This document shows, one piece after another, positions 1 to 44,470 of a stretch of 44,470 nt of DNA. Positions within the stretch are counted from its first letter, which is position 1. Each line of letters begins with the position of its first letter. The notes beneath the pieces are model-generated. The model had not been told where the DNA came from, made no database searches, and was given only the letters and a program-made list of their open reading frames with translations. This stretch comes from Pelagibacteraceae bacterium AG-359-E06 (GTDB taxonomy: Bacteria > Pseudomonadota > Alphaproteobacteria > Pelagibacterales > Pelagibacteraceae), in assembly GCA_003280495.1 (NCBI GenBank), contig QCET01000008.1:1-44470 (forward strand). Reading direction: 5' to 3'. The translations under genes and the position numbers were made by a program.

Positions 1-187
1 AAAAATAATTGAGGTATTAAAAGGTAAAACTAATACCCTTTCCCAAATAGTTACACTTAATTGTGCTGCAGGATTAATGGTTTCTTCTAAAGAAAAAAAC
101 TTAAAAAATTCATATATAAAGATAGAAAAATTTTTACAAACAGGAAAAGCTTTTAATCATTTAGAAAAGGTTATTAAAAATGACTAA
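1..187 (+). CDS. trpD: Anthranilate phosphoribosyltransferase, C-terminal end (partial)
   Basis: This is the last 61 codons of a gene cut by the window start; reading begins at base 2 and stops at TAA 185-187. TrpD transfers phosphoribose to anthranilate in tryptophan synthesis in the cytoplasm. The visible part has the family's C-terminal pattern: a 'VLKGK' turn, then 'IVTLNCAAGLMV' (the 'lNaaaaL' helix) and a closing 'FLQTGKAFNHLEKV' helix (usual form 'l.sGkA...l..l'). The stop overlaps the trpC start by 8 bases, so the two are translationally coupled, matching the usual trpDC order. The active site lies outside the window, so the call rests on the tail and on the neighbour. Confidence 0.8.
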   Translation, partial: KIIEVLKGKTNTLSQIVTLNCAAGLMVSSKEKNLKNSYIKIEKFLQTGKAFNHLEKVIKND

Positions 188-968
188 TATACTTGATGAA
201 ATTTGCCGTCATAAACGAAAAGAAGTAGAAATTTCAAAAAAAAATATCGATATTAATTTTTTAAAAAAAAATTTAATTATAAAAAATTTTAATTTTACAA
301 AAAAAATTATTGATTATAAAAAAAATAATAAAACATGTATTATTGCAGAAATAAAGAAAGCCAGCCCGTCAAAAGGTATATTTGTTGATGACTTTGATCA
401 TATGAAAATTGCAAATGAATATCTTCAAAGTAACGTAGCTTGTTTATCAATTGTCACCGAGGAAAAATATTTTTTAGGAAAAAAAAAATATATTAAAGAT
501 ATTAGAGGTATTTCTAATATTCCTATCTTGTGTAAAGATTTTTTTGTAGATTTGTATCAAATTTACGAAGCATCTTCTATTGGTGCAGACTGCATCTTAA
601 TTTTAATAAAAAATACAGATATAAAGCTAATTAAGTCTATGTATAAATTAGCTGAAGAATTAGGATTGAATACAATTATGGAAGTTCATAATGAAGATGA
701 GATGAAGGTTGCTTTAAAATTCGATAATTCTATTATTGGAATAAATAATAGAAATTTAGAAAATTTTTCTGTTGATATTAACAATACTATAAGTCTGTAT
801 AAAAAATTTGATTTAAAAAATAGAATTGTTATTTGTGAAAGTGGTATTGAAAATATTAATGATGTGAAAAAAATTAAAGAAAACACCAACATTAACAATT
901 TCTTAATTGGAGAATCACTTATAAAATCAAATTCGATTTCACAAAAAATTAAAGAATTATCTCAATAA
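180..968 (+). CDS. trpC: Indole-3-glycerol phosphate synthase
   Basis: Converts CdRP (carboxyphenylamino-deoxyribulose phosphate) to indole-3-glycerol phosphate, the fourth committed step of tryptophan synthesis. The 262-residue protein is of normal length for a stand-alone single-domain TIM barrel, with no fused PRAI domain. The family signature is at about residues 54-68 ('IIAEIKKASPSKGIF', with E57 and K59), followed by 'CKDFF' at 118-122 (catalytic Lys), 'GINNRNL' near 190 and the phosphate-binding 'CESGI' near 222. ATG at 180 overlaps the trpD stop by 8 bases. After trpC comes an 80-base gap with the lexA promoter; in many alphaproteobacteria moaC and moeA lie here instead. Confidence 0.96.
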   Translation: MTNILDEICRHKRKEVEISKKNIDINFLKKNLIIKNFNFTKKIIDYKKNNKTCIIAEIKKASPSKGIFVDDFDHMKIANEYLQSNVACLSIVTEEKYFLGKKKYIKDIRGISNIPILCKDFFVDLYQIYEASSIGADCILILIKNTDIKLIKSMYKLAEELGLNTIMEVHNEDEMKVALKFDNSIIGINNRNLENFSVDINNTISLYKKFDLKNRIVICESGIENINDVKKIKENTNINNFLIGESLIKSNSISQKIKELSQ

Positions 969-972
969 GTCA

Positions 973-1000
973 TTGATTTTATTGTTTTTTTAAATATTGT
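973..1000 (+). promoter_or_regulatory. Candidate sigma70 promoter of lexA
   Basis: A TTGATT box (973-978) and a TATTGT box (995-1000) are separated by 16 bases. Transcription would begin near base 1007, just before the SOS box at 1011-1025. The match to consensus is moderate, and the AT-rich background makes chance matches likely. Its position directly before the operator supports it. Confidence 0.45.
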
Positions 1001-1010
1001 AATAAGTGTA

Positions 1011-1025
1011 GAACTTTAATAGAAC
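1011..1025. promoter_or_regulatory. LexA operator (alphaproteobacterial SOS box)
   Basis: GAAC (1011-1014), seven bases, GAAC (1022-1025): a perfect match to the alphaproteobacterial LexA box, GTTC-N7-GTTC read on the other strand. This direct repeat differs from the palindromic CTGT-N8-ACAG box of gammaproteobacteria. It lies 23 bases before the lexA start and just after the candidate -10 box, where bound LexA would block transcription of its own gene. Confidence 0.85.
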
Positions 1026-1048
1026 ATTACTGTTTAGGTTTTGTTCTT

Positions 1049-1723
1049 ATGCTTACTAAAAAACAAAAAACATTATTGTTATTTATCAACGAGAAGTTGA
1101 AAAACGGAGGTGAATGTCCGTCTTATGATGAGATGAGACAATCGCTTAATTTAAAATCAAAATCTGGAATACATCGACTGATTGCGGCTTTAGAGGAAAG
1201 AGGTTTTCTAAGGCGTTTGCCGCATAAAGCTAGATGTTTGTCTGTTGTTAAATTACCTGAAAATGCAGGTATACAAGATCTTTATAACAATTTCACTCCT
1301 AGTATAATTAATGGAGGACTAGATAAAACAACGAATGATAATAAAAATAAATTAATTCCTGTAGTAGGAAAAATAGCTGCCGGTGTTCCAATAGAAGCAC
1401 TGGAGAATTCAGATGAGACTATAGCTTATCCTCCTGCAAAAAGTACTGAAGATTTTTTTGCATTGAAAGTAGAGGGAGATAGTATGATAGATGCGGGTAT
1501 AAATAATGGAGATACAGTTATTATTAAAAAAACAAATGTAGCAAATAATGGTCAAATTGTTGTTGCCTTAATCGACGATCATGAAGCAACATTAAAAAGA
1601 TTCAGAAAAAAGACTAATAGTATTGCCTTGGAAAGTGCTAATAAAGCTCACGAAACGAGAATATTCAATCCTGAGAGAGTAAAAATTCAAGGTATTTTAG
1701 TCTCTCTTTATAGAAATTTTTAA
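1049..1723 (+). CDS. lexA: LexA repressor of the SOS response
   Basis: Represses DNA-damage genes and cleaves itself when RecA filaments form. The 224-residue protein has an N-terminal winged helix-turn-helix (about 1-70, 'PSYDEMRQSLNLKSKSGIH' as the recognition region), a hinge, and an S24 peptidase-like C-terminal domain. The scissile bond is Ala111-Gly112 in 'GKIAAGVP', the nucleophile is Ser145 in 'EGDSM', and the general base is Lys183 in 'ATLKRF', so autoproteolysis looks intact. Start is ATG 1049. The perfect SOS box 23 bases upstream implies self-regulation. gltX follows 22 bases later. Confidence 0.97.
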   Translation: MLTKKQKTLLLFINEKLKNGGECPSYDEMRQSLNLKSKSGIHRLIAALEERGFLRRLPHKARCLSVVKLPENAGIQDLYNNFTPSIINGGLDKTTNDNKNKLIPVVGKIAAGVPIEALENSDETIAYPPAKSTEDFFALKVEGDSMIDAGINNGDTVIIKKTNVANNGQIVVALIDDHEATLKRFRKKTNSIALESANKAHETRIFNPERVKIQGILVSLYRNF

Positions 1724-1745
1724 TAAATTAATATAAATCTTAATA

Positions 1746-3146
1746 ATGAAAATTATTACGAGATTTGCTCCATCTCCAACAGGATACTTACATATCGGTG
1801 GTGCTCGAACAGCATTATTTAATTATTTATTTGCAAAAAATCAAAAGGGAGACTTTTTAATTAGGATTGAGGATACTGACAAAATAAGATCAAAAGAAAT
1901 ATATGAGAAACAAATTATTCACACTCTAAATTGGTTAGGCTTAGACTTTAATAATAAATTCATTAAGCAATCAGATAATATTAATTTACATATAAAAATA
2001 GCAAATAAATTGTTAGAAAAAGGATTTGCGTATAAATGTTACTGCTCAGAAGAAGAAATCAATGAGCAAAAGGAAATTTGTAAAAAAAAAGGTATTCAAT
2101 ATATTTATAATAGAAAGTGGCGTGAGCCTAAAAATCTACGTATTCCAGACAATGTTAGCCCAGTAATAAGATTTAAAAGTAAAATTTCAGGAAGTACCGT
2201 CATTAAAGATCTTGTACAAGGAGATAGAAATATCGCAAATTCCACAATTGAGGATTTTATAATTTTAAGAAAAGACTACTCCCCTACTTACCAACTGTCA
2301 GCTACTGTAGATGACCACGAAATGAAAATTTCTCATATTATTCGTGGCGACGATCACATGATAAACTCTTTTAAACAAAAGCAAATTTACGAAGCTATGG
2401 GATGGGAAATCCCTCAATTTGCACATATTCCATTAATACACAGCAAAGATGGTAAAAAATTATCTAAAAGAGATGCGTCTTCTACAATAGATGAATATAT
2501 CAAAGAGGGTTACCTGCCAGATGCAATAAGAAATTACTTGCTAAGATTAGGATGGTCATACAAGGATAAAGAAATCTTTAATATGGAAGAGAGTATCAAG
2601 TTATTTAACCTAGAAAATATTGGTAAATCACCTTCAAAATTGGATATTGAAAGAATAAAATCTATTAATATAGAGTACATTAAATCTTTTAATGACGATA
2701 ATTTGTTCCAACAATTCCAAGAATATTTAAAAAAATTTTATTCTGATATAAAAATAGCTCCAGAAATAATATTAAAGATTAAACAATCTATTTATTTTTT
2801 AAAAAATAACGCAAGTTCGTTAAAAAATATTTATAATAATGCTGAGTATATTTTTAATTATAACAAAATGAGCAAGGAATTTCAATTTGCACCAAATGAT
2901 CAACAAATAAAAATTATAAATACTTTAGTAGCAAAACTAGTTAAAAACAAATCTATAAATAAAGATGTTTTAAAAAAAATTATAGATGAAGTTATACAGG
3001 AAAATAAAATTAAATTTAAAGAATTTGGACAACCAGTTAGGATGTGTTTAATATGTTCATCAAAAGGACCTTCTATAACAGATATTATTGGTAGTATCGG
3101 CCTAGATGAAACAATAATTAGATTAAAAAAATATATCAATAATTAG
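1746..3146 (+). CDS. gltX: Glutamyl-tRNA synthetase
   Basis: Class I synthetase that charges tRNA-Glu; in many alphaproteobacteria a GltX also misacylates tRNA-Gln for later amidation. The 466-residue length is normal. The HIGH-type motif is at residues 7-19 ('FAPSPTGYLHIGG') and the KMSKS-type motif near 237-243 ('GKKLSKR'). The zinc region 'CYCSEEE' near 98 keeps the first two cysteines, while the second pair is replaced around 'YNRKWR'. The C-terminal anticodon-binding domain is rich in Lys, Asn and Ile, as expected at this base composition. The lexA-gltX-gltA order is the usual alphaproteobacterial one, with comEC absent between lexA and gltX. Confidence 0.95.
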   Translation: MKIITRFAPSPTGYLHIGGARTALFNYLFAKNQKGDFLIRIEDTDKIRSKEIYEKQIIHTLNWLGLDFNNKFIKQSDNINLHIKIANKLLEKGFAYKCYCSEEEINEQKEICKKKGIQYIYNRKWREPKNLRIPDNVSPVIRFKSKISGSTVIKDLVQGDRNIANSTIEDFIILRKDYSPTYQLSATVDDHEMKISHIIRGDDHMINSFKQKQIYEAMGWEIPQFAHIPLIHSKDGKKLSKRDASSTIDEYIKEGYLPDAIRNYLLRLGWSYKDKEIFNMEESIKLFNLENIGKSPSKLDIERIKSINIEYIKSFNDDNLFQQFQEYLKKFYSDIKIAPEIILKIKQSIYFLKNNASSLKNIYNNAEYIFNYNKMSKEFQFAPNDQQIKIINTLVAKLVKNKSINKDVLKKIIDEVIQENKIKFKEFGQPVRMCLICSSKGPSITDIIGSIGLDETIIRLKKYINN

Positions 3147-3183
3147 ACTTTTATAACTAAAACTGATAAATATTCGCTCTTTA

Positions 3184-4470
3184 ATGAATAAAAAATCTAC
3201 AGTAACCATCGGCGATAACATTTATGATTTACCACTTATTGATGGTACAATTGGACCCTCTGTTATAGATGTTTCAAAATTATACGGGGACTCAAATTAT
3301 TTCACATATGATCCAGGATTTACTTCAACAGCAAGTTGCAAATCTAGCATTACTTATATTGATGGAGATAAAGGGGAATGCTTTTATAGAGGATATCCAA
3401 TGGATGTACTTGCCGAAGAAAGTAACTTTCTAGAAATTGTTTATTTATTATGGCAAGAAGAACTACCTGACAAAAAGCAATGGAGTGAATTTTCTGAAGC
3501 AATTAAAAATCACACAATGGTTCACGAACAATTTAAAAATTTTTTTAATGGTTTTAGAAGAGCTTCGCACCCAATGGCTATTACAGTTGCTTGTGTTGCA
3601 GCTCTATCAGCATTTTATCCAGACTCAACAAACGTAAATGACTTAAACCAAAGAGTTATTTCTGCTAGAAGAATGATTGCTAAAGTTCCTACATTAGCAG
3701 CAATGGCATACAAATATTCTATTGGTCAACCTTTCATTTACCCAGATAATTCATTGAACTATACTGAAAATTTTTTAAAGATGTGTTTTGCTGTACCTGC
3801 TGAAACATTCAAAGTAAATAAAGTTTTTGCTCGTGCATTAGATAAAATTTTTATTTTACATGCGGATCATGAACAAAATGCCTCTACATCAACAGTTAGG
3901 TTGGCAGCATCATCAGGGGTTAATCCATTTGCATCAATATCTACAGGATTCACATCCTTATGGGGTCCATTACATGGTGGTGCAAATGAAGCTGCATTGA
4001 ACATGCTAAAAACAATTGGAGATGTAAAAAATATTAAAAAATACGTAGATAAAGCCAAAGACAAAAATGATCCCTTCAGACTTATGGGATTTGGTCACAG
4101 AGTTTATAAAAATTATGATCCAAGAGCCAAAGTTATGCAAAAAACTTGTCACGAAGTTCTTGATGAAGTCGGAAGATCCGATGACAAATTATTAGAAGTC
4201 GCTAAAGAATTAGAAAAGATTGCTTTAAATGATAAATATTTTATCGAAAAAAAATTATATCCCAATATCGATTTTTATTCAGGTATAACGTTAAGTGCAA
4301 TGGGCTTCCCGTCCTCGATGTTTACGGTTTTATTTGCAATTGCTAGAACTGCTGGATGGCTTGCTCATTGGAAAGAAATGTGTCTTGATCCTAAAAACAA
4401 AATAGGTAGACCAAGACAGCTATACACCGGAGAAAAACCTAGAAAATTTAAACCTTTACAAAATAGATAA
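3184..4470 (+). CDS. gltA: Citrate synthase, hexameric Gram-negative type
   Basis: Condenses acetyl-CoA and oxaloacetate at the entry of the TCA cycle. The 428-residue size fits type II citrate synthase. Catalytic residues are visible: His in '[10 protein letters not shown]' (about 261-270), His in the signature '[12 protein letters not shown]' (about 302-313) and Asp in 'NIDFYSG' (about 361-367). Arg and Lys residues at the C-terminus are usual for this type. It is followed with no spacer by the convergent lpxB: its TAA ends at 4470 and the lpxB stop begins at 4471, so no separate terminator exists. Confidence 0.97.
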
Positions 4471-5565
4471 TTATATATTTTTTTTTATATAATTTAGTAT
4501 TTTTTCATCTGTTGTCATATTTGAGAAAGAACTAATAGCCTTAATGTAATCTTCAACGTTTTTGTTTAATAACTCTTTATTACTTAAAAATTTATTTGCC
4601 AAGTTACTAATTTTCTCAACAGTACAATCAAATTGTATTAACTCAGGTATAACTTCCTTATTTGCAATTATATTGACAATATTAACATATTTAACTTTTA
4701 CAAAAGGTTTTATTAAAAGATAATTCAATAAAGACATCTTATAAATTGTGATCAGTGGAGAAAAATTTTTACAGACATCCAAAGAAATCGTACCTGATTT
4801 TGCAATTGTCAAAATAGATTTACTAAAATTATAATTTTTATCTTGTTCATTAGTAGAAATAATATATTTAAAATCATATTGTTTTAAATTTTCTTCTAAA
4901 TATTCATATGTTTGACTAGTTGTGGGAAAATGATAGGTATAGTTTTTATCTAATTTTTTAATAACTTTAATTAAGATTGGCAACATTTTAGTAATCTCGC
5001 TTTTTCTGCTCCCAGGACATATAGAAATCATATTGGAGTTTTTTTCTAAATTATCAAATTTTTTAAATTTTAAAAAAAAGGGATGTCCAACAAAAGAATT
5101 ATTTATTTGGTATTTATCGAAATATTTTTTTTCAAATGGGAAAAGTAAAAATATATGATCGATAATTTTTTTAATTTTAATAGCCCTTCTTTCTCTCCAG
5201 CTCCATATTGTAGGGGCCACAAAATGATAAGCTTTTGTATTTATTTTCTTTTTTACTTTTTCTATAACCCTAAAACTAAAATCAGGACAATCAACGCTAA
5301 AAATTAGGTCTGGTTTAAATCTAACACACTCTGTCACTGTATAATTTATTTTCCTAAAAATTTTAAATATATTTAAAATAACGTCTGTTATACCAAAATA
5401 TGTAATATCCTTATTATCAAACAAGATAGGTATACCTATGTTTTTAAGGTTCTGACCACCTATTGCCTTAAATTCATAATCTTGAGTATTTGTTTTGGAA
5501 AAAATAAGTGAAGCGAGTTTATCTCCTGACTCCTCTCCAGTAATAATAAATATTTTTTTTTTCAT
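4471..5565 (-). CDS. lpxB: Lipid-A-disaccharide synthase
   Basis: Peripheral inner-membrane GT19 glycosyltransferase that joins lipid X and UDP-2,3-diacylglucosamine to form the disaccharide backbone of lipid A. Diagnostic segments are the N-terminal 'GEESGD' (10-15), 'SVDCPDFSF' near 95, 'YHFVAPTIWSWRE' near 125, 'GHPFF' near 165 and the donor-binding 'CPGSRKSEI' near 185. At 364 residues it is slightly short (about 380 is common). It is the last gene of the long minus-strand run and shares 1 base with lpxI upstream. The substrate is made by LpxI, encoded next door. The start codon is followed by a run of ten A residues. Confidence 0.95.
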   Translation of the reverse strand: MKKKIFIITGEESGDKLASLIFSKTNTQDYEFKAIGGQNLKNIGIPILFDNKDITYFGITDVILNIFKIFRKINYTVTECVRFKPDLIFSVDCPDFSFRVIEKVKKKINTKAYHFVAPTIWSWRERRAIKIKKIIDHIFLLFPFEKKYFDKYQINNSFVGHPFFLKFKKFDNLEKNSNMISICPGSRKSEITKMLPILIKVIKKLDKNYTYHFPTTSQTYEYLEENLKQYDFKYIISTNEQDKNYNFSKSILTIAKSGTISLDVCKNFSPLITIYKMSLLNYLLIKPFVKVKYVNIVNIIANKEVIPELIQFDCTVEKISNLANKFLSNKELLNKNVEDYIKAISSFSNMTTDEKILNYIKKNI

Positions 5566-6356
5566 TAAAACACAGAAATAAAAAACTTTTTTTTATCAGC
5601 AAGTTTTTTGCATTTGTTTTTATCTAAAATTACATTTTTTCCTTTTTTTAGATATATCCCCGCTAATCCGGCACTTATACAATTTTTAATTGTTTTATAT
5701 CCAATAGTTGGCAAATCAATTTCAAAATCTTGATTTTTTTTTGGTATTTTCACTAAAATTCCAGTGTTTTTTTTTCTTGTCTTGTTAAATTTTTTATAGT
5801 TATTGATGATTTGATCCGTACCAAAAGCTCCCTCAACTCCAACTATTCTACACCTATCAACTATAATACTTTGTCCTAGATCGTCTTTTTTAAATTTATT
5901 AAATAAATTTACAGCTATTTTCAAATCTACCATATTAGTTGTTGTTGGTTTATAGCTTGTTAGATTTGCATATATAGTAAGTGCTTTGCAATATTTTGTA
6001 TGACTAATAGTTTTAATTTTCTTTTTTTTTAAAAGCTTAATAATAAAGTTAAGTATTTTATAATCACCTTTTTTAAAAATTTTATAAAGTTCTGGCAAAA
6101 TCTTAAGACCTTCGGTATCAAATTTAATATTTTGTAACGAAGGTCTCATAATTTTACCTGCAAAAATAACTTCTTTACAGTTATTTTCTTTTAGAGTTTT
6201 AAATAATTTTCCAAACTGTCCTATCTTTAATTTGATTTCAAGTTTTGATAAATTTTTCTCAGTTAAATTGATAATGATATATTTTATTTTTTTTTTATTT
6301 AAAATTTTAAAAATCTCTTTAGGAAAACTACCTGTTCCACAAATTAATGCTATCAT
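5565..6356 (-). CDS. lpxI: UDP-2,3-diacylglucosamine pyrophosphatase, LpxI type
   Basis: Hydrolyses UDP-2,3-diacylglucosamine to lipid X and UMP; LpxI is the alphaproteobacterial replacement for the unrelated LpxH. The 263-residue protein begins 'MIALICGTGSFP', the typical LpxI (DUF1009) opening, and has the conserved 'VGVEGAFGTDQII' segment in the C-terminal catalytic domain near 180, followed by 'KIPKKNQDFEIDLPTIG' near 205-221, which resembles the family's 'K..k..qd.R.DlPtiG' (the usual Arg is Glu here). The gene lies between lpxA and lpxB in the standard order, with a 1-base gap to lpxA and a 1-base overlap with lpxB. Confidence 0.93.
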   Translation of the reverse strand: MIALICGTGSFPKEIFKILNKKKIKYIIINLTEKNLSKLEIKLKIGQFGKLFKTLKENNCKEVIFAGKIMRPSLQNIKFDTEGLKILPELYKIFKKGDYKILNFIIKLLKKKKIKTISHTKYCKALTIYANLTSYKPTTTNMVDLKIAVNLFNKFKKDDLGQSIIVDRCRIVGVEGAFGTDQIINNYKKFNKTRKKNTGILVKIPKKNQDFEIDLPTIGYKTIKNCISAGLAGIYLKKGKNVILDKNKCKKLADKKKFFISVF

Positions 6357-6357
6357 A

Positions 6358-7128
6358 TTATGGTCTGCATATATCTCTATTTTTATTTTTATTATTTAAA
6401 AATAAAAGTAAATCCTTTAGTAATTTAGAATCGCTATTATTGATTTGTTTTTTAAAATTTTCCAAATTTTCGCACTTAAATAATTTATTGATAGTTTCTT
6501 TGTATTCATTAATTTCATTATTTTGATGATTCATTCTTTTTAATCCAATTAAATTTATATTTTCAAACCTGCATCTATTACCTTTAACCAGCGAAAAAGG
6601 AAGAACATCCTTATCTACACCTGTCATCCCTCCAATCATTGACCCTTTTCCTATTTTGGAGAACTGCAAAACTGCTGAATTTCCACCGATGATTACATTA
6701 TCTCCAAAATTACAATGTCCAGCAATAGCTGCATTGTTTGCTATAACAATATTGTTTTCAAGATAACAATCGTGACCAATGTGACTTGAGACCATAAATA
6801 AATTGTTATTACCTATTTGAGTTACATTTCCTCCACCCGCTGTTCCTGGACTAACTGTAACATATTCTCTAAAAGTGTTATTATCTCCAATTTTTAAATA
6901 TGTTAATTCATTTTTATACTTAAGATCTTGAGGAGCAGATCCAATAGAGCAAAATGGAAAAAATTTATTATTTTTTCCAATAGAAGTGTTTCCAGATATA
7001 TGAACGGAGGCTATAAGCTGGCAATTATCACTAATTTCAACATTTTCTTCAATCACGCAATAAGGACCTATTTTTACATTTTTTCCTATTTTAGCTCTCT
7101 TATGAATTGTAGAATTTTTATCAATCAT
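6358..7128 (-). CDS. lpxA: UDP-N-acetylglucosamine acyltransferase
   Basis: Transfers a 3-hydroxyacyl chain from ACP to UDP-GlcNAc, the first step of lipid A synthesis. The 256-residue protein is a left-handed beta helix of hexapeptide repeats (for example 'IGKNVK', 'IGNNNL', 'FGDNVI') with a C-terminal helical part. The catalytic His is probably H119 in 'SHIGHDC' (116-122), aligning with E. coli His125. It starts one base into the fabZ stop (TAATG), so FabZ, whose pathway makes the hydroxyacyl-ACP pool, is translationally coupled to LpxA. Confidence 0.96.
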   Translation of the reverse strand: MIDKNSTIHKRAKIGKNVKIGPYCVIEENVEISDNCQLIASVHISGNTSIGKNNKFFPFCSIGSAPQDLKYKNELTYLKIGDNNTFREYVTVSPGTAGGGNVTQIGNNNLFMVSSHIGHDCYLENNIVIANNAAIAGHCNFGDNVIIGGNSAVLQFSKIGKGSMIGGMTGVDKDVLPFSLVKGNRCRFENINLIGLKRMNHQNNEINEYKETINKLFKCENLENFKKQINNSDSKLLKDLLLFLNNKNKNRDICRP

Positions 7129-7580
7129 TATGTTCTATCAGCAATAGTCGCCATCCACTCAGCTTCTGCTTTTTTTTTATTGCCGACATATGCTTCTCCT
7201 TTATATTTCCAGACTTTGCCTTTTATTTGCAATACTGTGACCTTAAGATGCAATTCACAATCTGGCATTACAGGTGACCTAAATTTAGCTTTATCGACGG
7301 TCATTAAGTATACTAATTTATTTTCAATAATTTTTGGGTCTAAACAGTGTGCTGCTAATGCCGCGGCTGCCTGACCAAAACCTTCAACTATTAAAACTCC
7401 AGGCATAACAGGTTGACCAGGAAAATGTCCTTTAAAAAAAAAACTATTTTTATTTACATTAATTATTCCTGTTGCAGATTTCATTGGAACTATATCTCTT
7501 AGTTCTGAAATAAGTAACATTGGATCTCTGTGAGGCAATAATTTCTCTAAATCTAATTTTTCAAGTTTATTTTTTGTCAT
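7128..7580 (-). CDS. fabZ: 3-hydroxyacyl-ACP dehydratase FabZ
   Basis: Hot-dog fold dehydratase that removes water from 3-hydroxyacyl-ACP in fatty acid elongation. It competes with LpxA and LpxD for the same substrate, which explains its place between them. The 150-residue protein has 'LLPHRDPMLLI' (14-24) and the catalytic segment 'GHFPGQPVMPGVLIVEG' with His52 and Glu66. Its first 14 bases overlap the 3' end of lpxD, and its stop overlaps the lpxA start. Confidence 0.96.
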   Translation of the reverse strand: MTKNKLEKLDLEKLLPHRDPMLLISELRDIVPMKSATGIINVNKNSFFFKGHFPGQPVMPGVLIVEGFGQAAAALAAHCLDPKIIENKLVYLMTVDKAKFRSPVMPDCELHLKVTVLQIKGKVWKYKGEAYVGNKKKAEAEWMATIADRT

Positions 7581-8538
7581 TTTTCAAAAAGTCTTTTATA
7601 GATACAGCTGGATACCCCATAACACTTTGATTGTCATTTATATCTTTTACCACTCCAGATTTGCCCCCAATTTTTACATTATTTCCAATCTTAAGATGAC
7701 CAGAGACTCCTGCTTGTCCGCCAATCATTACATTATTACCAATAATTGTGCTTCCAGCTATTCCAACCTGACCTGCTATAAAACAATTCTCTCCTATTTC
7801 GGTATTATGAGCAATATGTACATGATTATCTAAGCTTGTGTTGTTTCCTATTTTTGTGTTTGAAAAAGATCCTCTATCAATAACACAATAAGATCCAATA
7901 TTACAATTATTACCAACTATTACTTGGCCTATATGAGGTATAATTTCAATTTTATTATTAATTAATTTATATCCAAAACCAATTTTTCCTATAACACAAC
8001 CAAAGCTAATTATAGAGTTATTTCCTATATGAGTGTTTTTAATTATAACATTTGAACTAACAATTACGTTATTTCCAATATTACATCCGTTTTCAATAAT
8101 TACATTATTTCCAATTGTAGTATTATGACCAATGATAACATTTTTTGAAATGTGAACATTGTTACCAAATTTAACTTTTTTATATTTTTTTTTAAGCTGT
8201 CCTTTGCTTAAGTATAAACTAGAATGTTTATCATATCTCGCATCAGGATAGAATAAAATAGATATTTTTATAAAATCATTTAGAGGTGATTGTGAAATAA
8301 TTGGCTTACAAGTACTTGGTAAATGTATGGCATGTTTTTCCTTTAAAACACAATAACCTGCAGATGTTGAGTGCAAGGATTTAATGTATTTAGAATTATC
8401 TAAAAAAGAAATATCGTTTTTTTTTGCATTATTTAAACTTTTAATATCATTAACTTTCCCTTCAAAATTTATACTACTTATTGCACATTTAGATTTTATG
8501 TAACTAAGTTTAAAAGGACCTTTGTTCTCAAAAAACAT
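7567..8538 (-). CDS. lpxD: UDP-3-O-(3-hydroxyacyl)glucosamine N-acyltransferase
   Basis: Adds the second hydroxyacyl chain in lipid A synthesis. The 323-residue protein has an N-terminal uridine-binding domain (about 1-105), a long hexapeptide-repeat beta helix (about 105-300) and a short C-terminal tail. The catalytic His is in 'HVHIAHNTEIG' near residue 240. Length is a little under the 335-350 usual in alphaproteobacteria. It follows bamA by 21 bases; no skp/ompH gene lies between them. The 14-base overlap with fabZ suggests coupling. Confidence 0.95.
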   Translation of the reverse strand: MFFENKGPFKLSYIKSKCAISSINFEGKVNDIKSLNNAKKNDISFLDNSKYIKSLHSTSAGYCVLKEKHAIHLPSTCKPIISQSPLNDFIKISILFYPDARYDKHSSLYLSKGQLKKKYKKVKFGNNVHISKNVIIGHNTTIGNNVIIENGCNIGNNVIVSSNVIIKNTHIGNNSIISFGCVIGKIGFGYKLINNKIEIIPHIGQVIVGNNCNIGSYCVIDRGSFSNTKIGNNTSLDNHVHIAHNTEIGENCFIAGQVGIAGSTIIGNNVMIGGQAGVSGHLKIGNNVKIGGKSGVVKDINDNQSVMGYPAVSIKDFLKNDKK

Positions 8539-8559
8539 ATTTAGTAATTTTAGACCGAT

Positions 8560-10788
8560 TTAAAAAACTCCACCAATTTGAAAATTAAAGCTTTCAGTCT
8601 TATCGGTACTTGCTTTTCTGATAGCATTAGAGAATGTTAAGCTTATTGGACCTACAGGTGACCACCATTCTAATGCAATACCTGCCGAAGTTCGAATGAA
8701 ATTACTTTCATCAACATTATCTGAATAATCGACGCCCCACACGTTTCCATTATCTAAAAAAACTAACGTTTTAGCATTCCAAGAATCTGGGAATGGATTT
8801 GGAAAAGTAGATTGAATAGACGCAGCTGCACCATAATTCCCACCTACATATATCTTGCCATCTTTTGGGCCTACGCCTCTTGACTCAAAGCCTCGTAAAG
8901 TTTTTCTACTTGAAAATATTCTATCACTTAATTTTACATCCTCATTAGTATCAAAAGTATTAATGTGTCTAAAAGATAATTTTAATGATCCTATGTAATC
9001 ATCACCAAATTTTGCATAGCTATTTGAAAATATTCTATTTCTTAAGTAAGGAACATCACTTGCTAAATGTGCAAAGGTTTGATTTATACCGTAAACATAC
9101 CCTGAACTAGGAAACAATCTCGAATTTCTTTTATCTTTACTAATTGATTGAGTTATACCGCTTGTAAAATAATTACCGTCTCTATTTGTTAAATTAGTAG
9201 ATGTATCAACTACATCAATTTTATCATAATCAAATAATACGCCTGGCTGATAATAAATATCTTCAAATAGTTCATACCTATATGAAGTTTGAGCTAATAC
9301 TTTAGAGCTCTCGTATCCTACGTTTGAAAAATCTTCGTCAATAATACCAATACTATTCTTAAGTGTATTTCCTGAATTTTTGTAATCAGGATTTATGATA
9401 TCAATAAATCCTGTAATCTTATCTTCTGTCAAAGAAAACTCTATGTTTGAAGCAATACCTGTTCCAAATAAATTTTTTTCAGATAACGAGCCTGTAATTA
9501 GACCTCCTGTAGAACCATAACCTGCTCCAGCACTAATAGAGCCAGTGGGTTGCTCCTCTACAGACAAATCAACTGAAACTAGATTATTTTCTTCATCTGT
9601 GATTTTATATTTTGTATCTTTAAATATTCCTGTTGATTTAATTCTATTAATAGAATTTTTCAGTTTTCTTCTGCTAAATGAATCACCTTCAACAAATTCA
9701 AGTTGATTTCTAATAACTTTTTCTTCAGTTATTTCATTACCATAAATATTAATATTTTTAACAAATCTCTTTACATCTTCCAACAAATAGACGTTAATGT
9801 TTATTAAATCATTATCTTTTACTTTTTCAATTCTTGTAAATGCAAAATCTAATTTTTGCTCGGTAAATAATTTATTTGCTTTTCTATCAAATTTAGAAAT
9901 TTGACTTTCATCATAAATTTTTTTGGATAACTTATTAATATTATTTTGTAAAGAATCTACAATATTTTTGTCAAATAAATTTTTTTGATCAATCACCTTT
10001 AATTCTCCAAATGAATATTTTTTGCCAGCTTCAATTGAGAAAATTATATTTGCATAATAATCATCAATTAACTCAACCTTATAAGAAGTAATTTGTACGT
10101 CGAAATATCCCTCGTTTAGATAAAAATCTTTTAATATACTAGTATCGCGCTTAATTATTTCGGGATTTATATTAGTGATTGATAAAAACTTCCACCAGTT
10201 ATGTCGTGTAGACTTTATAACATCTCGTAATTTGTTTGATTTAATTTTTTTATTACCTATAAAAAAAATATCCTTTATCTTAGTTTTATTTCCTTTTTCA
10301 ATTCTATAAACTAAATTAATTTTATTATCCTCAAGCTCTGATGTTATTAAATTTATTTTAGCTGCATAATATCCTGTATTTCTATAAAATAATTTAATAA
10401 TTTCTAAATCTTGTTTGGCTTTTGCTAAGTCAAAAAATTTGTTTTCCTTTAATACTACAAATTCATCAAATTGCTCAAGTACAGACCTTCTATTCTCTCC
10501 TTCAATGTAGAAAAAAGATATCATAGGATTTTCATTGACTTGAATTAATAGTATATTATTTGAAATTGAGAGAGTTACATCTGAGAAAAAACCAGTTTTA
10601 TAAATATTTTTTTGAGCTTCGTTAAGATCGCTTTCGGCGTAGTTTATATTTACTTTTAATTTCGAATATTCAATTATAACTTTTTTATCTATGCGATCGT
10701 TACCCTTAACCTCAATTTTTTTAAAAATATCAGCAAAAACAGTATTACAAAATAAAAGTAATAATATGGTTAAAGTTAATTTATTCAT
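8560..10788 (-). CDS. bamA: Outer-membrane protein assembly factor BamA
   Basis: Central Omp85-family protein that folds beta-barrel proteins into the outer membrane. The 742-residue protein has a signal peptide (about 1-19, hydrophobic 'LTLTILLLLFC' ending 'VFA'), a series of POTRA domains (about 22-420, with repeats such as 'FFIGNKKIKSNKLRDVI' and 'NIYGNEITEEKVIRNQL'), and a C-terminal barrel. The barrel has the conserved 'GRGxG'-type loop as 'LRGFESRGVGP' and ends in Phe ('FNFQIGGVF'), the usual outer-membrane signal. Its start overlaps the dxr stop by 8 bases. The protease gene rseP, normally found between dxr and bamA, is absent. A BamE-like lipoprotein is encoded at 29185-29655. Confidence 0.96.
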   Translation of the reverse strand: MNKLTLTILLLLFCNTVFADIFKKIEVKGNDRIDKKVIIEYSKLKVNINYAESDLNEAQKNIYKTGFFSDVTLSISNNILLIQVNENPMISFFYIEGENRRSVLEQFDEFVVLKENKFFDLAKAKQDLEIIKLFYRNTGYYAAKINLITSELEDNKINLVYRIEKGNKTKIKDIFFIGNKKIKSNKLRDVIKSTRHNWWKFLSITNINPEIIKRDTSILKDFYLNEGYFDVQITSYKVELIDDYYANIIFSIEAGKKYSFGELKVIDQKNLFDKNIVDSLQNNINKLSKKIYDESQISKFDRKANKLFTEQKLDFAFTRIEKVKDNDLININVYLLEDVKRFVKNINIYGNEITEEKVIRNQLEFVEGDSFSRRKLKNSINRIKSTGIFKDTKYKITDEENNLVSVDLSVEEQPTGSISAGAGYGSTGGLITGSLSEKNLFGTGIASNIEFSLTEDKITGFIDIINPDYKNSGNTLKNSIGIIDEDFSNVGYESSKVLAQTSYRYELFEDIYYQPGVLFDYDKIDVVDTSTNLTNRDGNYFTSGITQSISKDKRNSRLFPSSGYVYGINQTFAHLASDVPYLRNRIFSNSYAKFGDDYIGSLKLSFRHINTFDTNEDVKLSDRIFSSRKTLRGFESRGVGPKDGKIYVGGNYGAAASIQSTFPNPFPDSWNAKTLVFLDNGNVWGVDYSDNVDESNFIRTSAGIALEWWSPVGPISLTFSNAIRKASTDKTESFNFQIGGVF

Positions 10789-11947
10789 TATTTATATTCA
10801 AATTATAGTTCTTAGCAGTTTCAACGGCTTTTAATATATCTTTTTTACTTCTTATATATGTTTTGCATAAAGAAATAAATTTTTTATTCTTAAATAATTG
10901 CACTAAAATTAGGGAAATTTTATCAAATGTTATCTCTTTTTTCAAAAATTTATAAACTAACCTCTCATTTATAATACTAAAAAAAATCATCGCACCATGA
11001 CCTAATTTTGCAACGTTTTTTGCAATCTTAAGTAATTTAAACTTCTTGTCATCAGGCTTAAAAAATTGAAATACAGAGTTATCTAAAAAAATTTTTTTAT
11101 TTAAAAATTTAGTTTCTGAGATGTTTAAAGCATGAGATATAGGAATTTTCATGGAATTATTATGTGCAATAAAATAGTAAAATCCTGAATTTAATAATAA
11201 AACAGCATGAATTCTAGAAGATGGTTCAATCCTAATAGCAACATCTTCAGGTCTTAAGTTAAATATTATTAAAGCTTCAAAATATTCTAATACTTTGTTA
11301 GCCAATGTAGCGGAGTCTATAGATATTTTTTTTCCCATACTCCAGTTTGGATGTTTTAAAGCTTGTTTGACTGAAATTTTTTTATATTTAATTTTTTTGT
11401 TAAAAAAGGGCCCACCTGATGCAGTAAGAAATATTTTTTTTATATTTTTTTTAAAATTAGGATTATTATCTAATATTGAGAAAATTGAAAAATGCTCAGA
11501 GTCTATTGGAATTAACTTACATTTATTTTTTTTCAATTCCTTTATTAATATTTTGTTTCCTAAAACTATCGATTCTTTATTAGCTATTAATAAATTTCTT
11601 GATACTTTCGATATACTAATAGTTGATATGAAACCATCGTTTCCTGCAATAGAGGAAATACAAAAATCTATTTTACCATTTATTTTTTTTACCAATTTAT
11701 TTAAATCATTAAATACCCGACATTTTAAATTTTGATTTTTATTTAAAAATTTTAGATATGCTGCAGTGTTTTTAATTAATATATATTTCGGCTTATAAAG
11801 CAGCACTTGCTTTTTTAACAAAGCAATATTTTTATTACATGATATAAAGGACAATCTTATTTGACTTTTTTCTTTTTTAATTAAAGATAATGTTTGAACA
11901 CCTATTGAACCAGTAGATCCTAAAATTCCTAAAGATTTGTATTTCAT
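10781..11947 (-). CDS. dxr: 1-deoxy-D-xylulose 5-phosphate reductoisomerase
   Basis: Second step of the MEP isoprenoid pathway, supplying precursors for UppS two genes upstream. The 388-residue protein has the NADPH-binding 'GSTGSIG' (10-16), 'LTASGGPF' (E. coli Ser186 region), 'HPNWSMG' (His209 equivalent, near 200) and 'SIDSATLANKVLEYFEA' holding the Ser, Asn-Lys and Glu ligands. These catalytic residues are intact. The next conserved segment reads 'EPSSRIHAV' where most homologues have 'HPQSxIHSM', and the following 'DGS' is not evident. It overlaps cdsA by 4 bases (ATGA) and bamA by 8. Confidence 0.95.
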   Translation of the reverse strand: MKYKSLGILGSTGSIGVQTLSLIKKEKSQIRLSFISCNKNIALLKKQVLLYKPKYILIKNTAAYLKFLNKNQNLKCRVFNDLNKLVKKINGKIDFCISSIAGNDGFISTISISKVSRNLLIANKESIVLGNKILIKELKKNKCKLIPIDSEHFSIFSILDNNPNFKKNIKKIFLTASGGPFFNKKIKYKKISVKQALKHPNWSMGKKISIDSATLANKVLEYFEALIIFNLRPEDVAIRIEPSSRIHAVLLLNSGFYYFIAHNNSMKIPISHALNISETKFLNKKIFLDNSVFQFFKPDDKKFKLLKIAKNVAKLGHGAMIFFSIINERLVYKFLKKEITFDKISLILVQLFKNKKFISLCKTYIRSKKDILKAVETAKNYNLNINNE

Positions 11948-12570
11948 AAATTAATAATAATAAAAAATATTATAGATGATATAACCAAACCATCAATCCT
12001 GTCCAATACGCCACCATGATCACCTAAAATTTTAGAATAATCTTTTAGACCATACTTTCTTTTGTAATATGAAAAAAATAAATCTCCGAAAATTGAAGAA
12101 ATGCAAATTGTTATTTGTAATAAAAATATATAAATAATATTATTTTCTAATATGTCATTATAAATAAGAAAAATAAATGCGAATTGTGAAAAAAATAACG
12201 ATCCAAAAAAACCTTCAAAAGTTTTATTTGGGCTAATTATTTTTAATTTTTTTTTTCCAAATTGTTTACCGATATAGTATCCTGCAGTATCACTGATCCA
12301 TACGATCAATAGTAACCAAATACAATTAATATTATTATCTAGATTAATACAAAATAAAGAAATAGAAAAAATTAAAAGAATTATAATTCCTAAAGCTTTA
12401 TCAAGTATTTTATTAATTGACCTGTTCCACTCGTAAACAGATAAAAAAAATATTATTATAATATTAACTAAAAAAACTTTATGATTAAAAGTTGATAGGA
12501 TTATATAAGGAGCTAAGATTAAAGATATAAATATTCTATGCCGTAAAAAATAATTTAAATTATTTACCAT
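11944..12570 (-). CDS. cdsA: Phosphatidate cytidylyltransferase
   Basis: Makes CDP-diacylglycerol, the branch point of phospholipid synthesis, in the inner membrane. The 208-residue protein has several hydrophobic segments (roughly 10-45, 58-75, 80-100, 115-135, 145-165, 192-207). It carries the family signature near 166-193: 'SYYKRKYGLKDYSKILGDHG' followed by 'GVLDRID'. 'SPNKTFEG' near 103 is also conserved. It is short for the family (about 270-285), mostly by trimmed N-terminal helices, as in other reduced alphaproteobacteria. It overlaps uppS by 11 bases and dxr by 4. Confidence 0.94.
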   Translation of the reverse strand: MVNNLNYFLRHRIFISLILAPYIILSTFNHKVFLVNIIIIFFLSVYEWNRSINKILDKALGIIILLIFSISLFCINLDNNINCIWLLLIVWISDTAGYYIGKQFGKKKLKIISPNKTFEGFFGSLFFSQFAFIFLIYNDILENNIIYIFLLQITICISSIFGDLFFSYYKRKYGLKDYSKILGDHGGVLDRIDGLVISSIIFFIIINL

Positions 12571-13234
12571 AATTTCTTTTTATAACCTTAAAATTACGTA
12601 AAATATTGCTTAAATCTTTTGAATTGAAATCTGGCCATAATTTTTTAACAAAAAAAATCTCTGTATAAGATATTTGCCACAACAAAAAATCACTTAACCT
12701 TTTATGACCGCCTGTTCTTATTAACAAATCTGGATCAGGAAATAATTTTGTATATAAGGTTTTATTAACAGTTTTTTCATTTATATTTAATTTTTTATTT
12801 TTTATACATTTAAACGCATTAAGTAATTCTTTTTTTGAACTATAGTTAAAAGCAATATTAATATGTAATTTTGGTCTCTTCTCGTTTCTATTATTATAAA
12901 TATTTATTAGCTTTTTTATTTTTAAAGGTAATCTATTTTGCTCACCGATAAATTTTACACTAATCTTTTTCTTTTTTAACTCTAAATAATTTTTATTTAA
13001 ATAATTATCTAATAATGAAAAAATATATTTTATTTCTACTGTTGATCTTTTCCAATTATCAAAAGAAAAAGTATATAATGTTAAATACCTAATTTTTAAG
13101 TTAACAATTTTTTTAATGATATTCTTTAAATTTTCTAATCCTTTTGAATGACCATAAGAGCGGTTTTTATTTTTTGCTCTCGCCCATCTACCATTTCCAT
13201 CCATAATAATGGCCAGATGTCGAATTTTATTCAT
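12560..13234 (-). CDS. uppS: Undecaprenyl diphosphate synthase (cis-prenyltransferase)
   Basis: Builds the C55 carrier lipid for peptidoglycan and surface glycans from FPP and IPP. The 224-residue protein has 'AIIMDGNGRWAR' (8-19) with the catalytic Asp12, 'YTFSFDNWKRS' near 65 and the C-terminal signature 'DLLIRTGGHKRLSDFLLWQ' near 170-190; most homologues have 'SGExRxSNFLLWQ' here. Length is close to the usual 230-250. It overlaps frr by 4 bases upstream and cdsA by 11 downstream. Confidence 0.95.
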   Translation of the reverse strand: MNKIRHLAIIMDGNGRWARAKNKNRSYGHSKGLENLKNIIKKIVNLKIRYLTLYTFSFDNWKRSTVEIKYIFSLLDNYLNKNYLELKKKKISVKFIGEQNRLPLKIKKLINIYNNRNEKRPKLHINIAFNYSSKKELLNAFKCIKNKKLNINEKTVNKTLYTKLFPDPDLLIRTGGHKRLSDFLLWQISYTEIFFVKKLWPDFNSKDLSNILRNFKVIKRNYGK

Positions 13235-13785
13235 ACTGTAAGGATGTCTTTTTCTTTTTGTTTAATTTTATCTTCAATTAGTTTTATATAATTATCAGTA
13301 ATCTTTTGTAACTCATTTGCAAATTTCTTATTTTCATCATCAGAAATAATTTTATCCTTGTTATCTTTTTTAATTTTGTCCATACCTTCTCTTCTTATAT
13401 TTCTAATAGAAATTTTAATTTTTTCAGATTGTTGAGAAACTATTTTTGTTAATTCTTTCCTTCTCTCCTCAGAAAGTTTTGGTACAGGTACTCGAATAAT
13501 TTGACCATCCACTAAAGGATTAAGATTTAAATCAGATTCTCTGATACTTTTTTCAATAAATTTTACATTATTTTGATCCCAAACTTGTAAACTTAATGTT
13601 TGATGATCTGGTGTTGAAATAGAGGATAGTTGTTTAATTGGCATTGCCTGGCCATAAACTTCGACTTTAAGCAAATCAAGCATGTTTGCATGCGCCCTTC
13701 CAGTTCTAATAGAAGAAAGGTCTCTCTCTAAGCTTCCTAAAGAATCTTTCATTTTTTTTTCAAATGATTTTAATAATTCGCTCAT
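13231..13785 (-). CDS. frr: Ribosome recycling factor
   Basis: Splits the post-termination ribosome together with EF-G. The 184-residue length matches the family. The first domain helix has 'SLGSLERDLSSIRTGRAHANMLDLLKV', shown here in two parts: 'LERDLSSIRTGRA' (about 18-30) and 'HANMLDLLKVEVYG'. It is followed by 'PIKQLSSIS' and the C-terminal helices with 'EERRKELTKIVSQQSEKIKI'. The gene starts only 6 bases after the tsf stop; pyrH (UMP kinase), which normally lies between tsf and frr, is absent. It overlaps uppS by 4 bases. Confidence 0.97.
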   Translation of the reverse strand: MSELLKSFEKKMKDSLGSLERDLSSIRTGRAHANMLDLLKVEVYGQAMPIKQLSSISTPDHQTLSLQVWDQNNVKFIEKSIRESDLNLNPLVDGQIIRVPVPKLSEERRKELTKIVSQQSEKIKISIRNIRREGMDKIKKDNKDKIISDDENKKFANELQKITDNYIKLIEDKIKQKEKDILTV

Positions 13786-13791
13786 AATAAA

Positions 13792-14697
13792 TTATTTCGT
13801 CAAATTTTTTACTTCTTCATTAAAATTAGATTTGTTTATTATAATACCCTCACCTACTTTTAATCTTTTAAAATTTGTAATCTTGAATTGAATATTATGA
13901 GATTTTGAAAAATTCTCTATAGCTTTTTCAACAGTAACATCTGGATCAATCACCCATTTCTGTTTTAATAACGAATTTTCAGATATTATTTTTGAAATTT
14001 TACCATCGATAATTTTGTTTAAAATATCTGATGGCTTTTTGTCGTCTTTTAACTGTTCAATTATTATTTTTTTTTCATTTTCTATGAAATTATTATCTAT
14101 ACCTTTCTCGTCAATTGACATTGGATTTAAAGCAGCAATATGCATACAAATATTCATAGCTAATTCTTTTGCTATTTCTTCATGATCAGTATTATAAGAT
14201 AATAGAACTCCAATTTTACCTGTGCTATCTGAAGCTTTATTATGTAAATAACGAGCTATAAAGCCATCACAAATAATTTTCTCAAATTTTCTAATTTTAA
14301 TATTTTCTCCAATTTTCGCAATAAGTTTTGTTATTGCTTGCTCGATAGTTTCATTTTGGTTTATTTCTAATTTTTTTAGATCGTCTGTTGTATTTGCTTC
14401 TAAAGATTTGTTTGCAACTTCTTCACAAAAATTAATAAATTCTTTATTTTTAGCAACAAAATCAGTTTCAGAATTTATTTCTATTAAAATTCCAACCTTA
14501 TTAGATATACACGTTGCAACCAATCCTTCAGCTGCATCTCTAGAACTTTTCTTGGCAGCTTTTAAAATTCCTTTCTTTCTTAAAAAATCTACAGCTTGGT
14601 CAATATCGTTATTATTTTCTGATAAAGCAGTCTTGCAATCCTGCATACCAGCTCCGGTTATTTCCCTAAGTTCTTTAACTTTTTCAAGAGTAGACAT
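13792..14697 (-). CDS. tsf: Translation elongation factor Ts
   Basis: Nucleotide-exchange factor for EF-Tu. The 301-residue protein has the N-terminal UBA-like domain with 'VKELREITGAGMQDCKTAL' (about 7-25), the EF-Tu-contacting 'SETDFVAKN' (about 76-84), two core subdomains and a C-terminal module. It follows rpsB by 8 bases, the near-universal bacterial rpsB-tsf pair, so it should share the rpsB leader control. The last residues are a Lys/Asn-rich tail. Confidence 0.97.
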   Translation of the reverse strand: MSTLEKVKELREITGAGMQDCKTALSENNNDIDQAVDFLRKKGILKAAKKSSRDAAEGLVATCISNKVGILIEINSETDFVAKNKEFINFCEEVANKSLEANTTDDLKKLEINQNETIEQAITKLIAKIGENIKIRKFEKIICDGFIARYLHNKASDSTGKIGVLLSYNTDHEEIAKELAMNICMHIAALNPMSIDEKGIDNNFIENEKKIIIEQLKDDKKPSDILNKIIDGKISKIISENSLLKQKWVIDPDVTVEKAIENFSKSHNIQFKITNFKRLKVGEGIIINKSNFNEEVKNLTK

Positions 14698-14705
14698 AAA
14701 AAAAA

Positions 14706-15443
14706 TTATTTTTCTTTTACTGCGTCTTTAGAGGTTTTTACTTTTTCTGTTGCGAGAATATTTTTTTTTGCATCAATTATCGTTTTTTGAACTAAGTCAC
14801 AGTACAAATTTATAGATCGTCTAGCATCATCATTTCCAGGGATTGGATAGGTAATATTTTCTGGATTAGAATTGCTATCAACTATAGCCACAATTGGAAT
14901 ATTAAGTTTTTTACCTTCTAAAACTGCTAATGACTCTATATTGGTATCAATTATAAAAATCATATCAGGTAATTTTCTCATTTTGCTTATTCCGCCTAAA
15001 GATCTCTCTAACTTATCTCTTTCTACTGTCATTTTAATTAATTCTTTTTTTGTAAATCCAGTATCTTCTTTTTTTAAATCTTCATTTAATCTTTTTAATC
15101 TTTTTATTGAATTATTAATCGTATTCCAATTAGTAAGCATACCACCTAACCATCTATGATTAACATAGTAGCTTTCTGTTTCTTTTGCTAAGTTTGAAAT
15201 AAGTTCAGAGGCTTGTTTTTTTGTAGATACAAATAATAATTTACCACCATTTGAGACGCTTTTGTGTATCTCTATTAATGCTTTATTTAATAATTCTAAT
15301 GTTTGGGACAAGTCAATTATATGAACAGAATTCTTCTCGCCATATATGTATTGCTTCATTTTAGGGTTCCATCTAAATGTTTTATGTCCCAGATGAACAC
15401 CTGCTTCTAAAAGATCTTTTATACTTACGTTTGGTAAATTCAT
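14706..15443 (-). CDS. rpsB: 30S ribosomal protein S2
   Basis: Small-subunit protein at the 30S head-body junction; in enterobacteria S2 represses its own operon through the mRNA leader. The 245-residue protein has the standard opening 'LLEAGVHLGHKTFRWNPKM' (about 12-30), 'FVSTKKQASELI' near 70, 'HRWLGGMLTNW' near 97 and 'PIPGNDDARRSI' near 200. It is preceded by a 119-base gap with a foldable leader, the largest intergenic space in the 22-gene run. dnaE lies upstream on the same strand. Confidence 0.97.
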   Translation of the reverse strand: MNLPNVSIKDLLEAGVHLGHKTFRWNPKMKQYIYGEKNSVHIIDLSQTLELLNKALIEIHKSVSNGGKLLFVSTKKQASELISNLAKETESYYVNHRWLGGMLTNWNTINNSIKRLKRLNEDLKKEDTGFTKKELIKMTVERDKLERSLGGISKMRKLPDMIFIIDTNIESLAVLEGKKLNIPIVAIVDSNSNPENITYPIPGNDDARRSINLYCDLVQKTIIDAKKNILATEKVKTSKDAVKEK

Positions 15444-15562
15444 AATTTTAACCGGTTATTCCACCGAGGAAACTACCACAAAAGTGGACCGGGGGTTACA
15501 AACCACTTTCCTCTGCGAATTTTTTTAATTTTATAATTAAAAATATCCTTTATTACAAGCAA
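15444..15562 (-). ncRNA. Candidate structured 5' leader of rpsB (likely cis-regulatory)
   Basis: This gap between dnaE and rpsB has an AT-rich upstream part (15521-15562) and a clearly more GC-rich core (15451-15517) next to the S2 start. On the minus strand GAGGAAA (15513-15507) can pair with TTTCCTC (15472-15466), 7 pairs, enclosing the hairpin CCAC-TTTT-GTGG (15487-15476). A competing helix AAAGTGG (15509-15503) with CCACTTT (15487-15481), also 7 pairs, excludes the first. CCGGT (15492-15488) can pair with ACCGG (15456-15452), 8 bases before the start codon, as a pseudoknot. Autogenous control by S2 is known elsewhere; its use here is inference. I cannot assign it to a named RNA family. 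It has no T-loop or anticodon arm, so it is not a tRNA. Confidence 0.6.
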
Positions 15563-18500
15563 TTAATTCTTTATATTAATGTCAATACCCTCAGATTTTA
15601 AGTGTTTTATGTCATCATAATTAACGTTTCTTGTTTTCGATAGGCGAAAATTATAAAGTAGATTATCTTGTTTATATTTAAGATTTACAATAGTCGATCC
15701 TTTCTGATTTTTTAGATAATTTTTTAGATTTTTAAGACTATTGCTACTATCTATAAATATATTGATTTCTTTAATGTTTTTAGGTTTTAAATTTTCAATA
15801 AAAAAAACTCTTGTAACATTTATTCGCTCAGTTCCGTCTTTGGCTAAATCTTTTTTAGTATTTATAATAAAAGAGTTACCAACCTTCAAATATTGCCTAT
15901 TTTCAATTAAATTTTCAGAAAATAAAAATAATTCAAACATTTGACTCAAATCTGTAAATTTAGCAATTGCATACGGACTACCTCTTGCAGTTTTTTTTTC
16001 TTGCAGTTTCATCAAAGTTCCACTCAAAACACATGTTTTAAGTTTTGAGTTTAATTTAAAATCTTTGTAAGTAATAACTTTTAAATCATCTAATAAAGCA
16101 CTGTGATTTTTAAGGGGATGCTCACTTACAAAGAAACCGATGGATTCAAATTCTTTTTCAATAATTTCTGACTCTTTCCATTGTTTGACATCATTTAAAT
16201 TAATAACTTGAGAGGTTTTTTCTTCTGCAAAAAGGTTGAGGTTATTGCTAGTAACTTCTGAAGTTTTGGAAGCTTTTATTAAATCCGGGACGCTTTCATA
16301 AATTTTCCTCCTATTTTTTTCAAGACAATCAAAAGCACCGGCCTTGATAAGTCCTTCTAATTGTAATTTATTTAAATTTTTACTCGAATTTCTTGATAAA
16401 AAATCATTTAGATTTTCATATTCGCCATTTTTCTCTCTTTCTAAAACAATTTTTGAAATACTATCGTAACCTACTGCTTTAATTGCAGATAATGCATAAT
16501 AAATTTCTTCACTCTTATTTGGTAAAAACTCTGAGAAGGAATTATTTATACATGGAGGCAAAATTTTTAATTTTAGTTTTTTTAATTCTTCATAAAATAA
16601 ATTTAATTTATCGGTATTTGAAAGCTCAGTATTCATAGAGGCACAAAAAAAGTAGATTGGATAATGTTTTTTTAAATATGCAGTTTGATAAGCTATTAAC
16701 GCATAGGCAGCGGCATGACTTTTATTAAATCCGTATTGTGCGAATTTCTCAACTAATTGAAAAATATACGTAGCTTGATCTTTAGATATTCCATTTTTTA
16801 TTGCTCCCTCTATAAAATCTTTTTTTTGTCTTTCCATTTCTGCTGATTTTTTTTTACCCATTGCTTTTCTCAAAATATCAGCTTTGCTAGCAGAAAAATT
16901 TGATAATGTTTGTGCAATTTGCATTACTTGTTCTTGATAAATAATTACACCATAAGTTTCATTTAAAACAGTTTTTAAGGTTGGGTGTATATAATCGATT
17001 TTTTCTTTGCCATGTTTTCTATTTATATAAGTTGGAATATTTTGCATAGGTCCTGGTCTATATAATGCTACCAACGCAATAATATCTTCAAACTTATTTG
17101 GTTTTAATTGTTTTAATACTTCCCTCATGCCAGAACTTTCAAGTTGAAAAATGCCCATTGTTTCTCCAGAGCTTAATAAATCAAATGTTTCTTGGTCATT
17201 TAAGTTAAGTTTTGAAATATCAAAATTAGGATTATCTTTTTTTATAAAGTTAACAGCTTTCTTTATCACTGTTAAGGTTTTCAATCCAAGCAAGTCAAAT
17301 TTAACTAGACCTGCGTCTTCAGATGATTTCATATCAAATTGGGTTACAGGTATAGGAATATTAGAAGATAAATCTTTATATAAAGGGACAATTTTTTTTA
17401 AGTCCTTATCTCCAATAACTATTCCTGCCGCATGAGTCGCGATATTTCTATACAATCCTTCCAATTTTAAGGAATAATTAATTAATTTTTTAATGTTTTG
17501 ATCTTCTTTCTGCGCTTGTAAAATTCTTGGTTCTATTGCAATTGACTCTGCTAAAGAAAGTGGCCTTGAAGGATCGAAAGGTATCATTTTGCATAATTGG
17601 TCAACCCTTCCATACGGTAGTCCAATCACTCTTCCAATATCTCTTAAAGCCATTCTCGCTTGCAATTTTCCAAAAGTAATAATTTGTGCAACTTTATTTT
17701 GATATTTATCTTTCACATAATTTATAACTGAATCTCTTCCTTCCTGACAAAAGTCGATATCAAAGTCTGGCATGCTAATTCTATCTGGGTTTAAAAAACG
17801 CTCAAAAATTAATCCAAATCTTATAGGATCTAAATCCGTAATAGATAAACACCAAGCAACTAATGATCCAGCACCAGATCCTCTTCCTGGTCCAACGGGT
17901 ATGAAGTTTTTTTTTGCCCATTTTACATAGTCAGAAACAATCAAAAAATATCCAGCAAATTTCATTTTTATTATTATTTCTAATTCATATTTAAGACGAC
18001 TATTGTATAATTTATCAACAGAATTTTTTTTATTTTCATCGGTTATGTTTTTAAATACAAAATTTTCTAATCGATATTTTAATCCTTCATATGCCTGTTC
18101 TTTAATAGCTGAATCAAGATTTATATTATTATCTTTTAGATTTGGTAGTAATGGTTGACATTTTTTGGGAAAATATTTTATTTTTTTTATAAGATTAAAG
18201 TTATTAGCTAAAGCATCTGGTAAATCTTTAAATAATAATTTCATTTCGTCAGATGATTTAAGATAATGTTCTGATGAATATTTTAATCTTTTTTTCTCAT
18301 TCACATAAGTTTTTTCACCTACACATATGTATGCATCGTGAGCTTCGTACATATCTTTTTCAATATAAAAAACTTCATGTGTTGCAATAATAGGTATTGA
18401 TAATTTATTGCTAAAAAATAGTAATTTTTTTTCAATTAAATTGTCATTTACCTCTTTATGTCTTTGAATTTCAATGTATAGATCGTCTTTTATTTTTCTC

Positions 18501-18973
18501 TTTATTTCATTAAGAAAAAAATCTACTTGTTCATCATTATTGTTTAGTATTAATTTATAAATTAAAGAGTTTGTTCCACCTGCCAATATAATTAAACCTT
18601 CACTAAACTTTACTAAATCATCAAATGGGCAATTTATGTCCTCATTTTCTTTTAACTCTAGATAAGATTTAGATGATAAATTAAGCATGTTTTCATATCC
18701 CTTTGCATCCTTAGCAATTATAGATACTTTTCCAATTGTATATTGATTATTGAAATTTAATTTAATATTAAGTTGATTGCCAATAACAGGTTGTGTTCCA
18801 GCTTTTGAGAGCTCATTAGAAAATTCAAGTGCTCCAGATAAATTATTAGTATCTGAAATTCCTGCAGCAAAAATTTTATTTTTTTTACAATACTCAGCTA
18901 ATTCAGATATTTTGACTGCACCTTCACATATTGAATATTGGCTATGAGTTTTATAATGTATAAATTCTCTCAC
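15563..18973 (-). CDS. dnaE: DNA polymerase III alpha subunit
   Basis: Catalytic subunit of the chromosomal replicase, DnaE1 family. The 1136 residues begin with a PHP domain ('YKTHSQYSICEGA' near 7-19), followed by the polymerase core with 'GPGRGSGAGSLVAW' near 363 and the catalytic 'PDFDIDF' near 399, 'ALYRPGPM' near 640, helix-hairpin-helix elements near 830-890 and a C-terminal OB fold near 980-1060. The start is GTG at 18973, which shares one base with the lolD stop (TAGTG). No in-frame ATG lies nearby and the PHP domain needs the region right after it. The lolC-lolD-dnaE-rpsB order is conserved in alphaproteobacteria. Confidence 0.97.
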   Translation of the reverse strand: MREFIHYKTHSQYSICEGAVKISELAEYCKKNKIFAAGISDTNNLSGALEFSNELSKAGTQPVIGNQLNIKLNFNNQYTIGKVSIIAKDAKGYENMLNLSSKSYLELKENEDINCPFDDLVKFSEGLIILAGGTNSLIYKLILNNNDEQVDFFLNEIKRKIKDDLYIEIQRHKEVNDNLIEKKLLFFSNKLSIPIIATHEVFYIEKDMYEAHDAYICVGEKTYVNEKKRLKYSSEHYLKSSDEMKLLFKDLPDALANNFNLIKKIKYFPKKCQPLLPNLKDNNINLDSAIKEQAYEGLKYRLENFVFKNITDENKKNSVDKLYNSRLKYELEIIIKMKFAGYFLIVSDYVKWAKKNFIPVGPGRGSGAGSLVAWCLSITDLDPIRFGLIFERFLNPDRISMPDFDIDFCQEGRDSVINYVKDKYQNKVAQIITFGKLQARMALRDIGRVIGLPYGRVDQLCKMIPFDPSRPLSLAESIAIEPRILQAQKEDQNIKKLINYSLKLEGLYRNIATHAAGIVIGDKDLKKIVPLYKDLSSNIPIPVTQFDMKSSEDAGLVKFDLLGLKTLTVIKKAVNFIKKDNPNFDISKLNLNDQETFDLLSSGETMGIFQLESSGMREVLKQLKPNKFEDIIALVALYRPGPMQNIPTYINRKHGKEKIDYIHPTLKTVLNETYGVIIYQEQVMQIAQTLSNFSASKADILRKAMGKKKSAEMERQKKDFIEGAIKNGISKDQATYIFQLVEKFAQYGFNKSHAAAYALIAYQTAYLKKHYPIYFFCASMNTELSNTDKLNLFYEELKKLKLKILPPCINNSFSEFLPNKSEEIYYALSAIKAVGYDSISKIVLEREKNGEYENLNDFLSRNSSKNLNKLQLEGLIKAGAFDCLEKNRRKIYESVPDLIKASKTSEVTSNNLNLFAEEKTSQVINLNDVKQWKESEIIEKEFESIGFFVSEHPLKNHSALLDDLKVITYKDFKLNSKLKTCVLSGTLMKLQEKKTARGSPYAIAKFTDLSQMFELFLFSENLIENRQYLKVGNSFIINTKKDLAKDGTERINVTRVFFIENLKPKNIKEINIFIDSSNSLKNLKNYLKNQKGSTIVNLKYKQDNLLYNFRLSKTRNVNYDDIKHLKSEGIDINIKN

Positions 18974-19647
18974 TAAGTAGAAATAACAGTTCTATTTTTA
19001 ATTGTAAGTTCTAAATCACATTTATTCACAAGGTCTCTATTATGAGTTGCAAAAATTATAGTTCTATTTTCTTTTTTTAATTCTTTAAGATAATTAATAA
19101 CTATTATGCTATTTTCGTTATCTAAATTTCCTGTTGGTTCATCTGCTAAAATAAGTTGTGGTTCGTTAATCAATGCTCTGGCTATAGCTACTCTTTGCTG
19201 TTCACCACCTGATAGTTGCGAAGGAAAGTAATTTGTCCTTTTAGATAAATTAAATTTACTTAAAAGCTCCTTACCCTTATTATAACAAAAATCATATTCA
19301 AAATTATTATTGTTTAACAATGGCAATATAACATTCTCAATTGCATTGAGATCATTTATCAAATTAAAATTTTGAAATAAAATTGAAATGTTATCTCTTC
19401 TATATCTATTTTTTTCTTTTTGGCTAGAAATATCCAATCTTTTACCGTTCAAGTGATATTCACCATCTACTTTACTATCTAACAATGAAAGTATATGTAA
19501 CAAGGTAGATTTGCCTGATCCTGAAGGTCCTGTCAATGCAACCAATACATTGTCTGGTAATCTAAAATTTATATTATTTAAAATATTTATTTTTTCCACA
19601 CTCTCATAAGTTTTCGACAAATTGATTATTTCTAGAAAATTATTCAT
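18973..19647 (-). CDS. lolD: Lipoprotein-releasing ABC transporter ATP-binding protein
   Basis: ATPase that powers release of lipoproteins from the inner membrane to the LolA carrier. The 224-residue protein has Walker A 'GPSGSGKST' (40-48), Q-loop 'LFQNFNLI' near 90, signature 'LSGGEQQRVAIARAL' near 143-157 and Walker B 'LILADEPTGNLD' near 162-173, ending in an H-loop 'FATHN'. It overlaps lolC by 8 bases and the dnaE GTG start by 1. Pairing with the adjacent permease makes the Lol assignment firmer than a generic MacB-type ATPase. Confidence 0.93.
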   Translation of the reverse strand: MNNFLEIINLSKTYESVEKINILNNINFRLPDNVLVALTGPSGSGKSTLLHILSLLDSKVDGEYHLNGKRLDISSQKEKNRYRRDNISILFQNFNLINDLNAIENVILPLLNNNNFEYDFCYNKGKELLSKFNLSKRTNYFPSQLSGGEQQRVAIARALINEPQLILADEPTGNLDNENSIIVINYLKELKKENRTIIFATHNRDLVNKCDLELTIKNRTVIST

Positions 19648-20869
19648 ATTTAAGATTTACTATTGGATCAACTTTTGATGCTTTAATTGCAGGTATTAAA
19701 GAAGCGATCACTGATATTAAGATTGAAAAAATGCTTATAAACAAAATGGTTTTGAAATCTAAGTTAGTTGGCATCTTGCTCAAAAAATAAATTTCTGCTG
19801 GAAATATTTCAATATTTAAAACATCGCTTAAAAATAATCTAATATTTTCAATATAATATGAGACTAAAACTCCAAGAAACACCCCAAAAACTGTACCTAA
19901 AATTCCTATTGATGATCCTGTAATTAAAAAAATTTTCGATATAGAAAAATTAGAAAAACCAAGTGTTTTTAAAATTGCTATTTCTTTGCTTTTGTTTTTT
20001 ACAAGTATCGTTAATCCAGATATAATATTAAATGTTGCTACTATTATTATTAAAGTCAAAATTATAAACATAACATTTCTTTCTACTCTTAATGCATCAT
20101 AAAATGTTTTATTATTGTCGGTCCAATGATAGATTTGCTTATCGTTAAAATTATTTTTTAACAATCTAGAAACTTCTTTTGATTTATTTATATTTTTTAA
20201 TCTTATTTCAATTTCTTTATTATCTAATTTTGAAAATTTATTCGATTGATCTAAGTTTCCAATGACGTAATTTGAGTCAAATTCATACAATCCAGTCTCA
20301 AATAAAAAAACAATTTTATATTTATATGATTGTGGTAATGTTCCTATCGGTGATGTTTCGGTTTTACTAGATAACAAAATTATATTGTCATTTTTATTTA
20401 AATTAAGTTTATTTGCTAAATCAATACCAATGGCAATTTCATTATTTGAAAAGTTAATTTCTCCAAAATTTTTTTGTTTTAAAACTTTTTGTAAATTACC
20501 AAATTCATTATCGTAACCTTTAAAAATCACGCCTTGGCTTAAATTACCTTTTAAAATTAATCCAGATCCATTTTGGATTAGTGATATAGTATTATACTTT
20601 ATGTTATTCTCATCTAATATATTTAAAATTTTATTATAATCTTCCTTATTTTTTCTAATATTTTCCACTGTTATATGAGGTTGAAAAGATAATAATTTTG
20701 AAATTAATTCATCTCTAAACCCATTCATTACTGACATAACAATAATTAAAGTTGCTACTCCCAAACAGATTCCGAGGAAAGAAAAGGCAGATATAATTTT
20801 TAAAATACCCTCTTTTTTTTTTGGTTTTAAATAACCTTTTAAAATTAATTTTTCAGATTTATTTAACAA
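19640..20869 (-). CDS. lolC: Lipoprotein-releasing ABC transporter permease (LolC/LolE family)
   Basis: Inner-membrane permease with four transmembrane helices: one near 27-48, then a large periplasmic domain (about 50-260), then three near 267-292, 312-342 and 372-395. The first helix region 'FLGICLGVATLIIVMSVMNGF' is split here as 'FLGICLGVATLII' and 'VMSVMNGF' and matches the LolC family closely. The only plausible start is TTG at 20869, because the conserved N-terminal segment 'KPKKKEG' needs it and the next Met is in helix one. It overlaps proS by 11 bases. Only one permease gene is present, so it probably works as a homodimer, as in many alphaproteobacteria. Confidence 0.92.
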   Translation of the reverse strand: MLNKSEKLILKGYLKPKKKEGILKIISAFSFLGICLGVATLIIVMSVMNGFRDELISKLLSFQPHITVENIRKNKEDYNKILNILDENNIKYNTISLIQNGSGLILKGNLSQGVIFKGYDNEFGNLQKVLKQKNFGEINFSNNEIAIGIDLANKLNLNKNDNIILLSSKTETSPIGTLPQSYKYKIVFLFETGLYEFDSNYVIGNLDQSNKFSKLDNKEIEIRLKNINKSKEVSRLLKNNFNDKQIYHWTDNNKTFYDALRVERNVMFIILTLIIIVATFNIISGLTILVKNKSKEIAILKTLGFSNFSISKIFLITGSSIGILGTVFGVFLGVLVSYYIENIRLFLSDVLNIEIFPAEIYFLSKMPTNLDFKTILFISIFSILISVIASLIPAIKASKVDPIVNLKYE

Positions 20870-22187
20870 TTTTATATTCTTTTTCTAATATATTAATTAA
20901 TTCTTTAATTTTAACTACTTTAGTATCTTTGCCTAGTTCTTTAAATTCAAATTCCTCATCTTTGTTTTTTGATCCAACAATAATTTGAAAAGGAATACCT
21001 ATTAGGTCAAAATTTTTGAATTTATTTGATGGATTATTTTCTGTATCATCTATGATAACTTCAAAATTATTTTTTAAAAGCTCATCATAAAGTTTAAATG
21101 CTTTTTTAGAAATTGAGTCATTTTTCTTACCTAAATTGATAATTGCAACGTGGAATGGCGTAATTGATTTTGGCCATTTCATAATATTATTATTATATTT
21201 AGCTTCTATAACTGCTCCCACTAATCTTGAAACTCCTATACCATATGATCCCATATAGACATTTACGTTTTTACCATCTTTTGAATTAACAATAGCATTA
21301 AGCGGTTTTGAATATTTTTGACCAAAATAAAAAATATGACCTACTTCAATACCTTTTTTTATCATTTGTGATTTTTTGGTAGTTATTTTTTCAAATTTAT
21401 CTTTATCGTGCATTTCAGTTGTGGCAGAATAATATTTAGAATAATGATTTGAAATCTCTAAAAAAGAATTCTCAGAATACTTCAAGTTTGAAGGGTCAAA
21501 ATTTAAAATATTTTTATCCAAAAAAATTTCACTTTCCCCTGTGTCAGCCAATATGATAAATTCATGTGATAAGTCCCCTCCTATAGGACCAGTTTCAGCT
21601 TTTGTAGGTATAGCTTTTAATTCTAATTTTTGAAAAGTTTTTAAATAACATAACATCATCCTGAAATATGATTTTTGAGCATCTTCTTTAGAAAGATCAA
21701 ATGAATATGTATCTTTCATTAAAAATTCACGGCAACGCATGATGCCGAATCTTGGTCTAATTTCATCTCTGAATTTCCATTGAATATGATACAGCATTAA
21801 TGGCAATGATTTATATGATTTAATATTATCTCTAAATAATTGAGTAATAAGTTCCTCGTTTGTTGGTCCATATAAAAGTTCGCGATCTTGACGATCTTTA
21901 AATCTTAACATCTCTTCTCCATAACTTTCGTATCTACCACTTTCTCTCCATATATCTGAGGACTGTATAGTGGGCATTAACATCTCTATAGCTCCAGATT
22001 TATCTTGTTCTTCTCTAACTACTTTTTCTATTTTCTTTAAAATTTTATAACCTAGTGGCAACCAGGAATATATACCTGCTGAAGATTGACGTATCATACC
22101 TATCCTTAACATCAGCTGATGAGATTTTATTTTTGCATCAGATGATATATCTTTTAATACTGGTAAAAAATATCTAGATAACTTCAT
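20859..22187 (-). CDS. proS: Prolyl-tRNA synthetase, short form
   Basis: Class II synthetase that charges tRNA-Pro. At 442 residues it is the compact alphaproteobacterial type lacking the large cis-editing (INS) domain found in the roughly 570-residue E. coli enzyme. Motif 2 region 'QIQWKFRDEIRPRFG' appears as 'WKFRDEIRPRFGIMR' near 137-151, and motif 3 as 'GSYGIGVSRLVGAV' near 318-331. The C-terminal anticodon-binding domain covers about 345-440. ATG at 22187 overlaps the 85-residue gene upstream by 4 bases. A separate trans-editing protein elsewhere would be expected. Confidence 0.95.
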   Translation of the reverse strand: MKLSRYFLPVLKDISSDAKIKSHQLMLRIGMIRQSSAGIYSWLPLGYKILKKIEKVVREEQDKSGAIEMLMPTIQSSDIWRESGRYESYGEEMLRFKDRQDRELLYGPTNEELITQLFRDNIKSYKSLPLMLYHIQWKFRDEIRPRFGIMRCREFLMKDTYSFDLSKEDAQKSYFRMMLCYLKTFQKLELKAIPTKAETGPIGGDLSHEFIILADTGESEIFLDKNILNFDPSNLKYSENSFLEISNHYSKYYSATTEMHDKDKFEKITTKKSQMIKKGIEVGHIFYFGQKYSKPLNAIVNSKDGKNVNVYMGSYGIGVSRLVGAVIEAKYNNNIMKWPKSITPFHVAIINLGKKNDSISKKAFKLYDELLKNNFEVIIDDTENNPSNKFKNFDLIGIPFQIIVGSKNKDEEFEFKELGKDTKVVKIKELINILEKEYKIVK

Positions 22188-22441
22188 AATTTTGTTAGAA
22201 AATCTCTAATATTTATTACATTAAAATATGATAAAATAAATATAATAGTAAACAAAATGCTTGTTATTATTGTTGTATAAAATACCTTTTTTAAAATTCT
22301 CGGATTAGACGGTGCTCCTGGCTCTGTTCCGGGATAAATTTTTTTATCATCTAATTGAGATTTTATCTTAAAGGGTAACAATAAAAAAAGAATAATCCAC
22401 CACAATATAACATAAGTAACTATGGAGCCTGTAATTGACAT
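22184..22441 (-). CDS. Small membrane protein, DUF1467 family
   Basis: An 85-residue inner-membrane protein of unknown function with two hydrophobic helices (about 6-25 and 52-76). Between them is a conserved loop 'YPGTEPGAPSNPRI' (36-49), typical of the alphaproteobacterial DUF1467 family, which is often found next to proS and the lol genes. It overlaps proS by 4 bases (ATGA) and its ATG shares one base with the hom stop (TAATG), so it is translated with both. No catalytic motif is visible. The family call is from memory of its signature loop. Confidence 0.8.
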   Translation of the reverse strand: MSITGSIVTYVILWWIILFLLLPFKIKSQLDDKKIYPGTEPGAPSNPRILKKVFYTTIITSILFTIIFILSYFNVINIRDFLTKL

Positions 22442-23733
22442 TAAAGTTTATTTTGGTCTCTAATTCTAATTAATACAGTTTTCTTAAAAATAGATTTATT
22501 TTTAGTGAAGCTTTTCATCGCTTTCATTACATTAATTTCTTTAGCATAATGAGTTATAAGAACTATATTGGATAAATTATTTTTTGGCTTTTGAACTAGA
22601 TTTCTAACGGAAATGTTATTTCTTGCAAAAATTGACGCGATTTTATATAAAACTCCTTTTTTATCATTTACAAGTATTCTTATATAATATTTACATTCAT
22701 GGTTGTTAAAGTTATATTTTTTAAAATTTTTTTTTGTTTTAGGGCTATGTCCGAATGAAAAATCATCATTTCCAACCATAATAGATGATATATCTGATAT
22801 GATGGCTGAGGTTGTTGGCCCTTTTCCTGCTCCTTCCCCTTCATAAATTGTTCTTCCTATTGGTGCTCCATCTACGACTATTGCATTTGTTACACCATTT
22901 ATATTTGCAATATCTAAAGATGAAGGTATGAGACAAGGATGGACTCTTTGCTTAATGTAATTACCTATTTTTTCAGATATTGCCAATAATTTAATCTTTA
23001 ATCCTAATTCTTTTGCAAAATTAATATCATCTATAGTAACATTAGTAATACCCTCGACTATAAATCCTTTGTTTAATATTTTACAACCAAAACAAATTGA
23101 ACTTAAAATTGAAATTTTTTCTGCTGCATCAATACCTTTAACATCTGAACTTGGATTTCTTTCCGCGTATCCTAATTTTTGAGCTTTAATTAACGCATCT
23201 TTAAATGAAATATTTTTATCTTCCATTTCAGATAAAATATAATTTGTCGTGCCATTTAAAATACCATAAACATGGAAAATTTTGTTTGCTATGAGGCCCT
23301 GTTTAATTGACCTGATAATTGGTATCCCTCCACCGACAGATGCCTCAAATAGTAAATTGACAGCATTTTTTTCTGCTAAGATAGATAATTGATCCCCGTA
23401 CTTTGCAATCAAAGATTTATTAGCTGTAACAACATGTTTTTTATTTTTTAAAGACTCAAAAACCAATTTTTTGGCTATACCTTTGTTTCCTCCAACTAAT
23501 TCTATAATTATATCAATATTTTTATTTTTGGTAAGTGAAAGAGGATTTTTTTCCCATTTGTTTTTTGATAATTTTATACCTCTTTTTTTTTTATAATTTT
23601 TAGCTGATACTTTAATTATATTTAATTTAAAGCCTGTTTTTTTCTTAATAATATCTTTATTCTTATTTAAGCTTTTATATACTTCAGTTCCTATATTTCC
23701 CAATCCAACTATAGCTAAATTAAAAGTTTTCAT
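22441..23733 (-). CDS. hom: Homoserine dehydrogenase
   Basis: Reduces aspartate semialdehyde to homoserine for threonine and methionine. The 430-residue protein has an N-terminal Rossmann motif 'VGLGNIG' (9-15), a catalytic domain with 'ILNGTTNYIL' near 160, 'NPSSDVKGIDAAEKI' near 195 and 'GEGAGKGPTTSAIISDI' near 301, and a C-terminal ACT domain (about 350-425) that usually senses threonine. Monofunctional, with no aspartokinase fusion. Only 1 base separates it from argC upstream. In many alphaproteobacteria glpX and recJ follow hom; here DUF1467 does. Confidence 0.95.
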   Translation of the reverse strand: MKTFNLAIVGLGNIGTEVYKSLNKNKDIIKKKTGFKLNIIKVSAKNYKKKRGIKLSKNKWEKNPLSLTKNKNIDIIIELVGGNKGIAKKLVFESLKNKKHVVTANKSLIAKYGDQLSILAEKNAVNLLFEASVGGGIPIIRSIKQGLIANKIFHVYGILNGTTNYILSEMEDKNISFKDALIKAQKLGYAERNPSSDVKGIDAAEKISILSSICFGCKILNKGFIVEGITNVTIDDINFAKELGLKIKLLAISEKIGNYIKQRVHPCLIPSSLDIANINGVTNAIVVDGAPIGRTIYEGEGAGKGPTTSAIISDISSIMVGNDDFSFGHSPKTKKNFKKYNFNNHECKYYIRILVNDKKGVLYKIASIFARNNISVRNLVQKPKNNLSNIVLITHYAKEINVMKAMKSFTKNKSIFKKTVLIRIRDQNKL

Positions 23734-23734
23734 T

Positions 23735-24739
23735 TTATGTTAGAGATAAGTTTTCCTCAAAATCAAATCTTATGTTGAAATTTTGAACTGCTTGGCCACT
23801 TGCACCTTTTAGTAAATTATCAATTGAGGAAGATATTATAAATGAGTTTGGGAGTCTATTTTCATTTATAGATATGTTGCAATAATTAGTATTAATAACC
23901 TCATTTGTGTTGATTAGTTTTTTTTTATAAAACCTTATAAATTCCGAATTTTTATAAAAATTTAATAAGCACTCAGAAAGTTTGATTAAATTGAAATTAG
24001 ATTTTATGTATATTGTTGACAAAATTCCTCTAAATGTAGGTATTAAGTGAGGAGTGAAATTAATTTGTGTTTTATTATCAATATACATATTTAAATACTC
24101 CTCAATTTCTGGAACATGTCTATGATTAGACAACCCGTAAATAGCAATATTTTTTTCAATTTGAGGATATAATTTAGTATTTAAAGTTTTTTTACCTGCA
24201 CCAGAATAACCAGATTTACTATCTATTATAATTTCATTTGAATTTATTAAATTTTCTTTTAACAAAGGTATCAAAGGCAATAAAATAGATGTAGGGTAGC
24301 AACCCGGACATGCAATTAAATTGCTTTTTTTTATTTCTTCTCTAAATATTTCAGACAGTCCATAAACTGCTTTTTTAAGTAAATTTTTAGCTTCGTGTTT
24401 TACATTATACCAATTCTCATAAGTTTCGGCATTTGATAATCTAAAATCTGCAGATAGATCTAATATAACTAAATTCTCATTAACCGATTTTATAATATTT
24501 TGTGAGTGTGTGTGAGGCATTGCAGAAAATAAAACATCACAATCATTTATTAATTTAACATCAATTTTTTTAAAATTAGGTAACTTGTGCTTTTTGATTA
24601 AGTCTGTGTCCTGACTTTCTAAATTATTTACAAAAAGATGTATTATTTCTACATAAGGATGTTTAACAAGTAATTTTATTAATTCCTGCCCAACAAATCC
24701 AGATGCTCCGGCTACACAAACTTTTAATTTTTTATTCAT
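23735..24739 (-). CDS. argC: N-acetyl-gamma-glutamyl-phosphate reductase
   Basis: Third step of arginine synthesis. The 334-residue protein has an NADP-binding 'VAGASGFVGQEL' (9-20), 'DLSADFR' (94-100) and the catalytic Cys147 in 'ACPGCYPT' (143-150), with a catalytic His in 'SNHRHVPEIEE' near 205. This is the longer (type 1) ArgC. A 50-base gap upstream separates it from rpsI, and a TTGTTT/TAAATA pair with 16-base spacing there could be a weak internal promoter. The rplM-rpsI-argC order is an alphaproteobacterial habit. Confidence 0.95.
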   Translation of the reverse strand: MNKKLKVCVAGASGFVGQELIKLLVKHPYVEIIHLFVNNLESQDTDLIKKHKLPNFKKIDVKLINDCDVLFSAMPHTHSQNIIKSVNENLVILDLSADFRLSNAETYENWYNVKHEAKNLLKKAVYGLSEIFREEIKKSNLIACPGCYPTSILLPLIPLLKENLINSNEIIIDSKSGYSGAGKKTLNTKLYPQIEKNIAIYGLSNHRHVPEIEEYLNMYIDNKTQINFTPHLIPTFRGILSTIYIKSNFNLIKLSECLLNFYKNSEFIRFYKKKLINTNEVINTNYCNISINENRLPNSFIISSSIDNLLKGASGQAVQNFNIRFDFEENLSLT

Positions 24740-24789
24740 AATAAATATTTATATTGATTTGTCTTAAAAACAATGAAATTGAAAAAAAA

Positions 24790-25200
24790 TTACCTTTTTG
24801 AGAACTGGAATCTTCTTCGTGCTTTACGTTGACCGTATTTTTTTCTTTCAACAGTTCTTGAGTCTCTGGTAAGTAATTTATTCTTTTTTATGCTTTTTCT
24901 ACATGTTGGATCAATACCAACCAATGCTTTTGAAATTCCGTGAGTAATTGCTCCGGCTTGACCACTCATACCGCCACCACTTACTGTAGCAAAAATATCG
25001 TAATTGTTTTTGGTTTTTGTAATATCAAATGGTTTTTCTATTACTAATTGATGTACAGGTCTTTTAAAATATTCGTTATACTTTTTGCCGTTGATTGTGA
25101 TTTTACCATCACCTTTGAGAATCCAAACTCTTGCTATCGACTCTTTTCTTTTTCCGGTTGCATAAATAGCATCTTTTGAAATTTTAATATTTTCGTTCAT
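24790..25200 (-). CDS. rpsI: 30S ribosomal protein S9
   Basis: Small-subunit protein whose C-terminal tail reaches the P-site tRNA. The 136-residue protein has 'ATGKRKESIARVW' (14-26), 'VSGGGMSGQAGAI' near 73 and the typical basic tail 'RRRFQFSKR' ending in Lys-Arg. It begins 1 base after the rplM stop, the universal L13-S9 pair. Confidence 0.97.
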   Translation of the reverse strand: MNENIKISKDAIYATGKRKESIARVWILKGDGKITINGKKYNEYFKRPVHQLVIEKPFDITKTKNNYDIFATVSGGGMSGQAGAITHGISKALVGIDPTCRKSIKKNKLLTRDSRTVERKKYGQRKARRRFQFSKR

Positions 25201-25201
25201 T

Positions 25202-25657
25202 TTAATTATTAATTTTATTTTTTTTGTTCATTTTTTCCATATCAAGTATTTTTAAATCTTGAGATTTGTGTGGATGATTATCAGCAGGATAAATTTTAAG
25301 TTTTGTTAGTTGCTTTTTTGCTAATGGCCCCCCTGGTAACATTCTTTTAACAGCAAGTTTTAAGATATCTTCGGGTTTATTTTTCATTAAATCATTTGGT
25401 GTAGTTGATTTTATTCCACCAGGATAACCAGTGTGCTTAAAATATTGCTTATTGGTTAGTTTAGCGCCTGTAAATTTAATTTTTTTTGCATTAGTTACTA
25501 CAACGTAATCGCCAACTAATTTATTTGGTGTATAACAAGTTTTATTTTTTCCTCTTAAAATCTTAGATATTTCGGCAGCTAACCTACCAACAACTAAATT
25601 GGTTGCATCAATATGTAACCATGAACTTACAAAATCTTTTTTTAAATTATTGCTCAT
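25202..25657 (-). CDS. rplM: 50S ribosomal protein L13
   Basis: Early-assembly large-subunit protein. The 151 residues include 'WLHIDATNLVVGRLAAEIS' (14-32, seen as 'DATNLVVGRLA'), 'GDYVVVTNAKKIKFTG' near 46, 'HTGYPGG' near 71 and 'VKRMLPGGPLAKKQL' near 103. It starts 13 bases after the ctaA stop and is followed at once by rpsI. In E. coli L13 represses its own mRNA; the short spacer upstream here leaves no space for an obvious leader. Confidence 0.97.
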   Translation of the reverse strand: MSNNLKKDFVSSWLHIDATNLVVGRLAAEISKILRGKNKTCYTPNKLVGDYVVVTNAKKIKFTGAKLTNKQYFKHTGYPGGIKSTTPNDLMKNKPEDILKLAVKRMLPGGPLAKKQLTKLKIYPADNHPHKSQDLKILDMEKMNKKNKINN

Positions 25658-25670
25658 TTTGACAAGGTAA

Positions 25671-26702
25671 TTAATCTTTTACTTCGTTATTGTCAATTAA
25701 ATTTGAAGATCTGTATATAGCAATCAAGATTGTAGAAATTAATAAAATTGATCCAATTTGATGAAGGCTTGCTAAATAAATATTTAACCCAGATAATAAA
25801 GTCGAAATTCCCAAGATTATTTGAAATAAAACAGCTAAAAAAATATAATTAAAATATTTTACAGGAATATTCTTATGTTTACGATTATTTAAGTATGAAA
25901 AAACAAAAATAATGCAAATTAAGTAAGCTAGAATTCTATGATAAAATTGAACGTATGAATGATTATTTAAACTTTCCAATGTAAATATAGAGTAAAGATT
26001 TATATCATCAGCAATAAAGCTTTCATTCATTAACGGCCATGTTTGATATATAAGGCCCGCATCCAAACCTGAAACAAATGCTCCAAAGATAATCTGCATG
26101 TAAGTTGCCAATAGTAAAATTATTAAATATAAATTCGATTTATTTATTTTTATTAGTAAGTATCTATTTTGATAATTTAATAATAACCAAAATAACAAAG
26201 AATATATTATAATCGCTGTAAATAAATGCATTGCAAGTCTAAAGTGACTCACATCTACATTTTTAACTAAACCACTCTTAACCATGTACCAGCCTATAAA
26301 ACCTTGAAGAAAAAATAAGAAGCAAACACCCATGCTTAAAATCAATTTTTGATATCTAATTTCTTTCTTAAAAATAAAGAATATCATTGGAACTACAAAT
26401 AAAATTACAGTCAACCTTGCAAGTATCCTATGAGCATATTCCCACCAAAAAATGATTTTAAATTCAGATAAACTCATGTTGTAATTAATTAATTTATATT
26501 CAGGTATTTGCTTGTACAATTCGAAGTAATCTAGCCATGTTTGTTGATTTAAAGGAGGAAGAATTCCCGTAAAAATTTCCCAATTAGTAATTGATAAACC
26601 CGAATCAGTTAATCTAGTTAATCCACCAACAATAATTAAAATCAGTAATGTTACACAACAGGATAATAACCAATATAAATGAACTTTATTTTGATAAAAC
26701 AT
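25671..26702 (-). CDS. ctaA: Heme A synthase (CtaA/COX15)
   Basis: Inner-membrane enzyme that oxidises heme O to heme A for the aa3-type cytochrome c oxidase. The 343-residue protein has about eight transmembrane segments. Diagnostic elements are 'GGLTRLTDSGLSITNW' near 26-41, a His in 'WEYAHRILARL' near 87, 'HFRLAMHL' near 153, 'AFVSGLDAG' near 207, 'YHRILAYLI' near 254 and 'LHQIGSILLI' near 315. These histidines bind heme in the family. It is the first gene of the long minus-strand run; 30 bases separate its start from the divergent chorismate mutase-like gene. Confidence 0.95.
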   Translation of the reverse strand: MFYQNKVHLYWLLSCCVTLLILIIVGGLTRLTDSGLSITNWEIFTGILPPLNQQTWLDYFELYKQIPEYKLINYNMSLSEFKIIFWWEYAHRILARLTVILFVVPMIFFIFKKEIRYQKLILSMGVCFLFFLQGFIGWYMVKSGLVKNVDVSHFRLAMHLFTAIIIYSLLFWLLLNYQNRYLLIKINKSNLYLIILLLATYMQIIFGAFVSGLDAGLIYQTWPLMNESFIADDINLYSIFTLESLNNHSYVQFYHRILAYLICIIFVFSYLNNRKHKNIPVKYFNYIFLAVLFQIILGISTLLSGLNIYLASLHQIGSILLISTILIAIYRSSNLIDNNEVKD

Positions 26703-26732
26703 TATTATATGATTTATATCTTATTTATAATT

Positions 26733-27023
26733 ATGAAAAAAACAAAATTGTCGCCCGCTGATAAACTTAAAATCATTAGAAAAAATATAGATAAAATAGA
26801 TTTCAAAATGTTAAAGTTGCTTGAAAATAGAAGAAAAGAGGTACTAAAAATTATAAAGTACAAACCAAAAAGTAAAATTGTAGATCAAAAAAGAATAAAG
26901 AAAATGTTGAATTTAAGGTGTAAAAAAGCAAAAGCGTTAAAAATAGAAAAATTCATTATTACGGGTATTTGGAAAGCTATGATTAATTCTTTTATAAAAT
27001 TACAGAGAATAAAGTATAAATAA
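26733..27023 (+). CDS. Chorismate mutase-like protein, AroQ fold
   Basis: A 96-residue, very basic helical protein. It has the AroQ pattern: 'IIRKNIDKIDFKMLKLLENR' (about 14-33), where Arg16 and the second Arg of 'ENRRKE' match E. coli Arg11 and Arg28, a Lys near 41, 'VDQKR' for Asp48/Arg51, and a C-terminal 'IWKAMINSFIKLQ' helix ending in the expected Gln. The residue for Glu52, next to the second Arg, is Ile. The likely reaction is chorismate to prephenate for Phe/Tyr. Start is ATG 26733, because an upstream in-frame start would overlap the divergent ctaA. Its stop at 27023 touches convergent rpmG. Confidence 0.7.
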   Translation: MKKTKLSPADKLKIIRKNIDKIDFKMLKLLENRRKEVLKIIKYKPKSKIVDQKRIKKMLNLRCKKAKALKIEKFIITGIWKAMINSFIKLQRIKYK

Positions 27024-27215
27024 TTATTTGCTATGTGGTGGTAATTTTTTTTCTATAAACCACTCATGTTTCTTTGTTTCTGGATTATATTTCTTTAATT
27101 TAAGTTTGTTTTTTGCCTTTTCTCCAGCTGTAGGTTTTTTAACGTAATAATAAAAGCTACTATTCTGTTTTTGTTCAGGAACTAACCTAACTTTTATTGA
27201 AGTTTTTTTTGCCAT
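27024..27215 (-). CDS. rpmG: 50S ribosomal protein L33
   Basis: A 63-residue large-subunit protein. It opens 'MAKKTSIKVRLVPEQ', then 'FYYYVKK' and 'LKKYNPETKKHEWFIEKK', the standard L33 core where homologues read 'KYDPxxRKHVxFxExK'. It lacks the Cys pairs of zinc-binding L33, as expected in proteobacteria, and is a few residues longer in the loop near 15-30. It starts 1 base inside the merR stop and ends with no spacer against the convergent chorismate mutase-like gene. rpmG is not usually the gene after merR. Confidence 0.9.
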   Translation of the reverse strand: MAKKTSIKVRLVPEQKQNSSFYYYVKKPTAGEKAKNKLKLKKYNPETKKHEWFIEKKLPPHSK

Positions 27216-27577
27216 TATAAAATATCTTTTATTTCACTAATTATTTTTTTTATTTTTTTCAATTGTGCATGATTTATATATTTATCATTTTTCGAGTCAA
27301 CTTCAGTTTTAGTTTTTTTTTCATTTAGTAACATTTTTACTTTATTTAAAGTTAATCCCTCGTCATTTAATAAGGATTTTATAGTATGTAATACTTTAAT
27401 ATTATCATCAGAATAATATCGTCTACCATTATAAACTACCGAACATTTTGCTTGTTTAAATTTTTTTTCCCAAAATCTAAGTAGATAAGTTTTGTTTCTC
27501 CCAGTAGTATTGTCAATTAAACCTAATATTTGGCACACCTCACCTACAGTTTTAAAGGCTTTTTTTTTTTTATTCAT
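27215..27577 (-). CDS. MerR-family transcriptional regulator
   Basis: A 120-residue DNA-binding protein with the winged-helix MerR N-terminal domain (about 8-80): 'TVGEVCQILGL', 'LRFWEKKF', then the wing 'NGRRYYSDDNIKVL' and 'LLNDEGLTLNKVKMLL'. The second half is a short coiled Lys-rich tail with no effector domain. This regulator follows ihfA in many alphaproteobacteria; its target is not known to me. It overlaps ihfA by 8 bases. Codons 3-6 are a pure A12 run (T12 at 27560-27571 on the plus strand), a likely slippage site. Confidence 0.88.
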   Translation of the reverse strand: MNKKKKAFKTVGEVCQILGLIDNTTGRNKTYLLRFWEKKFKQAKCSVVYNGRRYYSDDNIKVLHTIKSLLNDEGLTLNKVKMLLNEKKTKTEVDSKNDKYINHAQLKKIKKIISEIKDIL

Positions 27578-27875
27578 TGATTTGTTTATTAATTTTTTTA
27601 ATTAACATTTTTGAAGGTTTAAATCTTACAACATTTCGTGAAATTATCTCGGCTAATTCCTTAGTTTTAGGATTTCTGCCAACTCTTGCGGATTTAGTTT
27701 TTAAGTTAAAAGAACCAAACAAAGCAATTTTTACTTTATTTTTTTTTTCGAGCTCTTTAATCAAAGATTCAAAAACTAAGTCTACAAATTTAGCACATTC
27801 ACTTTTTGGTAACCCTAATTCTTTAAAAACAATTTTATATAAATCTTGCCTCGTTATATTGTTATTTTTTTCCAT
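27570..27875 (-). CDS. ihfA: Integration host factor alpha subunit
   Basis: Nucleoid protein of the HU/IHF family that bends DNA as a heterodimer with IhfB. From ATG 27875 it has 101 residues, the normal IhfA length: 'ITRQDLYKIVFKELGLPKSE' (7-26), 'ALFGSFNLK' (51-59) and the beta-arm 'VGRNPKT' (65-71) with the intercalating Pro69. A TTG 27 bases upstream would add nine residues unlike any IhfA, so I prefer the ATG. It overlaps the end of plsX by 14 bases. fabH, usually between plsX and ihfA, is missing. Confidence 0.93.
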   Translation of the reverse strand: MEKNNNITRQDLYKIVFKELGLPKSECAKFVDLVFESLIKELEKKNKVKIALFGSFNLKTKSARVGRNPKTKELAEIISRNVVRFKPSKMLIKKINKQINE

Positions 27876-28881
27876 TAACAAAATTATTTTTAATTTTATC
27901 AATTAGATTACCACGTAATATTTTAGAAGACAATTTAATTGAATTATAAAATGCATACCCATCTGCACCTCCATGACTTTTAATTACAGGAGATGTAAGA
28001 CCTAAAAAAATTGCTCCATTATAATTTCTTGGATCTAATTTTTTTTTAATTTTTGAAAAAACTGGATAGCTTATTAAATACGATATTTTACTTAAAAGAC
28101 TATTACTAAAAGAATTTTTTATTTCAGATGTAATATAATTTGCTGTTCCTTCGGCTGTCTTTAAAGCTACATTGCCTGTAAATCCATCAGTAACAATAAC
28201 GTCAACATCTCCTTTAGTAATATCATTTCCTTCTATATATCCAGTATAAATGAAATTATTATTTGTCTGATTTAATGATGAATGAGTATTTTTTAAAGTT
28301 TCATTACCTTTGATTTCCTCTGATCCTATGTTGAGTAAACCCACATTTGGTTTTTGTTTATCAAATAAAACAGAATATAACTCGCTTCCTATTTTTGAAA
28401 ATTGAACAAAATTTTTCTCATTACACTCTACATTCGCACCTAGATCTAAAACTATACTAAGATTTTTCTTGTTCGGCCATAATCCTGCTAGTGGCGGTTT
28501 ATCGACACCATCAATCGTTTTCAAAAGTAATTTAGAAATAACAAGTAATGCACCTGTATTACCAGAGGATATTATTATGTCACATTTTTTATTTTTTACT
28601 GACTCAATTGACCTCCACATACTAGACTCTTTACCTAATTTAATAGAGTCTCTCACGCTCATTTCATTTGTAATTATTTTTTCACAATCCTCAATGAATA
28701 TGCTTTGATTTTTCGAAAGATCACATTTTTGTAAGCATTCTTCAATTTCTTTTTTTTTTCCAAATAAAGTGAAAGAGGTTTCTTTGTTCTCTCTCAAAAA
28801 AATTCTTAGTCCTTCAACTACTTTTTTTGGAGCGTTATCCCCACCCATTGCGTCCAATGCAATGTTATATTTATAATTCAT
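27862..28881 (-). CDS. plsX: Phosphate acyltransferase PlsX
   Basis: Makes acyl-phosphate from acyl-ACP for PlsY, the first step of phospholipid synthesis at the membrane. The 339-residue protein begins with the signature 'ALDAMGGDNAP' (8-18) and contains 'DLGANVECNEKNFVQF' near 144, 'LLNIGSEEIKG' near 178 and 'GGADGYAF' near 303. It follows rpmF by 8 bases, the universal rpmF-plsX pair, and overlaps ihfA by 14. Confidence 0.96.
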   Translation of the reverse strand: MNYKYNIALDAMGGDNAPKKVVEGLRIFLRENKETSFTLFGKKKEIEECLQKCDLSKNQSIFIEDCEKIITNEMSVRDSIKLGKESSMWRSIESVKNKKCDIIISSGNTGALLVISKLLLKTIDGVDKPPLAGLWPNKKNLSIVLDLGANVECNEKNFVQFSKIGSELYSVLFDKQKPNVGLLNIGSEEIKGNETLKNTHSSLNQTNNNFIYTGYIEGNDITKGDVDVIVTDGFTGNVALKTAEGTANYITSEIKNSFSNSLLSKISYLISYPVFSKIKKKLDPRNYNGAIFLGLTSPVIKSHGGADGYAFYNSIKLSSKILRGNLIDKIKNNFVNGKK

Positions 28882-28889
28882 TAAAGATA

Positions 28890-29066
28890 TTATTTATTTT
28901 TAAATATTTGTTTTCCGTTGTACATGCCAGTTTTTTTATCAATATGATGGGATAATCTAAATTCACCACTTTTTTTATCCTCAATAATATTTTTAAATTT
29001 AACTGCATGATGGGATCTTCTTTTCCCTTTTCTAGATACAGAAGTTTTGCGCTTTGGTACTGCCAT
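28890..29066 (-). CDS. rpmF: 50S ribosomal protein L32
   Basis: A 58-residue ribosomal protein. The start is '[20 protein letters not shown]' (1-20), the near-invariant L32 opening, followed by '[16 protein letters not shown]' and '[11 protein letters not shown]'. It lacks Cys residues, so no zinc ribbon, as in other alphaproteobacteria. A longer open frame in another register covers the same bases but has no homology I can see. Its own promoter would lie in the gap shared with the divergent BamE-like gene. It runs into plsX. Confidence 0.96.
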
Positions 29067-29184
29067 AAAAATGTTGTAAATATCATTTATGACTTTTAAA
29101 TCAACTTTTATTTGTTAGGATTATCATTTAATTTGATATAAATGTTAAATTTACTAATATAAGCATTAAAAGTGATCTAAGCAT
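29067..29184. promoter_or_regulatory. Divergent promoter region, rpmF / bamE
   Basis: A 118-base AT-rich gap between divergent genes. Plus strand, toward bamE: TTGATA (29133-29138), 16 bases, TAATAT (29155-29160), 24 bases before the ATG; a good sigma70 match. Minus strand, toward rpmF: TTGATT, 16 bases, TATTTA close to the L32 start; weaker. I see no operator or hairpin. Confidence 0.5.
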
Positions 29185-29655
29185 ATGAAGTATATAAAAC
29201 TCTCTATATTTTGCCTAATTTTAACTAATTGCTCTTCTTTAAAACAGCCTAACGAGATACATGGTGTTAAGAATATAATTTCAAAATCACAAATATTGAA
29301 AATAAATGTTTCGAACAAAAATGATGTATTAAAATTAATAGGTTATCAACCATTAATAGATCCTTTTGATAAAAATTTGTGGAGCTATTTTGAAATCGTG
29401 ATTGAAAAAAACAAATTAGGTAAAAAAAAATTTAAAAAGAATAATATCTTAATTATTAAATTTAATAATAAGGGTATTATAAATAAAGTAGAAACATATA
29501 ATTTATCCAATATGCAAAACATTGTGTTTTCTGAAAATAAGACAAAAAGCTTAGCTTTGGATGACTCTGTTATTACAAAAATATTAAATTCTTCTAGAAA
29601 AAGACTTGAACGAGCAAAAAAAACAGATGATGATTTTTCTCCATTTCCTAAATAG
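29185..29655 (+). CDS. bamE: BamE/SmpA-OmlA-like outer-membrane lipoprotein
   Basis: A 156-residue predicted lipoprotein with a short signal peptide and lipobox 'LTNC' (Cys16), with an unusual Asn just before the Cys. The body fits the small BamE domain: a helix with 'NKNDVLKLIGYQPLIDP' near 49-65 (the 'v...lG.P' turn), then 'WSYFEI' and a beta strand 'NNILIIKFNNKGIINKVETY' near 94-113. A charged tail of about 45 residues follows. BamE-type genes often sit upstream of rpmF-plsX in alphaproteobacteria, which supports the call. It probably assists BamA. It ends 6 bases from convergent hppA. Confidence 0.8.
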   Translation: MKYIKLSIFCLILTNCSSLKQPNEIHGVKNIISKSQILKINVSNKNDVLKLIGYQPLIDPFDKNLWSYFEIVIEKNKLGKKKFKKNNILIIKFNNKGIINKVETYNLSNMQNIVFSENKTKSLALDDSVITKILNSSRKRLERAKKTDDDFSPFPK

Positions 29656-29661
29656 CTTTAA

Positions 29662-31761
29662 CTAATGTGCGATTATAGCTAAAAGTAAAAGAGCTACGAT
29701 ATTGGTAATCTTTATCATGGGATTAACAGCTGGACCTGCAGTATCTTTGTAAGGATCACCAACTGTATCACCTGTTACTGCTGCTTTATGTGCCTCAGAA
29801 CCTTTGCCACCGAAATTTCCATCCTCGATATATTTCTTTGCATTATCCCATGCGCCACCGCCTGCTGTCATTGATATTGCAACGAATAAACCTGTGATAA
29901 TTACTCCAAGTAACATTGCGCCTAAAGATGATAACGCAGCGACTTGTCCAGCTATTAAATAGATAATACCATACAAAATAACAGGCGATAATACTGGTAA
30001 CAATGACGGTATAACCATTTCTTTAATAGCGGCCTTGGTTAATAAATCTACAGCTGTTTTATAATCAGGCTTATCTGTACCTTTCATTATTCCTGGCATT
30101 TCTTTAAATTGTCTTCTTACTTCATTTACTACCGCTCCTCCAGCTCTACCTACAGCTTGCATGCCCATTGAACCAAATAAATATGGTAATAAACCTCCTA
30201 TTAACAAACCTACAACAACATATGGATTTGAAAGATCAAAATTAACTTCAATCCCACTTAATGATGAAGTAGGATCTTTTGAAAAGAATTTAATGTCTTC
30301 GGTATAAGCAGCAAATAAAACTAGAGCTCCTAATCCAGCGGATCCAATTGCATAACCTTTTGTAACTGCTTTTGTGGTATTACCTACAGCATCTAAAGCA
30401 TCGGTTGTTTTTCTTACATCATCGGGTAAATTAGACATCTCAGCTATACCACCAGCATTATCAGTCACCGGACCATAAGCATCAAGAGCAACTACCATAC
30501 CAGCTAAAGCTAACATTGTAGTAACTGCTATTGCTATACCAAATAAACCTGCCAATAAGAAAGTTGAAATTATTCCAGTTACGATTATTAATGCAGGTAT
30601 TGCAGTAGCCTCCATAGAGATTGCTAAACCTTGAATAACATTTGTACCATGGCCTGTCGTTGATGACTCGGCAACAGATTTTACAGGTCGATAATCTGTC
30701 CCAGTATAATACTCGGTTATCCAAATAATTAAGCCGGTAATTATTAATCCAATTAAGCCACAAAAATATAATTCAAGTCCAGAAAATTCTTTATCATTTA
30801 CGTTAAATTGACTGTCTAAACCTATAACTAAATCAGTGACAGGGTATAAAGCTAATAAAGATAAAGCGGCAGTCACAATAAAACCTTTATATAAAGCTCC
30901 CATTATATTTTGACTTTTTCCAAGTTTTACAAAATAAGTTCCGATTATTGATGTAAGTATGCAAATTCCACCTATGGTTAGTGGATAAATCAACATATTT
31001 ATATTACCTGTAAAAAAAATTGAGGAAAGCACCATTGTTGCAACTATAGTTACGGCATAAGTTTCAAATAAATCTGCTGCCATGCCAGCGCAGTCGCCAA
31101 CATTATCTCCAACATTATCTGCAATCACTGCTGGATTTCTTGGGTCATCTTCTGGAATACCTGCTTCGACTTTACCGACTAAGTCTGCTCCAACATCAGC
31201 TCCTTTTGTAAATATACCCCCGCCCAATCTAGCAAATATAGATATTAGGGATGCACCAAAACCTAATGCAACTAGAGCATTTACTATTTCACGCTCATCG
31301 ATGTTTAACTTCAATAACAAAAAATAGTAAACTGATATTGAGAGAAGAGCTAATCCAGCTACCAACATACCTGTAACTGCCCCTGATTTAAAAGCTATTT
31401 TTAGTCCATCATCTAAACTAGTTCTTGAGGCTTCAGCTGTTCTTACATTTGCTTGTACTGATATTAACATCCCTACGTAACCAGCCGCTCCAGATAGTGT
31501 AGCTCCAATTACATATCCTAGTCCTACCCATATTGAAAATAAAAAACTAATTAAAATTAGTACAATAACTCCAACTATAGCTATAGTAGTGTATTGTCTG
31601 TTTAAGTAAGCCTTTGCACCTATTTGAATGGCGCTCGCAATTTCTTGCATTTTGTCATCACCAGCACTAGCAGACAATATTTGTTTACTAGATATAAAAC
31701 CATATATTACCGATATTACACCGCAAAAAATTACAATCTGTAAAATTAAATCTGAGCTCAT
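29662..31761 (-). CDS. hppA: Proton-pumping membrane pyrophosphatase, K+-independent type
   Basis: Inner-membrane enzyme that hydrolyses pyrophosphate and exports protons, saving energy in oligotrophs. The 699 residues form about 16 helices. Substrate-site motifs: '[20 protein letters not shown]' near 186-205, '[20 protein letters not shown]' near 210-229, '[11 protein letters not shown]' near 350, '[16 protein letters not shown]' near 428 and '[14 protein letters not shown]' near 665. The Lys in '[10 protein letters not shown]' near 459 is the residue that marks the K+-independent class (Ala in K+-dependent enzymes). It follows nusB after a 63-base gap, where thiL is common in relatives. Confidence 0.96.
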
Positions 31762-31777
31762 TAAATATTTAAATTAT

Positions 31778-31790
31778 GTGCCTTAGTGCC
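31778..31790. repeat. Tandem GTGCC pair upstream of hppA
   Basis: Two GTGCC copies (31778-31782 and 31786-31790), 8 bases apart, stand out as the only GC-rich spot in the AT-rich nusB-hppA gap. They lie 17-29 bases before the hppA ATG. They could be an operator half-site pair or part of a ribosome-access structure, or chance. Confidence 0.3.
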
Positions 31791-31802
31791 AAAATAAAAT
31801 AT

Positions 31803-31818
31803 AAAAATCAAGATTTTT
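31803..31818 (-). terminator. Weak hairpin after nusB, possible attenuator or terminator
   Basis: AAAAATC and GATTTTT face each other around a 2-base loop, starting 7 bases after the nusB stop. On the minus strand a T-rich stretch follows. The stem has only one G-C pair and the local sequence is AT-rich, so it may be chance. Confidence 0.25.
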
Positions 31819-31824
31819 GACACT

Positions 31825-32202
31825 TTATTGTTGGGATTTATAAACAGCATCTAAAATGGCATTTACTAGTTTTTTTTGATTTTTATCGAAATATTTGCCA
31901 GTAACTTCTAAATATTCGTCAATTACTACTTTAAAGGGAGTTTTTTTAATAAAAATTAACTCGTATATGGACGCTTTTAAAATAATTTTAAGCAATAATT
32001 CTAAATTATGAATATTTACCTTTTCTTTATTAAGCCATTTTTCTAAAAAAGCTTCTAGCTCAGTTTCTTTATCAAAATACCCATAAAATATTTTCTTGAT
32101 AAGCCTTTGGTATGGGTGTTTTTGAAAAGAAATGTCTTTATTGGAACTGGTTGTTTTTTCATAAATTTTCTGAACAACCACCAGTCTTAAAGAGGGGTTC
32201 AT
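31825..32202 (-). CDS. nusB: Transcription antitermination factor NusB
   Basis: All-helical RNA-binding protein that joins NusE (S10) on boxA in rRNA antitermination. The 125-residue protein has the 'RLVVVQKIYEK' opening (6-16; usual 'aR..avqaLYq'), and the C-terminal 'LLLKIILKASIYELIFIKKT' helices followed by 'VVIDEYLEVTGKY' (usual 'vvInEavelaKkf') and 'LVNAILDAV' (usual 'fVNgvLd.i'). It is a little short in the middle. It starts 2 bases after ribH stops, the classic ribH-nusB pair. Confidence 0.92.
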   Translation of the reverse strand: MNPSLRLVVVQKIYEKTTSSNKDISFQKHPYQRLIKKIFYGYFDKETELEAFLEKWLNKEKVNIHNLELLLKIILKASIYELIFIKKTPFKVVIDEYLEVTGKYFDKNQKKLVNAILDAVYKSQQ

Positions 32203-32204
32203 AA

Positions 32205-32615
32205 TCAGATATTTTTTAAAATTGAAATAGCGGCTTTTGTTGCTTCAGCACCTTTATTTTTCTTACCAGACGACCTAATAATTGCCTGTTTTTTATTTAT
32301 ACAAGAAATGACTCCATATCCAATTGGGCAACTATATTTTACAGATATTTGCATGATTTCATTTATAACAGTTTTTGATAATAGCGAGAAATGCGGTGTC
32401 TGACCTTTAATAATACAACCAAGAACAACACAAAAAGAATGTTTTTTTCTTTTTAATAATATATTTACAAGCTGAGGTATTTCAAAACAACCATCAACAA
32501 TTCTTAAATCATATTTAATTTTGTTGTCTCTTAGAATTTTTATAGTCCCTTTGAGTAAATTATTAGATATAACTGGATAATAATTAGAAATGACTATTAA
32601 GCAATTTTTTTTCAT
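32205..32615 (-). CDS. ribH: 6,7-dimethyl-8-ribityllumazine synthase
   Basis: Condenses the RibB product with the RibD-derived pyrimidine to give lumazine. The 136-residue protein has 'DGCFEIPQLV' (41-50; usual 'PGaFEiP'), 'VVLGCIIKGQTPHF' (63-76) with His75 matching the conserved active-site His, and 'CPIGYGVISC' (usual 'PiafGVLT'). It overlaps ribBA by 4 bases. Several usual residues differ ('DG' for 'PG', 'SC' for 'T'), in line with fast evolution in AT-rich genomes. Confidence 0.92.
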   Translation of the reverse strand: MKKNCLIVISNYYPVISNNLLKGTIKILRDNKIKYDLRIVDGCFEIPQLVNILLKRKKHSFCVVLGCIIKGQTPHFSLLSKTVINEIMQISVKYSCPIGYGVISCINKKQAIIRSSGKKNKGAEATKAAISILKNI

Positions 32616-33706
32616 TTTTTATTTATAATTTCTTGTTTTTTTATTTTAATTCCAAAACCTTCAAGACCTATTACTTTTTTCTTCGATCTTGTCACTAATA
32701 TCATATTTTTAATTTTAAGCTTTTTCAAAATTTGCGCGCCCACTCCGTAGTTTCTTATATTTGTACTTAATTTATCGTTAATACTAGTATAATTGATTAT
32801 TTTGGGCAAATCTGCAAAATCACTCTCTTTTATCAATAATATTACACTTGGTTTGAAAGATGACATAAATTTTAGAGAATTTTTAATATCTTTTTGAACA
32901 TTTTTATTTGTAAAAATGTCCAATGAATTTGTTGATAGAACCCTAACTTTTGGAGTAGAATTTTTTTTAATATCTCCATAAACTAATGCCAAATGTTGCC
33001 TGTTATCTAAAAAATTTTCAAATGAGATTAATTTATATTTTTTTTTATTTATTATTACAATTTTTTCTTCTCGTTGTTTAATAAAAGACTCTTTTTTTAA
33101 TCTATAAGATATTAAATCATCTATTTTTCCAATTTTTAATGAATGTTTTCTTGCATATTCAATTAATTTTTTTCCTTTAGCCATGGTGCCGTCATCATTC
33201 ATTATTTCACATATTACAGCAGATTTTCCCATTCCAGCGAGATTAGAAATATCTACTGATGCTTCGGTATGTCCCGCTCGTGTTAAGACACCACCATCTC
33301 TAGCAACTAGTGGAAATATGTGACCCGGTGTTGATAAAGACTTTGAGTTTGATTTTTGATTAATAGCAACTAAAATTGTTTTTGCACGATCTAATGCGGA
33401 GATTCCAGTAGTTACTCCTCTTCGAGCCTCTATACTTACAGTGAAAGCAGTTTTTAATCTTGAGCTATTTCTACTTGGCATTAGACTAAGGCCTAGCTTG
33501 TTGGTTTGTTTCTTATCTAAAGCCAAACATATCAATCCTCTACCATGTTTAGCCATAAAATTAATTTTTTTTGCTGTAGTTTTTTTTGCTGAGAAAACAA
33601 GATCTCCTTCATTTTCTCTATTTTTATCGTCAACTAAAATAAAAATTTTTCCTTTTTTCGCAACTTTGATAATTTCATCAATTTTAGAGTATTTAAAATT
33701 TTTCAT
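32612..33706 (-). CDS. ribB: 3,4-dihydroxy-2-butanone-4-phosphate synthase with a degenerate GTP cyclohydrolase II domain (RibBA-like)
   Basis: The N-terminal half (about 1-205) is a complete RibB domain that makes the four-carbon unit of riboflavin: 'DDKNRENEGDL' (26-36), 'GISALDRAKTI' near 101, 'TPGHIFPLVARDGGVLTRAG' near 125-144 and 'HTEASVDI' with conserved His and Glu. The C-terminal part (about 215-364) aligns with GTP cyclohydrolase II by its end, 'NYGVGAQILKKLKIKNMILV' near 322 and 'GLEGFGI' near 350. It has no Cys at all, so the three zinc ligands are gone, and the 'GRGIG' segment is missing. GTP cyclohydrolase activity is therefore unlikely; a separate RibA should exist elsewhere. 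It overlaps ribH by 4 bases. Confidence 0.93.
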   Translation of the reverse strand: MKNFKYSKIDEIIKVAKKGKIFILVDDKNRENEGDLVFSAKKTTAKKINFMAKHGRGLICLALDKKQTNKLGLSLMPSRNSSRLKTAFTVSIEARRGVTTGISALDRAKTILVAINQKSNSKSLSTPGHIFPLVARDGGVLTRAGHTEASVDISNLAGMGKSAVICEIMNDDGTMAKGKKLIEYARKHSLKIGKIDDLISYRLKKESFIKQREEKIVIINKKKYKLISFENFLDNRQHLALVYGDIKKNSTPKVRVLSTNSLDIFTNKNVQKDIKNSLKFMSSFKPSVILLIKESDFADLPKIINYTSINDKLSTNIRNYGVGAQILKKLKIKNMILVTRSKKKVIGLEGFGIKIKKQEIINKK

Positions 33707-33711
33707 TTATG

Positions 33712-34299
33712 TTATCTGTTTAAATATTTCAAAATAATATCAAATTCTACATTGACCTTATCATTTTTCTTAAGGTTAATTAGGTTTGTTAATTTCAAGG
33801 AATGAGGAATTATGACTAATTGAAAGTAATTTTTACTTACAGAGACTATTGTTAAAGAAACACCATTAATAGCTATAGATCCCTTCTTAATTATATATTT
33901 TTTAAATTTTTGTTTATATTTGATATTAATATACCAACTACCTTGTTTTATATTTATTTTGCTAATAGATGAACAATCATCGACATGACCTTGAACAAAA
34001 TGACCTGATATCTCATCACCAAATCTTAGTGATTTTTCAATATTTACATTTTCATTTTTTTTTAAAAATCTTAAATTAGATAGTCTCAATGTTTCGGGGG
34101 ATAAATAAAACATTATTTGGCATTTGTTTTTAATCAATTTTGCCCTAATTAAAGTTAAGCATATTCCATTAATTGATATAGAGGATCCAATATCCTTATT
34201 AGTAAATTTTTGGACGGTGCTTAAAGTTAAAAAATACTTAGATTTGTCTTTTTTTAAAGATACAAATTCAGCTTTATTTTTTATAATTCCTGTAAACAT
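33712..34299 (-). CDS. ribE: Riboflavin synthase alpha chain
   Basis: Dismutates two lumazines to riboflavin. The 195-residue protein starts 'MFTGII' as nearly all homologues do, and holds two lumazine-binding barrels (about 1-88 and 89-190). Repeat signatures are 'SISINGICLTL' near 40 and 'SIAINGVSLTIV' near 140, plus 'GHFVQGHVD' near 98. ATG shares one base with the ribD stop (TAATG). Five bases separate it from ribBA. Confidence 0.95.
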   Translation of the reverse strand: MFTGIIKNKAEFVSLKKDKSKYFLTLSTVQKFTNKDIGSSISINGICLTLIRAKLIKNKCQIMFYLSPETLRLSNLRFLKKNENVNIEKSLRFGDEISGHFVQGHVDDCSSISKINIKQGSWYINIKYKQKFKKYIIKKGSIAINGVSLTIVSVSKNYFQLVIIPHSLKLTNLINLKKNDKVNVEFDIILKYLNR

Positions 34300-35369
34300 T
34301 ATGAAAAATACCTAAATATATTATTATCGTCTAAGCGAAAAGGTTTTTCAGATTTAAATTTGGTTTTTAAGTTTTTGAATAGTTTTAAAGCTTTTATCAT
34401 ACCTTTTTTACTAAATTTTTTATCGGATTTTACGATTAAAAATTCATTTAGTAGATTATTTTTTAAAAACAATTCTTGAGTTTTTAAACCTCCCTCTATT
34501 AGCAATTTTCGACAATTAAGTTTAAATATTTTTTTACATATTAATTTCGTGTCAATATTTTTATTTAAGCCACATGGGATATATATTAAATTACAATACA
34601 ATTTAATTTTTTTGATTAAATGATTATTTCTACTGCTGTGAAAAATGTATGGTTTTATTTTAGCCAAGTGTTTGTAAGCATTTTTGCTAAATTTGAGTTT
34701 TTGATTTATTAGAAAAATTTTATTTTTTTTTTTTATACCTTTTATTCTACAATTTAATAAAGGCAAGTCATCTTCAAATGTATTTTTACCTACTAGAATA
34801 GAGTCATTTTTATATCTCACTAAGTGAGCAAATTTTAATGCTTTTTTATTTGTAAAATACTTTTTATTTTTATTTTTTGCAAAATAGTCTGAGCTAATAG
34901 CTAATTTTGCAGTTATATATGGTAATTCATTTTTTTTTGAATAATTGTAATTTTTTATTTCGTTAAAACAAGGGTTGTTAATCGATATTTTGCTAATTGT
35001 GATTTTATTTTTCTTCAAATCATACTTGGCACGATTTATAACTCTAACATCATAATCGTCGAATGAATAAATTACTTTCTTAATTTTTTTTTTTTTAATG
35101 ATTTTAGTACATGACGGATTTTTTCCTTTATGTGCACAAGGAATTAACGAAACATATAATTTTTCTACTTTTTTATTTTTAGTGTTTTTAATAGACTCAT
35201 ATTCGGCATGAGGTGATCCGTTGAGTCCTGTAATGCCTGTAGATAGTATTTGATTTTTAGAAACAGATACTGCTCCAACAGATGGATTAGGAAAGCTTAA
35301 AAACTGATTTATTAACGATAGTTTATTAGCTAAATAAACAAAATATAAATTATTTTTTTCTGTAGGCAT
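34299..35369 (-). CDS. ribD: Bifunctional riboflavin biosynthesis deaminase/reductase RibD
   Basis: Deaminates and reduces the pyrimidine intermediate of riboflavin synthesis. From ATG 35369 the 356-residue protein has a cytidine-deaminase-like domain (about 1-140) with zinc ligands His54 and proton donor Glu56 in 'SPHAEYES', Cys78 in '[11 protein letters not shown]' and Cys87. The reductase domain (about 145-350) has '[11 protein letters not shown]' near 148, '[14 protein letters not shown]' near 183 and '[14 protein letters not shown]' near 288. A TTG one codon upstream is possible but not needed. It overlaps nrdR by 20 bases, a long overlap. Confidence 0.94.
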
Positions 35370-35811
35370 CAATATTATCTACGAAATTTTCAAAATCTTT
35401 TGCCTCTTTAAAATTTGTATAGACCGATGCAAATCTAACATAACCGACAGGATCGATCTCTTTTAATCCATCCATGACAAACTTTCCGATAGTTGAGGTC
35501 ATAATTTCATTTTGTCCAAGATCTTCTAAATTCCTATAAATTTTTGAAACAAACTTTTCGATTGTTTCACTGTCGACCGGTCTTTTTCTCAAAGCAATAT
35601 TTATTGATCTAGTTAATTTATCTCTATCAAATTGGGATTTTCTCCCATTTTTTTTTATTACAGTTAACTCTCTAAATTGAACTCTTTCAAAAGTTGTGAA
35701 TCTTTGATTACAACATGAGGACAATCTTCTTCTTCTAATAGCTGTTCCATCCTCTGTTGCCCTAGAGTCAATTACAGAAGTGTCTTTTTCTCTACAGAAT
35801 GGGCAAAGCAT
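35350..35811 (-). CDS. nrdR: Ribonucleotide reductase regulator NrdR, variant zinc ribbon
   Basis: Repressor of ribonucleotide reductase genes that senses ATP/dATP. The 153-residue protein has an N-terminal zinc ribbon (1-45), 'CPFC' at 3-6 and 'RRRR' at 26-29, then an ATP cone (about 48-135) with '[16 protein letters not shown]' and '[10 protein letters not shown]'. The second zinc pair reads Ser31-Ser32-Cys33-Cys34 instead of the usual Cys31-x-x-Cys34, so the third ligand is moved by two residues. The codons at about 35707-35730 read this clearly. The glyA-nrdR-ribD order is standard for alphaproteobacteria. The gap to glyA is 2 bases. Confidence 0.94.
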
Positions 35812-35813
35812 GA

Positions 35814-37100
35814 TTAATAGATTGGAAACTGGTTACAAAGTTTAATAACTTTTTCTCTAACTACCTTTTCAACTATTGCATTATTATTTTTATTTTCTTT
35901 AAGACCATTTAACAACTCTGATACTAGCTCACCAACATATTTAAATTCAGCTAATCCAAAGCCTCTAGTGGTACAAGCAGGTGTCCCCAATCGAATACCA
36001 GATGTTACCCATGGCTTTTCTTCGTCGTAGGGTATACCGTTCTTATTACATGTTAAGTTCGCACTAACCATTGATTTCTCTGCGTCTTTGCCTGTGACAT
36101 GAATTGGTCTTAAGTCTAGTAAAATCAAGTGGGTGTCAGTTCCTCCAGAAAAAATTTCAAAACCTGAATTTTTTAATGTTTCAGATAATATTTTTGCATT
36201 ATCTACAACATTTCTCGAATAAATTTTAAATTCATCTTTAAGAGCTTCTCCAAAACAAACTGCTTTTGCAGCTATAACATGCATTAGTGGGCCCCCTTGT
36301 AAGCCCGGGAATACAGCCGAATTAAATTTTTTAGCTAACTCTTCATTATTTGTTAAAATAATTCCTCCTCTTGGACCTCTTAAAACTTTATGTGTAGTAG
36401 AAGTTACCACGTCCGCAAAATCACAAGGATTAGGATAAACTTTGCCTGCTACAAGACCGGAGAAATGAGCCATGTCGACTAACAAATAAGCTCCTACACT
36501 ATCTGCGATCTCTCTAAAAATTTTAAAGTCTATTATTCTTGAGTAAGCGCTTCCTCCAGCTATGATTAGTTTTGGTTTGTGTTTTTTTGCTAAGTCCTTA
36601 ACTTGATCATAATCTATAAGACCATTATCTTTTCTAACACCATAGTGTATTGCATTAAACCATTTTCCAGATTGAGCGGGTGGTGCTCCGTGTGTTAAGT
36701 GACCTCCCTGATCTATACCCATTCCCAGAATTGTGTCTCCCGGTTTAAGTAATGCTAAAAAAACAGCACCATTGGCTTGTGCACCTGAGTGAGGTTGAAC
36801 ATTCGCAAAATTAACATTAAACAATTTTTTTGCTCTTTCTATTGCTAATGTCTCAGCTTTGTCTACAAATTCGCATCCTCCATAATATCTTTTTCCTGGG
36901 TAACCTTCGGCGTATTTATTTGTAAGCACTGATCCTTGGGTTTCAAGAATTGATTTAGAAACAATATTTTCAGAAGCAATTAATTCTAAGTGATGTTGTT
37001 GTCTATTTAATTCTTCTTTTATAAATGACATCAACTCAGGATCAGTTTTTGACAATCCTTCATTAAAAAAATTATAAGTGATTTTGTATTCTTTAGACAT
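35814..37100 (-). CDS. glyA: Serine hydroxymethyltransferase
   Basis: PLP enzyme that interconverts serine and glycine and loads tetrahydrofolate with one-carbon units. The 428-residue length is typical. Motifs: '[12 protein letters not shown]' near 37-48, '[18 protein letters not shown]' near 63-80 and the PLP-lysine segment '[17 protein letters not shown]' near 229-245, Lys around 238. '[11 protein letters not shown]' near 374 is also conserved. Its ATG shares one base with the rpiB stop. I see no leader or riboswitch, since rpiB adjoins it. Confidence 0.97.
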
Positions 37101-37549
37101 TATATTTTATTAATCCTCCTAAGATGTCTTCCCCCTGAAAATTTAGTTGTTAAAAAAATATCTACCATCTTTTTAGCTTTTTTTAAATTTGTTAATTTTG
37201 CGCCTAAGATAATCACATTTGAATTATTATGTTCTCTTGATAGTTTGGATGCTTTTTGATTGTGAGGTAAAGCTGCTCTTATTTTATCAAATCTATTTGC
37301 AGTAATGCTCATTCCAATACCCGTTCCACAAATCAAAATACCCATTTTTTCTTTATTCATTTTTTTTACAAGTTTTTTTGCATAGTCTGGATAATCAACA
37401 GATTTATACAAATTATTTGTTCCAACGTCGCTCACTTTAAATCCTTTTTTTAACAAATATTTAGATATATGCTTTTTTAATATAACACCGGCATGATCTG
37501 CAGCAATTATTACATTTCTAACTAAATATCTGCTATTATTGCTTCTCAA
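37100..37549 (-). CDS. rpiB: Ribose-5-phosphate isomerase B
   Basis: Interconverts ribose 5-phosphate and ribulose 5-phosphate. Conserved elements are '[13 protein letters not shown]' close to the N-terminus, '[10 protein letters not shown]' and the catalytic '[17 protein letters not shown]' with its Cys. The start is uncertain: there is no ATG ahead of the core, only TTG codons at 37609, 37567 and 37549. I choose TTG 37549 (149 residues), because it is nearest the conserved core and has an AGG nine bases before it. The rpiB-glyA-nrdR order is standard. The gene diverges from hemB. Confidence 0.88.
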
Positions 37550-37652
37550 AACACTAAACCTATACAATACTATGGAAAAATCACAATATATAGTTATTAA
37601 AAATTGCAATAAGACGCAGTAAATATATGAGAAATTTAGGTAATAATTGCTT

Positions 37653-38639
37653 ATGTTATTATTAAAAAGACAAAGAAGATTAAGATCAAATAAATGGTCA
37701 ATAAATTTATTTAGAGAAAATAATATTTCAGCCAGTGACTTTATCCTTCCAATTTTTTTAACTGATGGAAAAAATCAAAAGCAAGAAATTAAATCTATGC
37801 CAAATGTGCATAGGTATAGCCCTGATAACTTAAAACAACTAATCGACAATGCAATAAAAAATGGGATACAGGCAATAATCTTATTTCCTCAAACTCCTCA
37901 AGATAAAAAAGACGCTGTCGGGTCAGAGGCACTAAATGAGAATAACTTAATTAATAAATCAATTAGAGAAATTAAAAAAGGGTATAATAAAGAGATAGGA
38001 ATTATTACTGATGTTGCGTTGGATCCATATACAACACACGGGCACGATGGTATTTTAAAAGATAATTCTGTACAAAATGATGAAACAGTTGAGAAACTTG
38101 TACAACAATCCTTGTTACAGGTTACTTCAGGTGCCGACGTTATAGCTCCTTCAGATATGATGGATGGAAGAATTTTTAGTATAAGAAATGCACTTGAAAA
38201 AAACAATTTTAAAAATACTTTAATACTTTCTTATGCTGCAAAATATGCATCAGGATTTTATGGTCCATTTAGAGACGGCGTAGGATCAACTCAAAAAGAA
38301 GGAATTGATAAAAGCTCTTATCAACTTGATAGTGCAAATTCTGATGATGCATTAAGACAAATAGAAGGGGATCTAAAAGATGGTGCAGACATGATCATGA
38401 TAAAACCAGGTTTAACTTATTTAGATATTATATCTCAAACAAAAGATAAATATAATGTTCCAATTGTAGCTTATAATGTTTCAGGTGAGTATTCTATGAT
38501 TAAAAATGGAATTAAAAATAAAATATTTAATGAAAATATTTTAAAAGAAATCATGATATCATTTAAAAGAGCTGGAGCTAGCGCAATTGTTAGTTATTTT
38601 GCTATAGAATATATTGAGAAATTTTTAAATCAAAAATAA
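37653..38639 (+). CDS. hemB: Delta-aminolevulinic acid dehydratase (porphobilinogen synthase)
   Basis: Joins two 5-aminolevulinate molecules in heme synthesis, upstream of the product used by CtaA. From ATG 37653 it has 328 residues; a TTG two codons earlier (37647) is an alternative, and 'TAGG' sits 6 or 12 bases before them. The Schiff-base lysines are in 'YAAKYASGFYGPF' near 195 and 'MIKPGLTYLDI' near 250. The metal segment reads 'DVALDPYTTHGHDG', with Ala/Asp/Asp instead of the three Cys of zinc enzymes, so it is the Mg-dependent type usual in alphaproteobacteria and plastids. Its 3' end overlaps the convergent flavin reductase gene by 10 bases. Confidence 0.96.
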   Translation: MLLLKRQRRLRSNKWSINLFRENNISASDFILPIFLTDGKNQKQEIKSMPNVHRYSPDNLKQLIDNAIKNGIQAIILFPQTPQDKKDAVGSEALNENNLINKSIREIKKGYNKEIGIITDVALDPYTTHGHDGILKDNSVQNDETVEKLVQQSLLQVTSGADVIAPSDMMDGRIFSIRNALEKNNFKNTLILSYAAKYASGFYGPFRDGVGSTQKEGIDKSSYQLDSANSDDALRQIEGDLKDGADMIMIKPGLTYLDIISQTKDKYNVPIVAYNVSGEYSMIKNGIKNKIFNENILKEIMISFKRAGASAIVSYFAIEYIEKFLNQK

Positions 38640-39103
38640 TTGCTTTTAAAAAAAATCAAAGGTTCTTTTCCTTTTAATATTTTAAAACTTTTGACTTTGT
38701 GTAATACTAAATAATGATCACCTACATTGTAGGTTTTATATAATTTACACTCTAAATAACCTAAAGATTCTTTAACAATATTATTTAAATACAATTTATT
38801 GAAAGTATTATTTGTACTAGCTAATTTTTTAGAAATTTTTTTTTGCTTTTTCGATAAGAATATTATTTTATAGATAACGTTTTTCCTTAAAAAATTTTTT
38901 TTAGATTTAGAAGTTTTATCAAGACACCACATAATAATTTTAGGTTTTAAAGAAACTGGAGCAAATGAATTTACTGTAATACCTTCATATTGTGACTCTT
39001 TCTTGTAAATAATTGAGGTTATTCCTGTAGTAAAAAGTGAGAGACAATTTATAAATTTATTTTTCAAATTGACCCCACTTAACTCTATTCCATGCTCTTT
39101 CAT
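38630..39103 (-). CDS. Flavin reductase-like FMN-binding split-barrel protein
   Basis: A 157-residue protein (from ATG 39103) of the flavin reductase-like family, which binds FMN and usually reduces free flavin with NAD(P)H for a partner oxygenase, or acts on small substrates. Visible: 'FTTGITSII' (usual 'TGVtvvT'), 'YEGITVNSFAPVSLKPKIIM' (usual 'G.T.nSf.svSl.Pp') and a C-terminal 'VGDHYLVLHKV' (usual 'gDH.i..g.V'). A TTG at 39067, preceded by GGGG, is an alternative start giving 145 residues. It overlaps DUF2061 by 47 (or 11) bases, and hemB at its 3' end by 10. No oxygenase partner is nearby, so the substrate is unknown. Confidence 0.8.
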   Translation of the reverse strand: MKEHGIELSGVNLKNKFINCLSLFTTGITSIIYKKESQYEGITVNSFAPVSLKPKIIMWCLDKTSKSKKNFLRKNVIYKIIFLSKKQKKISKKLASTNNTFNKLYLNNIVKESLGYLECKLYKTYNVGDHYLVLHKVKSFKILKGKEPLIFFKSNYF

Positions 39104-39269
39104 GAAAGTAATACAAAATAATTTTAGTGATAACTTCAATTGTAGCTATCCATCCACCGACAGATATGCTGCCACTTACAAACCAAGCTATTAAGAATGT
39201 ATCTAATGAGGCTAATATTCTCCAAGTAATAGTTTTTATTAAACTTCTTATTCTAATATCTCTAGTCAT
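39057..39269 (-). CDS. DUF2061 small membrane protein
   Basis: A 70-residue protein of unknown function. It matches the DUF2061 layout: 'RSLIKTITWRILASLDTFLIAWFV' appears as 'IKTITWRILASLDTF' (11-25), then 'GWIATIEVITKIILYYFHER' (39-58) and 'AWNRVKWG' (59-66). Two hydrophobic segments (about 18-32 and 38-55) suggest an inner-membrane location. Its start overlaps parC by 8 bases and its end overlaps the flavin reductase gene, so all three are probably cotranslated. In other bacteria DUF2061 often sits near cysteine/sulfate genes, of which I see none here. Confidence 0.82.
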   Translation of the reverse strand: MTRDIRIRSLIKTITWRILASLDTFLIAWFVSGSISVGGWIATIEVITKIILYYFHERAWNRVKWGQFEK

Positions 39270-41508
39270 TAATTATTTTTATATTTTTTTTATATCCTCT
39301 AAATAAATTAAGATTAAATTTACTAGTTATCTTTTTACCAGATCCTGGTCTTTTAGTAATATAACTTTTAGATTGAAAACTTTTAATCTCTTGTTCAAAA
39401 ATATCATTAAATACTAAATTTTTTTCTAAACAACTTAAACTACAAACTGAATAACCTTTATTTTTAAATGAATTCACTCCTGCACCGTTATTCAAATTTG
39501 GTATTTCTTTTTTATTTAGTATAATTAATTTATAATCCTCTGATCTATTCAAAAAAACAGCAATGTATTCAGAAACACCGTTTAACATTAAACTTCCAAA
39601 AAAAGAATCATTAGAATTAATATTAACTATTTTTTTCCCTGATCTTTTATTAGAGTAAAGATTGCCTGAATCAGCAATAAACATTTTTCCCATTTTAGTT
39701 GATAACAAAATTTTGCTATTTTCGACATACTCAAAGCAATCAATTATTTTTTCCGAATCTTTAAGTTTTAGATAATTAGATATTTGCTTACCCTTTTGTG
39801 ATCTTCCTACTAATTTTTCGATTGGTAAGGTATAAGATTTGCCAAAGTTGGATAATAAAATTATTTTTTTTGAAGATTCGCTACATAATATCAAATTGCA
39901 GGTTTTGTCTAATTCATCAAAATTCGTTGGTAAATAATTGCCTTTATTTATTTTTATATAAGCTCCATTAATTATAAAAATAGTAACATCCTCATTTGTC
40001 TTTAAATTTTCTTGAACTTCATCTGCGTCCATTTGTTTAAAATTATCTAATACCGTTCTTCTTTTTCCAAAAACGCTATTTTCTCCAAAATTTAATGATA
40101 TTTGATCAAATTCTTTGTTAATTTCTTTTTTTTGCAATGCTCTTGACCTTAGTATTTTCTGTATAATATTTTTTTCACTAGATAAATTTTTAAATTCATT
40201 TTTGATTTCATGCTCCTCGATTTTTTTTAAGTTTTTTAATTTCATATCAAGTATTGCATCAGCTTGAAAATTATTTAAGTTATATCTTTTTATTAAGCTT
40301 TTTTTAGGGTCCTTATCATTTCTTATTATTTTTATGATATTATTAATATTTCTAAATACTATTAAAAAACCTTTTAAAACATTTAATCTTTTATTAATTT
40401 TTTTTAATAAATAAGAATTTTTTTTATTTAAAATTAAATACCTGTGTTTTAAAAAATTTTTTAAAACATCAATCAAAGGCATGACACGTGGTTGCTGTTT
40501 ATCATTTAATATATTCATGTTTAGAAAGAATTTGGTACTTAAGTCTGTTTGATTAAAGAGTGATTCCATTAAAATATTTGGATCAACATTTCTATTTTTT
40601 GGCCTTAATATTATTCTTATTTTTTCATCAGACTCATCGATAATATTATCAAGAAGTTTATTCTTTTTTTCTAAAATTAAGTTCGCTATTTTTTCTATAA
40701 GTTTAGATTTATTAACTTGATATGGTATTTGTGTTACAACTATTTGATACAATCCTCTTCCTAACTCTTCAATTTTGTAACTTGCCCTTATTTCAAAAAA
40801 ACCTTTGCCTGTCTTATAAGCTTTTTGTATTTCCTTCTTGTTATTATTTAAAACACCGCCGGTAGGAAAATCAGGCCCTTTAATAATTTTAAGTAAATCA
40901 TTTAATTTTGTATTAGGTTTGTCATTAATAATTTTAATCCCGTTGCATAATTCTGTAATATTATGCGGCGGAATATTTGTTGCCATTCCTACAGCAATAC
41001 CACTCGATCCATTTGCTAATATATTAGGGAATTGTGATGGCAATATTTCTGGCTCCTCAAGTTCGCCGTCGTAGGTTTTTTTAAAATTTACTGTATCGTA
41101 CTCGATATCTTTAAGTATAGTCTCAGCAACTGAAGTAAGTTTAGCTTCAGTGTATCTCATTGCGGCAGCATTATCACCGTCTATATTTCCAAAGTTACCT
41201 TGACCATAAACAAGTGGGTATTTTGTTAAAAAATCTTGAGCAAGTCTAACAAGTGCATCATAAACTGATTGATCGCCATGTGGATGAAACTTTCCGATAA
41301 CATCACCAACAACTCTTGCAGACTTTTTAAATTGTGATTTTGGTCCTAAATTAAGTAAGTACATCGCATAAATCAATCTTCTATGTACTGGCTTTAATCC
41401 GTCTCTTAAATCAGGAAGTGCTCTTTGCGTTATCGTGGATAATGCGTAAGAAAGATATTTTTTTGCAAATTGATTTTTTAATTCTTCTTTTAAGATATTT
41501 TTATTCAT
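39262..41508 (-). CDS. parC: DNA topoisomerase IV subunit A
   Basis: Type IIA topoisomerase subunit that cuts and rejoins DNA, mainly to decatenate chromosomes. The 748-residue protein has the breakage-reunion domain with 'ALPDLRDGLKPVHRRLIYAM' (30-49), the quinolone-pocket segment 'FHPHGDQSVYDALVRLAQ' near 73-90 and the catalytic Tyr in 'AMRYTEAKL' near 118, then a C-terminal domain with degenerate propeller blades. The cluster rnc-era-recO-parC is alphaproteobacterial and supports ParC over GyrA, as does the early 'SARVVGDVIGKFHPHGD' and the lack of a GyrA box. It overlaps recO by 8 bases. Confidence 0.94.
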   Translation of the reverse strand: MNKNILKEELKNQFAKKYLSYALSTITQRALPDLRDGLKPVHRRLIYAMYLLNLGPKSQFKKSARVVGDVIGKFHPHGDQSVYDALVRLAQDFLTKYPLVYGQGNFGNIDGDNAAAMRYTEAKLTSVAETILKDIEYDTVNFKKTYDGELEEPEILPSQFPNILANGSSGIAVGMATNIPPHNITELCNGIKIINDKPNTKLNDLLKIIKGPDFPTGGVLNNNKKEIQKAYKTGKGFFEIRASYKIEELGRGLYQIVVTQIPYQVNKSKLIEKIANLILEKKNKLLDNIIDESDEKIRIILRPKNRNVDPNILMESLFNQTDLSTKFFLNMNILNDKQQPRVMPLIDVLKNFLKHRYLILNKKNSYLLKKINKRLNVLKGFLIVFRNINNIIKIIRNDKDPKKSLIKRYNLNNFQADAILDMKLKNLKKIEEHEIKNEFKNLSSEKNIIQKILRSRALQKKEINKEFDQISLNFGENSVFGKRRTVLDNFKQMDADEVQENLKTNEDVTIFIINGAYIKINKGNYLPTNFDELDKTCNLILCSESSKKIILLSNFGKSYTLPIEKLVGRSQKGKQISNYLKLKDSEKIIDCFEYVENSKILLSTKMGKMFIADSGNLYSNKRSGKKIVNINSNDSFFGSLMLNGVSEYIAVFLNRSEDYKLIILNKKEIPNLNNGAGVNSFKNKGYSVCSLSCLEKNLVFNDIFEQEIKSFQSKSYITKRPGSGKKITSKFNLNLFRGYKKNIKIIND

Positions 41509-42124
41509 TATAAAAAAGTGTGTTTAACATGTTTCTATAATAGAATTTAATATTTTTATCGTGAAATTGTTTATCATAAATATTTTTATTTATATCCAAA
41601 ATATTTTTTAAATCATTAAAAATATAATCTGATTTTCTATCTAATAACAATGAAGGTATATAACTTTTTTTAATATTATCTTGATCGTCATAACCATAAC
41701 CTAAATCACATAAAGTATCATATTCCCATAAAACAAATTTTTTGAGAGGATCTTCATCAAAATTATTAATTAAATTATCAAGTGAATTGTAAATTTTATT
41801 AAAAGATTGTCTTTCAGGAAAAATTTTTGAGGAAATTTCAAAAATTGAATTAAAAATTAACAATTTTTTTTTATCATTAAAATACAAAAAACCATTTGAA
41901 GTCAATAATTCACAATTAAAGTATCCTAAAGAGTCTTCAGTTTTTGACTTGTAATGTAAGTGTAATTTATTTCCAATTTGCAATTTATTTTTATATTTTT
42001 TTGAATTTCCACCGTAGATAATTCCACTATAATAACCGTGATTATTTGTAAAAAAATTTGCTATTATCGAATTTTCAGAATAATTAATTATCTTTACTAA
42101 ATATCCTTCATCTGTCCAAATCAT
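41501..42124 (-). CDS. recO: DNA repair protein RecO
   Basis: Loads RecA with RecR in recombinational gap repair. From ATG 42124 the protein has 207 residues: 'MIWTDEGYLVKIINYSENSI' matches the usual RecO start ('M.w.deGiVL..r.hgE.saiv'), then 'HGYYSGIIYGGNSKKY' (usual 'hG...glvrGarS...'). The N-terminal OB fold covers about 1-78 and the rest is helical. A 'CDLGYGYD' segment near 153 matches the family's 'L...Gf.ld'. The Cys-rich zinc motif of some RecO proteins is absent. The gene begins 1 base after the era stop. Sequence divergence is high but the context is firm. Confidence 0.9.
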   Translation of the reverse strand: MIWTDEGYLVKIINYSENSIIANFFTNNHGYYSGIIYGGNSKKYKNKLQIGNKLHLHYKSKTEDSLGYFNCELLTSNGFLYFNDKKKLLIFNSIFEISSKIFPERQSFNKIYNSLDNLINNFDEDPLKKFVLWEYDTLCDLGYGYDDQDNIKKSYIPSLLLDRKSDYIFNDLKNILDINKNIYDKQFHDKNIKFYYRNMLNTLFYNE

Positions 42125-42125
42125 T

Positions 42126-42941
42126 CTAATTACCAACGATAACGTTAAGAAATAAATGTACTTTTGATTTTAATATTTCTTCTAGTTGTTTTCTAGAGTA
42201 TTGACCAATCAATTTAAGCATTTTTCCAGACTTGCCTATAATAATTCTCTGTTGATTTTTATTTTTTACTACAAGATTTTGATAAATCTTTACAGATTTT
42301 GTTTTTATTATTTTTTGTGTTATCACGTTTGTTTGATAAGGTATCTCTTGATTTGTAAACCTAAATATCGCCTCTCTGGTAATTTCAGCAAAAAATTTGC
42401 TCTTAGACATTGTATGTTTTTTTTCTAGATTATAATTTTTTTTTTGTTTCGTATTTTTATATATATATTGTAAAAAATTATTTAAACTTATCTCTTTAAG
42501 TGCAGAAATATAAAATATGTCTTGAAAAATATTTAAAAATTCAATTTTTTCAACTTTCTTAATTACATAAGTTTTTGAAACTAAGTCAATTTTATTAAAA
42601 ATTAAAATTTTAGGTTTATTAACTTTTATTATTCTATCTCTTATATCATTAAGAAAATCCAATTTTGATTTTATATCAATTAGTACACAAACTATATCTG
42701 AAGTTTTTATTGCTTCATTTGCAGTATTAATAAAATTAACATTATTTTTTTTGCTGTAAAAACCAGGTGTATCTATAAATATAATATTACTATCTTTAAA
42801 CTTTATGTTGGCACGAATGTTTAAGTTTGTAGTTTGAACTTTATGTGAAACGATTGATATTTTTTTTTTATTTAAAGCATTAATTAATGTTGATTTTCCA
42901 GAATTTGTTGGACCTATTATTGAAACTAAAGATGATTTCAT
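42126..42941 (-). CDS. era: GTPase Era
   Basis: GTPase that binds 16S rRNA and helps 30S maturation. The 271-residue protein has G1 'GPTNSGKST' (10-18), G3 'IDTPGF' near 57, G4 'NKID' near 116 and G5 'ISAL' near 145, with a C-terminal KH domain holding 'IIGKSGKMLKLIGQYSR' near 236. Length is slightly below E. coli Era (301). It overlaps rnc by 4 bases (ATGA), the common rnc-era pair, linking rRNA processing and assembly. Confidence 0.95.
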   Translation of the reverse strand: MKSSLVSIIGPTNSGKSTLINALNKKKISIVSHKVQTTNLNIRANIKFKDSNIIFIDTPGFYSKKNNVNFINTANEAIKTSDIVCVLIDIKSKLDFLNDIRDRIIKVNKPKILIFNKIDLVSKTYVIKKVEKIEFLNIFQDIFYISALKEISLNNFLQYIYKNTKQKKNYNLEKKHTMSKSKFFAEITREAIFRFTNQEIPYQTNVITQKIIKTKSVKIYQNLVVKNKNQQRIIIGKSGKMLKLIGQYSRKQLEEILKSKVHLFLNVIVGN

Positions 42942-43612
42942 ATTTTTAAACTTTGTAATAGTTTCTTCGCAGCTAAAGACTGAGCTATTTTTTTTGATCT
43001 TCCCTCAGCGATATAGGCTTTAGATCCCGTTATATTTACCGATACTTTAAAAATTGGTTTATGAGATGGTCCATGATTTGAAATATTTTTATAAATTGGT
43101 AATTTTTTAAATTTTTTTAATGAATATTCTTGTAATTTAGTTTTTGGATCTATTATATTACCGGATATTTTATTAAATTTATTTTTCCATAATTTTAAAA
43201 CAACTTTATTTGTAATCTCAAAACCTTGATCAAGATATACTGCGCCTATTAGAGACTCACATAAATCACCGAATATTTTTTCATTTCCAAATTTGTTCTT
43301 TTTTTGCGATTTACTAAGATTGAGAAAGTTATTTAATTTTAAATCTTGTATTATTTTAGCACATGTAGATTTATTTACTAACAAAGCCAATTTTTTATCT
43401 AATTGTCCTTCAGAATCTGTTGGATAAATTTTATTTAAATTACCTGCAATTACTAACCCTAATACTCTATCACCTAAAAATTCAAGACGTTCATTATTAA
43501 TCTCGATTGCCTTTGACACGCTTTTATGTGTAAAAGCCTGTTCTAAAATTTTTTTTTTATTAAATTTAATTCCTATAATTTTCTCAATTTGTTCAATTTC
43601 TATTTTATTCAT
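42938..43612 (-). CDS. rnc: Ribonuclease III
   Basis: Double-strand-specific endoribonuclease that processes rRNA precursors and structured mRNAs. The 224-residue protein has the signature 'NERLEFLGDRVL' (40-51), a second catalytic site 'GDLCESLIGAVYLD' near 118-131 with Asp and Glu in place, and a C-terminal dsRNA-binding domain (about 155-222) with 'DPKTKLQEYSLKK' and 'GRSKKIAQSLAAKKLL'. Its ATG shares one base with the lepB stop. Sequence and length are normal. Confidence 0.96.
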   Translation of the reverse strand: MNKIEIEQIEKIIGIKFNKKKILEQAFTHKSVSKAIEINNERLEFLGDRVLGLVIAGNLNKIYPTDSEGQLDKKLALLVNKSTCAKIIQDLKLNNFLNLSKSQKKNKFGNEKIFGDLCESLIGAVYLDQGFEITNKVVLKLWKNKFNKISGNIIDPKTKLQEYSLKKFKKLPIYKNISNHGPSHKPIFKVSVNITGSKAYIAEGRSKKIAQSLAAKKLLQSLKI

Positions 43613-44337
43613 TAATTGATTTTTTTTAATATCCTTTCGAATCTTATAGAATTATGCCATTTCCAGAAGGAAAAAAAATTACCTTTTGTTTTATCATTTG
43701 AAAAAAATAAAAATCTTGCTTTTCCTACTAAATTTTCTTTTTTAACATATCCTACTCTTGTCAAGTAACGGCTATCTGATGAACAATCTCTATTGTCTCC
43801 TAAAAAAAAATAATGATTTTTTGGAACTATATACACATCGGAGTCTGTAAATGAACCTGTTGAAAAGTATGCAATTTTATAATTATTTTTTGTTGATATT
43901 TCTTCTTTATAAATTTTCACATTTACTTCTTCATTGCCACAGTAAATTTTCGAATTTTCAACAAAAGTTTTTATAATTTTGTTATTATTAATATATAAAT
44001 CTCCACTAATAAATTGTATTTTGTCTCCTGATTTTCCTATTAATCTTTTAATATAATCTGTTCGATTATCTGCTGGAGTTTTGAATACTATAACATCTCC
44101 TCTGTTAGGCTCTTTAAATAATATTCTCTTTTTTAAGAGTCCAATACTAAAGGGAAATGAATGTCTGCTATAACCATAACTATATTTAGTAACAAACAAT
44201 CTATCTCCTATTAATAATGTGTTTTCCATTGAAGATGAAGGAATGTAGAACGGCTGTAATAAGAATGTTCTTATTAAAATTGCTAAAAAAATAGCTATTA
44301 TAATGCTATTTAAATTTTCTATTATTTTTTTTTTCAT
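43612..44337 (-). CDS. lepB: Signal peptidase I
   Basis: Membrane serine protease that removes signal peptides from exported proteins. The 241-residue protein has an N-terminal membrane anchor (about 10-28) followed by a periplasmic domain. The nucleophile is Ser36 in 'IPSSSMENTL' and the general base Lys97 in 'DYIKRLIG'. The later signature 'GDNRDCSSDSR' is near 196. The start codon is followed by a run of ten A residues. Its ATG overlaps the acpS stop by 4 bases (ATGA). Confidence 0.96.
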   Translation of the reverse strand: MKKKIIENLNSIIIAIFLAILIRTFLLQPFYIPSSSMENTLLIGDRLFVTKYSYGYSRHSFPFSIGLLKKRILFKEPNRGDVIVFKTPADNRTDYIKRLIGKSGDKIQFISGDLYINNNKIIKTFVENSKIYCGNEEVNVKIYKEEISTKNNYKIAYFSTGSFTDSDVYIVPKNHYFFLGDNRDCSSDSRYLTRVGYVKKENLVGKARFLFFSNDKTKGNFFSFWKWHNSIRFERILKKIN

Positions 44338-44470
44338 ATTTCCCTAGATATAATAACAAAAGCAATAGCCCAAGGAAAATCATCAGATATACTTAAGTGT
44401 ATTTTAATATTCTTAGATTTCATCTTTTTTTCAATTTTTTTTTCAAGATTTTTTGTTATTTTAATATACG
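44334..44470 (-). CDS. acpS: Holo-[acyl-carrier-protein] synthase, C-terminal end (partial)
   Basis: The last 44 codons of a gene that runs off the end of the window. AcpS attaches phosphopantetheine to ACP. The visible part has a Lys-rich helix and then 'IHLSISDDFPWAIAFVIIS', matching the family's closing strand ('vslSh....aiA.vi'). Its TGA overlaps the lepB start, and acpS-lepB-rnc is the standard alphaproteobacterial order. The Mg-binding residues lie outside the window. Confidence 0.8.
   Translation of the reverse strand, partial: YIKITKNLEKKIEKKMKSKNIKIHLSISDDFPWAIAFVIISREI

Follow-up and report, generated by a model that had tools for sequence, protein, structure and literature searches.

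The rpsB locus and its leader

The window, which is the whole stretch of DNA analysed (44,470 nucleotides), belongs to a small, AT-rich genome (842 kb, 79.6% complete) that is consistent with SAR11 (Pelagibacterales-like). The minus strand carries, in this order, dnaE, rpsB, tsf, frr, uppS and a cdsA-like gene, all named from their translations, and the rpsB product shares 53-96% identity with S2-like proteins across the order. The rpsB leader (15444-15562, minus strand, 119 nt) lies between dnaE and rpsB and is the only large gap in this tightly packed run, as an earlier note on the same DNA had stated; the second largest gap is 50 nt, in a ranking that sets aside 26703-27023 (321 nt with a plus-strand ORF), and rpsB and tsf are separated by 8 nt. 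The same note had pointed to a leader core (15451-15517) richer in G and C than its flanks, and this core contains 52% GC, against 27% in the window and 11% in the remainder of the leader; a GC content this high is found in only 0.025% of the window's 67-base stretches. The features of the locus are as follows.

15563-18973, minus strand: dnaE, adjoining the leader upstream
15553-15558, minus strand: -35-like TTGTAA of a probable leader promoter, read in the sequence as TTGTAA-17-TATAAA
15530-15535, minus strand: -10-like TATAAA, 12 nt before the motif, assigned from the sequence and by inference
15515-15517, minus strand: lower P1, 5' side CGC, pairing with GUG at 15462-15464
15507-15513, minus strand: P1, 5' side GAGGAAA, with compensatory changes at most pairs
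15502-15504, minus strand: P2, 5' side GGT, with compensatory changes at 3/3 pairs
15494-15496, minus strand: P2, 3' side ACC, from the covariation alignments
15488-15492, minus strand: J2-3, pseudoknot 5' strand CCGGT, in 85/85 leaders of the order, with compensatory variants outside it
15484-15487, minus strand: P3, 5' side CCAC, from the covariation alignments
15476-15479, minus strand: P3, 3' side GTGG, from the covariation alignments
15466-15472, minus strand: P1, 3' side TTTCCTC, from the covariation alignments
15462-15464, minus strand: lower P1, 3' side GTG, within the conserved GGNGG element
15452-15456, minus strand: pseudoknot 3' strand ACCGG, ending 8 nt before the rpsB start codon
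14706-15443, minus strand: rpsB, ribosomal protein S2, at the head of the presumably regulated operon, from its translation and the RF01815 context
13792-14697, minus strand: tsf, elongation factor Ts, second in the operon, named from its translated ORF rather than a family search

With TATAAA 12 nt ahead of the motif, the start of the RNA would be expected roughly at the motif itself. Of the 85 leaders of the order, 80 have boxes of the type TTGNNN-15..18-TANNN shortly before the motif, mostly 10-18 nt ahead of it, a pattern so loose that it is weak evidence, and a stricter promoter scan did not list the TTGTAA/TATAAA pair. The scan for terminator-like sites found none in the leader or after the motif, and attenuation by a terminator was thus rejected.

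Downstream in the same run, pyrH (UMP kinase), the usual place of which is between tsf and frr, is absent there (13785-13792). The pyrH profile TIGR02075 is weak at best (<50 bits) in all 25 searched genomes of the window's family, several of which are single-contig genomes about 99-100% complete, while it matches strongly (>300 bits) in 14 of 16 genomes of the sister family, near rpsB where coordinates were compared. The search with the UMP/CMP-kinase family gave sub-threshold matches only, which are possibly adenylate kinases. This essential UMP kinase may have been lost or replaced in the window's family.

Conservation and covariation of the leader RNA

The elements named in the earlier note (GAGGAAA/TTTCCTC, CCAC-TTTT-GTGG, AAAGTGG/CCACTTT and CCGGT/ACCGG) can all be read on the minus strand where it had placed them. 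The single-sequence folding energy is not unusual (z of -0.66 for the leader and -0.04 for the core), and the case for an RNA thus rests on comparison rather than on energy. A recognisable rpsB was present in 84 genomes of the order, and the regions upstream of it in these genomes, 85 leaders in all, form the comparison set. The motif is present in 85/85 of these, each containing CCGGTC, a P1 complement and AACCG(G/A), with the start codon following after 4-12 nt. The rpsB start is apparently TTG instead of ATG in three of them (L043, L044 and L048), while one assembly (G059), listed with 6% contamination, contains two different rpsB copies with different leaders (L009 and L085) and is probably a mixed bin. 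The first impression that genus g9 has no CCGGTCC was rejected, as CCGGTCTG is present there together with a covarying P3.

Across ten close leaders, 94.6% of cells are paired in the structure. When 65 distinct leaders were aligned to the model built from these ten, 94.3% of cells were paired and 15 of 23 pairs were changed on both sides, with a covariation score of 0.335 compared with 0.127 in shuffled alignments and at most 0.095 when the partners were slid by one to three columns; the score was reached by none of 500 shuffles (P1, P2 and P3). This alignment is fitted to P1-P3 and therefore favours the structure, but a plain MAFFT alignment and anchored sequences agree with it. Compared with the order's common CACAGUU form, the window's genus has four different pairs in P1, all of them changed on both sides. 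The C-G ends of lower P1 are nearly invariant, its middle pair being a G-U or a mismatch, and in the window's family most leaders show strong conservation of the GGNGG element. The structured rpsB leader that the earlier note had read from a single sequence is thus borne out by the comparison of the related leaders, all of which have the motif, its core conserved (85/85) and its stems carrying compensatory changes with strong covariation. The note had named a lack of compensatory changes, or a core not kept between species, as grounds for refutation, and neither was observed.

The note had also paired CCGGT with ACCGG next to the S2 start. The 3' strand is ACCGG in 84 of 85 leaders of the order, the sole exception being ACCGA in L007, where the outermost pair is broken. 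In the 65-leader alignment the pseudoknot never varies as a pair, and the order thus gives no information on its pairing. Outside the order, CCAGU/ACUGG in L094 and GGGGU/ACCCC, CGGGU/ACCCG and UGGGU/ACCCA in gammaproteobacteria, including E. coli, are compensatory, while UGGGU/ACCCG, which ends in a wobble, also occurs. The compensatory variants indicate that the pseudoknot was read correctly, and it had already been reported as part of the rpsB motif by Meyer et al. (PMC2704228).

Membership in the rpsB motif family

A model specific to the order finds one strong place in the window's genome, the rpsB leader (89 bits), followed by a match of 14.6 bits (E 4.7), so that no second copy of the motif was found in this genome. 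Outside the order, the same model gives 14 alphaproteobacterial matches, all directly upstream of rpsB (14/14). The Rfam search at gathering threshold gave no match in the window or in 20 loci, while a permissive search recovered RF01815 'rpsB' at full length (15517-15435, minus strand; 22.2 bits, E 0.017 in 301 bases). The gathering score of RF01815, which is a reporting threshold of the database and not a structural feature of the family, is 40 bits; the window's leader falls below it, and it is reached by none of the tested leaders of the order (best 38.1). RF01815 matches 76 of 114 sampled alphaproteobacterial genomes, of which only 28 reach the cut-off and 48 are lost. The cut-off or the seed may need revision, and annotation pipelines relying on the cut-off would miss the RNA in this order, since all of its tested leaders score below it.

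The rpsB motif was described in 2009 from the SAR11 genome of 'Cand. Pelagibacter ubique' (Meyer et al. 2009, PMC2704228), and RF01815 is taken to be this motif by name, gene and structure. The window's RNA lies directly upstream of rpsB, has a long P1 topped by a three-stem junction with short P2 (3 pairs) and P3, all three stems being kept by compensatory changes, and forms a 5-pair pseudoknot between J2-3 and a 3' strand after P1. It differs from the family in that its P1 (GAGGAAA/UUUCCUC) replaces the order's common CACAGUU type, its P3 contains 4 pairs as against the 2 reported for P. ubique, the score is below the Rfam cut-off and the spacing to the start codon is short. The leader RNA is thus real, strongly conserved and a member of a published family, and the novelty that the earlier note had suggested for it is not upheld.

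The leader of E. coli rpsB-tsf (t44, RF00127), for which no match was found in the window's genome at E 0.001, shares with the window's leader the gene, P1, a GGAGG-UAAC element and the pseudoknot geometry (GGGGU/ACCCC in E. coli), but has longer internal arms and a separate Shine-Dalgarno sequence (AGAGG) downstream of the pseudoknot. SAM-V and other SAR11 start-codon switches similarly have a pseudoknot near the start codon in a streamlined leader (PMC2704228); they differ in fold, gene and ligand, and no relation is claimed.

Spacing to the start codon and probable feedback by S2

The pseudoknot ends a median of 8 nt before the start codon in the window's family and 9 nt in the sister family, and most members of the order have no separate Shine-Dalgarno sequence in between; the sister family has a GGAG that overlaps the pseudoknot strand. 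The other alphaproteobacteria mostly have a gap of 14-20 nt, usually with an AAGGA-like Shine-Dalgarno sequence, and a few of them also have short gaps. An extra AAGGA, which the rest of the family lacks, stands after the pseudoknot and ahead of the rpsB start in genus g9 (L006 and L009-L012). For the -20 to -4 region, the mean predicted energy of pairing with the 16S tail is -4.9 and -6.6 kcal/mol, and it is about zero or above for the stretch after the pseudoknot only, a comparison that is indicative only, as the wider region includes part of GGNGG and the stretches differ in length. From this layout we infer, tentatively and with somewhat less than even confidence, that shortening of the SAR11 S2 leader has given the pseudoknot strand a second role as a ribosome-docking (Shine-Dalgarno-like) site.

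In E. coli, excess S2, helped by S1, represses rpsB-tsf through the 5' UTR (PMC10931766), and by analogy S2 most likely limits its own production through the leader here. An S1-like protein is encoded in the window's genome, matching the full profile with 411 bits, which is below the curated cut-off of the family. The RNA is, with good confidence, an rpsB-motif leader of a SAR11 bacterium through which S2, probably together with S1, would repress rpsB-tsf, presumably with the pseudoknot closing the docking site. The rpsB-tsf mRNA would begin at or just before the motif and fold into P1 capped by the junction with short P2 and P3, while CCGGU would pair with the ACCGG that shortly precedes the start codon. 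When in excess of 30S subunits, free S2, probably with its S1 partner, would bind this fold and block the translation of rpsB and, by coupling, tsf translation as well. The pseudoknot strand lies so close to the start codon (8-9 nt) that a stabilised pseudoknot would directly close the site where the 30S subunit docks; this is the most economical step of the scheme and an unproven one, with the pseudoknot as the presumed gate of ribosome access.

The earlier note had proposed a different control, in which GAGGAAA/TTTCCTC and AAAGTGG/CCACTTT form mutually exclusive helices that switch the leader between two states. Both helices can indeed be written with 7 pairs in the window, and mononucleotide shuffling of the two segments produces a 7-pair second helix only 0.7% of the time; that much of the claim stands. 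The second helix, however, has 7 pairs in the window's leader (L001) only and 6 in its nearest sister (L002), most of the 85 leaders allowing no more than 3 consecutive Watson-Crick pairs in that region. Across 65 distinct leaders it is paired in 51.9% of cells, below 499 of 500 shuffles and with no excess of covariation. Its AAAGTGG strand joins the last bases of P1 to P2, and CCAC belongs to P3, so that the match is best seen as a chance by-product of the P3 sequence of the genus. The two-helix switch was thus rejected, being neither conserved nor covarying in the relatives, and is given very little credence. No more plausible is an independently transcribed small RNA, as which the Rfam type of RF01815 ('Gene; sRNA') and the annotation of the E. 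coli counterpart (sRNA T44/tff) would class it: only 8 nt separate the end of the pseudoknot from the rpsB start codon, the copies examined all precede rpsB, and the motif is followed by no terminator-like site.

The remaining alternative concerns the mechanism of repression, namely that GGNGG and the P1 junction form the S2 operator, the pseudoknot only shapes the binding site and the S2-S1 complex traps or excludes the 30S subunit. The ribosome-binding site of E. coli is reported to lie outside the operator, S1 is needed, and the mechanism is unclear according to a 2024 review (PMC10931766), so that repression may work otherwise than by a blocking pseudoknot; a small deletion in the conserved bulge abolishes E. 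coli regulation (PMC10931766), and both the separate Shine-Dalgarno sequence of E. coli and the conservation of GGNGG in the window's family fit such an operator. In this order, however, the 3' pseudoknot strand occupies the Shine-Dalgarno position and most members have no other, which makes some occlusion hard to avoid, and an operator of this kind is considered rather unlikely here.

Repression by S2 with the pseudoknot closing the docking site would, if the strand indeed doubles as that site, mean that the remote S2 operator of E. coli and most alphaproteobacteria has become a direct on/off gate. The compacted layout, with its short spacing between pseudoknot and start codon, is one modest new point; it offers a simple system for studying how S2 represses its own gene, and the AAGGA of genus g9 provides a natural contrast for asking whether the pseudoknot gates the ribosome. 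The covariation evidence is strong, and the analysis confirms the presence of a published regulatory RNA in one more SAR11 lineage.
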